DNA from: Neorhizobium galegae | GTDB taxonomy: Bacteria; Pseudomonadota; Alphaproteobacteria; Rhizobiales; Rhizobiaceae | Direction: 5' to 3' | Assembly (NCBI RefSeq): GCF_021391675.1 | Contig: NZ_CP090095.1 | Location: 4,520,001-4,584,000 of the forward strand | Length of the DNA stretch: 64,000 nt | The notes under the pieces: generated by a model | The model's database searches: none | The model's input: the letters and a program-made list of their open reading frames with translations, nothing else | Told to the model about the DNA's origin: nothing | Shown: piece after piece, positions 1-64,000 of the stretch | Layout of the letters: the number at the start of each line of letters is the position of its first letter | How positions within the stretch are numbered: the first letter of the stretch is position 1 | Made by a program: the position numbers and the translations under genes

Positions 1-1
1 G

Positions 2-451
2 ACCGCCGCGCAGTGGGCGACCCTCTCCGGTTATGCGCTCGCGCTTTTTGCACGCGGCCAGCAACTGGCGGCGCAACGCGGCCTGATTCTCGTCGATACC
101 AAATACGAGTTCGGCACCGATGCCGAGGGCACCATCATTCTTGCCGACGAGATCCATACGCCGGACAGCAGCCGCTACTGGATCGCCGACAGCTACGACG
201 AGGCCTTCCGCAACGGCACGCGGCCGAAGAGTTTCGACAAGGATTTCATCCGCGCCTGGGTGGTCGAGCGTTGCGACCCCTATAAGGATGAGATCCCCGC
301 GATCCCCGCCGAGCTCGTCGATGAGACCGCCAAGGTCTATCGCACGGCTTACGAGACGATCACCGGCGAGACTTTCGTGCCCGATACCAGCGGCGCGACC
401 GTGCTCGACCGTATCCGCAGCAATCTGGCGCCCTATTTCAGCACGCGTTGA
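2..451 (+). CDS. purC: Phosphoribosylaminoimidazole-succinocarboxamide synthase, C-terminal part
   Basis: SAICAR synthase joins aspartate to CAIR in cytoplasmic purine synthesis. Only the last 149 residues are in the window; the reading frame is open from base 2 and stops at TGA 449-451. Recognisable family segments are the [10 protein letters not shown] stretch, the [12 protein letters not shown] stretch with the substrate-binding aspartate/serine region, and [10 protein letters not shown]. The C-terminal tail after about residue 100 of the fragment matches the longer form of the enzyme. The 5' part, and so the start codon and promoter, lie outside the window. Identification is by motif recognition and is firm. 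Confidence 0.93.
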
Positions 452-495
452 ACAAATTGGCCGGAAAACCGATCCGGTATTGTAAAGAGGACAGA

Positions 496-1098
496 GTGCG
501 CAGACCGAGACGCAAGGCGGAAGAAACCCGGGGCGATATCCTCAACACGGCAGAGACGCTCTTCCGTGAACGGGGGATTGCCAAGTGTTCGATCGCCGAC
601 GTCGCCCATGCGCTGCATATGTCGCCCGCCAACATCTTCAAGCATTTCCATTCCAAGGCATCGTTGGCGGATGCCATCTGCGACCGGCATATCAGCCGCA
701 TGATCGGCCGGTTCGAGACGCTCGACGAGCCGGCACCGGCGCCGGAGCGGCTGGCGATCGTCGTCCGCAAGCTGATGGAGGCACATCTCCAGGACCTCCG
801 CGACAATCCCTTCCTGTTCGAGATGATTTTCCTGATGTCGGAGGCGGATCTCCCCAGCGGCCAGCATTACAAGCGGCTGATCGAGAACCTGTTCACCGAT
901 CTGATACGGCAGGGTGTCGAAAGCGGCGCCTACAAATGTACCGACCCGCAGGCGATCAGCCAGCATGTAGCGGCCGCCTTTGCGAGCGTGCTCCATCCGG
1001 TCCTTCTGGCCAAGGCCGGTGAGGCGGAATTGCATGACCGCTGCAATGGCCTTGCCAGACTTGTGAATGCTGCGCTGCAAAATCCGCTTGCCAAGTGA
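496..1098 (+). CDS. TetR/AcrR-family transcriptional regulator of the downstream efflux operon
   Basis: A 200-residue TetR-type repressor. The N-terminal helix-turn-helix covers about residues 10-57 (ETRGDILNTAETLFRERG, then the recognition part MSPANIFKHFHSKASL); the rest is the variable ligand-binding and dimer domain. I chose GTG 496 because AAAGAGG sits 5 bases upstream; the frame is open to TTG 448, but that start would overlap purC and has no visible ribosome binding site. The gene is followed at 1265 by a membrane fusion protein gene in the same direction, the usual layout for a local repressor of an RND pump (for example AmeR or BepR). Inducer unknown. Confidence 0.9.
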   Translation: MRRPRRKAEETRGDILNTAETLFRERGIAKCSIADVAHALHMSPANIFKHFHSKASLADAICDRHISRMIGRFETLDEPAPAPERLAIVVRKLMEAHLQDLRDNPFLFEMIFLMSEADLPSGQHYKRLIENLFTDLIRQGVESGAYKCTDPQAISQHVAAAFASVLHPVLLAKAGEAELHDRCNGLARLVNAALQNPLAK

Positions 1099-1138
1099 CG
1101 GTTTTATATTTACGTCACTTTCGCGAACCTGGAACGCT

Positions 1139-1160
1139 GGTCGAACTTCCGTTTTCGACC
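1139..1160. promoter_or_regulatory. Candidate operator for the TetR regulator
   Basis: A perfect 7-bp inverted repeat, GGTCGAA-N8-TTCGACC, lies in the 166-bp gap between the regulator and the membrane fusion protein gene. Total span (22 bp) and symmetry suit a TetR dimer. Binding is inferred from position only. Confidence 0.45.
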
Positions 1161-1264
1161 ACCACTGTTCCGACCGCCTGAGACGGGTTAATCTCCCCGT
1201 CTTCCGCCCCGGCACATCCCGCTTGCCGAGGCGATCGCCCAGATGTTTTGCCTTGGATGACGCC

Positions 1265-2461
1265 ATGACCGGACGCAAACTGATACTTTCCCTGCTTCTT
1301 TCCGCAGCACTCGCTGCCTGCAGCGATTCGGGCCAGACGCCGGCCGGCAACGGTGCGGCTGGCGGCGCGCCGCAACGCCCGCCGCAGCCGGTCAGCGTGG
1401 TGATCATGAAGAAGTCCGAGCAGCCGATCACGGCCGTCCTGCCGGGCCGGGCGGCACCCTTCCAGATTGCCGACATCCGCCCGCGCGTCACCGGGGAGAT
1501 CAAGGAGATCGCCTTCAAGCAGGGCAACGAGGTCAAGGCCGGAGACCTTCTCTACAAGATCGAGGACAGCACCTATGCGGCCGAGGTCGCCCAGGCGAAG
1601 GCGACCGTCTCGAAGGCGGAAGCCAGTATCCCGAGCGCCCAGGCGAACCTCTCCCGCTATGAGCGGCTGGTCAACAGCGGTGCGACGCAGATCGAATATG
1701 AGAGCGCGCGGGTGACGCTTCTTCAGGCCCAGGCGGATGTGGCTCAGGCCAATGCCGCGCTCAATGCCGCCCAGATCAATCTCGACCTGACCGAAATCCG
1801 TGCGCCCTTCGACGGCGTCACGTCGATCTCCAATGTCAGCATCGGCAATATCGTTACCGCCAACCAGACAACGGCGCTGACGACGCTCCGCCGCCTCGAT
1901 CCGGTCTATATCGACCTCATCGATTCCAGCACCAATCTTCTTGAGCTGCGCTCGGCCATGGCTTCCGGCCGCTTGAGCGGCGATCCGCGCAAGGCGGATA
2001 TCCGCCTTGCTCTGGAAGACGGGACGGACTATCCCATGACCGGCAAGCTCGACATGGCCGACATGGCCGTCAGCGAAACCACCGGCACCTATCAGATCCG
2101 CGCGCTGTTCGATAACCCCAACGACATGATCCTGCCGGGCACTTATGTGCGCGCCACGGTCACCCTCGGCAACGAGAGCGGCTACCTGATCCCGCAGCGC
2201 GCCGCGACGCGCAATGCCCGCGGAGAACTTTCCGCCAAGTTCGTCACGGCGGACGGCAAGGTCGAGACCCGCATCTTCCCGGCCAGCAGCGTTTCCGGCA
2301 ACAACTGGCTGGTTACGCAGGGTGTAACCGATGGCGATCGCCTGGTCGTCGACGGCTTCCAGTGGATCGCCGATGGCGCCACGGTTCAACCGGTCGAGGC
2401 GACCATCAACGACAAGGGTTTTGTCGTCGAGGCGCCGAAACCAGCCGCGGCAAAGCCGTGA
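1265..2461 (+). CDS. RND efflux periplasmic adaptor (membrane fusion protein, AcrA/MexA type)
   Basis: 398 residues. ATG 1265 gives a lipoprotein signal peptide (MTGRKLILSLLLSAALAAC) with the lipobox cysteine at residue 19, so the adaptor is probably anchored to the inner membrane facing the periplasm. The usual MFP order follows: first beta-barrel and lipoyl half (IADIRPRVTGEIKEI, QGNEVKAGDLLYKI), alpha-helical hairpin (about residues 105-175), second lipoyl half (LTEIRAPFDGVTS), then beta-barrel and membrane-proximal domains. It bridges the inner-membrane pump at 2512 and the outer-membrane channel at 5743. An upstream extension to 1067 is open but would overlap the regulator gene and lose the signal peptide. 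Confidence 0.93.
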   Translation: MTGRKLILSLLLSAALAACSDSGQTPAGNGAAGGAPQRPPQPVSVVIMKKSEQPITAVLPGRAAPFQIADIRPRVTGEIKEIAFKQGNEVKAGDLLYKIEDSTYAAEVAQAKATVSKAEASIPSAQANLSRYERLVNSGATQIEYESARVTLLQAQADVAQANAALNAAQINLDLTEIRAPFDGVTSISNVSIGNIVTANQTTALTTLRRLDPVYIDLIDSSTNLLELRSAMASGRLSGDPRKADIRLALEDGTDYPMTGKLDMADMAVSETTGTYQIRALFDNPNDMILPGTYVRATVTLGNESGYLIPQRAATRNARGELSAKFVTADGKVETRIFPASSVSGNNWLVTQGVTDGDRLVVDGFQWIADGATVQPVEATINDKGFVVEAPKPAAAKP

Positions 2462-2511
2462 AGGCCCTGAGCGGAACCGATCATGACGAAACGCGGCAAG
2501 GAATAATCTGA

Positions 2512-5500
2512 ATGGCCAAGTTCTTTATCCGGCGACCGGTATTCGCCTGGGTCATCGCGATCGTCATTATGCTCGGCGGCGCGCTCGCCATCGCGACGCT
2601 CTCGATCTCGCAATATCCCGACATCGCGCCGACCACGGTCAGGATCACGGCAAGCTACAACGGCGCAAGCGCGGAAACCGTCGAGAAATCGGTTACGACG
2701 ATCGTCGAGGACGGCATGACCGGCCTCGACGACCTCACCTATATGACCTCGTCCTCCTCGACCGGCCGCGCCACCGTCACGCTGACCTTCGGCAGCAGCG
2801 TCCTTCCGGACATCGCCCAGGTGCAGGTGCAGAACAAGCTGCAGCTGGTGCAATCGCAGCTTCCCGATGTCGTGCAGCAGGCGGGTCTCGAGGTCGCCCG
2901 TTCGACCTCGAGCATCCTGATGGTCGGCGCCCTGGTTTCGACCGACAAGAAGCGAAGCTCCGTCGATCTCGGCGACCTGTTTTCCACGCAGATCGAGGAT
3001 CAGGTCAAGCGCCTGGAAGGCGTCGGCAGCATCGATATCTTCGGGTCCGGTTACGCAATGCGGGTCTGGCTCGATCCCTACAAGCTGCAGAAATACCAGC
3101 TGACGCCCGCGGATGTGACGTCCGCGATCCAATCCCAGAACACCCAGGTTTCGGTCGGCGCGCTCGGCGGTCTTCCGGCCAAGGCGGAGCAGCAGCTCAC
3201 GGTCACCATGACCGCGCAAAGCCAGCTGACGACGGTCGACGATTTCGAGCGGATCATCCTCAAGGTCGAACAGGACGGCGCGACGGTGCGGCTCAGCGAT
3301 GTCGCCCGCGTCGAGATCGGCGAAGAGAGTTATGGCGGCGGCTCCCGCCAGAACGGCCTGCCGTCCACGGGTTTCGCCGTGAACCTCGCGACCGGCGCCA
3401 ACGCTCTCGATACCGCCGCACGCGTCAGGGAGGCGCTGACCGACATTGGACCCCATCTTCCAGACGGCGTGGAGATCACCTATCCCTACGACACGACGCC
3501 CTTCGTGCAGCTTTCGATCGAAAAGGTCGTCCACACGCTCATCGAAGCAATCATCCTGGTTTTCGTCGTCCTGCTCGTCTTCCTGCAAAATCTGCGTGCA
3601 ACGCTGATCCCGATGATTGCGGTGCCCGTCGTCCTGCTCGGCACGTTCGGGGTCCTGGCGATAACCGGATATTCCATCAACACCCTGACGATGTTCGCCA
3701 TGGTTCTGGCGATCGGCCTTCTCGTCGACGATGCCATCGTCGTCGTCGAGAACGTCGAGCGCATCATGGACGAAGAGGGCTTGAGTCCGCTCGAAGCGAC
3801 CGAAAAGTCCATGGGCGAGATCACCGGCGCCATCATCGGCATCGCGCTCGTCCTGACGGCGGTGTTTATCCCGATGGCCTTTTTCGGCGGCTCGACCGGC
3901 ATCATCTACCGCCAGTTCTCGATCACCATCGTGTCCGCCATGCTGCTTTCCGCTCTGGTCGCCATCGTGCTGACGCCGGCGCTTTGCGCCACCATGCTGA
4001 AGCCGATCGACCATCACAAGAAACGTCGCGGTATCGGCGCCCTGTTCAACCGTGGCTTCGAGCGTTCCACGAGCGGGTACGTCAGCACCATCGGTTATCT
4101 CCTGAAGCGCCCGTTCCGTGTGATGCTGGTGTTCCTGCTGGTGATCGGCGGCTGCGCCTGGCTTTTCACCAAGCTGCCGAATTCCTTCCTTCCGCAGGAA
4201 GACCAGGGCGTTCTGCTGACCATTATCCAGACGCCCGTCGGCGCCACCACGCCCCGCACCGACGAAGCGGTCAAGAAGGTCGAGGCCTATTTCCTCGAAA
4301 AGGAAAAGGACAATGTGGATGCTGTATTCGGCGTCCTCGGCTTCAGCTTCAGCGGAAGCGGCCAGAACAACGCGATCGTCTTCACCAAGCTCAAGGATTT
4401 CGCCGAGCGAACCAGGCCGGAGCAGTCCGCCGCAGCTATCGTCCAGCGGGCGAGCGGCTATTTTTTCACCATCCGCGACGCGCAGGTCTTCGCGCTGCTG
4501 CCGCCGGCCATCCAGGGACTGGGCACGTCGAGCGGCTTCTCCATGTACCTGGTCGACAGCGGCAACAACGGCAATGCGGCGCTGACCACGGCATCGCAGC
4601 AGCTCATCCAGGCCGGCACCGGCAATCCCAACATCAGTTCGCTGCGCAGCAGCACCCAGCGGTCCGAAACCCAGCTCAAGATCCTGCTCGACCAGGAAAA
4701 GCTGGGCGCGATGGGCGTCGACCTCGCTTCGGTCAACTCGATGCTGGCGACCATCTTCGCCGGGCGCGACGTCAACGACTTCACCCTCAACAACGAGCTG
4801 AAGCCGGTCTATGTCCAGGGCGATGCGCCCTACCGTATGCAGCCGGACGACCTGAAACACTGGTTCGCCCGCAACAATAGCGGCGAGATGGTACCCTTCT
4901 CCTCCTTCAGCACCGTCCAGTGGATCAACGGCACGCCGCAACTTGCGCGCTTCAACGGCACCAGCGCCATTCCTTTCGACGGCGCGGCGGGTCCTGGCGT
5001 CAGCACCGGCCAGGCCATGGACGAGATGCAGAGGCTGACATCCGCACTGCCTGGCGGTTATTCGGTGGCCTGGCAGGGCATTTCCTATCAGGAACGGCTG
5101 TCCGGCTCCCAGGCGCCGATGCTTTATGCGCTATCGGTCCTGATCGTCTTCCTCTGCCTTGCGGCACTTTATGAAAGCTGGTCGATCCCGTTCTCGGTCA
5201 TATTGGCCGTGCCGATCGGCGTGCTCGGTGCGCTTTCCGCCGCGTATTTCTTCGGCCAGTCGAACGACGTCTACTTCAAGGTCGGGCTTCTGACGACGAT
5301 CGGCCTGGCGGCGAAGAACGCCATTCTGATCGTCGAATTCGCCAAGGATCGTCAGGTAGGCGGGAAGAGCCTGATCGAGGCGACCCTTGAGGCAGCACGC
5401 CTGCGCCTGAGGCCGATCGTCATGACATCCCTCGCTTTCATCCTCGGCGTCGTGCCGCTGGCGATCGCAACCGGCGCCGGATCTGCCGCGCAGAACGCCA

Positions 5501-5610
5501 TCGGCATCGGCGTGCTGGGTGGTATGCTTTCTGCAACACTTCTCGGAATTTTCTTCGTTCCGTCCTTCTTTGTTGTCGTTAGACGGTTATCAAAGCGTGA
5601 AAAAGAGTAG
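2512..5610 (+). CDS. RND multidrug efflux pump, inner-membrane subunit (HAE1/AcrB family)
   Basis: 1,032 residues, the full length for AcrB-type proton antiporters. The first transmembrane helix starts at residue 10 (FAWVIAIVIMLGGALAI); the proton-relay pair is in GLLVDDAIVVVENVERIM (TM4, about residue 405), and the C-terminal half repeats the fold, with the conserved AAKNAILIVEFAKD segment before the last helices. Two large periplasmic loops carry the porter and docking domains. It lies 50 bp after the adaptor gene and belongs to the same operon. Close relatives are AmeB of Agrobacterium and Bep/Mex pumps; substrates cannot be read from sequence. Confidence 0.95.
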   Translation: MAKFFIRRPVFAWVIAIVIMLGGALAIATLSISQYPDIAPTTVRITASYNGASAETVEKSVTTIVEDGMTGLDDLTYMTSSSSTGRATVTLTFGSSVLPDIAQVQVQNKLQLVQSQLPDVVQQAGLEVARSTSSILMVGALVSTDKKRSSVDLGDLFSTQIEDQVKRLEGVGSIDIFGSGYAMRVWLDPYKLQKYQLTPADVTSAIQSQNTQVSVGALGGLPAKAEQQLTVTMTAQSQLTTVDDFERIILKVEQDGATVRLSDVARVEIGEESYGGGSRQNGLPSTGFAVNLATGANALDTAARVREALTDIGPHLPDGVEITYPYDTTPFVQLSIEKVVHTLIEAIILVFVVLLVFLQNLRATLIPMIAVPVVLLGTFGVLAITGYSINTLTMFAMVLAIGLLVDDAIVVVENVERIMDEEGLSPLEATEKSMGEITGAIIGIALVLTAVFIPMAFFGGSTGIIYRQFSITIVSAMLLSALVAIVLTPALCATMLKPIDHHKKRRGIGALFNRGFERSTSGYVSTIGYLLKRPFRVMLVFLLVIGGCAWLFTKLPNSFLPQEDQGVLLTIIQTPVGATTPRTDEAVKKVEAYFLEKEKDNVDAVFGVLGFSFSGSGQNNAIVFTKLKDFAERTRPEQSAAAIVQRASGYFFTIRDAQVFALLPPAIQGLGTSSGFSMYLVDSGNNGNAALTTASQQLIQAGTGNPNISSLRSSTQRSETQLKILLDQEKLGAMGVDLASVNSMLATIFAGRDVNDFTLNNELKPVYVQGDAPYRMQPDDLKHWFARNNSGEMVPFSSFSTVQWINGTPQLARFNGTSAIPFDGAAGPGVSTGQAMDEMQRLTSALPGGYSVAWQGISYQERLSGSQAPMLYALSVLIVFLCLAALYESWSIPFSVILAVPIGVLGALSAAYFFGQSNDVYFKVGLLTTIGLAAKNAILIVEFAKDRQVGGKSLIEATLEAARLRLRPIVMTSLAFILGVVPLAIATGAGSAAQNAIGIGVLGGMLSATLLGIFFVPSFFVVVRRLSKREKE

Positions 5611-5742
5611 GATGACGATTACGTTCGTTAACGTATTCGACCTTTAATGCCGTCAGAAGCTGTACGAATCGCTGCTGACGGGACAATCGGAAGAGGCATG
5701 AGTGCTGACCTTCCACGCGTTGTAGGGCACTGGGACAGAAAA

Positions 5743-7170
5743 ATGTTATCCATTCGTGTTGTTGCTCCTCTCACTATGCTGCTGCTTTCGGGCTGCGTCG
5801 TCGGTCCAGATCACAAGGCGCCGGAAATTGCTCTTCCGGGCAAATTTGCCGAAGCCGGCAAGACCAGCAACGGCGATGTTTCGCAGGTTGCCTGGTGGAC
5901 CGCATTTAATGACAGCCGTCTGAACGGCTATGTAAATCAGGGGATCGGCCAGAACCTCGATATCCTCCAGGCCATGGAGCGGATCACGTCTGCCCAGGCC
6001 AACGTCACCGTCGCCGGCGCGGGCGCTCTCCCGTCGCTGGATCTCTCGGCCGCCAGCACGACCGCCGGCACTCGTACCGACCCCGGTTCGTTCTCGCGGA
6101 CGACCGTGACGGCGGGCACTGCCGATGCGTCCTGGTTCCTCGATCTTTTCGGCCTCTACAGGCGTTCCAAGGAAAGTGCGCTCGCAAGCCTCGATGCTGC
6201 CTATGCCAGCGAGGACGTCGCACGTCTCTCGTTCCTGTCTCAGATCGCCGCGGCCTATATCGACGTACGCTACTATCAGGAGCGCATCGCGATTGCCCGA
6301 CGCAACCTCGATTCGCGGCGCGAAACGCTGAGCCTCACCAAGCTCCAGCTTGATGCCGGCGCGGCGTCTCGCCTCGATGTCGTCCAGTCGGAAGGCTTGG
6401 TCAATTCGACGATCGCAGAAATTCCGGGCCTGGAGACGAGTTTCCGCGGCGCGGCGCACCGTGTCGCCACGCTTCTCGCCATGCCTGCATCGACGCTCGT
6501 TCCTGAACTGCAGAAGGGCGCCCGCCAGCCGGTCGCCCGCTTCAGCACCAAGGCCGGCATCCCGGCGGACCTGATCCGCAACCGTCCGGACATCCGTGCG
6601 GCGGAACGCAACCTCGCATCGGCTGTCGCCGAAATCGGCGTTGCCGAGGCCCAGCTCTATCCGGCCATTACGCTCGGAGGCTCCATTTCTCCGAGATACA
6701 ACGCCATTGCCGGCAGCCTGGATACCCGGGCCCTGACCTGGTCCTTCGGTCCGCAGCTGAGCCTGCCGATCTTCGACGGCGGCCGTCTGCGCGGCAACGT
6801 CAAGATCGCCGAATCCAGCGCTCGCGGACAGTATCTCGCCTGGAAGCAGGCGGTTCTGAACGCGGTCGAGGAAGTGGAAAATGCACTGGCCGCTGTCGCT
6901 CGCGACAGCCGCACGGTTTCCGCACTTCAGGCAACTGTGAAGTCCTACGAAGAAGCCCTCCAGCTCGGTACCGCCAGCTATCGTGACGGCGCCTCCTCGC
7001 TGCTCGACGTTCTCGATGCCCAGCGTGAGGTCTCGACCGCCCAGTCGAACCTCGCTGCCGCCGTGCGTCAGATGGCGCAGGACTACGTCTCGCTCAATGT
7101 GGCGATCGGCGGCGGTTACGCCTTCGGCAAGACCGATACCAAGGTCGCGTCTGTGGTCGTCAAGAAGTAG
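5743..7170 (+). CDS. Outer-membrane efflux channel, NodT/TolC-like lipoprotein
   Basis: 475 residues from ATG 5743. The start gives a lipoprotein signal ending LLLSGC, followed by the VGPDHKAPEIALPGKF stretch typical of NodT/OprM family proteins. Two outer membrane efflux repeats follow (about residues 70-265 and 290-460), rich in long amphipathic helices such as YRDGASSLLDVLDAQREV. The longer reading frame from 5647 lacks a signal peptide at its own N-terminus and was rejected. This gene completes a three-part pump with the two genes before it. A strong hairpin terminator follows the stop. Confidence 0.93.
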   Translation: MLSIRVVAPLTMLLLSGCVVGPDHKAPEIALPGKFAEAGKTSNGDVSQVAWWTAFNDSRLNGYVNQGIGQNLDILQAMERITSAQANVTVAGAGALPSLDLSAASTTAGTRTDPGSFSRTTVTAGTADASWFLDLFGLYRRSKESALASLDAAYASEDVARLSFLSQIAAAYIDVRYYQERIAIARRNLDSRRETLSLTKLQLDAGAASRLDVVQSEGLVNSTIAEIPGLETSFRGAAHRVATLLAMPASTLVPELQKGARQPVARFSTKAGIPADLIRNRPDIRAAERNLASAVAEIGVAEAQLYPAITLGGSISPRYNAIAGSLDTRALTWSFGPQLSLPIFDGGRLRGNVKIAESSARGQYLAWKQAVLNAVEEVENALAAVARDSRTVSALQATVKSYEEALQLGTASYRDGASSLLDVLDAQREVSTAQSNLAAAVRQMAQDYVSLNVAIGGGYAFGKTDTKVASVVVKK

Positions 7171-7195
7171 CCTCGGCCTCAGCATAACCGACAAT

Positions 7196-7232
7196 AAAAA
7201 ACCTCCGGAGCCAGCGCTTCGGAGGTTTTTTT
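7196..7232. terminator. Bidirectional intrinsic terminator between the efflux operon and efp
   Basis: An 11-bp stem, ACCTCCGGAGC-CAGC-GCTTCGGAGGT (one G-U pair), is flanked by an A run on the left and a T run on the right. It can end transcription of the efflux operon on the plus strand and of efp on the minus strand. Confidence 0.9.
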
Positions 7233-7270
7233 ATCACGCCCGGAAAGGCCGGGGACGATCGATTCGACGA

Positions 7271-7840
7271 TCAGTTCTTGGCGCGCTCGACGTAGGAATT
7301 GTCTTCGGTGGCGATCACGACGCGGGTGCCGGCATCGACATGCGGCGGAACCGCGGTACGGATGCCGTTCGACAGCATGGCCGGCTTGTAGGACGAGGAA
7401 GCAGTCTGGCCCTTGACGACCGGTTCGGTCTCGACGATCTCGAGCGTGACGTGGCGCGGCAGCTGAAGAGCCAGCGCGATGCCTTCGTGCATGGACAGAA
7501 CGCAGGTCATGCCTTCCTGAAGATAGGCCTTCTGGTCGCCCATCGTGTCCACGTCCACCACGACCTGGTCGTAGTTTTCCGGGTTCATGAAGTGGAAGCC
7601 TTCGCCGTCTTCATAGAGGAACTGGTGGTTGACGTCCTCGACGAAGGCGCGCTCGACCTGCTCGGTCGTCCGCCAGCGCTCGGACACCTTCACGCCGTCG
7701 ACGATGCGGCGCATATTGACCTGCGTGACAGGCGTGCCCTTGCCGGGGTGGAAGTTCTCGGCGGTGAGAACGACATAAAGCTTGCCGTCCACATCGATGA
7801 CGTTGCCCTTGCGGACGGAAGAGGCGATGACCTTGACCAT
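7271..7840 (-). CDS. efp: Translation elongation factor P (EF-P)
   Basis: 189 residues, the standard length. EF-P enters the ribosomal E site and rescues ribosomes stalled on polyproline motifs. The N-terminal KOW-like domain contains FHPGKGTPV, and counting from ATG 7840 puts the lysine at residue 34, the residue that carries (R)-beta-lysine in Escherichia coli EF-P. The C-terminal OB domains end with the family signature region ([17 protein letters not shown]). The genes that make and attach beta-lysine, epmB and epmA, lie divergently next door. In Agrobacterium this gene is chvH, needed for normal virulence gene expression. A much longer in-frame reading upstream has no EF-P homology and was rejected. 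Confidence 0.96.
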
Positions 7841-8005
7841 GGGATTCCTTGTGGTGCGAACCGGCTTGTAACTGCCGAAAATGCGTCGTAGAGGACCGGG
7901 CGATAACCGGCCCGAAGGACGGATCGTCTGTTTTCCGGCCGGAACTACTCTAAAACCGCGCAAAGTGGAAGCCTTGCCGGGGAGAACCGGCGAAGAAAGC
8001 CGCAA

Positions 8006-9076
8006 ATGAGCTCGTCGCGACCTGCCATATCCCGCTCGCCCTGGTGGACGCCGGCAAACCATGCCGACCGCCGGCCCTTCCTGATGGGCCGCAACGCGGT
8101 CCAGACGGCGTTGCGCGACTTCTTCTCCGAGCGCGATTTCATCGAGGTCGATACGGCGACGCTCCAGGTTTCCCCGGGCAACGAGACACATCTGCATGCC
8201 TTCGCAACCGAAGCGGTCGCCATCGATGGCGGCAGGGCGCCGCTCTATCTGCACACGTCGCCGGAATTCGCCGCCAAGAAGCTGATGGCCGCCGGCGAGA
8301 AGCGTATCTTCACCTTCGCGCATGTCTATCGCAACCGGGAACGCGGGCCGCTGCACCATCCGGAATTCACCATGCTGGAATGGTACCGCGTCGGCGAAAG
8401 CTACGAACAGCTGATGGCCGATTGCGCCGAGATGCTGGCACTGGTCGCCGATACCACCAGGACCGGGCGCTTTGCCTTCCGCGGGATGGAAGTCGACCCT
8501 TTCGCCGAGCCGGAACGCCTGACGCTCGCTGAAGCCTTCGACCGGTTCGCTGGCATCGACCTGCTCGCCTCCGTCGCGACGAACGGCGATACCGACAGGG
8601 ACCTTTTGGCGGCCGGCCTGAAAAAGGCCGATATTCGCTTTGCCGAAGACGACACCTGGGCAGACCTTTTCAGCAAGGTTCTGGTCGAGAAGGTCGAGCC
8701 GCATCTCGGCCAGGACCGCGCGACGATCCTCCATGAATACCCGGTTTGCGAAGCAGCGCTTGCCCGCCCTTCCGCCCGTGATCCGCGGGTCGCCGAACGT
8801 TTCGAGCTTTATGCCTGCGGCGTCGAGCTTGCCAATGCCTTTGGGGAACTGACCGACGCCGGCGAACAACGCCGCCGTTTCGAGCACGAGATGGCCGAGA
8901 AATCCCGCATCTACGGCGAACGTTATCCGCTCGACGAAGACTTTCTCGACGCGCTTTCGATCATGCCCGACGCAAGCGGCGCCGCACTCGGCTTCGACCG
9001 GCTCGCCATGCTGGCAACGGGTGCGACCCATATCGAACAGGTCATGTGGGCGCCGGTCGCGGAGGTGCTTGGATGA
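8006..9076 (+). CDS. epmA: EF-P--(R)-beta-lysine ligase (EpmA/GenX/PoxA)
   Basis: 356 residues. A class II lysyl-tRNA synthetase paralogue without the anticodon-binding domain; it activates (R)-beta-lysine and transfers it to lysine 34 of EF-P. Class II motif 2 is seen in [20 protein letters not shown] and motif 3 in [15 protein letters not shown] near the C-terminus. The N-terminal [11 protein letters not shown] segment and [15 protein letters not shown] are also typical. The stop overlaps the epmB start by ATGA, so the two are cotranslated. It faces away from efp across 165 bp. Confidence 0.94.
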
Positions 9077-10119
9077 CCGCAACGCGTTCACTGAAGGCCG
9101 CCGATGATCTGGTATCCGCCGGACTGATCGAACCCGAAAAACTTGCCTCCATTCGTGCGGTGGCGGATCATTATGCCATCGCCCTGACACCGACCGTGGT
9201 TTCGCTCATCGACCGCACAGACCGGCAGGATCCGATCGCCCGGCAATTCGTCCCCGATCCGGCCGAACTGCTGACGACGCCGGAAGAGCGTGCCGACCCG
9301 ATCGGCGATCAGGCGCACAGCCCGGTCAAGGGCATCGTTCACCGCTATCCGGACCGGGTGCTGCTGAAGGCCGTGCATATCTGCCCGGTCTACTGCCGCT
9401 TCTGCTTCCGCCGCGAGATGGTCGGGCCACAAGGCGACGGAACGCTGGCGCCTGAAGAGCTGTCGGCGGCACTCGCCTATATCCGCGAGCATTCGGAGAT
9501 TTGGGAAGTGATCCTCACCGGCGGCGATCCGCTGGTGCTTTCGCCGAGAAGGCTTGCTGCCATCATGCGCGGCCTTGCAGAGATTCCCCATGTAAAGATC
9601 GTCCGCTTCCACACGCGGGTGCCCGTCGTCGAACCGGAGCGCATCGACGCGGCAATGATTGCGGCACTGAAGGAAAGCGGCAAGGTGGTCTACATCGCGC
9701 TGCACGCCAACCATCCGCGCGAAATGACCGACGCCGCCCGTGCCGCCTGCTCCCGCCTGGTCGATACCGGTTTTCCGATGGTGAGCCAGACGGTGCTCTT
9801 GCGCGGCGTCAATGACGATCCGGCGGTGCTTGGCGACCTGATGAAGGCTTTCGTCGAGACCCGGATCAAGCCCTATTACCTGCACCATCCCGACCTCGCC
9901 CCGGGTACGAGCCACTTCCGGCTGGATATCGCCGAGGGCCAGAAGATCGTCTCGGCGCTGCGCGGCACCATCTCCGGCCTCTGCCAGCCCACCTATGTCC
10001 TGGATATCCCCGGCGGCCACGGCAAGGCGGTGATCGGCGAAAGCGCCGTGCGCGGCGAAGGCGGATGTTATTCCGTCAGCGATTTCCGCGGCGGGGAGCA
10101 TGCGTATCCTCCGAAATGA
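9073..10119 (+). CDS. epmB: EF-P lysine 2,3-aminomutase (EpmB), radical SAM
   Basis: 348 residues. EpmB converts lysine to beta-lysine for EF-P modification. The radical SAM cluster motif is CPVYCRFC, with cysteines at residues 104, 108 and 111. [15 protein letters not shown] is the SAM-binding region, and GGHGK near the C-terminus fits the PLP-binding lysine of the KamA family. The length is short compared with clostridial KamA and matches the YjeK/EpmB class. Start ATG 9073 overlaps the epmA stop. No hydroxylase gene epmC is visible nearby. Confidence 0.94.
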
Positions 10120-10176
10120 CACGGGTTCTTGTTCACGCGGCGAAGTGCGCCCGTGGCTTGGCCTGTTTGGAGAGCC

Positions 10177-10230
10177 CACACGAATGCGGAACCTCGATTG
10201 ATTTTTTAATGGTGGCTCCGCATTCGCGTG
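10177..10230. repeat. Imperfect 17-bp inverted repeat (long hairpin)
   Basis: Arms 10177-10193 (CACACGAATGCGGAACC) and 10214-10230 (GGCTCCGCATTCGCGTG) pair over 17 positions. The only two mismatches in DNA become G-U pairs if the plus strand is transcribed into RNA, so the fold would be continuous. The 20-base loop contains a T6 run. It lies 57 bp after epmB and could be a transcript end structure or part of a small RNA. Confidence 0.5.
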
Positions 10231-10654
10231 GCCTTCGGCGTCTTTTCGGGGCTTCCGGCCCCTACAGGTGATCACCTCGCCCCACTGCGTGGCTTCGTTC
10301 GCGATCTCCTTTCGGGAAATCCTGCCACTTGCACGGCTCAACCGAACCCGGCCCGGTGGCCAGGGGGAGGCTTGATAGGAAGGCTTGCCTTTCAGCGCAC
10401 CCTCCATGGCTTTCACCTCCCTGACCTTTCCTGCACGTTACAGGTCCAACCAGGGCGCCGGCCCCCGCCTGCCCGCGAACGTCTCGCGAAACACTCCGGC
10501 GACGGAAGCGGGGGGATTGTAGGCATAGCGCAGAAGGGCGGGGAAACTAAAACCGGAAAAATTTGGCGTGCCGCGTAAGCCTCCTCTGCCTGCCGGGCAT
10601 CTCCCACCAGGTCAGAGCCATCACATATGGAATGTGCGGCAGCGCGGCATTCTT

Positions 10655-10752
10655 AACCCTCCCCCTTGTGGGGAGGGTGGCCGGCAGGCGGGAGGGGTTT
10701 TGATGCTGGATGAAGTCCCCTCCCCAACCCCTCCCCGCAAGGGGGAGGGGCT
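10655..10752. repeat. Composite C/G-rich palindromic intergenic repeat
   Basis: Two short hairpins, CCCTCCCC-CTTGT-GGGGAGGG (10657-10677) and CCCCTCCCC-GCAAG-GGGGAGGGG (10728-10750), flank a spacer with further GGGAGGGG and CCCCTCCCC half-sites. This build is typical of the small dispersed palindromic elements in rhizobial genomes. A shortened copy of the core is at 17047-17067 inside a coding sequence. Confidence 0.65.
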
Positions 10753-10863
10753 CCACGCGCCGCCCCATGCCTTCATGGGATCGCCCTGCTCTTGAGGGGA
10801 GATTGGCTGGGCTGCAAGGCAGCGGGCTGAACTCGCCTCGTCATCGAAGGGCGCAGGATCAGC

Positions 10864-12890
<2,027 letters not shown>

Positions 12891-13086
12891 CCCCCCTGGT
12901 GAATGACGCCATCAGAAACCCGCGGGCCGTTGATGTCAAGCCGGCCCATGCCGATGGCGATCGATCGGATTTTACGGAATCCCGCAGCCCTAACTTCACG
13001 ACGTTTATTGCCGGAATCTTAGGCTTTCCTGCGTAATAACGTCCCCAGCGATGAACGCAGAATTCGAACGATCCGGAGACGTCGAG

Positions 13087-13338
13087 ATGAACGAGACCAT
13101 TCGCGAATTGCTCACACGGGTAGGCGGCCTTCCGGTCGCGGTGACCGAGCTGGAAGACGGCGCCGATCTTTATGCGGCCGGCCTCTCCTCATTTGCATCC
13201 GTACAACTGATGCTGGGCCTGGAAGAGGCCTTCGACATCGAGTTTCCCGACAGCCTTTTGAACCGCAAGTCCTTCGCCAGCATAGCCGCGATCGAGCAGA
13301 CGGTTTCGCATATCCTGAAAGCGCGCGAGGCCGCTTGA
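13087..13338 (+). CDS. Small acyl/aminoacyl carrier protein
   Basis: 83 residues, an ACP fold of four helices. The phosphopantetheine attachment site is in AAGLSSFASVQLM; the serine at residue 35 takes the place of the DSL serine, with phenylalanine after it. Start ATG 13087 has GGAG about nine bases upstream; ATG 13051 would add 12 residues. It is the first gene of a five-gene operon and sits one base before the flavoprotein gene. The ligase two genes downstream belongs to a family that loads glycine or alanine on just such small carrier proteins, so this is its likely partner rather than a fatty-acid ACP. Confidence 0.88.
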   Translation: MNETIRELLTRVGGLPVAVTELEDGADLYAAGLSSFASVQLMLGLEEAFDIEFPDSLLNRKSFASIAAIEQTVSHILKAREAA

Positions 13339-13339
13339 G

Positions 13340-14521
13340 ATGAGCCTCCCCGCCTTTGCCGCCGACATGAGCCTGAGCGCCCGCGCTCACCGCGTGGCAA
13401 CCGTAGCGGCCGAATTTGCCGACCGCGTCGATCATGACGGCCGCTTCCCGCGCGAGGCGGTCGATGCCATGAGGGCCGAGCGCCTGATCGGCATCCAGAT
13501 CCCGGCCGCGTTCGGCGGCGAGGGCGCTTCGATCGCCGAGATCGCCGAGGTCTGCTCCATCCTGGGACAGGCCTGCGCCGCGAGCGCCATGGTTTTCGCC
13601 ATGCACCAGATCAAGGTTTCGAGCCTCGTCGAGCACGGCGGCGACAGCGAATGGCATAGGGACTTCATGCGCGAGCTTGCCGGCCGCCAGCTTCTCGTCG
13701 CCTCCGCGACGACCGAGGGCGGCATCGGCGGCAACATGCGCAACTCGATCTGCGCGATCGAGGTCGACGGCGACACCTGCCGGCTGACCAAGGATGCGAC
13801 GGTGATTTCCTACGGCGCCCACGCCGATGCGATCATGGTCACCTCTCGCTCCAACGAGAAGGCCGCACCGACCGACCAGGTCATGACCGTCTTCAAGCAA
13901 GGCCAGTATACCCTGCAGAAGACCGTCGACTGGGATACGCTCGGCATGCGCGGCACCTGCTCCGACGGTTTCCTCTTCAGGGGCGAGGCGCCGTCCGTCC
14001 AGATCTTTCCGAAGCCGTTCGCCGAGATCGCGGCGCAATCGATGCTCGCCACCTCGCATCTCCTCTGGAGCGCGGTCTGGTACGGGATCGCCGCCGATGC
14101 GGTACTGCGCGCCCAGGCTTTCGTACGCGCCGCCGCCCGCAAGGCGGGTGGCACCCAGCCGCCCGGCGCGCTGAGGCTCGCCGAAGCCTCGAACCTGCTG
14201 CAGCTCCTCAAGGCCGGCATCCTCTCCGGCCTCAGGATCTACGCGGATGCCAAGGCCGATCACGACCAGCTGTCGTCCATGGCGTTTTCGATCGCCATGA
14301 ACAACGTCAAGCTCGCCTCCTCCGAGACGATCCTGACCATCATCAACCAGGCGATGATCATCTGCGGCATCATGGGCTACAAGAACGGCACGCCCTACAG
14401 TCTCGGCCGGCATCTGCGCGACGCGCATTCCGCCCAGCTGATGATTTCCAACGACCGCATCCTCGGCAATACGTCGACCATGCTGCTCGTTCAGAAACCG
14501 GACACCAGCCTGCTCGGCTGA
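13340..14521 (+). CDS. Acyl-CoA dehydrogenase-like flavoprotein
   Basis: 393 residues. The fold is acyl-CoA dehydrogenase: N-terminal helical domain (to about 125), middle beta domain (ASATTEGGIGGNMRNSICAI, then SYGAHADAIMVTSR), and C-terminal helical domain (from about 230). The canonical catalytic glutamate and the CoA-binding pattern are not obvious, and the ending GRHLRDAHSAQLMISNDRIL resembles the class acting on unusual substrates. It lies between a carrier protein and its ligase. Family members such as PltE oxidise aminoacyl groups tethered to carrier proteins, so a carrier-protein-bound substrate is plausible here. That is inference. Confidence 0.85.
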   Translation: MSLPAFAADMSLSARAHRVATVAAEFADRVDHDGRFPREAVDAMRAERLIGIQIPAAFGGEGASIAEIAEVCSILGQACAASAMVFAMHQIKVSSLVEHGGDSEWHRDFMRELAGRQLLVASATTEGGIGGNMRNSICAIEVDGDTCRLTKDATVISYGAHADAIMVTSRSNEKAAPTDQVMTVFKQGQYTLQKTVDWDTLGMRGTCSDGFLFRGEAPSVQIFPKPFAEIAAQSMLATSHLLWSAVWYGIAADAVLRAQAFVRAAARKAGGTQPPGALRLAEASNLLQLLKAGILSGLRIYADAKADHDQLSSMAFSIAMNNVKLASSETILTIINQAMIICGIMGYKNGTPYSLGRHLRDAHSAQLMISNDRILGNTSTMLLVQKPDTSLLG

Positions 14522-14570
14522 CGCCCCGATCATTTCATATGTAAACCATTGAAAAGAATGAGGTAAAGCC

Positions 14571-15482
14571 ATGGATATGCAAGTTTCATTTCTCGACCGC
14601 CTGTTCGATGCAGGCCTGCTGATCGAGACGGGCGTCGACGGACTGTATGGCCGCAGCGGCCAGTTCGAAGACGTCATCGCCGCCTTCGAGCGGTTGATCG
14701 ACAAAGTCGGCGGTAGCGACGGTGCCGAGGCGATGCGCTTCCCGCCGGGCATGAACCGCGCCTTCTTCGAGACCAGCGGCTATATGAAGAGCTTTCCGCA
14801 GCTCGCCGGCACGGTGCATTCGTTCTGCGGCAACGAACTCGACCATATGAGCCTGCTGAAATGCATGGAAGTCGGCGAGGAGGACTGGACCAAGGGCCAG
14901 GAAGCGACCGACATCGTGCTGACGCCGGCCGCCTGCTATCCGCTCTATCCGACCGTCGCGCGGCGGGGCAGCCTGCCCGCCGGCGGCGCTCTCTTCGACC
15001 TGCAGAGCTACTGCTTCCGCCACGAGCCCTCCAAGGATCCGGCCCGCCAGCAACTTTTCCGCATGCGCGAATATGTCTGCATGGGCACCGAGAGCCACGT
15101 CACCGACTTCCGCCAGCTGTGGATGGATCGCGGGGTCGAGATGATGAAGTCGCTCGGCCTCGAGGTGGAGATCGACATCGCCAACGACCCGTTCTTCGGC
15201 CGCGCCGGCAAGATGCTGGTCAACAACCAGCGCGACCAGAACCTGAAATTCGAACTGCTGATCCCGATCACCTCTGTCGCCAAGCCCACCGCCTGCATGA
15301 GCTTTAACTATCATCAGGACAGTTTCGGCCTGAAATGGGGCCTCAACCTGGAGGATGGCAGCGTCGCTCACACGGCCTGCGTCGGTTTCGGCCTCGAACG
15401 CATCGCGCTTGCGCTCTTCCACACCCACGGTCTGGACGTAAAAGAGTGGCCGGGCTCCGTCCGCGCCACGCTCTGGGGCTGA
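14571..15482 (+). CDS. Amino acid--[acyl-carrier-protein] ligase (atypical seryl-tRNA synthetase homologue)
   Basis: 303 residues. This family looks like the catalytic core of the atypical (archaeal-type) seryl-tRNA synthetase without a tRNA-binding domain. It activates small amino acids (glycine or alanine) with ATP and puts them on the phosphopantetheine of a carrier protein; it was described for Bradyrhizobium and Agrobacterium. The zinc ligands of the family are visible as Cys122 (PAACYP), Glu167 (RMREYV) and Cys270 ([16 protein letters not shown], also class II motif 3). RMREYV is motif 2. The carrier protein gene lies two genes upstream. The fate of the loaded amino acid is not known. 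Confidence 0.92.
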
Positions 15483-15486
15483 TCCA

Positions 15487-16470
15487 ATGACGGCGGTATT
15501 TCCGGCGCTCGATCCGGCGAACTACAGGACGCATGCGCTGCATTCGGCCGAGCGCATGTGGCCGGAGACGAATTGTTACGTCGATCTGTGGATAGAGGTG
15601 CTTTCGGCACAGGGTCTGCCGCCGGAAGCCATGCTCGGCTTCACCCTGACCCAGGATTTCGAAGGCGACCAGTTCACCTTCTTCAAGGTGCCGCTCGAAG
15701 ACCTCGAGACCCTGTTCGGCATCCGCGTGACCGAATTGGCGATCTTCGACCGGCCGGAATGGCATGTTACGGAGCAGATCCGTCGCGGCCGACTGACGCT
15801 GCTCGAACTCGACAGCTTTTATCTGCCCGATACGCGCGGCGTCGCCTATCGCCAGGAACACGGCAAGACGACGGTCGCGATCAACCGGCTGGACCTCGAA
15901 CGCCGCGAGCTCGACTATTTCCACAATGGCGGCTTCTTCACCCTTTCCGGCGACGATTTCGATGGCCTGTTCCAGTTGAACGCCGGCCCCGAGGCGCTGC
16001 CCTTCCTGCCCTATACCGAGTTCGCCAAGTTCCCCGCCGCCTATCCGGACGCGAGGGAAATTCGCGAAACCGCCTGGAAGCTGCTCAGGCACCATTTTCC
16101 CCGGCGGCCGGAAGAGAATCCGATCCGAGCGTTCGGGAAGATCTTCCCGGCGCAGGTGGAGCGGATCGCCGAGAGGGATTTCGGCTTCTTTCACAAATAC
16201 GCGTTCAACACGCTCCGGCAGATCGGCGCCAATTTCGAGCTGCTGGCGAGCCATCTCGCCTGGCTGAACCACAAGGCGTTCGCCCAGCCTGAACAGCAGG
16301 CGCTGAGGATCTCGGAAGTGGCGAAATCCACCCAGTTCCAGCTTGCCCGCGCCCTTACCCGCAAGAAGTTCGAGCCGCTGGCAACAGCGCTCGATCCGGC
16401 CGCCGACGCCTGGGACCTGCTGATGGGGGACCTGGCATCGACGCTGAGCCACGCCCGCGAGGCCGCGTGA
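15487..16470 (+). CDS. DUF1839 family protein
   Basis: 327 residues, soluble by composition, with no signal peptide or membrane segment. It matches the DUF1839 family, which I know only from neighbourhoods with amino acid:[carrier protein] ligases. Conserved-looking blocks are HSAERMWPETNCYVDLWIE at the N-terminus, GDQFTFFKVPLEDL, and FHNGGFFTLSGDDFDGLF in the middle. It starts 4 bases after the ligase stop and its stop overlaps the next gene. The placement suggests that it acts on, or receives, the aminoacyl group from the carrier protein. No catalytic residue can be named. Confidence 0.82.
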   Translation: MTAVFPALDPANYRTHALHSAERMWPETNCYVDLWIEVLSAQGLPPEAMLGFTLTQDFEGDQFTFFKVPLEDLETLFGIRVTELAIFDRPEWHVTEQIRRGRLTLLELDSFYLPDTRGVAYRQEHGKTTVAINRLDLERRELDYFHNGGFFTLSGDDFDGLFQLNAGPEALPFLPYTEFAKFPAAYPDAREIRETAWKLLRHHFPRRPEENPIRAFGKIFPAQVERIAERDFGFFHKYAFNTLRQIGANFELLASHLAWLNHKAFAQPEQQALRISEVAKSTQFQLARALTRKKFEPLATALDPAADAWDLLMGDLASTLSHAREAA

Positions 16471-18953
16471 GCCTTCTTATCCCGATCGGATCAGAGACCA
16501 GCCTTCTTGCCGAGGGCTGGTCTCTGGCGTTGACCGAGCCTGGCGCCTGCTCCCTGCCGTCCGATCTTCCTCCGGACCTGGAATACCTCCCGGCCATGGT
16601 GCCCGGCACGGTCGCCGCCGCCCTGGAAGCCACAGGCCGCTTCGACCGCAACAATCCCGAGCCGCTGATCGACAGGGATGTCTGGTATCGCTGCCGGCTT
16701 GCCGGTGAAGCGCCCGGGCCGGCGATCCTGCGGTTTGCCGGGCTTGCGACTGTCGCCGATGTGTTTCTCGGCGAGACGCTGATCCTGTCCTCGACAAGCA
16801 TGTTCGAAAGCCACGATGTCGCGGTGGAACTGACGGGCACGGAAACATTATCGATCTGCTTCCGCGCGCTGAAGCCGCATCTGGAAAGGACAGGCTCCCG
16901 TGCCCGCTGGCGGCCGCGGCTGATGAACAACCAGGGCTTGAGATTTGTCCGCACCACGGCGCTCGGCTTCATGCCAGGCTGGAGCCCGGAGGTCCATGCC
17001 GCGGGGCCATGGCGGCCGGTTTTTCTGATTGGCGGCGCCGGCTCCTTCTCCCCCCTTGCGGGGGAGATCGGATGGGGCGCCGTCTTCCCTTACATCGCTG
17101 CGGAGAGAAGGGATTTCAGCTTCTCAGCCGCACTCGGCGAAGATGGTGAAGGTCTCCTGAAGGTGAGCTTTGCCGATGACGAGCTTAGTCACAACCTCCA
17201 CCTCATCTGCGCCGGTCACGAAGCTGCGTTCACCTACGACGAAGGAAAATACTCCGCCGAGCTGCACCTTCCCGGCGTCAAACCCTGGTGGCCGCATACC
17301 CATGGCGAACTGGCCCTCTACGACGTGGCGCTCCGGATCGACGGCAAAGATTTTCCCCTCGCCCGCACCGGCTTCCGCAACATCCGGATAGATCGTGGCA
17401 CGGACGGCGACGATTTCGCCGTCATCGTCAACGGCGAGAAGATATTCTGCCGCGGCGCCGTCTGGACCTCCGCCGATATCGTCGGTCTGCCGGGCGATCG
17501 CGCCGGCTATGAGCCCTGGCTCAGGCTCGCCAAAGACGCGGGCATGAACATGATTCGCATTCCGGGCATCGCCACCTATGAAAGCCCGGATTTCTTCGCG
17601 CTGTGCGACGAACTCGGCCTGCTGGTCTGGCAGGATCTGATGTTCGCCAATTTCGACTATCCTGCCGGCGATCCGGATTTCGTGATTCACGTGAAAACGG
17701 AAGTCGGGCAGTTCCTGGCGGCGACGCAGGCCTCGCCGTCGCTTGCGGTCCTTTGCGGCGGCAGCGAAATCTATCAGCAAGGCGCCATGCTGGGCCTGCC
17801 GGAACGGATCTGGAAAGGTCTGCTCTGCGAGGAGATCCTTCCTGCCTTGGCAGCCGATTGCCGGCCGGACCTGCCCTATGTGGCGAATTCGCCCTCCGGC
17901 GGCGCCTTGCCTTTCTACCCGAATGCCGGCGTCGCCCATTATTACGGTGTCGGCGCCTACAAGCGGCCGCTCGAGGATGCGCGGCGGGCAAACATCCGTT
18001 TCGCAGCCGAATGCCTGGCATTTTCAAACCTCTCCGACTCGGAAACGCTGGCCGGCGGCAAGTCCGGAATCCCCCGTGATGCCGGGGTGGACTGGGATTT
18101 CGAGGACGTTCGCGATCATTACCTCGGCATCCTTTACGATGCCGATCCGCGGACGTTGCGTGCGCAGCAGCCGGAACGATATATCGCCCTCTCCCGCGCC
18201 GTGACCGGGGAGGTGATGGAAATCGCTTTCGCCGAATGGCGCCGGCCCGGATCGACCTGCAACGGCGCGCTGGCCTTTACCTTCCAGGATGTCATGCACG
18301 GTCCCGGCTGGGGCGTGGTCGGCGTCGACCGCAGGCCGAAACCTGCCTGGTTCGCGCTGAAGCGGGCCTTCCGGCCGGTCCAGGCCATATTTGCCGACGA
18401 GGGCACCAATGGGCTGGATGTCCATCTCATCAACGAAACGCCCGCCGACCTGCCGGTCGTTCTGGAATTGGCCTGCCTGCGGGACGGCAAGATGCCCGTT
18501 GTATCCGGCCGCCGAGACCTGACGCTTGTTTCTCGCAGCAGCGAAAGCATCGCCTCGACCGATCTGTTCGGCGCCTTCTTCGACACCAATTACGCCTACC
18601 GTTTCGGCCCGCCCTCTCACGACGTGACGGTTGCGCGGCTGAAACATGCGCAAACGGGGGAGATTGTCGCGGAGGCTTTCCATTTCCCGCTCGGACGCGT
18701 CCGCGCTTTCCATGATGCCGAGATTGCGGTTTCGGTTGCAGAGGGCGACGGAGAGTTCTGGCTGGAGCTTTCGACGGACATCTTTGCGCAATCGGTCAGC
18801 ATCGAATGCGCCGGTTATCGTCCCTCGGACAATGGCTTTCACCTGGCGCCGGGGGCAATCAGGCGCATCCGCCTTGCCGCACTCCCGGAGGCCGCCGGCA
18901 GGCCCGGCGGCACGATCCGTTCACTCGGCGGCGATCGAATCCTGCGTTTTTGA
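16467..18953 (+). CDS. Glycoside hydrolase family 2-like protein (beta-mannosidase-like)
   Basis: 828 residues. The order fits GH2: N-terminal jelly-roll sugar-binding domain (about 1-190), immunoglobulin-like domain (about 200-300), TIM barrel (about 300-600), and a C-terminal beta domain. Candidate catalytic glutamates are in LCGGSEIYQQG (acid/base) and RFAAECLAF (nucleophile). FALCDELGLLVWQDLMFANF is a typical barrel segment. There is no signal peptide, so it should act in the cytoplasm. GTG 16467 overlaps the DUF1839 stop. A palindromic repeat core is read through in frame near residue 194. GH2 membership is confident; the substrate, and whether it is a true hydrolase, are not. Confidence 0.8.
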   Translation: MSLLIPIGSETSLLAEGWSLALTEPGACSLPSDLPPDLEYLPAMVPGTVAAALEATGRFDRNNPEPLIDRDVWYRCRLAGEAPGPAILRFAGLATVADVFLGETLILSSTSMFESHDVAVELTGTETLSICFRALKPHLERTGSRARWRPRLMNNQGLRFVRTTALGFMPGWSPEVHAAGPWRPVFLIGGAGSFSPLAGEIGWGAVFPYIAAERRDFSFSAALGEDGEGLLKVSFADDELSHNLHLICAGHEAAFTYDEGKYSAELHLPGVKPWWPHTHGELALYDVALRIDGKDFPLARTGFRNIRIDRGTDGDDFAVIVNGEKIFCRGAVWTSADIVGLPGDRAGYEPWLRLAKDAGMNMIRIPGIATYESPDFFALCDELGLLVWQDLMFANFDYPAGDPDFVIHVKTEVGQFLAATQASPSLAVLCGGSEIYQQGAMLGLPERIWKGLLCEEILPALAADCRPDLPYVANSPSGGALPFYPNAGVAHYYGVGAYKRPLEDARRANIRFAAECLAFSNLSDSETLAGGKSGIPRDAGVDWDFEDVRDHYLGILYDADPRTLRAQQPERYIALSRAVTGEVMEIAFAEWRRPGSTCNGALAFTFQDVMHGPGWGVVGVDRRPKPAWFALKRAFRPVQAIFADEGTNGLDVHLINETPADLPVVLELACLRDGKMPVVSGRRDLTLVSRSSESIASTDLFGAFFDTNYAYRFGPPSHDVTVARLKHAQTGEIVAEAFHFPLGRVRAFHDAEIAVSVAEGDGEFWLELSTDIFAQSVSIECAGYRPSDNGFHLAPGAIRRIRLAALPEAAGRPGGTIRSLGGDRILRF
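17047..17067. repeat. Palindromic repeat core inside the GH2-like coding sequence
   Basis: TCTCCCCC-CTTGC-GGGGGAGA is a perfect 8-bp hairpin and matches the core of the repeat at 10728-10750 read on the other strand. The element is translated in frame as part of SFSPLAGEIGWG, at the boundary between the first two domains. Confidence 0.7.
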
Positions 18954-20753
18954 ATAGGCGAGCTCTTCCAGCGGAAAACGGAAAGCCATTTGCCTGAGAG
19001 CCTTGAGATAGGCAGCCCGGGCATGCTCCGGCGTCAGATTGTGGTCGGCATCCGGAATGATCTCCGCCAATACATTGGGGAAACGGCTCAATCCGGACCC
19101 GTCATGGCCGAAATAGAAGTCGTATTGTTCGAGGCCGAGATCATTTTCGCTATAGATCAGCGAAATGGAGGTGCCGCGCTGGTGGAGGGTGCGGAAAGTG
19201 CCGTAGATCGCCCGGCCCTCCGGCAGGAAACCACGAAAGGCATGCAGGATCTTGTGCTTGGCTCGGTTGCCGAGACCCTTCGCGATATTGCGGGCCGCGA
19301 CAATGGTATCGACCTCACCTCGGATGATGCGCTTGAACGTTTCGGCTCGCAGGGCCCGCCTGCGATAGTCCTGCAGGCTGCGCGTGCCGTTGACGATCGC
19401 ATCCTCGACCGAACGGCCAGGCGACCAGCGAAACACGGCGGGATTGACGGATACATTGCCGGCGATGCGAGGTTCGGCGACCGAGGCCTGGAAGCCGAGA
19501 TAGGCACCGCTGCAGCGGCCTGCGGTCACGACCGGCGTCAGGCGACGGCTTTGGAGAAAGTCGATCGCCTCCGATACATCGGCATTTTGGGTGGAATGAT
19601 AAAGGACCTGCTCCGGCCGACCCGGCACCGGCGGGCTATCTCCCGCATTGGCCGTATCGAAACGCAGCGAAGGAATGCCGGAGCGGGCCAGCGACCGGGC
19701 CAGCGCCACCGTCGTGCGGCCCCAGCCGGCATGCCTGTCATAGGCCGATGTCAGGAAAAGCACCGTGGCGCCCGCGCGGCCGTGATTCGGCTCGCAGAGG
19801 ACCCCGAACAGCCGATCGTCGAGGCCGAAACGAACCGGGGTTTCCGTGAAACCGTCACCGACGAGCGGCTCCGCCTGCACCGGCGGGCGGTGTACCGCGG
19901 AGGGTGCCTCACCGGGTAACGCAACGATCCAGTCCGCCAGCTTGTCCGCCACCGGGAGCGGAAGTCTCGCAATCGCCGGATTGGAGACCAGCTGGTCGTA
20001 ACCTTCGAAAGCCTGCTCGGTTACATCCGCCCCGAGCGCCCGGAGCCGCGCGGCGAATTGCGTGTCGGCCGGCCGGTCGGCCCGTCCGACCACCAGAACG
20101 CGCGGCGCGGCCGGCCGATCGATCATCAGCAGATTGACCTTCCGAACCTCGTCGGCGATCTGGCCGGGCATGGTGAGGGAGGCGATGGACACGCCGGTCT
20201 TGTCGCGCTGCTCGTCGGCAAGGCCCAGATTTTCATCCACCACCCTGGACCAGACCGCAAGCTCGCGAATATGCAGGCGACCGGAAACGACCGGCGCCAT
20301 ATAGGCGATGCCGGCCAGATCGTCGAGCCTGTCGGCGGCCTTGGTCGCGACCACGGCCCCCAGGCCTTGCGAAACGAGGACGATCCGATCGCAGCCGGAA
20401 AGCGCCTTGAGATGCGTGGCAGCGGAAACGAGGCTGTCGGACCAGACGGAAAGCCCGCCCTCGAAATCGAGGTCGTCAAGCGCATCGCCGGTACCCGGAT
20501 AATCGAACCGCAGGCTGGCAATGCCGCGATCGGCAAGCCTTTCCGAAATGATGCGCCAGAACTTGCGCGTGCACATTTCCTCCAGTCCCCAGGGGCTGGC
20601 AAACAGCACCGCCACGCCGGACGGCGCGGTTCCCGCGGACGATGGCGTGAAAAGCCCGACAGTGCCGCCGAACGTCAGCGGTTGCGAAGCCGAGCGTTGA
20701 GGCAAGGGCGAGGTTTCCCCGGCGGTCGGGGATTTATGTCGAGCGTCCATCAT
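18921..20753 (-). CDS. Tandem two-domain alpha/beta hydrolase
   Basis: About 610 residues with two consecutive alpha/beta hydrolase folds (about 20-290 and 300-600). Both carry the SLRFDYPGTGDA / SLRFDTANAGDS strand seen in exosortase-associated and similar hydrolases. The nucleophile elbow of the first is LVSQGLGA (serine, first glycine lost); in the second it is GRCSGA, which puts a cysteine in the nucleophile position. The second domain also shows an acid (YSENDLG) and a histidine (DADHNLTP). Start is uncertain: ATG 20753 or GTG 20780. The 3' end overlaps the GH2-like gene by 33 bp. It may be esterase or thioesterase; function unknown. Confidence 0.75.
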   Translation of the reverse strand: MMDARHKSPTAGETSPLPQRSASQPLTFGGTVGLFTPSSAGTAPSGVAVLFASPWGLEEMCTRKFWRIISERLADRGIASLRFDYPGTGDALDDLDFEGGLSVWSDSLVSAATHLKALSGCDRIVLVSQGLGAVVATKAADRLDDLAGIAYMAPVVSGRLHIRELAVWSRVVDENLGLADEQRDKTGVSIASLTMPGQIADEVRKVNLLMIDRPAAPRVLVVGRADRPADTQFAARLRALGADVTEQAFEGYDQLVSNPAIARLPLPVADKLADWIVALPGEAPSAVHRPPVQAEPLVGDGFTETPVRFGLDDRLFGVLCEPNHGRAGATVLFLTSAYDRHAGWGRTTVALARSLARSGIPSLRFDTANAGDSPPVPGRPEQVLYHSTQNADVSEAIDFLQSRRLTPVVTAGRCSGAYLGFQASVAEPRIAGNVSVNPAVFRWSPGRSVEDAIVNGTRSLQDYRRRALRAETFKRIIRGEVDTIVAARNIAKGLGNRAKHKILHAFRGFLPEGRAIYGTFRTLHQRGTSISLIYSENDLGLEQYDFYFGHDGSGLSRFPNVLAEIIPDADHNLTPEHARAAYLKALRQMAFRFPLEELAYSKTQDSIAAE

Positions 20754-20836
20754 GGTCGTGCCGGCAGGTTTTTTGATCACTGCACCAGCAATACGTCCGT
20801 CCTTGCTTCCAGGCGCTTAAACTATCTGGTGCAATT

Positions 20837-21886
20837 TTACCGATCGCAGCCGGATTGTTCCGAAAAGACGCGGGAGAGAACCTGCATCTGCGGCCGGTCG
20901 CCGCTTTGGGTCGGCTGGATGTTGAGCGGTTCGTTTTCCGGCCACCATTCGCCGCCCGCCCAATAGGACCAACCGAGCCAGACATCGGCGCCCTGTTCGA
21001 CCGTTCGGACCATCTCGGCAAGTGCCGGCAGGCAGTCCGGAGTGGCAGGGACTGCGAGTTCCCCCAGGTATCCGCGCTGCCCGTGCTCCCGAAGCCAGCC
21101 GGCCATGTCGCCGATCGCCTTCACGGCGTCGGCTGCCCGTGAGCACTCGGTGTTTTTCCCGGAGAAATCCGTGTCCAGGTATTGATGGACCTCATAGGCG
21201 TAGTTGTCCTGCGGATCGGAAATCGCGAGCATGGCCGCCGCATTCGGGGTGCCGTAATCCCCGGCAGGCCAGCTGTGGGCACCCGTCCAGGCGGTGCCCG
21301 GTACGAGCACGAGATTGGCGGCTCCCGTCTGGCGGATCGCGCCGATCGCGCTGTTGGCGGCGGAAAGCCAGTCTTCGGCCGAAATGCCGTAGGGTTCGTT
21401 CATCAGGCCGAAGGCGATCCCGTCGATGCCGGCTGCGGCTGCGGCGAGCCGACGCCAGAAATCCGCGAATGCGCTCTGCGGCACAGTTTCGGAGCCTATC
21501 GGCTGGCCGCGAAACCGCCCGTAATTATGCGGATCGAGAATGACCGCCATGCCGCCGGCGCGGATCAGCCGGACCGTCTCGAGCAGCCGCTCGAGCTCGG
21601 CGGAATCGAGCCCCTTGTAGAGCTGCGGCTGGAGCCTTTCCCAGAGAAACGGCAGGCGCACCGTGTTGAAGCCCCTGCCGGCGAAATAATCGATCGTTTC
21701 CTTGGTGGGATAGATATAGCCCTTGCCGTATTCGTCCCCGAGACTGCCGAACTCGGCGCCGGCCAGGTTGACGCCGCGCAGACAGGCGGTCTTTGCCTCG
21801 GCCGCTCCGGCCGCTACCGCCAGGGACACCAGAACGCCCAGCAAACGCGAGACGCCGCAGTCGACTTTTCGAGACCTCTGCTTCAA
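20837..21886 (-). CDS. Secreted glycoside hydrolase family 5 (endoglucanase-like)
   Basis: 349 residues. TTG 21886 has GGAGGA four bases upstream and gives a Sec signal peptide (SRLLGVLVSLAVAAGAAEA), so export is expected. The GH5 signatures are LRGVNLAGAEF at the mature N-terminus, FNTVRLPFLWERLQP, the acid/base glutamate in GLMNEPYG, HQYLDTDFSG, and the nucleophile glutamate in GELAVP. The best match in kind is bacterial endo-beta-1,4-glucanase. It follows the tandem hydrolase gene region on the same strand after 83 bp, and no cellulose synthase gene is in view. Confidence 0.85.
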   Translation of the reverse strand: MKQRSRKVDCGVSRLLGVLVSLAVAAGAAEAKTACLRGVNLAGAEFGSLGDEYGKGYIYPTKETIDYFAGRGFNTVRLPFLWERLQPQLYKGLDSAELERLLETVRLIRAGGMAVILDPHNYGRFRGQPIGSETVPQSAFADFWRRLAAAAAGIDGIAFGLMNEPYGISAEDWLSAANSAIGAIRQTGAANLVLVPGTAWTGAHSWPAGDYGTPNAAAMLAISDPQDNYAYEVHQYLDTDFSGKNTECSRAADAVKAIGDMAGWLREHGQRGYLGELAVPATPDCLPALAEMVRTVEQGADVWLGWSYWAGGEWWPENEPLNIQPTQSGDRPQMQVLSRVFSEQSGCDR

Positions 21887-22197
21887 GTCTTCCTCCAGTG
21901 CGAAGCCGCAACCTGCCACCATAACCTTTAGCAAATGCGAATCGTTGCCCGAAGCGCTCCCGCGGCGGTGATGCGCGCGCCGACGCCGCAAAGGGAACGG
22001 AATTTTGGGTGGCCGGCTTTAAGGTCGGCAGGTAAGAAGCTCATCTGGACAGACAAACAAGACGGACTGTACACATTCCACAACCAAATCTGGGCCTCTC
22101 TGGGCATTTCCCTGCCTGCATGAGGCTGGATATTGTCCGACACCAATTTTATGTATACACGGAGTGGCCGACCGATGGCAGAGGAGGGAGAATTTGC
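21887..22197. other. Intergenic stretch between the GH5 gene and purU
   Basis: 311 bp between divergent genes. A 62-codon frame at 21935-22123 has no visible ribosome binding site and no recognisable product. The part next to purU holds GAGGAGGGAG at 22181-22190, which serves the ATG at 22198. I see no clear operator or hairpin. Confidence 0.5.
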
Positions 22198-23082
22198 ATG
22201 AACAACTATGTCCTGACCGTATCCTGCAAGACGACGCGCGGCATTGTCGCCGCGATTTCCGGCTTTCTGGCCGAAAAGGGTTGCAACATCATCGACAGCT
22301 CGCAGTTCGATGACCTCGACACGGGCAAGTTCTTCATGCGCGTCAGCTTCCTCTCCGAAGAAGGCGCCGAACGTCCGGCACTGCTCGAAGGCTTCAAGCC
22401 GATCGCCGAACGGTTCGAGATGGAATGGGAGATCTTCGACACCGAAGAGCGCATGAAGGTGCTGCTGATGGTGTCGCGTTTCGGCCATTGCCTGAACGAC
22501 CTGCTCTACCGCTGGAAGATCGGCGCCCTGCCGATCAACATCGTCGGCGTCGTCTCCAACCATTTCGACTACCAGAAGCTCGTGGTCAACAACGACATTC
22601 CTTTCCACCACATCAAGGTGACGAAGGAAAACAAGCCGCAAGCCGAAGCCCAGCTTCTCGATCTGGTCGAGCAGAGCGGCACCGAACTCATCGTGCTGGC
22701 CCGCTACATGCAGGTCCTGTCCGACAGTCTCTGCAAGAAGATGTCCGGCAAGATCATCAACATCCATCACTCCTTCCTGCCGTCGTTCAAGGGCGCCAAC
22801 CCCTACAAGCAGGCCTATACCCGCGGCGTGAAGCTGATCGGCGCGACGGCCCATTACGTCACCGCCGATCTCGACGAAGGCCCGATCCTCGAGCAGGATA
22901 CGGTGCGGATCACCCATGCGCAGTCTGCCGATGACTATGTTTCGCTCGGCCGCGACGTCGAAAGCCAGGTCCTGGCGCGCGCCATCCACGCCCATATCCA
23001 TCACCGCACCTTCATCAACGGCAACCGCACTGTCGTCTTCCCGCCGAGCCCCGGCTCCTACGCTTCGGAGCGCATGGGGTGA
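22198..23082 (+). CDS. purU: Formyltetrahydrofolate deformylase
   Basis: 294 residues. PurU hydrolyses 10-formyl-THF to formate and THF, balancing one-carbon pools. The N-terminal ACT domain (about 1-80; VLTVSCKTTRGIVAAISGFL) is followed by a formyltransferase-type catalytic domain with the NIHHSFLPSFKGANPY block (catalytic Asn-His) and DLDEGPIL carrying the catalytic aspartate. Start ATG 22198 has a strong ribosome binding site; upstream codons to 22120 do not belong. It appears to be a single-gene unit followed by the fusion gene after 85 bp. Confidence 0.94.
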   Translation: MNNYVLTVSCKTTRGIVAAISGFLAEKGCNIIDSSQFDDLDTGKFFMRVSFLSEEGAERPALLEGFKPIAERFEMEWEIFDTEERMKVLLMVSRFGHCLNDLLYRWKIGALPINIVGVVSNHFDYQKLVVNNDIPFHHIKVTKENKPQAEAQLLDLVEQSGTELIVLARYMQVLSDSLCKKMSGKIINIHHSFLPSFKGANPYKQAYTRGVKLIGATAHYVTADLDEGPILEQDTVRITHAQSADDYVSLGRDVESQVLARAIHAHIHHRTFINGNRTVVFPPSPGSYASERMG

Positions 23083-23167
23083 GGCTCGTCCAAAGTCGGT
23101 AGAAAGGCCTATGGACGCAGGCTTTTAACGCTCTATCCTCTTCGGAAGCGCCCTTCCGGAGAGGTTC

Positions 23168-25813
23168 ATGTCCGACGTCCTGCCAGAACTCATCGAGCCT
23201 CCTATAAATGACCTCCCGATCGAAGCGATCGAGGACGTTTTACGCGACCATTACGGGCTTTCCGGGCAGATCTTCCCGATCGAGGGCAGGCAAAACCCTT
23301 ATTTCCTGATCGACAACGGCCACATGCGCTACCTGCTCAAGGTGGCGCCCGCCGAAGGACCTGTCGAGGAGATCGAGGCTGAACACGCGCTGATGCGCCA
23401 TATCCTGCGCAGCCCGGACGGGCCGCGGGTCCCCGAGCCGGTGGTGACCAGGGATGGCGGCGACACGCTCGTCCTGCCGCTCGGCGGCGAAGACCGGCGT
23501 ATCCGGCTCCTCACCTTTCTCGACGGTACGGCCCCGCCGAGTGGCGAGAAGCTGCCGGACCAGGCCGTGGCGGCCTTCGGGGCGATCTCCGCAGCACTTG
23601 CAAAAAGCCTGCTGGATTTCGAACATCCGGTCCTGCATCGCGAGCCGGAAGGGGACCTGCGCAAGGCCGGCCCGCAGACGGTCACGCTTCTGTCCGCCGT
23701 CGCCGACCAGGAAATCCGCGACGTGATCGCCAAGGCGATGGTGACGGCGCTCCGGCGCATCCAGCCGCTCGGCCCCAGCCTGAGGATCGCGGCGGCGCAC
23801 CAGAATATCAACGGCGAAACAGTCGTCGGCGAGGATACGGACGGCGCATGGCTGCCGACCGGCGTGACGGACTTCACCGGCATTTCCAACGGCTGGCTGG
23901 TCGCCGGTTTCGCCAATACCTGCGCCTATCTGCTCGCCGACCGCGACGGCGATCCTTTCGCGCTGCTGCCGGCGATCCGAGCCTATCACGGCATCTACCC
24001 GTTCACCTTGAACGAACTCGAAGCGCTGTGGCCGCTGGTCGTCGCCCGCACCGGCATTCTCGCCGCCGAAGCCGAAAGCCGTCAGACCGAATCACCTGAC
24101 GACCCGCAAGCCAGGGAAGATACGGAGAAACGCCGCGCCGTACTGAACGCTGCAACGACCGTTGCACCGGCACAGGTGCTTGCGGCCATCCTTGACGCGA
24201 CGGGCATGGAAAAACCGCTGCCGGAGATCGGCCGCCTCCTGCCCGATATCGACCCGGACGCTTTCCGGCTGGTGGACTTGAGCGTCACCAGTCCGCTTCT
24301 TTACGGCGGAAACTGGACGGACACCGACAACGACTGGAAGCTGCTTGCCCATATTGCCCGGGAAACCGGCCGCGCCAGCACCCGCTACGGCGAATACCGG
24401 CTTTCGAAAAGCAGCACCGACCCGCAGCAGGAACCGGAAAGTTTCGCGCTTCACATCGATGCCTGCATACCCGCCGGGACGCCGGCGGTGGCGCCCTTTG
24501 CGGGTACGCTGAAAACCGCCGGACCCCGCCTCGTCCTTGTCGGCCGCGACCTCACCCTGCATGTCGAAGGCCTCGAATGCGCGCTGGCCGACGAGACAGA
24601 GCTCGCAGCGGGTGACCCGCTTGGTGTCATCGCGGGGACCGAAAATTCCGTCGGCGGCCTGCGCCTCAGGTTCTGCCTCGATCCGGATCTGGTGCCGCCG
24701 CTCTTCTGCAAGCCGACCGAAGTGGGCACATGGTCGAGATTGTGCCCTTCGCCGTCGGCGCTGCTCGGTATCGACGCGAATACCCCGGCTCCGAGATATC
24801 CCGACCAGCCCGTCCGCGGCTGGAGGGAATACCTCTTCGATGCAACGGGCCGCAGCGCGCTCGATCTTAGCGGCCAGGCGCCCCTGATCGGCTACGGACA
24901 TCCGCGCCTTGCTGCCGCGACCTACCGCCAGACCATCCTCCTCAACCGCGCCGCAGGCCGCCCGTCTGAGGCGGAGGAGGCTCTGCGCGCGCAACTGACC
25001 GAGCTTGCGCCAGAAGGGCTGAGCCGTGTCTTTTTTGTCTCTGGCCGCGTGGAAGCGCTGGATCTCGCCTTCAGGCTTGCCCGCAGCCATACCAACAAGC
25101 GTGGCATCATCGGGCTGCCGGGGCTGCGGATAGACCGGCGGGATCCGGACTTCTTCGCCGTTCCATCCGTTGGAACGGCAACCGACATGATCCACGATCT
25201 CGACGATGTCGCTGCAGTGCTGGCGCAGGGTTATGGCGAGCCCGAGAACCTGGACGAGCCCCTGACGGAACTTCGTCAGAAGGCCGGCCTGCTGATCGTC
25301 GACGAAACCGGAACCGGTTATGGCCGCCTCGGACACCACACCTGGGGTTTTTCGCACCGCGGGCTCGCGCCGGACATCATGTTTGTGGACGGGCCGGACA
25401 GCGGCGCTCCGTCGTTTCTCGTGACACGGCCCGAGATCGCCGCAAACCTCCACTCGGACCAGCATCCGCCGGCGATCTGCCCCGTCAGGGCAGCCTCCGC
25501 GATCGCGGCGCTCGACGTCATCCGGGAGGAACAAATGCGCGAAAACACGCGCGAGATCGGCAGCCATCTGAAGACACGGCTCGAAAGCTTGGCCGAACGT
25601 TTTCCCGCGATCTCCGCCGTATCGGGGAGCGGGCTGCTGCTCGTCATCGATCTCACCGACGAAGCGGCGGACCTCGGCGAACGGCTGCGACCCGGCATTG
25701 TCGCGGATATCGGCGCTCCCAGACGCCTCGTCCTGCGCCCGCCGCTGTGCTTCAGCCGCCAAAGCGCGGACGGGCTGGTAGATCGGATCGAGACCCTGCT
25801 CTCGGAAATTTGA
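23168..25813 (+). CDS. Three-domain APH / M23-like / class III aminotransferase-like protein, apparently catalytically dead
   Basis: 881 residues with no frame break. Domain order: aminoglycoside-phosphotransferase-like kinase fold (about 1-330), M23-like beta domain (about 400-530), and a class III aminotransferase fold (about 545-881; LFDATGRSALDLSGQAPLIGYGHPRL). The key residues look lost in all three. The kinase loop reads AAHQNINGET instead of an HxD....N motif. The M23 domain has GGLRLRF where the metal-binding HxH is expected. The aminotransferase has PDIMFVDGPDSG where the Schiff-base lysine should follow PDI. Relatives with intact motifs are annotated as aminotransferase fusions. A regulatory or binding role is my inference. 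Confidence 0.8.
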   Translation: MSDVLPELIEPPINDLPIEAIEDVLRDHYGLSGQIFPIEGRQNPYFLIDNGHMRYLLKVAPAEGPVEEIEAEHALMRHILRSPDGPRVPEPVVTRDGGDTLVLPLGGEDRRIRLLTFLDGTAPPSGEKLPDQAVAAFGAISAALAKSLLDFEHPVLHREPEGDLRKAGPQTVTLLSAVADQEIRDVIAKAMVTALRRIQPLGPSLRIAAAHQNINGETVVGEDTDGAWLPTGVTDFTGISNGWLVAGFANTCAYLLADRDGDPFALLPAIRAYHGIYPFTLNELEALWPLVVARTGILAAEAESRQTESPDDPQAREDTEKRRAVLNAATTVAPAQVLAAILDATGMEKPLPEIGRLLPDIDPDAFRLVDLSVTSPLLYGGNWTDTDNDWKLLAHIARETGRASTRYGEYRLSKSSTDPQQEPESFALHIDACIPAGTPAVAPFAGTLKTAGPRLVLVGRDLTLHVEGLECALADETELAAGDPLGVIAGTENSVGGLRLRFCLDPDLVPPLFCKPTEVGTWSRLCPSPSALLGIDANTPAPRYPDQPVRGWREYLFDATGRSALDLSGQAPLIGYGHPRLAAATYRQTILLNRAAGRPSEAEEALRAQLTELAPEGLSRVFFVSGRVEALDLAFRLARSHTNKRGIIGLPGLRIDRRDPDFFAVPSVGTATDMIHDLDDVAAVLAQGYGEPENLDEPLTELRQKAGLLIVDETGTGYGRLGHHTWGFSHRGLAPDIMFVDGPDSGAPSFLVTRPEIAANLHSDQHPPAICPVRAASAIAALDVIREEQMRENTREIGSHLKTRLESLAERFPAISAVSGSGLLLVIDLTDEAADLGERLRPGIVADIGAPRRLVLRPPLCFSRQSADGLVDRIETLLSEI

Positions 25814-26077
25814 GCTGGCCGATCCGGTCCTTGCCGGAAATTTTCCGCCGTCGATCCTTGCTTGGGTGGAAAAGCCACCTATCTCTGGGCTGACGGGCGG
25901 CGGCCAAGAATCGCGAATGAAATTTCACAATTCGGCCTTCTTCCTGTCATCAGTCGGAAAAAAATTCTAGGTAGACTGATTTTCGTTGATCATTTTGTGG
26001 GATTCGCCTACAGATGATTTCCGTTCGGCCTGCTGAGTCTGGCTGATTTTCGCGCAACACCATGAAGGGAGAGTGAC

Positions 26078-26170
26078 ATGTTTAAATTCGTCCGCGTCGC
26101 CGCCTTTGGTGAGGCCGCGTTCAAAATGAATGGCACGGATCGCCGCTCCCTTCCGTGCTGTCGAATGTAA
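26078..26170 (+). CDS. Possible 30-residue small protein
   Basis: The frame runs from ATG 26078 to TAA 26170 and has an AAGGGAGAG ribosome binding site 5-6 bases upstream, better than many genes here. The product starts MFKFVRVAAFGEAAFKMNGT, is basic and ends with two adjacent cysteines. It matches nothing I know. It lies alone in a 430-bp gap. It may be a real small protein or chance. Confidence 0.35.
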   Translation: MFKFVRVAAFGEAAFKMNGTDRRSLPCCRM

Positions 26171-26245
26171 CGCTTCAGTTCAAACGTTCCTGAAAATTTT
26201 CATTCGCCAGAGCTGCGTCACAAGCAGTCATAGCGGGAGTCTGCC

Positions 26246-26443
26246 ATGCAGAAGCAAGTAATCGAATTCGGCGGCGAGCCCGTCGGTATTGTCATTCCTG
26301 ACGCGGATCGGCTGAAGTTCATCGCCGTGAAATTCCATGTCATCGATCTGGACGAACAGCGTTTCGGCTCTGCCGACGAGGTGCGTCTTGCTATCCGCGA
26401 GCTGGTTCGCTCGCGCAACAGCGCCTCGGCGGCGCATGTCTGA
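26246..26443 (+). CDS. Conserved-looking 65-residue protein of unknown function
   Basis: 65 residues, starting MQKQVIEFGGEPVGIVIPD, followed by DRLKFIAVKFHVIDLDEQRF and an acidic-basic helix (SADEVRLAIRELVRSRN). GGGAG lies 7 bases before ATG 26246 and an intrinsic terminator follows 20 bases after the stop, so it forms a complete small transcription unit. The predicted shape is a short beta sheet plus one helix, without membrane segment. I have seen similar small proteins in rhizobial genomes but know no function. Confidence 0.7.
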   Translation: MQKQVIEFGGEPVGIVIPDADRLKFIAVKFHVIDLDEQRFGSADEVRLAIRELVRSRNSASAAHV

Positions 26444-26463
26444 TATTTTTTAAATTCAATTCC

Positions 26464-26491
26464 AAAAGCCGCCCATGTGGCGGCTTTTTTA
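26464..26491. terminator. Intrinsic terminator after the 65-residue gene
   Basis: AAAAGCCGCC-CATGT-GGCGGCTTTTTT: a 10-bp stem followed by a T run. The A run on the left lets it also end the minus-strand transcript of the RAM-domain gene at 26498. Confidence 0.9.
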
Positions 26492-26497
26492 TTGCGC

Positions 26498-26734
26498 TCA
26501 GAACGCAGTGAAGGTCATCGTCGTCAGCGAACGTTCGATGCCCGGGATGGACGCGATCTTCTCGTTCACGAAGCGGCCGATCTCGTCGTTGTCCTTGATG
26601 TAGACTTTCAACAGCAGATCCCAGTCACCGCTGGTCGAATAGAGTTCGGAGGCGAGCTCGGTCTTGTAGATGGCGTCGGCGACCTCGTAGGTCTTGCCGG
26701 GCTTGCAGCGGAGCTGGACGAAAATAGGTTTCAT
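26498..26734 (-). CDS. Stand-alone Lrp/AsnC ligand-binding (RAM) domain protein
   Basis: 78 residues covering only the effector-binding domain of Lrp/AsnC regulators (MKPIFVQLRCKPGKTYEVA, then STSGDWDLLLKVYIKDNDEIG). There is no helix-turn-helix. Such stand-alone RAM proteins form decamers or octamers that bind amino acids. Start ATG 26734 is the natural domain edge. It follows a LysR gene on the same strand after 53 bp, next to an amino acid catabolic operon, so sensing an amino acid of that pathway is plausible. Direct DNA binding is unlikely. Confidence 0.88.
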   Translation of the reverse strand: MKPIFVQLRCKPGKTYEVADAIYKTELASELYSTSGDWDLLLKVYIKDNDEIGRFVNEKIASIPGIERSLTTMTFTAF

Positions 26735-26787
26735 GGACGTCTTCCCGTCGGTCGGATCGCCTTCGCGATCATGATGGACATGTCCGA

Positions 26788-27726
26788 CTATTGGCCGATA
26801 CGACCGCCGTTCGCAAGCATATCCTGGCGATTCCCGTCGCGATGAATTTCGTCGGTGATCCAGTCCCGGAAGGCGGCAAGCGGCGGGTAGGTCGCTCGAT
26901 CGGGCGGATAGGCAAGATGATATTGGCCGGTCTCCATCCTCTCGGCGTCCACGGCCGGCACCAGCAGGCCCTGCTCGAGTTCCCGGCCGATCAGGAACCG
27001 CGGCAGCAGCGCGGCACCGAGGCCGGCGGTTGCCGCCTCCACCATGGTGATGAACTGGTCGAACAGCATACCATGCAAGGCATCGAACGTGATGCGGTTC
27101 TTCGAAAACCACAATTCCCAGGCGTCCGGCCGCGTATTGAGATGCAGAAGCGGCGCCTGCAGCACGTCGGCCGGAGTTTGAAGATTGTGCCGCGTCTTGA
27201 ACTCCGGACTGCATGCGGGCAGCACTTCCTCATCCATTAGGAAGGTAAGCGCCGCACCCGGCCAGCGGGCCGCACCGAAATGAATGGCGGCATCCAGCGT
27301 ATCGAATCGGAAATCGAACGGTTCGAGCCGCGTGATCAGGTTCACGACCATGCCCGGATGCGCATCAAGAAAACGCCCGATCCGCGGCGTCAGCCAGCGC
27401 GTGCCGAAAAACGGCAGGATGGCAAGGTTCAGCGTGCCGCCGGAGGGATTGGCCCTGAGATTGAGCGATGCATGCGAAATGCGCCTGAGCGCTTCGCGCA
27501 CCTCGCGGGCATAGCCGTCTCCGGCAAGCGTCAGCCGGATCGTCTGGCGCTCTCGCAGGAACAGCGCCACGCCGAGCTGCCTTTCCAGCGCCGAAATCTG
27601 ACGGCTGACGGCGCTCTGGGTGAGGCCAAGCTCGTTTGCCGCCGCCGTGACGCTGCCGGTGCGGGCAGCAGCCTCGAAGGCGGAGAGCAGCGAGAATGAC
27701 GGGAGAAAGCGCCGGGGCGGCAGCAT
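26788..27726 (-). CDS. LysR-family regulator (GcvA-like) of the divergent catabolic operon
   Basis: 312 residues. The N-terminal winged helix-turn-helix is at about 10-68 (LSAFEAAARTGSVTAAANEL, LTQSAVSRQISALERQLG). The C-terminal domain (about 95-300) is the periplasmic-binding-like effector domain. It is transcribed away from the FAD oxidoreductase gene across 98 bp, the classic LysR layout, so it probably activates that operon. Effector unknown; pipecolate, lysine or a related cyclic amino acid is a reasonable guess from the neighbours. Confidence 0.9.
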   Translation of the reverse strand: MLPPRRFLPSFSLLSAFEAAARTGSVTAAANELGLTQSAVSRQISALERQLGVALFLRERQTIRLTLAGDGYAREVREALRRISHASLNLRANPSGGTLNLAILPFFGTRWLTPRIGRFLDAHPGMVVNLITRLEPFDFRFDTLDAAIHFGAARWPGAALTFLMDEEVLPACSPEFKTRHNLQTPADVLQAPLLHLNTRPDAWELWFSKNRITFDALHGMLFDQFITMVEAATAGLGAALLPRFLIGRELEQGLLVPAVDAERMETGQYHLAYPPDRATYPPLAAFRDWITDEIHRDGNRQDMLANGGRIGQ

Positions 27727-27824
27727 GTCATTCCTCCAGCGAATGATCTGTTGAGAACATGTCGATATTCATCGATAAAGGCTCCCTGTAAAGAGTTGGC
27801 GATCAACGCTCCCGGACAATCATC

Positions 27825-29108
27825 ATGCTGAACGATCCCCGCTCTCACGGCCTCTGGGAAAAGACCGCCCCCGCCCCGCCGCTCACCACCCGGCTGGAGG
27901 AGGCGATATCTGCCGATGTGGTGATTGTCGGCGGCGGATATACGGGTCTCTCGGCCGCGCTGCATCTTGCGCAAGCAGGGACCAATGTCGTGCTGCTGGA
28001 GGCAGCGGAGATCGGTTTCGGCGGCGCCGGCCGCAATGTCGGCCTCATCAATGCCGGCATGTGGGTGATGCCCGACGATTTCCCCAAGGAACTCGGCCCG
28101 GTTTACGGTGAGCGCCTGCTCGACCTGCTCGGCAACGGCCCCGCCCTTGTCCGTGAGCTGATCGACAAACACGCCATCGCCTGCGAACTGGAAAAGAACG
28201 GCACGCTGCATTGCGCCGTTGGCCCGGAAGGGCTGAAGGAACTGGAGGAGCGCGCTCGCCAATGGCAGAAGCGCGGCGCGCCGGTGACTTTGCTCGATGC
28301 CGCCGAGACCGAGCGCCGCGTCGGATCCAGGGCTTATTCCGGATCGCTGCTCGACATGCGCGCCGGCACGCTGCAGCCACTCGCCTATGCGCGTGGTCTT
28401 GCCCATGCGGCGGCGAAGGCCGGCGCCAGGCTCCATACTGGCAGCGCAGTCACCAGCACCGGTGAGGTCGAGGGCCGAAAATTCGTCAAGACCGCCTCCG
28501 GTCAGGTTACTGTCGACTGGGTGATCGTCGCAACCGATGCCTACAGCACCGGCCCGTGGGAACAGGTACGCCGCGAACAGGTGCACCTGCCCTATTTCAA
28601 CCTCGCCACCACGCCGCTCAGCGACAACCTTCGCCGCTCCATCCTTGCCGGGCGCGAGGGTTGCTGGGACACCAAGGAAATCCTCTCTTCCTTCCGCATG
28701 GACCAGGCAGGCCGGCTGGTCTTCGGTTCGGTCGGCGCCTTGCGGGGAACAGGAACGGCAATCCACAAGAGCTGGGCTCGGCGCTCGCTGAAGCGCATCT
28801 TCCCGCAGCTCGGCGAGGTGGAATTCGAGGCCGAGTGGTATGGCAAGATCGGCATGACCGACAACGCTTTGCCGCGCCTCCACAAATTCGGCCGCAACAC
28901 GATCGGTTTTTCGGGCTATAACGGCCGGGGCATTGCGCCCGGCACGACGTTCGGCAAGCTGCTTGCAAAACATATCCTCGGGGAGGTCTCCGAGATCGAT
29001 CTGCCGCTGCCGCTTTCGGACCCGCAGGAACCGGCCTTCCGCGCCATCAAGGAAGCCTATTACGAAACGGGCGCACAGGTCGCCCATTTCACCGGCGAGC
29101 GGTTCTGA
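27825..29108 (+). CDS. FAD-dependent amino acid oxidoreductase (DAO family, pipecolate oxidase-like)
   Basis: 427 residues. The dinucleotide-binding motif is ADVVIVGGGYTGLSAALHLA (about residues 30-49), followed by LLEAAEIGFGGAGRNVGLIN, the flavin contact region of the DAO/OrdL family. The C-terminal GFSGYNGRGIAPGTTFGKLL is the second FAD contact. No signal peptide. It oxidises a secondary or primary amine. Next to an ALDH7 enzyme, the closest precedent is AmaA-AmaB of Pseudomonas putida, where L-pipecolate is oxidised to piperideine-6-carboxylate. Substrate is inference. Confidence 0.85.
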   Translation: MLNDPRSHGLWEKTAPAPPLTTRLEEAISADVVIVGGGYTGLSAALHLAQAGTNVVLLEAAEIGFGGAGRNVGLINAGMWVMPDDFPKELGPVYGERLLDLLGNGPALVRELIDKHAIACELEKNGTLHCAVGPEGLKELEERARQWQKRGAPVTLLDAAETERRVGSRAYSGSLLDMRAGTLQPLAYARGLAHAAAKAGARLHTGSAVTSTGEVEGRKFVKTASGQVTVDWVIVATDAYSTGPWEQVRREQVHLPYFNLATTPLSDNLRRSILAGREGCWDTKEILSSFRMDQAGRLVFGSVGALRGTGTAIHKSWARRSLKRIFPQLGEVEFEAEWYGKIGMTDNALPRLHKFGRNTIGFSGYNGRGIAPGTTFGKLLAKHILGEVSEIDLPLPLSDPQEPAFRAIKEAYYETGAQVAHFTGERF

Positions 29109-29164
29109 TTGCGAAACCGCCACCGACTTGTAGATTGACGAAAATTACACATCCGGAGACTGAC

Positions 29165-30706
29165 ATGACGCTCGCCACTCTCGATCTCGCCGCTGAAGTG
29201 AAAAACATTCTGGGCGATCTCGGCGTAAAGGCCGAAAGTTATACCGGCGGCACGCTCGCCGTCGGTTCGCCCATCACAGGTAAAGAGATCGGCAAACTGC
29301 CGGAAGAAACCGCCGCAGGCGCCGCAAAAGCGATCGACGCAGCCCATGCGGCCTTCCTCGAATGGCGGCTGGTTCCGGCTCCGAAGCGCGGCGAACTGAT
29401 CCGCCTTCTCGGCGAGGAACTGCGCGCCGCCAAGACGGCACTCGGCAGGCTGGTTTCGATCGAGGTCGGCAAGGTGACCTCCGAAGGCCTCGGCGAAGTG
29501 CAGGAAATGATCGACATCTGCGATTTCGCGGTCGGCCTTTCCCGCCAGCTCTACGGCCTGACCATCGCCACAGAACGCTCCGAACACCGGATGATGGAAA
29601 CCTGGCATCCGCTCGGCGCCATCGGCATCATCTCCGCCTTCAATTTCCCGGTCGCCGTCTGGTCCTGGAATGCGGCGCTCGCCATCGTCTGCGGCAATTC
29701 CACCGTTTGGAAGCCGTCGGAAAAGACGCCGCTGACCGCGCTCGCCACCCAGGCGATCTTCGAAAAGGCGCTCGCCCGTTTCGTCGCGGATGGCGGAAAG
29801 GCCCCGAAGAACCTCTCGACCCTCCTGATCGGCGGCCGCGACATCGGCGAAGTCTTGGTTGACCACGACAAGATCCCGCTGGTTTCCGCGACCGGCTCCA
29901 CGGCCATGGGCCGGGCCGTCGGCCCGCGCCTTGCGTCGCGCTTCGCCCGCTCGCTGCTGGAACTCGGCGGCAACAACGCCGCGATCGTCGCCCCGACCGC
30001 CGATCTCGACCTGACGCTGCGCGGTGTCGCCTTCGCCGCCATGGGTACCGCCGGCCAGCGCTGCACCTCGTTGCGCCGCCTCTTCGTACATGACAGCGTC
30101 TATGAAACGCTGGTGCCGCGCCTCGCCAAGGCCTACCAGTCCGTGACGATCGGCAGCCCGCTCGAAAACGGCAATCTCGTCGGCCCGCTGATCGACAAGA
30201 CGGCTTACGACAAGATGCAGAAGGCGCTGGAAGCCGCCAAGGCCGAGGGCGGCAAGGTGACCGGCGGCGAACGCGTCCACCAGAACGAGGCAGCCGACGC
30301 CTATTACGTCCGCCCCGCGATCGTCGAAATGCCGGCCCAGGCGGGCCCGGTCAAGGACGAGACCTTTGCCCCGATCCTCTACGTGATGAAATATTCGAGC
30401 TTCGACGAGGCGCTCGCCCTGCACAACGACGTGCCGCAGGGCCTTTCCTCCTCGATCTTCACCAACGACATGCGCGAGGCCGAGACCTTCGTCTCCGCCC
30501 GCGGCTCCGATTGCGGCATCGCCAACGTCAATATCGGCCCCTCGGGCGCCGAGATCGGCGGTGCGTTCGGCGGCGAGAAGGAAACCGGCGGCGGCCGCGA
30601 ATCCGGTTCCGACGCATGGCGCGTCTATATGCGCCGCGCCACCAATACCCTGAACTACGGCCGCACCCTGCCGCTGGCGCAGGGCGTCAAGTTCGACATC
30701 GAATAA
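29165..30706 (+). CDS. amaB: ALDH7-family alpha-aminoadipate-semialdehyde dehydrogenase
   Basis: 513 residues. It matches the antiquitin/ALDH7 class: PAPKRGELIRLLGEELR, LVSIEVGKVTSEGLGEVQE, DICDFAVGLSRQLYG, IISAFNFPVAVWSWNAALA. The catalytic glutamate is in LLELGGNNA and the catalytic cysteine in GTAGQRCTSLRRL. It oxidises alpha-aminoadipic semialdehyde to aminoadipate with NAD in lysine/pipecolate breakdown. I chose ATG 29165, with GGAGACTGAC upstream; the frame is open to 29135. It lies 56 bp after the FAD oxidase gene and 3 bp before the peptidase gene. Confidence 0.88.
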   Translation: MTLATLDLAAEVKNILGDLGVKAESYTGGTLAVGSPITGKEIGKLPEETAAGAAKAIDAAHAAFLEWRLVPAPKRGELIRLLGEELRAAKTALGRLVSIEVGKVTSEGLGEVQEMIDICDFAVGLSRQLYGLTIATERSEHRMMETWHPLGAIGIISAFNFPVAVWSWNAALAIVCGNSTVWKPSEKTPLTALATQAIFEKALARFVADGGKAPKNLSTLLIGGRDIGEVLVDHDKIPLVSATGSTAMGRAVGPRLASRFARSLLELGGNNAAIVAPTADLDLTLRGVAFAAMGTAGQRCTSLRRLFVHDSVYETLVPRLAKAYQSVTIGSPLENGNLVGPLIDKTAYDKMQKALEAAKAEGGKVTGGERVHQNEAADAYYVRPAIVEMPAQAGPVKDETFAPILYVMKYSSFDEALALHNDVPQGLSSSIFTNDMREAETFVSARGSDCGIANVNIGPSGAEIGGAFGGEKETGGGRESGSDAWRVYMRRATNTLNYGRTLPLAQGVKFDIE

Positions 30707-30709
30707 CCG

Positions 30710-31708
30710 ATGGCCGAAACGCTCAATCTCCTGACCGATATCGAAGGCGTGGCCGTCGGCCATGCCACCGATCTTGCCCTGGGTTCGGGCGTCACGGCGA
30801 TCGTCTTCGACGAACCGGCGATCGCCTCCGGCTCGGTGCTCGGCGGTGCGCCGGGCGGGCGGGATACCGCCCTGCTGGATCCATCGATGACCGTGCAGAC
30901 GGTCGATGCCTTCGTGCTGTCAGGCGGCTCAGCCTTCGGACTGGATGCGGCCGGTGGCTTGCAATCGGGCCTGCGCGAGATCGGCCGCGGCTTCCAGGTC
31001 GGCAACGTCCGCGTGCCGATCGTGCCGCAGGCGATCCTGATGGATCTCCTGAACGGCGGCAACAAGGACTGGGGCCTGCATTCGCCCTATCGCGAAATGG
31101 GCTACGAGGCTTTCAGGGCCGCCGCGAAGGGTCCATTCGCGCTCGGAACCGTCGGCGCGGGGACGGGCGCCACGACGGCGACGTTCAAGGGCGGGCTCGG
31201 CTCGGCAAGCGCCAGGGCATCCTCCGGCCATTGGGTCGCCGCGCTCGTGGCCGCCAATGCGCTGGGCTCGGCGACAATTGGCGAAGGCCCGCATTTCTGG
31301 GCCGCTCCCTTTGAAGAAGGAAACGAGTTCGGCGGGCTTGGCCTGCCTCCGAGCTTCGACAATCGCATGCGCCTCAAGGGCCGCAACGTGACCTCGACGA
31401 CGATAGGCATCATCGTCACCGATGCCGTGCTGACCAAGGCACAGGCGCACCGGCTTTCCATCCTCGCCCATGACGGCCTCGCCCGCGCGGTCCTGCCGGC
31501 GCACCTGCCGTTTGATGGCGACACGATCTTTTCGGCGGCGACTGGTGCAAAACCGTTAAGCGAGCCGTCGGATTTCATGGAAATCTGCCATCTGGCGACG
31601 CTGGTGACCGCACGCGCCGTGGCCCGCGGCGTCTACGAGGCAACGGCTTTGCCCAATGCAAGCGCCCTACCCGCCTGGCGCGACAAATTCACTTCGCCGG
31701 CTAAATAG
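30710..31708 (+). CDS. P1-family N-terminal nucleophile peptidase (DmpA/BapA-like)
   Basis: 332 residues, the length of the P1 (S58) family of self-processing aminopeptidases and beta-peptidyl aminopeptidases. The N-terminal LTDIEGVAVGHATD and LGGAPGGRDTALLDP blocks and VDAFVLSGGSAFGLDAAGG are typical. The processing site should be in GRNVTSTTIGIIVTDA, with a Ser/Thr as new N-terminal nucleophile. It is the last gene of the oxidase-ALDH operon (3-bp gap) and overlaps the end of cobC by 8 bp. It may release an amide- or peptide-bound substrate for the operon. Confidence 0.88.
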   Translation: MAETLNLLTDIEGVAVGHATDLALGSGVTAIVFDEPAIASGSVLGGAPGGRDTALLDPSMTVQTVDAFVLSGGSAFGLDAAGGLQSGLREIGRGFQVGNVRVPIVPQAILMDLLNGGNKDWGLHSPYREMGYEAFRAAAKGPFALGTVGAGTGATTATFKGGLGSASARASSGHWVAALVAANALGSATIGEGPHFWAAPFEEGNEFGGLGLPPSFDNRMRLKGRNVTSTTIGIIVTDAVLTKAQAHRLSILAHDGLARAVLPAHLPFDGDTIFSAATGAKPLSEPSDFMEICHLATLVTARAVARGVYEATALPNASALPAWRDKFTSPAK

Positions 31709-32729
31709 TTTTCAAGGCTTCTTCGAGCCGCGGCCAGTCGCTCTCGCTGGGAAGGCCGATCCTGAGATCATCGGGTCGTTCCTCGAACCGGCGCACCAGA
31801 ATGCCCTGCTCTCCAAGATGCCCGAAAATCGCCTGCGCGCGGGGAGCGCGGATGAAGCGGAACAGCGACGTTCCGTCCGTGACGGGTATTCCGGCAGCCC
31901 CGAGCAGGGCATCCAGCCGCGCCGCATCCTCTTTCAGCCTCAGCCGCATCGCCTGCTGCCATCTGACATCGCCGAGTGCTTCGTTCGCCACATGCAATGC
32001 CGGGCCGGACACCGCCCACGGGCCGAGCCGGTTCTCGATACGCGCGATCGTTTCCGGATGCGAAATCACGAAGCCGAGCCGCAGGCCGGCCATGCCGTAG
32101 AATTTGCCGAAGGACCGGAGCACCGCCAGCCCGCCGGCATCCACCGCGTCAGTGACGCTTGATGCTTCCGAGACATCCATGAACGCCTCGTCGACAACCA
32201 ACAGCCCGCCCTTCGCGCGCATGACTGCTGCGAGCGCCAAAAGATCGGCACGCGGGACGATCCGTCCTGTCGGGTTGTTGGGATTGACGATGACGGCCAG
32301 GCCCGCTTCCGCCAAGCGATCCAGATCGTGGGTTTCGGTGACCTCGAAACCGGAAAGCCGCGCCGCGCGGGCATGCTCCGCATAGGTGGGCGAAAGAACC
32401 GCGGCACGGCCTTTCCGGCCGATCAGATCCGCGACCATCGGCAGCAGGATCTGCGTCCCCGGCCCCGCCGCGACATGTGCCGCCGACGGCGCGCCGTAGG
32501 CGGCAGCGGCAAGGGCCTTCAGCCTTTCCGCCGATGCGACGTCGGGCAGTCGCGTGAAAGCATTGTCGGGCAGGGGCGAATACGGATAGGAATGCGGGCT
32601 GATACCGGTGGAAAGATCGACCCAGGGTTCCGGCGCGTGGCGAAACAGCGCCCGGGCACGGGAAAGATTACCGCCGTGCTGTATCGGATCGCCAATTTCA
32701 CCGCCAATCTCAGGGCCTGCCAACTTCAT
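31701..32729 (-). CDS. cobC: Threonine-phosphate decarboxylase (cobalamin biosynthesis, CobC type)
   Basis: 342 residues. A PLP fold-type I enzyme that makes (R)-1-aminopropan-2-ol phosphate for the nucleotide loop. Signs are the N-terminal HGGNLSRARALF and DLSTGISPHSYP blocks, VIVNPNNPTGRIVPRADLL, VVDEAFMDVSE, and the PLP lysine in LRSFGKFYGMAGLRLGF. ATG 32729 is chosen with GAGAAGGA 3 bases upstream; an earlier start at 32768 would run into cobD. The start codons of cobC and cobD share the same CATG. Confidence 0.93.
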   Translation of the reverse strand: MKLAGPEIGGEIGDPIQHGGNLSRARALFRHAPEPWVDLSTGISPHSYPYSPLPDNAFTRLPDVASAERLKALAAAAYGAPSAAHVAAGPGTQILLPMVADLIGRKGRAAVLSPTYAEHARAARLSGFEVTETHDLDRLAEAGLAVIVNPNNPTGRIVPRADLLALAAVMRAKGGLLVVDEAFMDVSEASSVTDAVDAGGLAVLRSFGKFYGMAGLRLGFVISHPETIARIENRLGPWAVSGPALHVANEALGDVRWQQAMRLRLKEDAARLDALLGAAGIPVTDGTSLFRFIRAPRAQAIFGHLGEQGILVRRFEERPDDLRIGLPSESDWPRLEEALKTI

Positions 32730-33693
32730 GTTCCTTCTCGCATTTTTCGCCCTGATCACGGAGCGCATCGTGGGTTATCCGGACTGGCTGTTCCGCCGCA
32801 TCGGCCATCCGGTCACCTGGATCGGCGCACTGATATCCCGGCTTGACCGCGATCTGAACCGCGAAAACGACGACTTTTCCACGCGCAAGCGAAAGGGCGT
32901 GTTCGCGCTTTTGGCGCTTCTCGGCATCACCATCCTGCTCGGCCTGGTGATCGAATACGACCTGAGAATGATCCCCCTCGGGCCGATCCTGCTGGTCGTG
33001 ATCGCTGCGAGCCTGCCGGCGCAGAAGAGCCTTGAAACCCATGTCGAGGCCGTCGCGACGGCGCTGCAATACGGAGGCCTGGACGCCGGGCGGAAAGCGG
33101 TCTCGAAAATCGTCGGGCGCGATCCGGAAAAGCTCGACGAAGCGGCCGTCTGCCGCGCGGCGATCGAGAGCCTGGCCGAGAATTTTTCGGACGGCGTCGT
33201 GGCGCCGGCCTTCTGGATGGGGATCGGCGGTCTTGCGGGTGGCGTGGGCTACAAGGCGGCCAACACCGCCGACAGCATGATCGGCCACAAGCTGCCGCGA
33301 TACGAAGCCTTCGGCTGGGCGGCCGCGCGTTTCGACGATCTCATCAACCTGCCCGCCTCGCGCCTGAGCGCCCTTCTTTTCGTGGTCGCAGCGGGCTTCA
33401 TCGATCGCGCCTCGCCGGGCAACGCGATCCGCGCCATCCGGCGGGATGCCCGCCATCACCGTTCGCCGAATGCCGGCTGGCCGGAAGCGGCGATGGCCGG
33501 TGCGCTCGGCATCGCGCTCGCAGGACCGCGCAGTTATGGCGGCCGGATGATCGAGGCGCGTTTCATGGGCGAGGGCGGGCGCTCCGAGCTCACCTACGAC
33601 GACATCCGCCGCGCGCTGAAACTCGCCCGGATCGCCGACGCGTTGCTGATCGGCCTCTTCGGCCTTCTGGCGTGGATCATCTGGCAAGTTTGA
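32728..33693 (+). CDS. cobD: Adenosylcobinamide-phosphate synthase (CobD/CbiB), membrane protein
   Basis: 321 residues. CobD joins aminopropanol phosphate to adenosylcobyric acid. The N-terminus [20 protein letters not shown] and [15 protein letters not shown] are family hallmarks; [20 protein letters not shown] and [15 protein letters not shown] are the conserved core. Several hydrophobic helices place it in the inner membrane. ATG 32728 overlaps the divergent cobC start codon, and the ribosome binding site is weak. The 3' end overlaps cobQ by 17 bp. Confidence 0.92.
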
Positions 33694-35146
33694 GCAGCCC
33701 ATCGAGATCGAGGTGCTTTTCCATATGGCCGGCCAGCCGGTCCAGCACCGCGTCCACGCCCGCCTCGTAATCGAGATCCGAAGCAAAGCCTCCGAGCCGC
33801 GTCAGCCAGGCCGACCGCTGCCGATCGTCCGAGAACAGCCCATGGAGATAGGTGCCCCAGACGCGGCCATCCGCCGAGATCGCCCCTTCCGGGCTGCCGC
33901 CGATTGTCGCAAAAGACCGCGCGCAATCGGCGCCGGATGTCCGCCCTATATGCATTTCATACCCGGACAGGGAGATTCCGTCGAAGCTCGCGCCCGCAAC
34001 GGCCTCCAGCCGTTTATCGCCCGCAAGAACCGTCCCGACATCCAGCAAACCCAGCCCTTCGATCGAGCCCGGCGGTCCTTCCGTACCTTCCGGATCGGCG
34101 ATCGTTTTGCCGAGCATCTGATATCCGCCGCAGAGACCGAGCACCCGCCCGCCGCGGCGGACATGTGCGGCGATATCCACGTCGAACCCTGCCGCCTTCA
34201 GCGCCTTCAGATCGGATATCGTCGCCTTCGAGCCGACCAGCAGCACGAGATCGCAATCGCCGGGAATGGCCTGCCCCGGCCGGACCCGGATGAGATCGAC
34301 ATCCGGCTCCGCTTCCAGCGGATCGAGATCGTCGAAATTGGAGATATGCGGCAGGATCGGCACCGCGATCCTGATCTTCGCACCCGCCTTCCGCACCGAT
34401 GGCGCATTGAGGCCCAGCGCATCTTCGGCCGGCAGCCGGGCCGCATCGGCAAAATGCGGCAACAGCCCGACCGACTGCCAGCCGGTGAGTTCCCCGATCA
34501 TCCGCATGCCGTCGGCGAACAGTGCCGGATCGCCGCGAAAGCGATTGACGATAAAGCCCCGGATCATCGCCGCATCTTCGGGGTCGAGCACCAGCCTGGT
34601 GCCGGCAAGGCTGGCAATCACCCCGCCGCGGTCGATATCGCCGATCAGCACGACCGGCACGTCCGCCGCCCGCGCAAATCCCATATTGGCAATGTCATTC
34701 TGGCGCAGATTGATCTCGGAAGCGCTGCCGGCACCTTCGACCAAAACCAGATCGGCCTGATTGCGAAGAAGCCCGAAACTTTCGAGAACCCGCGGCATCA
34801 GTGTCCGTTTGAGGTTCTGGTATTCGGCAGCCTTGGCATTGCCTTCGACCCTGCCCTGCACCACGACCTGCGCGCCGACCTCGCTCTGCGGTTTCAAAAG
34901 CACTGGGTTCATATGGACGCTGAGCGGCACCCCTGCGGCCCGTGCCTGCAACGCCTGCGCCCGGCCGATTTCGCCGCCATCCGCGGTGACCGCGGCATTG
35001 TTCGACATGTTCTGCGGCTTGAACGGCATGATCTTCAGGCCGCGCAGCGTAAAGGCGCGGGCAAGTCCGGCCACGACCAGCGACTTGCCCACATCCGAGC
35101 CCGTTCCCTGAAACATCAGCGCCCGAGCTGGCTTGACCCCAACCAT
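33677..35146 (-). CDS. cobQ: Adenosylcobyric acid synthase (glutamine-hydrolysing)
   Basis: 489 residues. CobQ amidates four carboxyl groups of adenosylcobyrinic a,c-diamide. The N-terminal ATP-binding domain begins [20 protein letters not shown], and the C-terminal class I glutamine amidotransferase domain has its cysteine in [11 protein letters not shown] and histidine in [11 protein letters not shown]. It starts two bases after the cobO stop and ends convergently inside cobD. Operon: cbtB-cbtA-cobO-cobQ, under the left cobalamin riboswitch. Confidence 0.95.
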
Positions 35147-35148
35147 GG

Positions 35149-35763
35149 CTAAAACTCGATGCCGGCCTGGGCCTTCACGCCCGCCTTGAAGTGATGCTTG
35201 ACCAGCGTCATCTCGGTCACCATGTCGGCGGCCTCGATCAGCGCCGGCTTGGCGTTGCGGCCGGTGACGACCACATGCAGATCCGGCCGCCGTGCCTGAA
35301 GCGCAGCGACAATTTTTTCGAGATCGAGGTAGTCATAACGAAGTGCGATATTGAGTTCGTCGAGGATGACGAGCCCGATCGTCTCGTCCGCCATCAGCTC
35401 GAGCGCCTTTTCCCAGGCCTTTTCCGCCGCGGCGACATCGCGCTTCAGGTCCTGAGTTTCCCAGGTAAAACCCTCGCCCATCGTGTGCCAAACGACGCGG
35501 TCACCGAAGACGGCAAGCGCCGGCTGCTCCCCGGTCGACCAGGCACCCTTGATGAACTGCACGACGCCGACCCGGCGATTATTGCCGAGCATACGCAGCG
35601 CCAGGCCGAAAGCGGCGGTGGATTTACCCTTGCCCGAGCCGGTATGGACGATGAGAAGACCCTTTTCCTGGGTCTTCTCTGCCACTTCCGCATCCTGAAC
35701 CGCCTTGCGGTTCGCCATCTTGGCGCGGTGACGCTCGACGGAGGCCTCGTCGATCTCCTTCAC
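35149..35763 (-). CDS. cobO: Corrinoid adenosyltransferase
   Basis: 204 residues. CobO/BtuR transfers adenosyl from ATP to cob(I)yrinic acid a,c-diamide. The P-loop is [14 protein letters not shown], followed by [14 protein letters not shown] and [15 protein letters not shown], all family signatures. The start is GTG 35763, overlapping the cbtA stop as GTGA; ATG 35718 is an alternative 15 residues in. Confidence 0.94.
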
Positions 35764-36512
35764 CGGGAAGCGAGCTTCGCCGGAGATCCGGCAGAAGCTT
35801 CCTCGCCAGCGCGGAACTTTTCGCGGACGACCCCGGCAAGCGCGCCGAGCACCGCCCAGAACACCAGGTTGGTGGCATAGACCGCGTTGACGAAACGGGT
35901 ATGGAGATCCATCGGGACCGCCGTTTCATGGCTTGGCGGCAGCGGCGCGCCGACCAGATGCGGAGCGATCAGGAGCACGACCGCCAGCGCGGCGAACACG
36001 GCCGAGCGGGTATAAGCGAGCAGGCCGAGGCCGATTGCCGTGCAGACCGCCGTCGAGACCCACCAGATCTGGCGCGGGCCGAGCTCCGCAGCCGGCATGC
36101 CGGGCAGTTCCGGCGGCAGGCCGAGGCCGGGCGCGAGGATGACGGCGAGGAAGCCGGCAATGCCGAACATCAGACCGCCGCGCCAGCCCTTGAAGCCGCC
36201 GAACGCTTCCGAGGCCGCAACGAGGACAAGGGCAAAACCGATAGCCGACAGCATGTCTGCGGCAAGCGTATAGATGAAGCGCTCGAAGCCGTCAGCAGGC
36301 GCCCAGGCCTCTTCCTCATGGTGATGAGCCGCAGCGCCAGGTGCCGCGGGCGCGGCGTCATGGCTATGGCCCGCCTCGGGCGCGGCATTTTCGAACACTT
36401 CCGCCTGCAGGATCAGCGGCACGGTGGAGAAGCTCTGCATCACGGTAAGCAGCAGTCCGGACAAAAGCCCGGCGATCACCGCCGTGAAGACGATGTTGCG
36501 AAACAACGACAT
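35760..36512 (-). CDS. cbtA: CbtA family cobalt transporter subunit
   Basis: 250 residues with five or six hydrophobic helices, starting MSLFRNIVFTAVIAGLLSG. A histidine-rich loop between the first two helices (HSHDAAPAAPG, then HHHEEEAW) is typical of CbtA and likely binds metal. Inner membrane. ATG 36512 has GGAG upstream. CbtAB is predicted as a cobalt uptake system in alphaproteobacteria, regularly under a cobalamin riboswitch, as here. Confidence 0.9.
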   Translation of the reverse strand: MSLFRNIVFTAVIAGLLSGLLLTVMQSFSTVPLILQAEVFENAAPEAGHSHDAAPAAPGAAAHHHEEEAWAPADGFERFIYTLAADMLSAIGFALVLVAASEAFGGFKGWRGGLMFGIAGFLAVILAPGLGLPPELPGMPAAELGPRQIWWVSTAVCTAIGLGLLAYTRSAVFAALAVVLLIAPHLVGAPLPPSHETAVPMDLHTRFVNAVYATNLVFWAVLGALAGVVREKFRAGEEASAGSPAKLASR

Positions 36513-36525
36513 TTGGGAGAACTCC

Positions 36526-36702
36526 TCAGTGGCAGGGGAAGGCGAGCGAGTGGCGCGTGTCATGCGCGGCGTTATGGACGACTTCCAGATGCGAGAAGCC
36601 GACAAAACCGACGATGAACAGGCCGAGCAGGGCCGTCATGCTGAGGGGGATGATCTTCGAAGCGGAGAGGCTGACTGCAGCTGCAGCAGAATTCGTTACC
36701 AT
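36526..36702 (-). CDS. cbtB: CbtB family cobalt transporter small subunit
   Basis: 58 residues: one transmembrane helix (SMTALLGLFIVGFVGFSHLE) and a C-terminal histidine motif HNAAHDTRHSLAFPCH, the CbtB hallmark. It is the first gene after the minus-strand cobalamin riboswitch. ATG 36702 has AAAGGACGAG upstream; longer readings would translate the riboswitch and were rejected. Confidence 0.9.
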   Translation of the reverse strand: MVTNSAAAAVSLSASKIIPLSMTALLGLFIVGFVGFSHLEVVHNAAHDTRHSLAFPCH

Positions 36703-36749
36703 GGTCTCGTCCTTTCGCCCTCCACCCGAGGGCCGTTCACGTTCTTTGC

Positions 36750-36952
36750 CGCCTCTGGCAGGTCTCCTGGCTCGCGGATCGGACGCCTTCTCCCGCCTTC
36801 CCAGGATACCGTTGGCCGGATTTCCCAGTGGCTTGACGGCCGGACGGCCGTTTTGGGTAAAGACTTTCCGCTTACAGTTGCGGGGGCAGCCGCGGGTTGG
36901 ACGGCAAATCCGTCGCACCGCATTCCCTCTAAAACCCTTTCGGGCACCATAG
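36750..36952 (-). ncRNA. Cobalamin riboswitch controlling cbtB-cbtA-cobO-cobQ
   Basis: On the minus strand the element contains GAATGCGGTGCGA, the core GCTGCCCCCGCAACTG, AAGCCACTGGGAAATC, GGGAAGGC, and the B12 box AGCCAGGAGACCTGCC at about 36757-36773. Downstream, GCCCTC-N5-GAGGGC (36717-36733) forms a hairpin just before the cbtB ribosome binding site, a candidate translation-control platform. Confidence 0.95.
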
Positions 36953-36960
36953 GCTCGGTC

Positions 36961-37033
36961 ACTATAGACGAATTCGGCCTCACGGCAATCGCCTTTGCGA
37001 CGCATTGACATGGGTGTACGACCGGGCTTACTT
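36961..37033. promoter_or_regulatory. Divergent promoter pair between the two cobalamin riboswitches
   Basis: Plus strand: TTGACA (37005-37010), 17 bases, TTACTT (37028-37033), just before the right riboswitch. Minus strand: TTGCCG (36983-36988), 16 bases, TATAGT (36961-36966), before the left riboswitch. Both fit the housekeeping sigma pattern by eye. Confidence 0.5.
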
Positions 37034-37040
37034 GAAAACA

Positions 37041-37218
37041 GATGGTCCCTTTCCGGCAACGGGGAGGGCTAAGAGAGAATGCGGTGCGATCCTCTTCTTG
37101 AGGATCAATGCCGCGGCTGCCCCCGCAACTGTAGGCGGCGAGCCATTGCCGAGAGGCCACTGGGAAACCGGGAAGGCAGGCAAATGGCGACGACCCGCGA
37201 GCCAGGAGACCTGCCGTC
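37041..37218 (+). ncRNA. Cobalamin riboswitch controlling DUF1636-cobW-cobN-cobG-cobH-cobI-cobJ
   Basis: Recognisable parts in order are GATGGTCCC, GAATGCGGTGCGAT, the core GCTGCCCCCGCAACTG, GAGAGGCCACTGGGAAACC, GGGAAGGC, and the B12 box GAGCCAGGAGACCTGCC at 37199-37215. About 120 bases of leader separate it from the first start codon. Confidence 0.95.
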
Positions 37219-37339
37219 CGTTTAATTTTGCTTCACCGGGCGGGGTGCTCCGGAGGAAGTGTCTCGATCACCGCAGAGGGATTTCGACCTTCTGCTCCGC
37301 GCCCCGATTTTTCGACCCCGGCGGGAACGCGGCTGACCG

Positions 37340-37750
37340 ATGAGTGACCACCGACCAGATGATCCGGCAACCGGCAGCCCGGCAGACGTGACGATTTTCG
37401 TCTGCACCAATTGCCGCGACGCGACCGACAGCGAAATCCGGCCGGGCATCGCGCTGATCGCGGCGCTACGTGAAGCCGCAAGCGGCAAGCCACTCGCCGT
37501 CAAGCCCGTCACCTGCCTCGCCAATTGCGAAAAGAGCCCGAGCGCCGCCTTCAACCACAAGAGCGGCTGGTCCTATGTCTTCGGCCACCTTTCGCTCGAT
37601 AATGTCGAGGACATCGTCACCGGCGCCATGATGCTGGCCGAGGACGAGCGCGGTTTCCTTCCCCTTCGCGGCCGTCCGACCTGCCTGCGCGGTAAGGGCA
37701 TGACGGCCCGCATTCCACCCTTTCATCATCACGAGGACATGCCATCATGA
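37340..37750 (+). CDS. DUF1636 family metal-binding protein
   Basis: 136 residues. DUF1636 proteins resemble thioredoxin-like [2Fe-2S] ferredoxins; here four cysteines lie in two pairs, FVCTNCRDATD and PVTCLANCEKSP, consistent with a cluster or metal site. The tail is histidine-rich (PPFHHHEDMPS). It is the first gene after the right cobalamin riboswitch and overlaps cobW by ATGA. Families of this kind occur next to cobW, which suggests a role in cobalt handling or electron supply. Function not established. Confidence 0.85.
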   Translation: MSDHRPDDPATGSPADVTIFVCTNCRDATDSEIRPGIALIAALREAASGKPLAVKPVTCLANCEKSPSAAFNHKSGWSYVFGHLSLDNVEDIVTGAMMLAEDERGFLPLRGRPTCLRGKGMTARIPPFHHHEDMPS

Positions 37751-38784
37751 GCGTTTCGTTCGACCGCGTTCCCTGCACTGTCGTCACCGGGTTTCTGGGA
37801 GCCGGCAAGACCACGCTGATCCGAAACCTGATCGAGAACCTCAAGGGCAAGCGGCTGGCGATCATCGTCAACGAATTCGGCGATGTCGGCATCGACGGCG
37901 ACGTGCTGAAGGGCTGCGGCATCGAAAGCTGCCCAGAAGACAACATCATCGAGCTTGCCAACGGCTGCATCTGCTGCACCGTGGCGGATGATTTCGTGCC
38001 GGCGATCGACCGTATCCTGGCAATAGAACCGCGCGTCGACCATATCCTCATCGAAACCTCCGGCCTCGCCCTGCCGAAGCCGCTCGTCCAGGCCTTCCAA
38101 TGGCCGGACGTCAAGGCACGCGTGACGGTTGACGCAGTGATTGCCGTAGTCGACGGGCTGGCGCTCGCCGAAGGTCGCGTTGCCGACGACCACGAAGCGC
38201 TGGAAGCCCAGCGCCAGGCAGACGGCTCGATCGACCATGACGATCCGGTCGAGGAAGTATTCGAGGACCAGGTGGCCTGCGCCGACATGATCGTGCTCAC
38301 CAAGAGCGACCTTCTCGATGCCGCCGGCCTCGCGACCGCCAGGGACCGCGTCGCCGCACATCTGCCGCGCGCCGTCAAAATCGTCTCGGCCGCCAATGGC
38401 GCGATCGACCCGGCGGTGCTGATCGGGCTCGGCCTTGCCGTCGAGGACGATATCGAAAACCGCAAGACCCATCACGACGACGAGCTAGACCACGATCACG
38501 ACGATTTCGATAGCTTCGTCGTCGATCTGGCCGCAGTCACCGATGCCGAACAGCTCGCCGCCCGCATTTCTGCGACGGCGGAGGCGGAAAACGTGCTGCG
38601 TATAAAAGGCTTCGTGGAAGTCGCGAACAAGCCGATGCGCCTGCAGGTTCAGGCGGTAGGATCGCGCGTGAACCATTATTTCGACCGCGCCTGGGCACCC
38701 GGCGAAGCGCGGACAAGCCGCCTTGTCGTGATCGGCGAAAAAGGCATCGACCGCGCCGCGATCGAAAGGATGCTGGCCGCATAA
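37747..38784 (+). CDS. cobW: CobW GTPase (cobalt metallochaperone)
   Basis: 345 residues. G3E-family GTPase: Walker A VTGFLGAGKTTLI (about 13-25), EFGDVGIDGDVL, the CxCC metal site in NGCICCTV, and LTKSDLLD for guanine recognition. A histidine/aspartate-rich linker (HHDDELDHDHDDFDS) precedes the C-terminal CobW domain. It probably delivers cobalt to the CobN chelatase, whose gene follows after 17 bp. Confidence 0.94.
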   Translation: MSVSFDRVPCTVVTGFLGAGKTTLIRNLIENLKGKRLAIIVNEFGDVGIDGDVLKGCGIESCPEDNIIELANGCICCTVADDFVPAIDRILAIEPRVDHILIETSGLALPKPLVQAFQWPDVKARVTVDAVIAVVDGLALAEGRVADDHEALEAQRQADGSIDHDDPVEEVFEDQVACADMIVLTKSDLLDAAGLATARDRVAAHLPRAVKIVSAANGAIDPAVLIGLGLAVEDDIENRKTHHDDELDHDHDDFDSFVVDLAAVTDAEQLAARISATAEAENVLRIKGFVEVANKPMRLQVQAVGSRVNHYFDRAWAPGEARTSRLVVIGEKGIDRAAIERMLAA

Positions 38785-38801
38785 GAAGGCCCGAGGGAAG
38801 G

Positions 38802-41800
38802 ATGCACATACTCGCCACCACATCGTCGTCGCTTGACGACCTCATCGAACCGGTCGACCTCAATCAGTCGCCGGCCGATGTGGTGGTGCTGTCCTTTTCC
38901 GGCAGCGACCTGAACGGCATTTCCGCCGCCTGGAGCGTCGACCTGCCGAGCCTGCGGCTGACCAGTCTTTCCGACCTGCGGCATCCGATGTCCGTCGATC
39001 TCTGGATCGAGAAGACGGCGGCGCATGCCAAAGTCATCCTCGTGCGCATTCTCGGCGGATACGACCGCTGGGCTTACGGCGTGGAAGAACTTTCGCGTAT
39101 GGCGAAGCGGAAAAAGATCGCGCTGGCGCTGCTGCCCGGCGAATGCAGCATCAGCGACGAACGCCTGACCGCGGCCTCGACTGTTTCGGAAGACCGGATC
39201 GCCGGCATCCTGAGCTGCTTCCGCGAAGGCGGGCCGGCCAATATGCGGCTTCTGGCGAGGTTGCTGACGACGCTGGCCGAGGGCAAAACGGAACCGCTGC
39301 CACAGGCGGCCCCGGTGCCGAAGGCTGGCTACTACACGCCCGGAAAAGGCATCGTCGAGGCCAACGACCTGCTGGCCCGCTTTGCGCCGGATGCGCCGCG
39401 CTTGCCGATCCTGTTCTACCGCTCCATGCTGCTTGCGAATGACGCGGCGCCGATCGACGCGCTGTTCGAGGCGCTGAAAAACCGCGGGTTTGCACCTGTG
39501 CCGATCTTCGTCGGCGGACTGAAGGAGCCGGATGCACTGGCCTTCGTCGAACAGGCGGTCTCTGACCTGAAATCTGCGGCCATCCTTTCCACCACCGCCT
39601 TTGCCAGCGGCACGGACGGCAACGGCGAAACGATTTTCGACCGCACCGGCGTGCCGGTCTTCCAGATCGTCGTCGCCACGACCCGCCGCGATGGCTGGGC
39701 TGAGAACCGGCGCGGCCTCAACCCCGCCGACCTCGCCATGCACGTCGTCCTGCCGGAGCTCGATGGACGCATTCTTGCCGGTGCGATCTCCTTCAAGGCA
39801 GGCGAAAGCTCCGCCAACCTCGTCAACCAGCCGGAACCGGACCGGGTCGAACAGGTCGTTGACCGTATCGCTGCTTTCCTCCGGCTGAAAGCAGCACGCC
39901 GCGCCGAGCGTAAAATCGTCATCCTCATGCCGGATTATCCGAGCGCGCCTGGCCGTACCGGTTATGCCGTGGGTCTGGACGTGCCACAGAGCGTACTCGG
40001 GATACTGCACGAATTATCGGTAGCCGGCTATGATGTTTCGGATATCCCTGAGACTCCGCGTGATCTCCTGGATCGCCTGGATACCCAATCCGCCGGCCAC
40101 GTACGCTCCGCCTACGATCCCCAGCCCGTTGCAGAGGCAGCGTGGGGCGAGCCTGAAGCGGATGAAGACCTCAGAGACGGCATATTCCGTTTCCGCGCCG
40201 CGAGCTTCGGCAACATCACCGTCGCGCTCGCACCCGACCGCGGCCGCAACGCCGATCGGCGCGCCGACTACCACAGCCCGGACCTGCCCCCGCGCCACGC
40301 GCTGATCGCCTTCGGCCAATGGATGCGCGAGACGCTTGGCGCGCATGCGATCGTCCATGTCGGCGCGCACGGGACGCTCGAATGGCTGCCAGGCAAGACC
40401 GTGGCGCTGTCGACGGAGTGCTTCCCGGAGATCGTCACCGGCGGCCTGCCGGTCATCTATCCGTTCATCGTTTCCAATCCGGGCGAGGCCGCGGTTGCCA
40501 AGCGGCGGATTGCCGCCGTCACCATCGGCCACCTGCCCCCGGTTCTGGCCGGCGCCGGGCTTTCCGAAGAACAGAAAAAACTTGAACTGCTGGTCGACGA
40601 GTATGCCCAGGCCGACGGGCTGGATCGCCGCCGCCGCGACCGCCTGGCCAAGCTGATCGTCGAGACCGCCCGCGACACCGGACTGGCCGGCGAGGCCGGT
40701 GTCTCGAACAATGACGATCCGGATGCGGCGCTCACCCGCATCGACGCCTTTCTCTGCGATCTCAAGGACTTTTCGATCAAGGACGGCCAGCACGTCTTCG
40801 GGCAGGTCGCGCCCGGCGATGACGATTCGCTTCGCGTTCGAAGCGCCGAAACCGAACGACAGGCCTTGCTCGACGCGCTGGACGGAAAACACATCCGCCC
40901 CGGCCCGTCCGGCGCCCCGGCGCGTGGCCGCCGCGACGTGATGCCGACCGGCCGCAACCTCTTCGCCAGCGACCCGCGCACGCTGCCGACGCCGACCGCC
41001 TTCGAACTCGGCAAACGTGCAGCGGATGAAATCCTGCGGCGTTATCTCCAGGATCACGGCGACTGGCCGAAAAGCCTCGTCTTCGATCTCTGGGGCAGCG
41101 CGTCTCTGCGCAGCGGCGGCGAGGAAGTGGCCCAGGTTCTGGCGCTGATGGGGGCGAGACCCGTGCAGGATGCGGCGACGGGCCGTGTCACCGGTATCGA
41201 AGTCCTGCCTCCGGCAGCGCTCGGCCGCCCGCGCGTCGACGTGACGCTCAGAATTTCCGGCCTGTTCCGCGATATGTTTCCGGCTCTCATCGCCTTGCTC
41301 GACGCCGCGATGCGCGCCATCGCCAGCCGCGAGGAGGCGCCGGGCGACAATCCTCTTGCGGAAGAGGCAGGCAAGCTAGGCCACGTACCGCCCCGCATCT
41401 TCGGCTCGGCACCGGGCACCTACGGCTCCGGCATCGAGGAAAAGCTCGCCGATGGTGCCTGGGCGGAACGCGAAGAACTCGGCCGCCTCTATCTCGATGC
41501 CACCAGCCATGCCTTCGGTGGCGCGGAAGGCGACGCCAGCCATATGCCCGGTCAATTCGCAAACCGCATCGGGACCGCCGATCTTCTCGTCCATACCGGC
41601 GACGATCCCGGCCGCGACCTGCTGGACGGATCGGCCGATGTCGCCTTCATCGGCGGATTTGCGGCTGCGGTCGCAGCGCTCGGTGGCAAGGCGGACGTGA
41701 TCGCGCTCGACACGACCGACCCGCAAAAACCCCGTGCCCGCTCGATTTCGGAGGCGGTGACCCGCGTGGTGCGCGCCCGCGCAGTCAACCCGCGTTTCAT

Positions 41801-42095
41801 CGCCGGACAGATGCGCCACGGCCCGCGCGGCGCCGCGGAACTGGTGGAGACGGTCGACCGGCTGATCGGTTTTGCCGAGACCACCCATGCCATCCCGCAA
41901 TCGCTGATCGAGGCGACCTACGACGCCTATCTCGGCGATGAAAAGGTCCGCGACTTCCTGCTGAGCCAGAACCCCGAAGGCGCCCGCTTCATGGCCGAGC
42001 GGTTCCGCTCAGCACTCCGCCGCGGCCTCTGGCATCCCCGCCGCAACGCGGTCGATGCCGAGCTCGAAATGTTCACCCGGGAGAAGGTGGCATGA
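38802..42095 (+). CDS. cobN: Aerobic cobaltochelatase large subunit
   Basis: 1,097 residues. CobN, with CobS and CobT (not in this window), inserts cobalt into hydrogenobyrinic acid a,c-diamide. The N-terminus MHILATT with LRHPMSVDLWIEKTAAHAK, the central HVGAHGTLEWLPGKTVAL and the C-terminal HTGDDPGRDLLDGSADVAF are all typical. It is the shorter form of CobN (about 1,100 rather than 1,270 residues), with both ends intact, so I see no truncation. It overlaps cobG by ATGA. Confidence 0.95.
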   Translation: MHILATTSSSLDDLIEPVDLNQSPADVVVLSFSGSDLNGISAAWSVDLPSLRLTSLSDLRHPMSVDLWIEKTAAHAKVILVRILGGYDRWAYGVEELSRMAKRKKIALALLPGECSISDERLTAASTVSEDRIAGILSCFREGGPANMRLLARLLTTLAEGKTEPLPQAAPVPKAGYYTPGKGIVEANDLLARFAPDAPRLPILFYRSMLLANDAAPIDALFEALKNRGFAPVPIFVGGLKEPDALAFVEQAVSDLKSAAILSTTAFASGTDGNGETIFDRTGVPVFQIVVATTRRDGWAENRRGLNPADLAMHVVLPELDGRILAGAISFKAGESSANLVNQPEPDRVEQVVDRIAAFLRLKAARRAERKIVILMPDYPSAPGRTGYAVGLDVPQSVLGILHELSVAGYDVSDIPETPRDLLDRLDTQSAGHVRSAYDPQPVAEAAWGEPEADEDLRDGIFRFRAASFGNITVALAPDRGRNADRRADYHSPDLPPRHALIAFGQWMRETLGAHAIVHVGAHGTLEWLPGKTVALSTECFPEIVTGGLPVIYPFIVSNPGEAAVAKRRIAAVTIGHLPPVLAGAGLSEEQKKLELLVDEYAQADGLDRRRRDRLAKLIVETARDTGLAGEAGVSNNDDPDAALTRIDAFLCDLKDFSIKDGQHVFGQVAPGDDDSLRVRSAETERQALLDALDGKHIRPGPSGAPARGRRDVMPTGRNLFASDPRTLPTPTAFELGKRAADEILRRYLQDHGDWPKSLVFDLWGSASLRSGGEEVAQVLALMGARPVQDAATGRVTGIEVLPPAALGRPRVDVTLRISGLFRDMFPALIALLDAAMRAIASREEAPGDNPLAEEAGKLGHVPPRIFGSAPGTYGSGIEEKLADGAWAEREELGRLYLDATSHAFGGAEGDASHMPGQFANRIGTADLLVHTGDDPGRDLLDGSADVAFIGGFAAAVAALGGKADVIALDTTDPQKPRARSISEAVTRVVRARAVNPRFIAGQMRHGPRGAAELVETVDRLIGFAETTHAIPQSLIEATYDAYLGDEKVRDFLLSQNPEGARFMAERFRSALRRGLWHPRRNAVDAELEMFTREKVA

Positions 42096-43405
42096 CGACG
42101 CTTTCCCTCGATCGAAGCACACTGGACATGCGCCGCGGCGCCTGCCCCGCCCTGTCGGCACCGATGATGACCGGCGACGGGCTTTTAGCCCGCGTCGCGC
42201 TGATCGACGCGATCACCCCGGCACAGCTGGCCGAACTCTGCCGGTTGGCACGGCGCGACGGCAACGGCATTCTCGATATTTCCGCCCGCGGCAACCTGCA
42301 GATCCGGGGACTGAGCGAGGCCTCGGCTCCCGTTCTCGACGCCGATGTCCGTGCGCTGAACCTGCCGCTTCGCGAGGGACTTGCTGTCGAGACTCCGCCC
42401 CTGGCGGGGATGGACGACACCGAGATTGCCGATCCGCGCCCGATAGCCGAGGCGATCCGCCAAGGTGCGCGCGAGATTGCCGGCCTCGCTCCAAAGATGT
42501 CGGTAGTGGTTGACGGTGGCGGGCAGCTCCGGCTTTCCGACCTCCTGGCCGATATCCGGGTTACCCCCGTTTCCACCGATGAGGGCATCCTCTGGACCCT
42601 GCTTCTGGGTGGGACCGAAACAACCGGCCGCGTTTTCAATGTTTTACGTGAAACAGAGGCCGTCTCCGCCACTCTGGCGCTGCTTCGAAAGCTGGGCGAA
42701 AAGGGACCCAAGGCGAGGGGACGCGATCTCGCCGCCGGCTTGCCCACATACGATGCGCCTGGCCGGCCAGCCTCGCCTTTCGGCACCTTCCGCCTCTCCG
42801 ACGACCTTTTCGCGTCAGGCATCGGCCCGGCCTTCGGTCAGGCAAATGCAGAGACTCTGATCGCTCTTTGCGACGAGGCCGAGCGGCTGGGAATACCGTC
42901 GCTGAAACCGGCCTTCGACCATTCGCTCCTGTTTTTCGGCCTTCAAACCGCCTGCGAAGCGCTGACCGCTTTTGCCGGCAGCAACGGCTTCATCACCTCG
43001 CCGAGCGATCCGCGTTCAGCCATTGCCGCCTGTTCCGGAAGTCCCGCCTGCAATTCCGCAGCCATCGCCACCCACGAACTCGCTGCCAAGGCCGCGGGAG
43101 ACTGCGGCGATCTGCTGGACGGCTCGTTCAAGCTGCACGTGACCGGCTGCCCCAAGGGCTGCGCCCATCCGCAGCCGTCAGCGCTTGCTCTCTGCGGAAC
43201 AGCCGCCGGCCTTTCGCTCATCACCCGGGGAAAAGCGGCCGACGAGCCCTTTGCCTCGGTCGCTTTTGCCGATACCAACAACTCCCTTCGCCGCATCGCC
43301 GATCTTGTCCGAGACGAGAGGCACGCCGGGGAAAATTCCGCCGCCTGCATTGCCCGTCTGGGACCGCGCCGGCTTGCTGCGGCCGTTACGTCAGGAAGAT
43401 CATGA
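42092..43405 (+). CDS. cobG: Precorrin-3B synthase
   Basis: 437 residues. CobG is a monooxygenase of the sulfite/nitrite reductase fold that uses O2 to set up ring contraction. Two ferredoxin-like half domains and two siroheme-type halves are present; cluster cysteines are in ACSGSPACNS and TGCPKGCAHP. Its presence marks the aerobic route. The stop overlaps cobH by ATGA. Confidence 0.93.
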   Translation: MTTLSLDRSTLDMRRGACPALSAPMMTGDGLLARVALIDAITPAQLAELCRLARRDGNGILDISARGNLQIRGLSEASAPVLDADVRALNLPLREGLAVETPPLAGMDDTEIADPRPIAEAIRQGAREIAGLAPKMSVVVDGGGQLRLSDLLADIRVTPVSTDEGILWTLLLGGTETTGRVFNVLRETEAVSATLALLRKLGEKGPKARGRDLAAGLPTYDAPGRPASPFGTFRLSDDLFASGIGPAFGQANAETLIALCDEAERLGIPSLKPAFDHSLLFFGLQTACEALTAFAGSNGFITSPSDPRSAIAACSGSPACNSAAIATHELAAKAAGDCGDLLDGSFKLHVTGCPKGCAHPQPSALALCGTAAGLSLITRGKAADEPFASVAFADTNNSLRRIADLVRDERHAGENSAACIARLGPRRLAAAVTSGRS

Positions 43406-44031
43406 ACAGTTACGACTACATCCGCGAAGGCGACGCGATCTACGAAAAGTCCTTCGCGATCATCCGCGAGGAAGCGGATCTCTCGGCTTTTTCGTCGGAA
43501 CAGGCCGAAATCGCGGTGCGCATGATCCACGCCTGCGGGCTGGTCGAGGCGGCTCAGCATTTCCGGTTCTCGAAGGATTTCGTTGCCCAGGCGCGCGGCG
43601 CGCTTCACGCCGGCAAGCCGATCTATTGCGATGCCGAAATGGTGACGCACGGCATTACCCGCGCCCGCCTGCCGGCCCATAACCAGGTGATCTGCACGCT
43701 GCGCGACAGCCGCACGATCGAGCTTGCAAAGACGCTCGGCAATACCCGCTCGGCGGCAGCACTCGACCTGTGGGACGAGATGGAAGGCGCAGTCGTTGCG
43801 ATCGGCAATGCGCCGACCGCGCTGTTCCGCCTGCTCGAAATGCTGGATGCCGGCGCGCCGCGTCCGGCCGCCATCATCGGCATGCCGGTCGGTTTCGTCG
43901 GCGCTGCGGAATCCAAGGAAGCGCTGATGGAAGCGACGCTCGGCATTCCCTATGCGATCGTGCGCGGCCGCATGGGCGGCTCGGCGATGACGGCTGCCTG
44001 CGTCAACGCATTGGCGAGGGCCGGACTGTGA
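43402..44031 (+). CDS. cobH: Precorrin-8X methylmutase
   Basis: 209 residues. CobH moves the C11 methyl to C12 to give hydrogenobyrinic acid. Family blocks are YIREGDAIYEKSFAIIREE, RMIHACGLVEAA with the catalytic histidine, DAEMVTHGITRARLP, and GMPVGFVGAAESKEAL. ATG 43402 is chosen from the operon overlap; the upstream open frame is a shadow of cobG. Confidence 0.95.
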   Translation: MNSYDYIREGDAIYEKSFAIIREEADLSAFSSEQAEIAVRMIHACGLVEAAQHFRFSKDFVAQARGALHAGKPIYCDAEMVTHGITRARLPAHNQVICTLRDSRTIELAKTLGNTRSAAALDLWDEMEGAVVAIGNAPTALFRLLEMLDAGAPRPAAIIGMPVGFVGAAESKEALMEATLGIPYAIVRGRMGGSAMTAACVNALARAGL

Positions 44032-44768
44032 ACGCCGTACTCCCCAAGGGCAAGCTCACGGGCGTCGGCACCGGACCTGGCGACCCCGAACTGCTGACGC
44101 TGAAGGCGGTACGCGCCATCAACGAAGCGGATGTGATCGCCTTCTTCTGCAAGAAGGGCAGCAGCGGCAACGGCCGCGCCATCGTCGAGGCGCATATCCG
44201 TCCGGGTACGCTCGAATTGCCGCTGGTCTATCCGGTCACGGTCGAGACCCACAAGGACGAAGCCGATTATCGCGGCCCGATCGCCGATTTCTTCGACCGC
44301 TCCGCGGAAGACATCGCCGCGCATCTCGATGCGGGCAGACACGTCGCCGTGCTCAGCGAGGGCGATCCGCTGTTCTACGGATCCTACATGCACCTGCATG
44401 TGCGGCTGGCCGGCCGCTACCACGCGGAAGTCATCGCCGGCGTCACCGCCATGTCCGGCTGCTGGTCGATGACCGGAATGCCGCTCGTCCAGGGCGACGA
44501 TATTTTGAGCGTGCTGCCCGGCACGTTGTCCGAAGAGAAGCTCGCGGAGCGGCTCGGAAACACCGACGGCGCAGTGATCATGAAAGTCGGCCGCAACCTG
44601 CCGAAAATCCGCCGGGCGCTGGCCTCGGTCGGCAAGCTGTCGGGCGCGCTTTACGTGGAGCGTGGCACCATGGCAAACGGGACCGCTCAAAAACTGGAAG
44701 AGCGCGACGAGAGCCCTGCCCCCTATTTCTCGATCGTCCTCGTGCCCGGCTGGAAGACACGGCCATGA
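44028..44768 (+). CDS. cobI: Precorrin-2 C20-methyltransferase
   Basis: 246 residues, starting at GTG 44028 in a GTGA overlap with cobH. SAM-dependent tetrapyrrole methyltransferase fold: GVGTGPGDPELLTLKAVRAI at the N-terminus, VLSEGDPLFYGSYMHLH as second motif, and VIAGVTAMSGCWSMTGMPL. It methylates C20, the carbon later extruded during contraction. Confidence 0.94.
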   Translation: MNAVLPKGKLTGVGTGPGDPELLTLKAVRAINEADVIAFFCKKGSSGNGRAIVEAHIRPGTLELPLVYPVTVETHKDEADYRGPIADFFDRSAEDIAAHLDAGRHVAVLSEGDPLFYGSYMHLHVRLAGRYHAEVIAGVTAMSGCWSMTGMPLVQGDDILSVLPGTLSEEKLAERLGNTDGAVIMKVGRNLPKIRRALASVGKLSGALYVERGTMANGTAQKLEERDESPAPYFSIVLVPGWKTRP

Positions 44769-45532
44769 AAGCGGGTTCGCTGACCGTCGTCGGCCTCGGC
44801 CCCGGCAATCCGGACCAGATGACACCGGAGGCGGCCGCCGCAGTGACGGCTGCTGAGGATTTTTTCGGCTATTTTCCGTATATCGACCGTTTGAACCTCC
44901 GCCCCGACCAGCGCCGCCACGCCTCGGACAATCGCGAGGAGCTGGCGCGTGCCCGCGCCGCGCTCGAAATGGCGGCGGGCGGAGGCAAGGTCTGTGTCGT
45001 CTCGGGCGGCGACCCCGGCGTGTTCGCCATGGCAGCCGCAGTCTGCGAGGCGATCGACGACGGGCCGGCCTTGTGGCGTGAGATCGATTTTTCGGTCGTT
45101 CCCGGCATCACCGCCATGCTGGCCGTGGCGGCCAAGGCCGGCGCACCGCTCGGCCATGATTTCTGCGCCATCTCGCTTTCGAACAATCTCAAGCCCTGGG
45201 ACGTGATCGAGAAGCGCCTGATCGCGGCGGCGACGGCCGGTTTCGTGATCGCCTTCTACAATCCGGTCAGCAGGGCACGCCCGCATCAGCTCGGCGAGGC
45301 CTTCGACATTCTGCGCGCCCATTTGCCCGGCACCGTGCCCGTGATCTTCGGCCGCGCCGCCGGCCGGCCGGATGAGGTTATTCGCATCGTGCCGCTCGCC
45401 GAGGCGGCAAGCGATATGGCCGACATGGCGACCTGCATTATCGTCGGCACAGCCGAGACCCGGCTGATCGAGCGGCAGAACCAGCGCCCCATCGTCTATT
45501 CGCCGCGTTATTTCAAAGGCGCGGGCGCATGA
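44765..45532 (+). CDS. cobJ: Precorrin-3B C17-methyltransferase
   Basis: 255 residues. CobJ performs ring contraction and C17 methylation. Motifs: VVGLGPGNPDQMTPEAAAAV, VVSGGDPGVFAMAAAV, VVPGITAMLAVAAKAGAPLG, and HDFCAISLSNNLKPWD, typical of the CobJ/CbiH class. Overlaps cobI by ATGA; its 3' end overlaps cobK convergently by 25 bp. Confidence 0.95.
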   Translation: MKAGSLTVVGLGPGNPDQMTPEAAAAVTAAEDFFGYFPYIDRLNLRPDQRRHASDNREELARARAALEMAAGGGKVCVVSGGDPGVFAMAAAVCEAIDDGPALWREIDFSVVPGITAMLAVAAKAGAPLGHDFCAISLSNNLKPWDVIEKRLIAAATAGFVIAFYNPVSRARPHQLGEAFDILRAHLPGTVPVIFGRAAGRPDEVIRIVPLAEAASDMADMATCIIVGTAETRLIERQNQRPIVYSPRYFKGAGA

Positions 45533-46263
45533 TCGAGCCAGGCGAGCATTTCATCGACAGTTTCGACGGACGGTACATCCGGCAGATCCGGACGGCGGAT
45601 CAGCACGACGTCGATGCCGAGATCGCGCGCAGCGGCGATCTTCCCGTAGCTCGCCGGCCCACCACTATTCTTGGCAACGATCACCTCAATGCCATGATCC
45701 TGCAGAAGCCGGGCCTCACCCGCCTGCCCAAAGGGGCCGCGCGCGGTCAGATAGACCGCGTTCGGGACAGCCAGCGGCGGCTCGACCGGATCGACGCTGC
45801 GGACCAGATAGTCGTGCTGGGGCGCGGCCTCGAAGGGCAGAAGCTCCTGCCGGCCGAGCGTCAGGAAGGCTTTTCGCGGGACCACTCCCAGGGTGCTGAC
45901 CGCATCGGCAACGCTCTCGACTTCGACCCAGCGGTCGCCGGGCAGCCGCAGCCAGGGCGAACGGCGCAGGGCGACAAGCGGAATGCCGGAGATCTCGGCA
46001 GCTTCGGCCGCATTGCGGGAAATCTGCGCCGCGTAAGGATGCGTCGCGTCGATCAGGATCGAGACGCCTTTTTGCCTGAGATAAGTGGCAAGCCCTTCGG
46101 CACCGCCGAAACCGCCGACACGCACCGGCACGGGCTGCTCGGCCGGCGCGCGGGTGCGGCCGGCAAGCGACAGCTCGACGGTAAACCGTGGATCGCCGGC
46201 GAGCTTTCCGGCCAGCGCACGAGCTTCCGCCGTGCCGCCGAGAATGAGGATGGAACGTTGCAA
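45508..46263 (-). CDS. cobK: Precorrin-6A reductase
   Basis: 251 residues. CobK reduces precorrin-6A with NADPH. The N-terminal ILILGGTAEARALAGKLA and DATHPYAAQISRNAAEAAE are family signatures; the C-terminal half has VIVAKNSGGPASYGKI. Start TTG 46263 is chosen because AGGAGG lies 4 bases upstream. This places the start one base from the divergent cobL ATG. Confidence 0.92.
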   Translation of the reverse strand: MQRSILILGGTAEARALAGKLAGDPRFTVELSLAGRTRAPAEQPVPVRVGGFGGAEGLATYLRQKGVSILIDATHPYAAQISRNAAEAAEISGIPLVALRRSPWLRLPGDRWVEVESVADAVSTLGVVPRKAFLTLGRQELLPFEAAPQHDYLVRSVDPVEPPLAVPNAVYLTARGPFGQAGEARLLQDHGIEVIVAKNSGGPASYGKIAAARDLGIDVVLIRRPDLPDVPSVETVDEMLAWLDHAPAPLK

Positions 46264-46264
46264 G

Positions 46265-47518
46265 ATGCCTCCTGAATCAGCGCAGAGACCTTTAAACCAA
46301 AGCCGCTGGCTGTCCATCGTCGGCATCGGCGAGGATGGGGTTGCGGGCCTCGGCGACAATGCGCGCTCGGCAATTGCATCCGCCGTCGTGGTCTTCGGCG
46401 GCAGGCGGCATCTGGAACTGGCAGCCACCCTGATCACCGACGAGGCGCGGCCGTGGCCGACACCGTTTGACGCGACGATGCGCGATGTCGTCGCGCTGCG
46501 TGGCCAGAAGGTCTGCGTGCTGGCCTCCGGAGACCCCTTTTTCTTCGGCGTCGGCGTCACGCTGTCCCGCCATGTCGCGCCTGAAGAATATACCGCCTAT
46601 CCCGCTCCCTCGGCCTTTTCGCTGGCCGCCTCAAGGCTTGGCTGGCCGCTGCAGGACATCGAAACGGTGTCCTTGCATGGTCGGCCGCTCGATCTTATTC
46701 GGCCGTCGCTTCATCCGGGTCGGCGGATCATCGCGCTGACATCCGATGAGAACGGGCCGGCAGCGCTGGCGGAGCTTCTGTCTCGCACCGGCTTCGGGCC
46801 GTCTCGGATAACTGTCCTGGAATCTCTGGGCGGCGCGGCGGAACGCATCCGTTCGCAGCAGGCCGATGAGTTCGCGCTAGTGGATATCGATGTGCTGAAT
46901 GTCGTCGCCATCGACGTAAAGGCTGAAGCCGGAGCCTTTATCCTTCCGCGCGCTTTCGGACTGGACGATACGCTGTTCGAACATGACGGGCAGATCACCA
47001 AGCGTGAAATCCGGGCGCTGACGCTCTCGGCACTGGCTCCGCACCGCGGCGAATTGTTGTGGGATATCGGCGCCGGATCGGGTTCGATCGGCATCGAATG
47101 GATGCTGGCCGATCCTTCCCTGAAAGCCATTGCGATCGAAACCAACGCCAATCGGGCAGCACGGATCGGGCGGAATGCTCTGGCATTCGGCGTGCCAGGC
47201 CTGCGCATCGTCGAAGGTGAAGCACCGGCGGCTCTGGCCGGCCTGCCGCAGCCGGATGCGATCTTCATCGGCGGAGGTGGCAGCGAGCCCGGCGTTTTCG
47301 ACACGGCCCTGGATGCGCTGAAGCCTGGCGGGCGGATGGTCGCCAATGCCGTGACGCTCGAAATGGAAGCGGTCCTTCTGGTAGCCCATGCGAAACGCGG
47401 CGGCGAACTGATCCGCATGGAGGTTTCCCGCGCAGCCCCGATCGGCGGCATGTCGGGTTGGAAGCCGGCCATGCCGGTCACCCAATGGAGCTGGACGAAA
47501 CCCGGAGTGAAGCCATGA
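46265..47518 (+). CDS. cobL: Precorrin-6B C5,15-methyltransferase (decarboxylating)
   Basis: 417 residues, a fusion of CbiE- and CbiT-like domains. The N-terminal half has WLSIVGIGEDGVAGL and VLASGDPFFFGVG; the C-terminal half, from about residue 230, has GELLWDIGAGSGSIGIEWM, a class I SAM methyltransferase motif. It methylates C5 and C15 and decarboxylates the acetate on ring C. ATG 46265 is the only sensible start. Overlaps cobE by ATGA. Confidence 0.94.
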   Translation: MPPESAQRPLNQSRWLSIVGIGEDGVAGLGDNARSAIASAVVVFGGRRHLELAATLITDEARPWPTPFDATMRDVVALRGQKVCVLASGDPFFFGVGVTLSRHVAPEEYTAYPAPSAFSLAASRLGWPLQDIETVSLHGRPLDLIRPSLHPGRRIIALTSDENGPAALAELLSRTGFGPSRITVLESLGGAAERIRSQQADEFALVDIDVLNVVAIDVKAEAGAFILPRAFGLDDTLFEHDGQITKREIRALTLSALAPHRGELLWDIGAGSGSIGIEWMLADPSLKAIAIETNANRAARIGRNALAFGVPGLRIVEGEAPAALAGLPQPDAIFIGGGGSEPGVFDTALDALKPGGRMVANAVTLEMEAVLLVAHAKRGGELIRMEVSRAAPIGGMSGWKPAMPVTQWSWTKPGVKP

Positions 47519-47901
47519 TTGCCGCCGGTCTCGGTTGTCGAAAGGGCACATCTGCGGAAACGCTGCTTTCGGCGCTGGCTGCCGCCTGCGCTGAAGCCAA
47601 TATTTCACGTGAATCCGTGTCCGTACTGGCAACCGGCGAGATCAAGCGGCATGAGCCGGGAATGATCGAGCTTGCGGAACGGCTACACCTGCCACTCCGC
47701 ATTCTCGACGAGGCGGCGCTGAAGCAGGCAGAAGGCCGCACCAGAACCGTTTCGAAACACAGTCTTGCGCAAACTGCCACGCCAAGTCTTTCCGAAGCTG
47801 CAGCACTGGCGGCTGCCGGCGAGGCTTCGGAGCTGATTGTCGCGCGGCTGATTGCCGATGGCGCCACCTGCGCGCTGGCACGCTCGAAGGACCATTCATG
47901 A
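47515..47901 (+). CDS. cobE: CobE, CbiG C-terminal-like protein
   Basis: 128 residues. It resembles the C-terminal domain of Cbi[20 protein letters not shown] at the N-terminus, [16 protein letters not shown], and the [19 protein letters not shown] block. CobE is genetically needed for aerobic cobalamin synthesis, but its reaction is unclear. It sits between cobL and cobM with 4-bp overlaps on both sides. Confidence 0.9.
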
Positions 47902-48683
47902 CCGTGCATTTCATCGGCGCCGGACCGGGCGCCGCCGACCTCATCACCGTGCGCGGCCGCGATATTCTCGCCCGCTCGCCGGTCTGCCTTTATGCCGGCT
48001 CGATCATGCCGAAGGAACTGCTCGACTATTGCCCGAGGGACGCACGGATCGTCGATACCGGCTCTCTGTCGCTGGACGATATCGAGGCGGAATACGTGGC
48101 GGCCCACAAAGCCGGCAAGGATGTCGCGCGGCTGCATTCCGGCGATCTTTCCGTCTGGAGCGCCGTCGCCGAACAGATCCGCCGGCTGGAGAAGCACGGC
48201 ATCGACTACACGTTGACCCCGGGCGTGCCCTCCTTCGCCGCCGCCGCGGCAGCTCTGCGGCGAGAGTTGACCATTCCGGAAGTGGCGCAGAGCCTGATCC
48301 TCACCCGCGTTTCCGGCCGCGCTTCGAAAATGCCGGACGGCGAAACGCTGGCGGCCTTTGGTGCGACCGGCGCGACGCTGGCAATCCACCTCGCCATCCA
48401 TGCGCTTGACCGCATCGTCGCGGAACTGACACCGTTTTATGGCGCAGACTGCCCTGTCGCGATCGTGGTGCGCGCCTCCTGGCCGGAAGAACGGATTATC
48501 CGCGGTACACTTGCCGATATCGAGGCAAAGCTGGCCGCGGAGCCGGCCGAACGCACGGCGCTGATCTTCGTCGGCAAGGGCCTGGGCGCTGCCGATTTCG
48601 TCGAGAGCCAGCTCTACAATGCCGACTACGTGCGCCGTTTCCGGCCCGGCTGGCCTCAGACCGATACCAAGGATTCCGAATGA
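47898..48683 (+). CDS. cobM: Precorrin-4 C11-methyltransferase
   Basis: 261 residues. SAM-dependent methyltransferase fold with [39 protein letters not shown] and [16 protein letters not shown], all typical of CobM/CbiF. It methylates C11. Start overlaps cobE; the 3' end overlaps cbiD by 28 bp on the other strand. Confidence 0.95.
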
Positions 48684-49768
48684 TCGGACGGCGTAAACGC
48701 GGTCTGGCCGACCAGCCGGCCCTCGCGATCGTAAACCAGGATTTCCAGCGCGATCTCTGGGTCCTTGAGTGCCTTGGCAGCGGTCTTCCAGGCGAGCGCG
48801 GCGATCCGGTCGCCCAATGCCAGGCCGTTTTCACCCGCAAGCGCAAAGGCTTGGGATACCGTGTTGGCGGTGGCAATCTGCGCCGCAAGCTCATCGCTCG
48901 CCCCGGCTTCACCGGCGAGTTTCGCCAGAGCTTCGAGATCAGCCAATCCGCGCTTGGAGTGGACGTCGAGCATGCCCTGCGCGAGCTTGGTCATCTTGGC
49001 GACACCGCCGGCGATCGTCACCTTCGGCACCGGATGGTCGCGCAGATATTTCAGCATGCCGCCGACGAAATCGCCCATGTCGATCAGCGCGATCTCGTGC
49101 AATCCATGATGCGTCTGCACCGCCTTTTCGGACGTGTTGCCGGTGGCGCCCGCCACATGGGTGAGGCCGGCAGCGCGCGCAACATCGATGCCGCGCCAGA
49201 TGGAATGGATCCAGGCCGAGCAGGAAAAGGGAATGACGATCCCCGTCGTGCCGAGGATCGAGATGCCGCCCAAAATTCCGAGCCGGCCGTTCAGCGTCTT
49301 CTCGGCGATCTTCTCTCCGTCGGCGACGGAAATCTCGACCTCGAAATCGGCCTCGCTGCCGGCGACCTCGGCGATCGCCTGTGCGATCATCTTGCGCGGC
49401 ACCGGATTGATGGCGGGTTCACCGACGGGCAGAGGCAGGCCGGCACGGGTGACGGTGCCGACACCTTCGCCAGCCTTGAAAATGATGCCGCTGCCGGCCG
49501 CGCCGCGCCGCACGGTGCTCTTGATCAGCGCGCCGTGCGTGACATCCGGATCATCGCCGGCATCCTTGACGATCCCGGCTCTCGCAAATCCCTCGCCCGC
49601 CTCTTCGATGGCGAGCGCGAAGGATGGCGTCTGCCCTCCGGGCAACGTCACCTCGATCATGTCGGGGAATTTTCCGGACATGAGAGCAAGACAGGCCGCC
49701 TTGCTCGCCGCCGCCGCGCAGGTTCCCGTGGTCCAGCCACGACGAAGGTTCTTGCCATCCACTTCCAT
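48656..49768 (-). CDS. cbiD: CbiD family cobalt-precorrin-5B C1-methyltransferase
   Basis: About 370 residues. [18 protein letters not shown] is the family N-terminus; [25 protein letters not shown] and [14 protein letters not shown] are further CbiD blocks. It methylates C1, a step that CobF performs in the classical aerobic pathway. No cobF is seen, so CbiD probably replaces it. ATG 49768 gives the usual length; GTG 49804 is an alternative. The gene is alone on its strand between cobM and cobA. Confidence 0.92.
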
Positions 49769-49821
49769 GGCCGTTTCTATAGCCCGACCGGGGCCGAGCG
49801 TCACCGGTCAAAGGTCCGCAT

Positions 49822-50601
49822 ATGAATGAAAGCATCGAAACCATCGTCGCAGCACCCGTCTTCGAGCCCGGCCATGTCTGGCTCGCCGGCGCCGGCCCCG
49901 GCCATCCGCGTTACCTGACGCTGGAAGTCGCCGACGCGCTTCGCAAGGCGGACGTGATCGTCCATGACGCGCTGGTCTCCGACGGCGTGCTTTCGCTCGC
50001 GACGACCGCCGAGCTTATCTTCGTCGGAAAACGCGGCGGCAAACCCTCCGTCGCGCAGGACGATATTACCGGCCTGCTGATCGAACTCGCCCGCAAGGGC
50101 AAGCGCGTCTTGCGGCTGAAGGGCGGCGATCCCTTCGTGTTCGGGCGCGGCGGCGAGGAAGCGGAAGCGCTCGTCAAGGAAAACATCCCGTTCCGCATCC
50201 TGCCGGGCATGACCTCGGCGCTGGCGGCTCTCGCTTCGGCCAACATTCCCGCGACAATGCGGGGAATGAGCCGTGCGATCACCCTTGCCACCGGCCATGC
50301 GGCGGGAAGCCCCGGCGATCTGGACTGGAAGGCACTGGCGAAAACCGGCGAGCCGATCGTCGTCTATATGGGCGTCAGCACGATCGGTACTATCGCTCGG
50401 CTGCTGATCGAAGGCGGGCTGTCGTCGGAAACGCCGGTCGCGGTGCTGATGGCGGCGACGACGCCGGACGAACGCTCGCTGACTGCAACGCTGGCAACGG
50501 TCGAGGCCGAGGTCGAACGACAGAAATTCGCCGCTCCCGCGCTGATCGTCATCGGCCGGATCGTGTCCATGCAGGCCGTGCTAACGGGTGGCAAGCCATG
50601 A
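49822..50601 (+). CDS. cobA: Uroporphyrinogen-III C-methyltransferase
   Basis: 259 residues. SUMT adds two methyl groups to uroporphyrinogen III to give precorrin-2. VWLAGAGPGHPRYLTLEVAD, VHDALVSDGVLSLA, RLKGGDPFVFGRGGEEAEAL and ILPGMTSALAALASANIP are family signatures. It is a stand-alone SUMT without a CysG dehydrogenase domain. Overlaps cobB by ATGA. Confidence 0.95.
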   Translation: MNESIETIVAAPVFEPGHVWLAGAGPGHPRYLTLEVADALRKADVIVHDALVSDGVLSLATTAELIFVGKRGGKPSVAQDDITGLLIELARKGKRVLRLKGGDPFVFGRGGEEAEALVKENIPFRILPGMTSALAALASANIPATMRGMSRAITLATGHAAGSPGDLDWKALAKTGEPIVVYMGVSTIGTIARLLIEGGLSSETPVAVLMAATTPDERSLTATLATVEAEVERQKFAAPALIVIGRIVSMQAVLTGGKP

Positions 50602-51911
50602 CGGCCCGCGCGCTCATCATCGGTGCGCCGCGCTCCGGCTCCGGCAAGACCAGCGTCACGATCGGCCTCTTGCGCGCCTTTGCCCGCCGCGGCGTCAAGG
50701 TGCGCGGCATCAAGACCGGACCGGACTATATCGATCCCGGGTTCCATGAGGCCGCAACGCATCTGCCGGGCCTCAACCTCGACAGCTGGGCGATGGCGCC
50801 GGATCTGCTGCGGCATCTCGCGCGCGGCCAGGCGGAAGATGCGGAACTGCTTTTGATCGAAAGCGCCATGGGCCTGTTCGACGGCATCGTCAGCGAAGAG
50901 AACCGTTCGGGCGCTGCCTCCGATCTCGCCCGGCTGTTCCGCCTGCCCGTGCTGCTGGTGCTGGATGTCTCCGGCCAGTCCCAAACCGCCGGCGTGATCG
51001 CCTACGGTTTTGCCCATTACGATCCGACCGTGAAGATCGCCGCCTGCGTCCTCAACCGTGCCGGCAGCGAGCGCCACAAGAAACTTTGCGGCGATGCCAT
51101 CCAGGCGGCAGGACTTCCCGTCGTCGGCACCGTCCTGCGTGATCCCTCGCTGGTTCTGCCCGAACGGCACCTCGGCCTCGTCCAGGCGAGCGAACATCCG
51201 GAAATGGACGCGCATATCGAGCGGCTGGCCGATGCCATGGAAGCCTCGCTCGACCTCGATGCGATCTATGCCGCTGCAAAGCCGTTCAATATTCCCGGCG
51301 GTTCGGCCGAAAAATCACTGCGGCCGCCGGGCCAGCGCATCGCGCTGGCGCAGGATGCCGCCTTTACCTTCCTCTATCCGCATCTGATGCGCGAATGGCG
51401 CTCCGCCGGCGCGGAGGTTGTTCCCTTCTCCCCCCTGGCCAACGAAACACCGCTAGTCGATTGTGACGTCTGCTGGCTGCCGGGCGGATATCCAGAATTG
51501 CATGCGGGAAGGCTCGCCGCCGCCGAAAACTTTAAGTCCGGCCTCACCCGGTTTGCGGAAACGAAACCGATCCACGGCGAGTGCGGCGGCTACATGGTTC
51601 TGGGCGAAACGCTGGAGGATGCCGATGGTGTCACCCACGCCATGACCGGACTGCTTTCCCACCGTACCAGTTTCGCCAAACGCCGGATGAACCTCGGCTA
51701 CCGCCAGGCGGAACTTGTCCAGGATAGCCCGCTCGGCCGAAAGGGCGATACGATCCGCGGCCATGAATTCCACTATGCCAGCGTGGTGTCGCCGGGCACG
51801 GACGCCGCCTTTGCGACGATCGCCGACGGTGGCGGCAAGCTGATCGGTCCGACAGGCGGCCGGCGAGGCCTGGTCAGCGGCGCCTTTTTTCACGCGATTG
51901 CTCGCGGCTAA
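50598..51911 (+). CDS. cobB: Hydrogenobyrinic acid a,c-diamide synthase
   Basis: 437 residues. CobB amidates the a and c acetates with glutamine and ATP, producing the substrate of CobN. N-terminal ATPase motif IIGAPRSGSGKTSVTIGLL; C-terminal glutamine amidotransferase with HGECGGYMVLGE. The stop overlaps the stop of the frameshifted ACT-domain gene on the other strand by 4 bp. Confidence 0.95.
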   Translation: MTARALIIGAPRSGSGKTSVTIGLLRAFARRGVKVRGIKTGPDYIDPGFHEAATHLPGLNLDSWAMAPDLLRHLARGQAEDAELLLIESAMGLFDGIVSEENRSGAASDLARLFRLPVLLVLDVSGQSQTAGVIAYGFAHYDPTVKIAACVLNRAGSERHKKLCGDAIQAAGLPVVGTVLRDPSLVLPERHLGLVQASEHPEMDAHIERLADAMEASLDLDAIYAAAKPFNIPGGSAEKSLRPPGQRIALAQDAAFTFLYPHLMREWRSAGAEVVPFSPLANETPLVDCDVCWLPGGYPELHAGRLAAAENFKSGLTRFAETKPIHGECGGYMVLGETLEDADGVTHAMTGLLSHRTSFAKRRMNLGYRQAELVQDSPLGRKGDTIRGHEFHYASVVSPGTDAAFATIADGGGKLIGPTGGRRGLVSGAFFHAIARG

Positions 51912-52314
51912 CGGGCAGAGGCTGAAAGCGCCCTGAGCGCTGCAACCGCCCGTTCCGCGTCCGCCGCCGGCACGAAGATATGGTCGTGGTAATAGGCCGC
52001 GACGACATTGGCGCTGATGCCCTTTTGGTGAGCGCTGCCGCCATCGCCGCGGTCATGCCGGCCGCTTCCAGCGAGGAATGCACCATCATGGTGATGCAGC
52101 GAAACGGCGCGCTCGAGGCAAGCTCCGCCTTTTCGGCAGTCTCTTTCAGCAGGATCAGCGTCAGGCCTTCCTTCTCGAAAAACAGCCCGATCGGCTTCAG
52201 GCCCAGGTATTCTTGCAGCTTTTCTGGCGGGACGGTCGCATAGACGAATTCGCCTTCGAGAAGAACCGGCTCCAGAGTGGCCAGTAGGAGGGAAAGATTG
52301 GTGAAACCACTCAT
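51908..52314 (-). pseudogene. ACT-domain (DUF2241-like) protein with a frameshift
   Basis: The first 98 codons from ATG 52314 encode MSGFTNLSLLLATLEPVLLE... up to AAALTKR, a normal ACT-domain protein. After that, the correct continuation (GISANVVAAYYHDHIFVPAA, then AVAALRALSASAR and stop at 51908) is in the -1 frame. The break is at about 52020-52026, where the coding strand reads AAAAGGG; one extra G would restore a 134-residue protein. Causes could be a real single-base deletion, a sequencing error in a short homopolymer, or recoding. Function of the family is unknown; it likely binds an amino acid. Confidence 0.8.
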
Positions 52315-52515
52315 GAAGCACCTATAATCTTTGCCATCGGAGATCGTATAACCAAGGTTACGGCGGCGATCGATTACCGGCAAGACCGGATTCGTCCCGG
52401 AAATAATCGCGAAAGTCGTAAATCTGCCTTGCACGGGGGATGCCAGCTTCTAGTCTGCATTGCTTCGGAGCTAAGCTCCCCTCAAACGATTGGTTTCGAA
52501 CAGTAAGGTGTTCCG

Positions 52516-53709
52516 GTGACGGATTTCGAAAAGACCCGCTCGCTCTTCTATCTGCCGGAAGGCATGATCTATCTCGACGGCAATTCGCTCGGACCGCTGC
52601 CGCTTGCAGCCAAGGAACGGGTCGCCAGGCTGATGGCTGATGAATGGGGCGAGCTGCTGATCAAGGGCTGGAACAAGGCCGGCTGGATGACGCTGCCACG
52701 GCGAATCGGCGACCGGGTGGCCAAGCTGATCGGGGCGGCGGAAGGCACGGTCGTCATGGGAGATACGCTGTCGATCAAGGTCTACCAGGCGCTCGCTTCG
52801 GCATTGGAACTCGTGCCGGAACGCAAGGTCGTATTGTCCGACAGCGGTAATTTTCCATCCGACCTCTATATGGCGCAGGGCCTGATCGGCTCGCTCGGCA
52901 AAGGTCTTGAGCTGAAGATCGTCGAGCCGGAAGGCGTCGAAGCTGCGATCGACGAAACCGTCGCCGTGGTCATGCTGACCGAAGTGGATTATCGCACCGG
53001 AAGGCTGCACGACATGAAGGTGCTGACCGAAAAGGCTCATGCCGCAGGCGCGATCACCGTCTGGGATCTCGCCCATACCGCCGGCGCCCTGCCGGTCGAC
53101 CTGGCCGACGCCGACGCGGATTTCGCGGTTGGCTGCACCTACAAATATCTGAACGGCGGGCCTGGCGCGCCGGCCTTCATCTATGTTGCCCCGCGTCATG
53201 CGCACAAGGTGCGGCCGGCGCTGTCCGGCTGGCTGGGGCACGAACGGCCCTTCGCCTTCGATCTCGGTTATCGTCCGGGCGGCGGTATCGACCGCATGCG
53301 GGTCGGCACGCCGCCGATCATCGGGCTTGCGGCGCTCGACGCCGCACTCGATGCCTGGGACGGCGTCGATATGGCGGACCTGCGGCGGCAGTCGATAAAC
53401 CTCTGCGATCTGTTCGTCGCGGAAGTCGAAAAGCGCTGCCCGATGCTGAAGCTCGGTTCTCCTCGCGATGGGACGAAGCGCGGCAGCCAGATTTCCTTTC
53501 TGCACGATGAAGGCTACGCGATCATGCAGGCCCTGATCGCGCGCGGCGTGATCGGCGATTTCCGCGCTCCGAACGCCATTCGCTTCGGCTTCACGCCCCT
53601 CTATATCGGCGAGGCCGAGGTGTTGGGAGCAGTGAATATCCTCGAAGACATCATGACCAATCGCCTCTGGGACACAGCCGAATATAAACAGCGGGCATTG
53701 GTGACCTGA
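52516..53709 (+). CDS. kynU: Kynureninase
   Basis: 397 residues. KynU cleaves kynurenine to anthranilate and alanine (PLP-dependent). Blocks: MIYLDGNSLGPLP, LSDSGNFPSDLYMAQG, TVWDLAHTAGALPVDL, the PLP lysine in CTYKYLNGGPGAPAF, and SGWLGHERPFAFDLGYRPG. Start GTG 52516 has AAGG upstream. TTGCAC (52429) and TAGTCT (52451), 16 bases apart, are a plausible promoter. A MarR gene follows after 4 bp. No tryptophan dioxygenase or formamidase gene is in view. Confidence 0.93.
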   Translation: MTDFEKTRSLFYLPEGMIYLDGNSLGPLPLAAKERVARLMADEWGELLIKGWNKAGWMTLPRRIGDRVAKLIGAAEGTVVMGDTLSIKVYQALASALELVPERKVVLSDSGNFPSDLYMAQGLIGSLGKGLELKIVEPEGVEAAIDETVAVVMLTEVDYRTGRLHDMKVLTEKAHAAGAITVWDLAHTAGALPVDLADADADFAVGCTYKYLNGGPGAPAFIYVAPRHAHKVRPALSGWLGHERPFAFDLGYRPGGGIDRMRVGTPPIIGLAALDAALDAWDGVDMADLRRQSINLCDLFVAEVEKRCPMLKLGSPRDGTKRGSQISFLHDEGYAIMQALIARGVIGDFRAPNAIRFGFTPLYIGEAEVLGAVNILEDIMTNRLWDTAEYKQRALVT

Positions 53710-53713
53710 TCGG

Positions 53714-54229
53714 ATGACGGAAGAACGGGCCGCGTCCCCCCGAAAGCTCTCCAAGGTCGTGCCTTACCGGCTCGCGCGCAGCAACGCGGAAATGATGAAG
53801 CTCGTCAGCCTGCTTTGCGAGGCCAACGGTTTCAAGCTGAATATCTGGCGGGTCATGTCCGCGATCGGCACCTATCAATCGATCTCGCCGATGGAAATCG
53901 GCAAGCTTACGACGATCGACAAGGCGATGGTGTCGCGCGCGATCCGCGAACTGGTCGACCGCGACCTGATCGACCGCCGCACCGACGCACGTGATGCGCG
54001 ATGGGCCCAGATCCAGCTGACGGCAGCAGGAACGGCCATCTACGAAAAGATGGTGGCCGGCATCGATGCCCTCGAGAGACACATGTTCGGCGATCTGCCG
54101 CCCGAAAAGACCGCAGCATTCATGGAGATACTCGAACTGATCGAACGTCGCGCCAGGTTGGCCCGTGATATGGTGGAATTGAACGGTAAAGCCGGTTTGG
54201 CGCGGCTGTTGGGGGGCGATGCCGAGTAG
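53714..54229 (+). CDS. MarR-family transcriptional regulator
   Basis: 171 residues. Winged helix-turn-helix at about 50-110: ISPMEIGKLTTIDKAMVSRA, then RELVDRDLIDRRTDARDARW with the wing. Long terminal helices for dimerisation flank it. It is cotranscribed with kynU (4-bp gap), and a large inverted repeat lies 62 bp downstream, before the transporter genes. The likely role is control of kynurenine use and of the transporter; the ligand may be kynurenine or anthranilate. That is inference. Confidence 0.88.
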   Translation: MTEERAASPRKLSKVVPYRLARSNAEMMKLVSLLCEANGFKLNIWRVMSAIGTYQSISPMEIGKLTTIDKAMVSRAIRELVDRDLIDRRTDARDARWAQIQLTAAGTAIYEKMVAGIDALERHMFGDLPPEKTAAFMEILELIERRARLARDMVELNGKAGLARLLGGDAE

Positions 54230-54291
54230 GGCTTGCGACCCCTGCCGCATTCAAACCGGCCTTCGTAAGCTTTACATAACCATTATCAGAA

Positions 54292-54324
54292 TTGTTTACA
54301 AAGAAACAATCTCCCTGTAAACAA
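54292..54324. promoter_or_regulatory. Candidate operator before the ABC importer operon
   Basis: TTGTTTAC (54292-54299), 17 bases, GTAAACAA (54317-54324): a perfect 8-bp inverted repeat. A third half-site, AAACAA (54304-54309), pairs with the first TTGTTT. The site is AT-rich in a GC-rich context and lies 47 bp before the solute-binding protein start. The neighbouring MarR protein is the obvious candidate to bind it. Confidence 0.5.
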
Positions 54325-54371
54325 ATGGCGGGGCGGGAGGAGATCGCCCGCTTTTGTCCTGGGAGGATCCT

Positions 54372-55520
54372 ATGAAGAACCGGTTTTTTGCTGGAATGGC
54401 GCCTGTTGCCGTCCTGTCCTTTTCCTTGTTTGCAAGCTCTGCACTGGCTGACGTGACGATTGGCGTGACCATATCGTCGACCGGCCCGGGTGCGGCGCTC
54501 GGCATTCCGCTGAAGAACTCCGTCGAATTGTGGCCAGCCGAAGTGGGCGGCGAAAAGCTGAAGGTCATCGTTCTCGATGATGCCGGCGACCCCTCGGTTG
54601 CCACCACCAATGCCCGCCGCTTCGTCAACGACGACAAGGTCGATGTCATCGTCGGTTCCGCGCTGACGCCCGCTTCGATCGCTGTTGCCGGTGTTGCCGG
54701 TGAAACCAGTACGCCGCATCTCTCCTGCTCGCCGGTTCCGCCGGCCATTTCCAAAGGCAAGTGGACCTTTGTGATGCCGCAGGATGCCGGCCTGATCGCC
54801 AGGAACCTGTTTGCCAAGATGAAGGCCGATGGCGTCAAGACGGTCGGTTATATCGGCTTCTCCGATAGCTACGGCGACCTGTGGATGGGCCAGTTCAAGG
54901 CGATCGGCGAACAGTACGGCCTGAAGGTCGTGGCCGACGAGCGTTATGCCCGCCCCGACACCTCCGTTTCCGGCCAGGTGCTGAAACTCGTGGCCGCGCG
55001 TCCGGATGCCGTCTTCGTCGGCGCCTCGGGCACCGGTGCCGCGCTGCCGCAGATCGGTCTGCGCGAACGTGGCTTCGCCGGCAAGATCTACCAGACCCAT
55101 GGCGCCGTGACCTTCGACTTCCTGCGCATCGCCGGCAAGGCTGCAGACAACACGATCTTCGCGTCCGGCCCGGCCATGGCGCCGGAAGCCCTGCCCGATA
55201 CCGCGGAGACCAAGCCGGAAGGCATGGCCTACGTGACGGCCTACGAAAAGAAGTACGGTCCCGGCACCCGCACCCAGTTCGGCCCGCATATCAACGATGC
55301 CATGGCCATCCTCAAGAAGGCCATCCCGGTCGCGCTGAAGAAGGCAAAGCCCGGCACGCCGGAATTCCGCGCTGCTCTCCGTGACGCCATCGAAACCGGC
55401 GGTCCCTTCCCGGCAAGCCAGGGCGTCTTCAACTTCAAGGCCGACGATCACCTCGGCCTCGACGACCGCGCCGTCGTGCTGTTCACGGCCAAGAACGGCA
55501 AGTTCGAGATCACCAAGTAA
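54372..55520 (+). CDS. ABC importer solute-binding protein (branched-chain amino acid type)
   Basis: 382 residues. Sec signal peptide MKNRFFAGMAPVAVLSF...ALA, cleaved about residue 26, then the LivJ-type fold DVTIGVTISSTGPGAALGIP and GVKTVGYIGFSDSYGDLWMG. Periplasmic. ATG 54372 has GGGAGGA 6 bases upstream. Nearby kynU suggests a ligand such as an aromatic amino acid or its breakdown product rather than leucine; sequence cannot decide. A terminator follows. Confidence 0.9.
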   Translation: MKNRFFAGMAPVAVLSFSLFASSALADVTIGVTISSTGPGAALGIPLKNSVELWPAEVGGEKLKVIVLDDAGDPSVATTNARRFVNDDKVDVIVGSALTPASIAVAGVAGETSTPHLSCSPVPPAISKGKWTFVMPQDAGLIARNLFAKMKADGVKTVGYIGFSDSYGDLWMGQFKAIGEQYGLKVVADERYARPDTSVSGQVLKLVAARPDAVFVGASGTGAALPQIGLRERGFAGKIYQTHGAVTFDFLRIAGKAADNTIFASGPAMAPEALPDTAETKPEGMAYVTAYEKKYGPGTRTQFGPHINDAMAILKKAIPVALKKAKPGTPEFRAALRDAIETGGPFPASQGVFNFKADDHLGLDDRAVVLFTAKNGKFEITK

Positions 55521-55535
55521 TCCGGCGAATAAACG

Positions 55536-55563
55536 AGGCCCGGCGTCCGCGCCGGGCCTTTTT
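55536..55563 (+). terminator. Intra-operon terminator after the solute-binding protein gene
   Basis: AGGCCCGGCG-TCCG-CGCCGGGCCT followed by TTTT: a perfect 10-bp stem. Its place between binding protein and permease genes would lower expression of the membrane parts relative to the binding protein. Confidence 0.88.
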
Positions 55564-55595
55564 GCAGCGTCTTTTCTGTTATCGGGGGAAATTCC

Positions 55596-56630
55596 TTGGA
55601 CGCGATGATTGCGACCTTCCTGATCCAGGATGGTGTCACCAATGGCGCGATCTATGCGCTTCTCGGTCTGGCGCTGGTCCTGCTCTTTTCGGTCACGCGG
55701 GTGATCTTCATCCCCCAGGGCGAATTCGTCGCCTATGGCGCGCTGACGCTGGCGCTTCTCGACGGCGGGAAGGTGCCCGCCACCACATCGCTTCTCGTCT
55801 GTTTCGGGGCGGTTGCTTTCCTGTTCGACCTTTGGAGCATGCGCCTCGGTACCGATGTCCGCACCTTTCTGCGCAGCCTCGCGCTCAACCTGGTGCTCCC
55901 CGGCGTGATCTACGGCATCACCATCGTGCTTGCGCCGCTCGACCTTCCGTCCGTTGCGAAGGCCCTGCTCACCATTCTGATCATCACGCCCATGGGCGTC
56001 TACGTCTACCGGATCGCCTACCGGCCGCTTGCCGATGCGTCCGTGCTTGTCCTGCTGATTGCCTCGGTTGGCGTGCATCTCGCCATGATGGGGCTTGGCC
56101 TCGTCTTCTTCGGCGCGGAGGGCCTGCGCGCCGAACCGCTCGCCGACGACAACTACACGATCGGAGCCTTGATGGTGAGCGCCCAGAGCCTCTGCATCTA
56201 CGGAGCGACGATCGCGATCATCATCGGCCTCTACATGTTCTTCGAGCGAACCCTGCTCGGCAAGGCGCTGCGCGCGACCGCCGTCAACCGGCTCGGCGCA
56301 CGGCTGGTCGGCGTCCGCACCCATCTGACCGGCGTCACCGCCTTCACGCTGGCAGCCGCCATCGGGGCCGTTTCCGGGGTGCTGATCGGCCCGATCACCA
56401 CGATCTATTACGACACCGGCTTCCTGATCGGCCTCAAGGGCTTCGTGGCGGCGATCATCGGCGGGCTTGCGAGCTTCCCGATCACCGCGATCGCCGCGAT
56501 CGGCGTCGGCCTGGTCGAATCCTTCTCGTCCTTCTTCGCCAGCAGTTACAAGGAGGTCATCGTCTTCGGGCTCATCATTCCAGTCCTGATCTGGCTGTCG
56601 CTGAGCGGCGGCTTCCACGAGGAGGAGTGA
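55596..56630 (+). CDS. ABC importer permease, LivH type
   Basis: 344 residues with eight or so hydrophobic helices. NGAIYALLGLALVLLFSVTR and FIPQGEFVAYGAL are the family N-terminus; ERTLLGKALRATAVNRLGAR LVG is the EAA-like coupling loop. Start TTG 55596 has GGGGGA upstream; ATG 55605 is an alternative. The next gene follows after 3 bp. Confidence 0.9.
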   Translation: MDAMIATFLIQDGVTNGAIYALLGLALVLLFSVTRVIFIPQGEFVAYGALTLALLDGGKVPATTSLLVCFGAVAFLFDLWSMRLGTDVRTFLRSLALNLVLPGVIYGITIVLAPLDLPSVAKALLTILIITPMGVYVYRIAYRPLADASVLVLLIASVGVHLAMMGLGLVFFGAEGLRAEPLADDNYTIGALMVSAQSLCIYGATIAIIIGLYMFFERTLLGKALRATAVNRLGARLVGVRTHLTGVTAFTLAAAIGAVSGVLIGPITTIYYDTGFLIGLKGFVAAIIGGLASFPITAIAAIGVGLVESFSSFFASSYKEVIVFGLIIPVLIWLSLSGGFHEEE

Positions 56631-56633
56631 GCG

Positions 56634-58403
56634 ATGAAGATCGAGCGTTTGCTTCCCGGCCTCGCCGGCATCGTTTTCCTGGCGATCATTCCCCTCCTGC
56701 CGGTGCCGCCCTTCTGGCTGACGATCCTCAACAATATCGGCCTCGCCTCGCTGGTGACGATCGGCCTCGTGCTCTTGACCGGCGTCGGCGGTCTCACCTC
56801 GTTCGGCCAGGCCGCCTTCTGCGGTTTCGGCGCCTATACGACGGCAGTGCTGAGCACGAACTACGGCTTGTCGCCGTGGCTGACCCTGCCGTTGTCGCTG
56901 ATCGTCGGGGCGGCGACCGCCCTGCCGCTCGGCCTCATCACCGTGCGCCTTTCCGGCCATTTCCTGCCGCTCGGCACGATCGCCTGGGGCCTGGCGCTTT
57001 ATTATCTGTTCGGCAAGATCGACCTCCTCGGCCGTTACGACGGCATTTCCGGCATCCCGCCGATTGAATTCTCCGGCTATCGCTTCATGAGCGACGGGTC
57101 GATCTATTACCTCATCTGGTTTTTCGTGATTGCGGTCGCAATCGGCGCGAAAAACCTGCTCGACTCGCGGATCGGCCGTGGTATCCGGGCACTGCGCGGC
57201 GGCGGCCAGGCGGCGGAAGCCTTCGGCGTCAACATCGTGCGCGCCAAGCTTACCGTCTTCGTGTTCGCCGGCGTGGTCGCGGCCCTTTCCGGCTGGCTCT
57301 ACGCCCACATGCAGCGCTCGGTGAACCCGACGCCGTTCGGGCTCAGCATGGGCATCGAATATCTGCTGATGGCCGTGGTCGGTGGCTCCGGCCATGTCTG
57401 GGGGGCGATCTTCGGTGCCAGCATCGTGCTGATCCTGAAGGAACTGCTGCAGCGTTTCCTGCCGGATCTGGTCGGCACGACCGCCAACTTCGAAATGGTG
57501 GTTTTCGGCATCCTGCTGGTGGTGACCCTGCAGCTCGCCCGGGACGGTCTCTGGCCATTCGTATTGAAGCTCCTGCCGAAGCGGCCAGCGCGGCCTCTGC
57601 CCACTTCCGACGACAGGCTTGCCAAACGAACGCTCGCGCCGGCCGGCTCGTCGCTGATCAAGGTGGAAAAGGCGCGAAAAGCCTTCGGCGGGCTGGTCGC
57701 GGTCAACGATGTCAGTTTCGAAGTGCGCGCCGGCCAGGTCGTCGGCCTGATCGGCCCGAACGGCGCCGGCAAGAGCACGACCTTCAACCTCATCACCGGC
57801 CTCGCTTCATTGACCAGCGGATCGGTTTTCTACGAGGGCCAGCCGATGTCCGGCGACAGCCCGCGCGAAGTCGCCAAACACGGCATCGCCCGCACCTTCC
57901 AGCACGCAAAGATCCTGCCGGACATGTCGGTATTGGAAAATGTCGCGCTCGGCGCGCATCTGCGCGGCTCGGCCGGCGTCTTCAGGAGCTTCCTGCGGCT
58001 GGAGCGGAGGCAGGAGGCGACGCTGCTTGCAGAGGCCGCCTATCAGCTCGACCGCGTCGGGCTCGGCGCCTATCGCGACCGGCCAGCCGGCGATCTGGCG
58101 CTCGGCCAGATCCGCATCCTGGAGATCGCCCGCGCCCTGTCCGCCGACCCGGCCGTGCTGCTGCTCGACGAACCCGCGGCGGGCCTGCGTCACGGTGAAA
58201 AACAGGAGCTCGCCAACCTCTTGAAGAAGCTGCGCGAAGAGGGCGTCAGCGTGCTCCTCGTCGAACACGACATGGGCTTCGTCATGGGTCTCGTCGACCA
58301 TCTCGTGGTGCTCGATTTCGGCACCCTGATCGCCGAAGGCAAGCCGGCCGACGTGCGCAAACATCCGGCGGTCGTCGCCGCCTATCTGGGAGGTGTCGCA
58401 TGA
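56634..58403 (+). CDS. Fused ABC importer permease-ATPase (LivM-LivG)
   Basis: 589 residues: a LivM-type permease (1 to about 315) joined by a short basic linker to a LivG-type ATPase (from about 341). Walker A is GPNGAGKST (about 374), the signature is LALGQIRILEIARAL instead of LSGGQ, Walker B is VLLLDEPAAGL, and the H-loop is LVEHDMGFV. Both halves look intact. Such fusions exist in alphaproteobacteria. The third component, LivF, follows with an ATGA overlap. Confidence 0.92.
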   Translation: MKIERLLPGLAGIVFLAIIPLLPVPPFWLTILNNIGLASLVTIGLVLLTGVGGLTSFGQAAFCGFGAYTTAVLSTNYGLSPWLTLPLSLIVGAATALPLGLITVRLSGHFLPLGTIAWGLALYYLFGKIDLLGRYDGISGIPPIEFSGYRFMSDGSIYYLIWFFVIAVAIGAKNLLDSRIGRGIRALRGGGQAAEAFGVNIVRAKLTVFVFAGVVAALSGWLYAHMQRSVNPTPFGLSMGIEYLLMAVVGGSGHVWGAIFGASIVLILKELLQRFLPDLVGTTANFEMVVFGILLVVTLQLARDGLWPFVLKLLPKRPARPLPTSDDRLAKRTLAPAGSSLIKVEKARKAFGGLVAVNDVSFEVRAGQVVGLIGPNGAGKSTTFNLITGLASLTSGSVFYEGQPMSGDSPREVAKHGIARTFQHAKILPDMSVLENVALGAHLRGSAGVFRSFLRLERRQEATLLAEAAYQLDRVGLGAYRDRPAGDLALGQIRILEIARALSADPAVLLLDEPAAGLRHGEKQELANLLKKLREEGVSVLLVEHDMGFVMGLVDHLVVLDFGTLIAEGKPADVRKHPAVVAAYLGGVA

Positions 58404-59113
58404 GCGGAAACCTGCTCGAACTCTCCGACCTTCACGTCTCCTACGGCCGAGCCGAGGTGCTGCACGGCATATCGATGAGCATGAAGCCCGGCAGCATCGT
58501 TACCGTGATCGGTGCGAACGGCGCCGGCAAATCGACGCTGCTCAACGCCATCATGGGCATCGTCCCCTCCTCCGGCACGATCGTCTACGACGGCGCACCC
58601 GTGCCGCGCTCGGTCGAAGGCCGCGTTGCCGGCGGCCTCTGCCTCGTGCCGGAAAAACGCGAACTGTTCTCCACCATGTCGGTCGAGGACAATATAGAGC
58701 TCGGCGGCTTCCTCCGCAGCGCCACTGAGCGCGCCAAGACGCGCGACGACGTCTACGCGCGTTTTCCGCGCCTGGCCGAACGGCGCAAGCAGCTTGCCGG
58801 TACGCTTTCAGGCGGCGAACGGCAGATGCTGGCGCTTGCCCGGGCCCTGATGAGCCGGCCGCGCCTGCTGCTGCTCGACGAACCGAGCCTGGGCCTCGCG
58901 CCGAAGATCGTCATCGACATCCTCAACATCGTCTCGGAACTGCGAAAGACCGGTGTCTCGATCCTGCTCGTCGAGCAGAATGCCCGGGCCGCGCTCGAAA
59001 TCGCCGACGAGGGTTACCTGGTCGAACTGGGCGAAGTCCGCCTTTCGGGCCCGGCAAGTGAAATGGCGGTCAATCCGGCTTTGATGGAAAGCTATCTCGG
59101 CACCCATTCCTGA
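58400..59113 (+). CDS. ABC importer ATPase, LivF type
   Basis: 237 residues. Walker A GANGAGKSTLLNAI, signature LSGGERQMLALARALM, Walker B LLLLDEPSLGLAP, H-loop LVEQNARAA. With the fused LivG it gives two ATPase subunits for the importer. Last gene of the operon. Confidence 0.93.
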   Translation: MSGNLLELSDLHVSYGRAEVLHGISMSMKPGSIVTVIGANGAGKSTLLNAIMGIVPSSGTIVYDGAPVPRSVEGRVAGGLCLVPEKRELFSTMSVEDNIELGGFLRSATERAKTRDDVYARFPRLAERRKQLAGTLSGGERQMLALARALMSRPRLLLLDEPSLGLAPKIVIDILNIVSELRKTGVSILLVEQNARAALEIADEGYLVELGEVRLSGPASEMAVNPALMESYLGTHS

Positions 59114-59141
59114 CGAGATAATTCGGCCGGGCCGCGGTCGA

Positions 59142-60794
59142 TCAATCGAAGCTCTCGACCAGCTTCCGGCGAAATTCGTCCATGCGATAGACCGCGGTGG
59201 ACGGCTGCGGGATCATGCCCTTCTGCCAGTTCCAGCCCTCGAGACGCTTCAGGAGTTCCGGGTTGCCGGTGACGATATGCACCGGCACGTCGCGCGAGGC
59301 GCCTTCGCCGGCAACGATCGACGCCGGCTGGTGATCGCCGAGCAGGATGAACAGCGTGTTCTTTCCGTAACGCGCCATGTAGGAGCCGAGCGTTTCGAGC
59401 GTATAATCGATCGAGGTGAGGTATTGCGCCCGGACGCGGTTGGGATCGGCCCAGACGACCGAGGGTGGATCGCCGCTTTCCGCCTGCGCATTAAAGACGG
59501 CGCCGTCGCCGACCTTATCCCAGGGGATCAGCGACGGGATAGGCGTCCAGGGGGCGTGGCTGGAGATCAGCGCCATTTCCGCCATGACCGGTTTGTGGCC
59601 GGGCTTGTCACGGGCCTGCCGTTCCAGCCTCTCGAACGCCTCGAGCGTGAACTGATCCGGCATCGTCACCCAATTGAAGGGTTTTCCGCGATATCCGAGT
59701 CCCGCGGCGGCATGGATGCTGTCGTAGCCGAAATAACCGGCTTCCGGCCAGTCGAGCGTGATCGCCGGCATGACCGCCGTGGTGCGCCAGCCGGAGGAAC
59801 GGAAGAGGTTGTTGAGGCTCGGCCGCTCGCTGGTGATCATCCGGTCGTAGCGGCCCTGACTGTTGACCCAGAGGCCGGAGAGCAGCGTGCCATGCGCCAG
59901 CCAGCTGATGCCGCCGACCGTCGGCGAAGTCAGCCACCCGCTGCGTGCCTGCAGGCCTGCTGCCTCGATCTCCTTCTCCACCGAGGTCAGCCGGCTGTTG
60001 AGGCGCGCCGCATAACGCGGATCCTCGATCGCACTGCGGCCATAGGATTCGATAAAAATCAGGACGACATCGGTACCGGCAAGCGCCGAGAAATACGGCC
60101 CGGCGGGCCGCGGATCCTGCTTCAATTCGTCCTCGAACCGGGCGAGATCGGCAATCGAGTCCTTCACCATGCCGACGCGATTGACGAAATAGGAAGCTGC
60201 ATGCGCTTCGACCCCGAGATTGCGACGATCGGGGTTCTGGACCACCAGCGCCGCCAGTCCGATCAGCAGCACCGTGCCGCTGACGAGAACGGACTTGCGC
60301 CGGCCCCCGAATGAGAGGCGCCGAAAACCGCCGAGCGACCAATGGAGAAGGGTAGCGACAACCAGCCATGCCAGAAGGCCCATGCAGATGATTGCAACCG
60401 CCTCGGTGATGCCCAAGGCGCCGCTCAGGAGATTCCAGCCGTCGGTGAAGATCTTCAGATCCAGATAGGGATTGAATGGCCGCTGGAAGGCCGTGCCGGT
60501 GCCGATATCCGCAAGCTTCAGGAACAGCATTGCGGCAAGCAGCAGCGTGACGGCCCAGCGCAGGAGAGAAAAGCCGATCCCCCTAAACGCCGATGCCAGC
60601 AGCGCTATCCCGACGACTTCCAGCGGAAACCGCAGTTCCGAGAATTCGTTGTAATTGGAAGGCAGAGTCAGAATCGCGACCATGATCGCAAGCGAAATCG
60701 TGATCCTCGGGATCGGTGATCCATTTGCCTTGCGTTGCGCGATATGCCCTATTCTGACGGCGTCACTCTGGCGAAAAGGCCGATACTCGTTCAT
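59142..60794 (-). CDS. LTA synthase/sulfatase family membrane protein
   Basis: About 550 residues: four or five N-terminal transmembrane helices (to about 190), then a periplasmic alkaline-phosphatase-fold domain (from about 240). VVLIFIESYGRSAIED is the first metal-binding strand, and LLGDHQPASIVAG a C-terminal metal ligand pair (Asp-His). The SPTVGGISWLAHGTLLSG region should carry the nucleophile. Related enzymes move phosphoglycerol or phosphoethanolamine from phospholipids to glycans or lipids. Start ATG 60794 is 30 bp from the divergent gene. Substrate unknown. Confidence 0.82.
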   Translation of the reverse strand: MNEYRPFRQSDAVRIGHIAQRKANGSPIPRITISLAIMVAILTLPSNYNEFSELRFPLEVVGIALLASAFRGIGFSLLRWAVTLLLAAMLFLKLADIGTGTAFQRPFNPYLDLKIFTDGWNLLSGALGITEAVAIICMGLLAWLVVATLLHWSLGGFRRLSFGGRRKSVLVSGTVLLIGLAALVVQNPDRRNLGVEAHAASYFVNRVGMVKDSIADLARFEDELKQDPRPAGPYFSALAGTDVVLIFIESYGRSAIEDPRYAARLNSRLTSVEKEIEAAGLQARSGWLTSPTVGGISWLAHGTLLSGLWVNSQGRYDRMITSERPSLNNLFRSSGWRTTAVMPAITLDWPEAGYFGYDSIHAAAGLGYRGKPFNWVTMPDQFTLEAFERLERQARDKPGHKPVMAEMALISSHAPWTPIPSLIPWDKVGDGAVFNAQAESGDPPSVVWADPNRVRAQYLTSIDYTLETLGSYMARYGKNTLFILLGDHQPASIVAGEGASRDVPVHIVTGNPELLKRLEGWNWQKGMIPQPSTAVYRMDEFRRKLVESFD

Positions 60795-60824
60795 GCGCTG
60801 CCATTCCTGCAAAACCTTCGGCCC

Positions 60825-61751
60825 ATGCGTTTTCTGAAACTTATAGGCTTATCTGCGGCCCTTGCACTTCTCATTGCCGTGATCCTGAGCTTCGATCCGC
60901 AACGGATTGCCGCAGGCCTGGCATCGGCCGATCCAGCCTATGTGGTTGCGGGGCTTCTGCTGGTTCAGGTGCAGATCATGCTCTCGGCGCTCCGCTGGCG
61001 GTTTACGGCAGCTCGGCTGGGCCAGCACCTGGGCGTGGGGCAGGCGATCGGCGACTATTATCTGGGAACCCTGCTCAATCAACTCCTGCCGGGCGGAGTG
61101 GCAGGCGATGCGGTTCGCGCCTTTCGCAATAGAACCCATGGCGACGGCGGCTGGAAAGTGCCGACGCAGGCCGTGCTCTTCGAGCGGGTCGCCGGCCAGG
61201 GGGTATTTTTCGTCATAGCGACCTTCGGCGTCATGTTCTGGCCGCTTCTGGGCGGAGCAGCGATCCCGGAAGACCTGCGCCATCTTCTCTCCGGCTTCGC
61301 GCTCGCCGTCGCAAGCCTCGCCATCGTGTTTATGCTGACGCTCTGTTTCCCGCCGCGCCGCATCCGACCGCCGCTTGAAAAATTGAAGGCCGCCCTGGCT
61401 CAGGTCTTTTTGCAGGATAGAGCCTGGATCGTGCAATCCTTGTTCAGCCTCGTCATCGTCGCAAGCTATATTGCGATGTTCATGCTCGCCTCGGCGGCCG
61501 TCGGGGCGCCCTTGCCGGCACTCGCGGCCATCACCGCCATCCCGCTCTGTCTGCTGATGATGCTGATCCCCGCCACGATCGCCGGCTGGGGCGCCAGAGA
61601 GGCGGCAGCGGCGGCGCTCTGGCCGCTCTTCGGTTATGCCGCGTCCGACGGCGTGACCGCCAGCATCCTCTACGGCATTCTGGCGCTTGCGGGCGCAGCA
61701 CCCGGCCTGATGTTCATCCTGGCGACACTCGTCGGCAGACGGAACCGCTGA
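60825..61751 (+). CDS. YbhN/UPF0104-like integral membrane protein
   Basis: 308 residues with about eight transmembrane helices. It matches the lysylphosphatidylglycerol synthase transmembrane (flippase) region family: YLGTLLNQLLPGGVAGDAVRA, LFERVAGQGVFFVIATFG, and MLIPATIAGWGAREAAAAAL. There is no soluble synthase domain, so it is likely a flippase-like or regulatory protein for lipids or lipid-linked sugars. ATG 60825 fits the membrane start, though the ribosome binding site is weak. Confidence 0.82.
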   Translation: MRFLKLIGLSAALALLIAVILSFDPQRIAAGLASADPAYVVAGLLLVQVQIMLSALRWRFTAARLGQHLGVGQAIGDYYLGTLLNQLLPGGVAGDAVRAFRNRTHGDGGWKVPTQAVLFERVAGQGVFFVIATFGVMFWPLLGGAAIPEDLRHLLSGFALAVASLAIVFMLTLCFPPRRIRPPLEKLKAALAQVFLQDRAWIVQSLFSLVIVASYIAMFMLASAAVGAPLPALAAITAIPLCLLMMLIPATIAGWGAREAAAAALWPLFGYAASDGVTASILYGILALAGAAPGLMFILATLVGRRNR

Positions 61752-61755
61752 TCTT

Positions 61756-62505
61756 TCAGCCCTCCAGCCGGGCATAGATATCGCCGGACGGCGCCTGGCC
61801 GGAAAGGCCGCCAATCTCGCCCAGCATCTCATCGGCAGCAATCCACTGGTGATGAACGAACCGATGCCGCTCGCCCTCGACGCGGTTGAAGCGATAGGGC
61901 CCAAGTTTCCGCAAATGGCCGATCGCCTCCTCGGCGATTTCCATGGTTGCCGGAATATATTCGAAGGCGATCAGCGGGATAGGGTGGTGCAGCCCGGCGA
62001 TGATATCCGCTTCCGCGCCCTCCACATCGATCTTGCAGAAGGCCGGCAACCCGTATTCTTCGATCAGCGCGTCGAGTGTCGTCATCTCCACCCGCTCGAC
62101 CCGGTCCCAGGTGACGTTGCGGAACCCGGCGGTCTTCTCGACTTTCGAAATCCACGACGAGGAAATGCTCGTCACGGTCGGATGGCGGCTGGAAATGTGC
62201 AGATCGACGCTGCCGGGCTCCTTGCCGACCGCCTTGCGCAGCAGCGTCAACTCTTCGCCCGCGAAGGATCTGGCAATAAAATCGGCAAACAACGGCTGCG
62301 GCTCCAGGGCGACGATCCTGGCGCCGAGCGACAGAAGCGTCCGGCTGCGGCTGCCGGCATGCGCACCGATATCGAATACGAGATCGCCTTTGCGGACGAG
62401 GCCCGCATAGAACCGCTTCAGCGAAGAACGCCGCCAGGGCTGGCCGTAATAGATCAGCAGCGAGCGTGTCAGCCCCAGGGAAGCGGAAAAATCAGGCCGC
62501 GGCAT
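61756..62505 (-). CDS. FkbM-family SAM-dependent methyltransferase
   Basis: 249 residues. SAM motif I is GDLVFDIGAHAGSRSRTLLSL, followed by IVALEPQPLFADF; ALIEEYGLPAFCKIDVEGAE is the FkbM hallmark. These enzymes mostly O-methylate sugars or polyketides. Start ATG 62505 has AGGAG 5 bases upstream. It overlaps the 3' end of the phosphatidyltransferase gene by 14 bp, so the two form an operon. Confidence 0.88.
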   Translation of the reverse strand: MPRPDFSASLGLTRSLLIYYGQPWRRSSLKRFYAGLVRKGDLVFDIGAHAGSRSRTLLSLGARIVALEPQPLFADFIARSFAGEELTLLRKAVGKEPGSVDLHISSRHPTVTSISSSWISKVEKTAGFRNVTWDRVERVEMTTLDALIEEYGLPAFCKIDVEGAEADIIAGLHHPIPLIAFEYIPATMEIAEEAIGHLRKLGPYRFNRVEGERHRFVHHQWIAADEMLGEIGGLSGQAPSGDIYARLEG

Positions 62506-63286
62506 GATGGCTCCTGCTCGCACTCACCAGGAAGATCACGTCGACGGCGAAGGAATAGGTGAGCGAAGCGAGGGCCGCAGCCGCAAGCAGGGTGGAGACC
62601 GGCGAGGTAACGACCGGAAACAGCATCAGACAGAGCGCCACGCCCTGAACGACGCAGATCGCCTTGCGGCGCATCGAATGCGGCAGTTCGCCCCTCAGCG
62701 CCGGAAAGACCGCCTGCGCCCCGACATAGGCATAGCGCATCAGGCCGATCAGCAGGATCCAAAGTCCCGCCTTGCCGAGCAACACTGCCGCGAGCGACAG
62801 GAAGAGGATCAGCAGCGCGTCGATTTCCATGTCGAATCGCGCGCCGAACCGGGAAGACGTGCCCGCCTGCCGTGCGAGGAAGCCGTCGACACCATCCAGG
62901 ACGATCGCGAAAGCGACTAAGAAGCCCAGCATCCACAAGGCGCCCTGGTCGAAGCCCACGCCGAATTGCGGCGACGCCAGCACCATCCCGCCTAAAACCG
63001 ACGTGAGGGCGGCACGGATTGTCGTCACGATATTGGCCGCGCCGAAACGCCCATGCCCATGCGCGCGCAGATTGCCGAGCGCTACGGCGGAAATCGCCGC
63101 ATAGATGATGAAGGCGCAGCAGGCCGCGGCCGTATCGATGCCGAGCCAGTCGCCAAGGAAATGCATGGCCGCAACCAGCGCAGCCGCGACGGTCATGGTT
63201 ACGGCATAGGCATCCAGGGAGAGCAAGCGGTGAGCTCTGCGTGCCGCCTGGCGATCCAGCGGCCCGGCATTCATCCAGTCAGCCAT
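62492..63286 (-). CDS. CDP-alcohol phosphatidyltransferase family protein
   Basis: 264 residues, six hydrophobic helices. The diagnostic motif D-G-x2-D-G-x3-R...G-x3-D-x3-D is seen as DGVDGFLARQAGTSSRFGAR then FDMEIDALL. It transfers a phosphatidyl or similar group from a CDP-alcohol to an acceptor alcohol in the inner membrane. It lacks close resemblance to PgsA or PcsA that I can see, so the acceptor is open. Starts at ATG 63286. Confidence 0.87.
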   Translation of the reverse strand: MADWMNAGPLDRQAARRAHRLLSLDAYAVTMTVAAALVAAMHFLGDWLGIDTAAACCAFIIYAAISAVALGNLRAHGHGRFGAANIVTTIRAALTSVLGGMVLASPQFGVGFDQGALWMLGFLVAFAIVLDGVDGFLARQAGTSSRFGARFDMEIDALLILFLSLAAVLLGKAGLWILLIGLMRYAYVGAQAVFPALRGELPHSMRRKAICVVQGVALCLMLFPVVTSPVSTLLAAAALASLTYSFAVDVIFLVSASRSHHAAA

Positions 63287-63329
63287 CGGACGTGCCTTCC
63301 TCGTCCAAGGGATGATATGAAATATTCAT
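63279..63329 (-). CDS. Possible 16-codon leader peptide before the phosphatidyltransferase gene
   Basis: ATG 63329 has GAGGAGAG 4 to 5 bases upstream, a better site than that of the gene itself. It reads MNISYHPLDEEGTSDG and stops at 63279, 8 bases inside the phosphatidyltransferase gene in another frame. This layout would couple translation of the two. It may be chance. Confidence 0.35.
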   Translation of the reverse strand: MNISYHPLDEEGTSDG

Positions 63330-63505
63330 GACGCTCTCCTCACAGGCACTACATGGAGAAGAATACGGTGAGCAGCAAATGCCGGATCCGAAAAACCGCC
63401 GTCAAATAAACGTGATGGCCATATCGCCCTCTCGCCGGACGGCTCCCTTGCCGTCATCGTCGAAGCCTCTAGGTCTGGATTGTTATGGCGTGAAAGGTGT
63501 GAGGC

Positions 63506-64000
63506 GTGACAAGGCGTGAGACAGTTCCGAATGCGGCAACGCAGAAGGACGGAAGAGCCCTCTGGATCGAGGAGACGGGCCGTTGCGCGCTTCGGCAGGA
63601 GAAGCGGCCTACGGCCTGCGAGGGCGAGGTTGTCGTCCGAACGCTCTATAGCGGCATCAGCCGAGGTACCGAATCGCTCGTTTTTGCCGGACAGGTGCCG
63701 GAAAGCGAATACGAGCGCATGCGTGCCCCGCACCAGGCCGGCCAATTCCCCTTCCCGGTGAAATACGGCTATGCCGCCGTCGGCTTGGTCGAAGAAGGGC
63801 CCGAACGCCTCGTCGGCAAAGCGGTCTTCTGCCTGCATCCCCATCAAGACCGTTTTCGCGTGCCCGTTTCCGCCACCCACCCGCTTGCCGCCGGCCTGTC
63901 CCCACAGCGCGCCGTGCTGGCCGCCAATATGGAGACCGCGCTCAATATCACCTGGGATGCAGGCATTCAGCCAGGTGACCGGGTAGCGGTGTTCGGGGCC
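63506..64000 (+). CDS. Zinc-type medium-chain dehydrogenase, N-terminal part
   Basis: 165 codons to the window end. The product reads [27 protein letters not shown], the GroES-like domain start, then [34 protein letters not shown] and [10 protein letters not shown] at the start of the Rossmann domain. The usual first zinc cysteine region is replaced by SGISRGTE, as in a subgroup of this family. GTG 63506 is the first in-frame start after an in-frame stop at 63500-63502. Truncated by the window, not by mutation. Confidence 0.82.

Follow-up and report, generated by a model that had tools for sequence, protein, structure and literature searches.

A conserved five-gene carrier-protein operon of Neorhizobium galegae and the predicted CcbD-like fold of its DUF1839 protein

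Glycine or alanine loading on small carrier proteins is listed in Table 1 of PMC9437257 for relatives of the ligase described here, and that 2022 paper, where it deals with these tRNA-synthetase-like ligases, still calls the role of the loaded amino acid unknown. The gene set around Atu2573 and Atu2574 was printed by Iyer et al. in 2010 in a note added in proof (PMC2922099). It is the same as the set presented here and comprises a paralogous seryl-tRNA synthetase, an ACP, a redox enzyme, the uncharacterised Atu2574, a glycosidase and liposaccharide genes. Ligation of an amino acid to the amino group of a sugar, with monooxygenation of the aminoacyl group, is also proposed in that note. The pathway, which the first-pass annotation of this locus had called undescribed, is thus not new, as both the gene set and the joining of an amino acid to an amino sugar were in print. 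In these passages of PMC2922099 neither a fold of Atu2574 nor counts are stated, and the reader is referred to an additional file for details. In the relevant part of PMC11941606, Atu2573 is listed as a hub gene only.

It is useful to compare this system with CcbD (and LmbD), the lincosamide-condensing Cys enzyme, which has the same whole-length fold as that predicted for DUF1839 and condenses an amino acid held on a carrier protein with an amino sugar. The loader in the CcbD pathway is an NRPS-type enzyme, while in the present operon it is a ligase similar to aminoacyl-tRNA synthetases.

The features found in the window, that is, the whole stretch of 64,000 nucleotides analysed, are collected in Table 1. 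The tight array CP-ACAD-LIG-DUF1839-GH2 reported at first pass was confirmed: the gaps are 1 base (CP/ACAD), 49 bases (ACAD/LIG) and 4 bases (LIG/DUF1839), and the DUF1839 and GH2-like genes overlap at GTGA (16467 vs 16470). The CP may start at 13051, where the ORF opens, or at the in-frame ATG at 13087; the ORF ends at 13338. No match to a sigma-70-type promoter was found in 12600-19100, and terminator matches in the same interval were no better than those of shuffled sequences.

Table 1. Features of the operon and its neighbourhood, in window positions
Feature	Position	Strand	Basis or remark
Carrier protein (CP), aminoacyl type	13087..13338	+	ORF open from 13051; phosphopantetheine Ser35 numbered from 13087
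Flavoprotein resembling acyl-CoA dehydrogenases (ACAD), lacking the usual Glu base	13340..14521	+	Pfam N and C domains above cut-off
Amino acid:[carrier protein] ligase (LIG), class II aaRS-like	14571..15482	+	NCBIfam PRK07080, PDB 4h2w, zinc residues
DUF1839, proposed CP-dependent aminoacyl transferase (papain-like; CcbD/CtaG/AziU3 fold)	15487..16470	+	Pfam, AF2, Foldseek/VIA
GH2 beta-mannosidase-like glycosidase	16467..18953	+	Glyco_hydro_2_N2; catalytic Glu pair aligned
Fused double alpha/beta hydrolase (HYD2), convergent to operon	18921..20780	-	Hydrolase_4; weak TIGR03100/TIGR03101 halves
GH5 cellulase-family enzyme, possibly associated	20837..21991	-	Pfam Cellulase 170 bits

The same order and strand of the five genes were observed in 79 of the 80 loci of a genome scan, the exception (L007) starting within ACAD at a contig end, as well as in 15/15 regions of a phylum-wide draw and in all nine plasmid loci looked at. 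Such an arrangement is not due to chance, and the five genes constitute one conserved unit, as had been supposed. In L117 and L093 there is a second, better-scoring DUF1839 copy, and the operon copy is in order. The operon occurs in 7 of 17 genomes drawn from the window's own family. The co-occurrence of the partners with the ligase, on which the first-pass annotation had staked its proposal, is one-sided. ACAD adjoins LIG in all 28 genomes with a LIG above the cut-off and the complete set is present in 16/16 genomes bearing DUF1839, but 12 of the 28 have no DUF1839, and the fetched regions of those 12 have no GH2 either.

The CP matches Pfam PP-binding (30.4 bits, cut-off 20.8) and NCBIfam PRK07081 (115.6 bits, cut-off 72). 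Its relatives in the PDB are 4h2w_C and 2jq4 (Atu2571), with E of about 3e-32 and 113 bits to 2jq4, and Ser35 is kept in all 86 aligned sequences. LIG scores 512.3 bits against NCBIfam PRK07080 (amino acid--[ACP] ligase, cut-off 357), 330 bits against 4h2w and 313 bits against 3mey (Bll0957). The zinc residues Cys122, Glu167 and Cys270, pointed out at first pass, are found in 92/92 aligned LIG sequences, and they are the same in the ligases of solved structure, Bll0957 (3mey) and 4h2w. By analogy with these relatives, the LIG of this operon would load glycine or alanine on the CP. The LIG of locus L166 is nearly identical to Bll0957 (710 bits), yet this locus has no DUF1839 or GH2, and the other five fetched loci of the same genus likewise have neither. 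The best-studied ligase therefore comes from another variant of these clusters. A protein of 291 residues adjoins LIG in all six loci of that genus and matches no Pfam or NCBIfam family; its assignment by eye as a GNAT protein was dropped for this reason.

The DUF1839 protein (Pfam, 426 bits) gave an AF2 model with pLDDT 87.6 and pTM 0.88. The model predicts a papain-like fold over the whole length together with a C-terminal helical part, and CcbD, CtaG and AziU3 are among the Foldseek/VIA matches listed. In the model, C30 starts the helix 30-41 and would thus correspond to the nucleophilic Cys with which the first long helix begins in the carrier-protein-dependent amide-forming enzymes CcbD, CtaG and BtrH. 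C30 is kept in 104 of the 107 DUF1839 copies from the loci, the other three being backed by an intact second copy, and in 39/41 other members of the alignment (it is missing in P0187 and P0221). H146, H125 and D109 are present in 107/107 copies, and T128 in 104/107, altered in the same three copies that have lost C30. The triad of CcbD is Cys-His-Glu, whereas in DUF1839, according to PMC10318531, T/S and His have changed places compared with the related proteins. The spacing between T128 and H146 is 18, compared with 16 for H128 and D144 of CtaG (residues taken from entry titles); the Cys-to-His spacing alone is also compatible with H146 as the canonical His.

No significant sequence match was found between DUF1839 and CcbD or CtaG, and searching the PDB with a DUF1839 profile gave no relevant match. 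Only 4 of 42 DUF1839 members match Pfam BtrH_N, all below the threshold (best E 0.056, 14.1 bits vs 29.7). Comparison by hhalign with frames from seven BtrH_N loci was insignificant at a probability of 1-2 percent (the L192 frame was a wrong, phosphoesterase-like one), as was a repeat with four motif-trimmed frames (1.7 percent). In both weak alignments C30 was paired with the BtrH_N Cys, and LELDSFYLPD with LQTSVFWLPY. A transferase with a sugar acceptor, as was suggested at first pass, is the best reading of DUF1839 and comes from the predicted fold matches. It is important to note that having the fold of CcbD, CtaG and AziU3 does not imply catalysing the same chemistry; AziU3 is associated with the formation of aziridines rather than of an amide.

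For ACAD, Pfam Acyl-CoA_dh_N and Acyl-CoA_dh_1 are above their cut-offs and Acyl-CoA_dh_M is below. The score against the RedW prolyl-carrier dehydrogenase model NF045652 of NCBIfam is only 31.8 bits (cut-off 650). The position which we take to correspond to MCAD-Glu376 is Ile, and that presumably equivalent to IVD-Glu254 is Ser, Ala, Cys or Thr; no Asp or Glu occurs at these two classical base positions (369 and 239) in 87 aligned sequences. The PltE-type prolyl dehydrogenation proposed earlier is therefore not supported. D372, present in 84/87 sequences, could still serve as a base. The AlphaFold2 model is moderate (pLDDT 70.5) and its structure matches are dehydrogenases and monooxygenases alike, so that it decides nothing on the chemistry. 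ACAD is more likely a flavin monooxygenase or an atypical oxidase than a PltE-type dehydrogenase.

The GH2-like protein matches Glyco_hydro_2_N2 (50.4 bits, cut-off 27) and, by phmmer, PDB entries 5n6u and 2vjx (129 bits). In the alignment with 2vjx, E434 falls on CGNNE and E515 on SEFG, whose glutamates are presumably the catalytic ones; E434 and E515 are kept in 84/85 sequences, the remaining one having a gap. No signal peptide was seen by eye. The protein is predicted from its sequence to be a beta-mannosidase-type enzyme. HYD2 is above the Hydrolase_4 cut-off and is absent from the earlier annotation. Its halves are similar to the exosortase A (PEP-CTERM) hydrolases 1 and 2, but it is a single fused chain and its scores lie under the curated cut-offs (TIGR03100, 78 bits vs 168; TIGR03101, 60 bits vs 203). 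It was found in the fetched stretch of 49/80, 9/15 and 6/9 operon loci (scan, phylum-wide and plasmid loci, respectively) versus 0/12 LIG loci without DUF1839, and in loci of Azospirillum, Mycetohabitans and Methylobacterium it runs in the direction of the operon as a sixth gene. The GH5 enzyme, with an N-terminal stretch that looks export-like by eye, occurs in 19/80, 2/15 and 0/9 loci, and its link to the operon is thus weak. Upstream, epmA-like and epmB-like frames are each found in 37 of 81 clustered stretches and a thiC frame in 28/81; as the annotated loci of Azospirillum, Mycetohabitans and Caballeronia have none of the three next to the operon, they were taken as flank.

From the gene set, its conservation and co-inheritance, the fold and the active-site residues we infer each of the following reactions. 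With a slight preference, we propose that an acyl group derived from an amino acid is built on the CP by this operon and then joined to an amino sugar, either in a surface polysaccharide or in its lipid-linked precursor. LIG would activate a small amino acid (by the known activity of its relatives, glycine or alanine) and load the CP; ACAD, acting in one of the two ways favoured above, would alter the tethered group; Cys30 of DUF1839 would accept it and transfer it to the amino group of the sugar with formation of an amide, much as proline is transferred from its carrier by CcbD. GH2, as a cytoplasmic enzyme, may trim or recycle the glycoside, and HYD2 may act later in the same route. Action of ACAD on glycine has no explanation in this route and counts against it, as do the insignificant sequence matches of DUF1839 to the CcbD-type enzymes, the copies that lack C30 and the published exchange of His and T/S.

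The acceptor is the point at which a rather unlikely alternative departs, namely that instead of a polysaccharide a small diffusible compound is formed, an aminoacyl-sugar or an oxidised amino-acid metabolite, with DUF1839 acylating a free amino sugar or glycoside which GH2 releases or activates. CcbD works in a small-molecule pathway, and CtaG and AziU3 also act in such pathways; the CP-ACAD-LIG core is also present in a Priestia plasmid cluster resembling an antimetabolite pathway. Several lineages have genes for a flippase, Wzz, Wzc, ManC or an initiating transferase next to the operon, and L041 carries a fusion of HYD2 with a flippase, which argues against a diffusible product, as does the lack of a prominent exporter beside the operon in a crude ORF clustering. 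However, the polysaccharide queries, themselves drawn from operon loci, match 16/80, 9/15 and 3/9 operon loci versus 3/12 control loci (LIG without DUF1839), so that 64/80, 6/15 and 6/9 have none of the queried genes, which speaks for a diffusible product, and the enrichment of 9/15 over 3/12 is not significant (Fisher p 0.12). The link to polysaccharide genes is uneven and counts against the attachment to a surface polysaccharide that we prefer. A flippase of the L079 type gave no match in the window's own genome, an empty answer that is not evidence of absence, and literature searches on exosortase clusters and glycyl polysaccharides found nothing usable, PMC3759415 having no bearing on the question.

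DUF1839 might instead be a hydrolase, either a thioesterase freeing the modified amino acid from the CP or a cell-wall glycan enzyme. The papain-like fold includes many hydrolases, and the Priestia cluster, in which no DUF1839 is annotated, has a thioesterase; the 2023 survey PMC10318531 guessed from context at a cell-wall site, glycan processing and acyl-CoA dependence. We consider this improbable. Feeding of the CP-bound amino acid into non-ribosomal peptide synthesis, as proposed at the discovery of the ligases in a 2010 PNAS paper according to its title, is highly improbable, as the annotations of six operon loci include neither an NRPS gene nor one for a condensation domain.

More tentatively than the polysaccharide route, CP-ACAD-LIG may be a portable core for a modified glycyl or alanyl thioester with different ends. 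In alpha- and beta-proteobacteria, a DUF1839 transferase with an exchanged papain triad would decorate the amino sugars of surface polysaccharides with the group. A thioesterase and an enzyme similar to amino-acid ligases would lead in Priestia to a dipeptide antimetabolite against alanine racemase or D-Ala-D-Ala ligase; a literature search on an alanine-antimetabolite cluster found nothing usable. In Bradyrhizobium-like genomes, the home of the solved ligase, the 291-residue protein would stand where DUF1839 is missing.

While the gene set itself has been in print since 2010, the fold predicted here for DUF1839 points to a concrete, testable reaction. With DUF1839 linked to CcbD, the role of the ligase-loaded amino acid becomes a matter of reconstitution from four proteins, for which the class of acceptor can be named. 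If the proposal is true, a route derived from aminoacyl-tRNA synthetases would join the ways in which bacteria decorate their surface glycans, and if CP-ACAD-LIG is indeed a portable core, the surface polysaccharide would bear a new kind of oxidised-aminoacyl group.

The five-gene operon described by the first-pass annotation is found in the window, with the genes placed as stated there. It consists of a carrier protein (CP), an acyl-CoA-dehydrogenase-like flavoprotein (ACAD), an amino acid:[carrier protein] ligase (LIG), DUF1839 and a GH2-like glycosidase, and it is real and conserved. LIG and DUF1839 each match once in the genome (6.05 Mb). A genome scan with DUF1839 gave at least 569 relatives, and the best 80 loci were analysed; by name nearly all are Rhizobiaceae or Rhizobiales, with one Arenimonas MAG. 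Among the matches listed, the window's DUF1839 is closest to Neorhizobium (98 percent). All five genes occur in order in 79 of these 80 loci, and L007 is without CP only because its contig begins inside ACAD. These loci are near relatives and therefore give little information on constraint. In a wider test on 398 evenly drawn Pseudomonadota genomes, DUF1839 is present in 16 (18 copies), all falling inside the 28 genomes with LIG above the cut-off (44 at E <= 1e-3). The ordered operon was found in 15/15 DUF1839 regions fetched from this draw, the window's genome being left out. DUF1839 also occurs in 59 plasmid records, and the nine loci examined, from Rhizobium, Azospirillum, Methylobacterium, Mycetohabitans, Caballeronia, Burkholderia and Cupriavidus, all have the operon.

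The coordinates of the features are presented in the table. The two halves of HYD2, the double hydrolase facing the operon, resemble exosortase-A hydrolases 2 and 1, and neither half reaches the curated cut-off. Frames like efp, epmA and epmB (names by eye) lie upstream of the operon, so that a second aaRS-like enzyme is nearby; about half of the 80 scanned loci have similar frames in the upstream position.

Features of the window and of the compared loci
Feature	Locus	Coordinates	Strand	Remark
efp-, epmA-, epmB-like frames	window	7271-10119
TPP riboswitch	window	12775-12907	-	ahead of thiC (by eye)
HYD2	window	18921-20780	convergent to operon	fusion of two alpha/beta hydrolases
Cobalamin riboswitch	window	36740-36966	-	beside apparent cobalamin genes (by eye)
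Cobalamin riboswitch	window	37026-37232	+	back-to-back with the preceding one
DUF1839 copies, lost and intact Cys	L093	18840-19688, 14001-14891
DUF1839 copies, lost and intact Cys	L117	8449, 14185
DUF1839 copies, lost and intact Cys	L116, L098	7477 (L116)
291-aa protein, example	L166	10411-11286
CP-ACAD-LIG core, Priestia aryabhattai plasmid	L087, NZ_CP072477.1	2802-18689
Gene row, Streptomyces sp. NBC_00557 plasmid	L088	6290-11111
Flippase-HYD2 frame	L041	14716-18021		1101 aa
Similar single frame	L044	13554-16868		~1100 aa
Similar single frame	L080	14872-18183		~1100 aa

Of the new findings, the most useful is the match of DUF1839, predicted from an AF2 model, to CcbD and its kin over the whole length; CcbD condenses carrier-bound proline with an amino sugar as an amide. 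In the lost-Cys loci, C30, T116, T128 and T129 are gone from the operon copy of DUF1839, and the same genome has a second, intact copy, which faces the operon in L093 and L117. One of the paired copies may be the catalytic subunit and the other a helper.

The proposed co-occurrence of partners with LIG holds for ACAD, which adjoins LIG in 12/12 LIG genomes without DUF1839, and is one-sided for DUF1839 and GH2: neither these nor HYD2 were found in the 12 loci (14-19 kb fetched each). A 291-aa protein is located near LIG in seven of the 12 genomes (L161-L166 and, about 3 kb off, L170). Two copies scanned gave no Pfam or NCBIfam match, and the protein is possibly another aminoacyl transferase. 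Six of the seven genomes belong to one genus, probably Bradyrhizobium, because the L166 LIG is nearly identical (710 bits) to Bll0957 of the solved structures. Of the 16 genomes in which all LIG relatives score low (26-29 percent identity), five were examined, and ACAD was not found in them.

LIG occurs in 95 plasmid records, seven of which were examined, chosen for distance or missing DUF1839. The Priestia plasmid carries AcpS, CP, ACAD (39 percent), LIG (42 percent) and an exporter, followed by an ATP-grasp enzyme, a thioesterase, an alanine permease and an alanine racemase; D-Ala-D-Ala-ligase-like and IscS-like genes lie upstream. The ATP-grasp enzyme resembles dapdiamide synthase DdaF (212 bits against a cut-off of 840) and has a sub-threshold amino-acid-ligase domain. 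The cluster appears to make an alanine-like antimetabolite and to include self-resistance against it. On the Tsukamurella plasmid, LIG and CP are found with a phosphopantetheinyl transferase, a double hydrolase, glycosyltransferases, a glycosylphosphotransferase and a lipopolysaccharide-biosynthesis protein, and this cluster has neither ACAD nor DUF1839. The remaining five plasmids, two in Pseudomonadota, have LIG relatives of 22-33 percent in varied clusters. The Streptomyces row consists of a 3-hydroxyacyl-CoA dehydrogenase, CP, ACAD, an aaRS-like protein (33 percent to LIG) and an acyltransferase. It resembles the aminomalonyl-carrier cassette of zwittermicin, although the loader differs, being aaRS-like here.

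Both catalytic Glu residues of GH2 are kept, and the protein is probably cytoplasmic, since no signal peptide was seen by eye. Polysaccharide-type genes occur near the operon in 16/80 scanned, 9/15 phylum-wide and 3/9 plasmid loci versus 3/12 controls (LIG without DUF1839); 9/15 against 3/12 is not significant (p 0.12). Single neighbourhoods are stronger evidence than the counts: an initiating sugar transferase, ManC and Wzc in Cupriavidus CH34, a flippase, GT2 and GT4 in L079, and a Wzz-like gene in L025. A search for the L079-type flippase came back empty for the window's genome, an outcome that does not show absence. In L041 a Wzx-like flippase and HYD2 share one open frame; the L044 and L080 frames are alike, domains being scanned in L041 only.

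The flavoprotein had been proposed to dehydrogenate the aminoacyl group as PltE does. ACAD has Ser239 at the IVD-type base position (HMMER alignments) and Ile369 at the MCAD-type position (ungapped extension from the conserved RDA), and neither column holds Asp or Glu in 87 aligned sequences, which argues against ordinary dehydrogenation. H240 (85/87), W243 (86/87), W247 (85/87) and D372 (84/87) are kept. From these alignments ACAD would be a monooxygenase, in line with the 2010 guess, or an oxidase of atypical type; the argument falls short of proof, as D372 could act as the base.

The operon, first taken for an undescribed pathway, was mostly anticipated in 2010. A note added in proof to PMC2922099 links a paralogous SerRS to an ACP, a redox enzyme, the uncharacterised protein Atu2574, a glycosidase and liposaccharide genes. 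It predicts monooxygenation of the aminoacyl group by the redox enzyme, and that Atu2574 joins the amino acid through an amide bond to the amino group of a sugar. We read Atu2574 as the DUF1839 protein because of this gene list and the order in Agrobacterium loci, where DUF1839, 69 percent identical in L039, comes after the ligase. Among the literature matches listed, none tested DUF1839 experimentally, or any part of the operon other than ligase and CP. The present analysis agrees with the 2010 proposal, the reactions being predicted, and adds a fold with enzymatic precedent, a sixth gene, counts including misses, the outgroup contexts and the lost-Cys cases.
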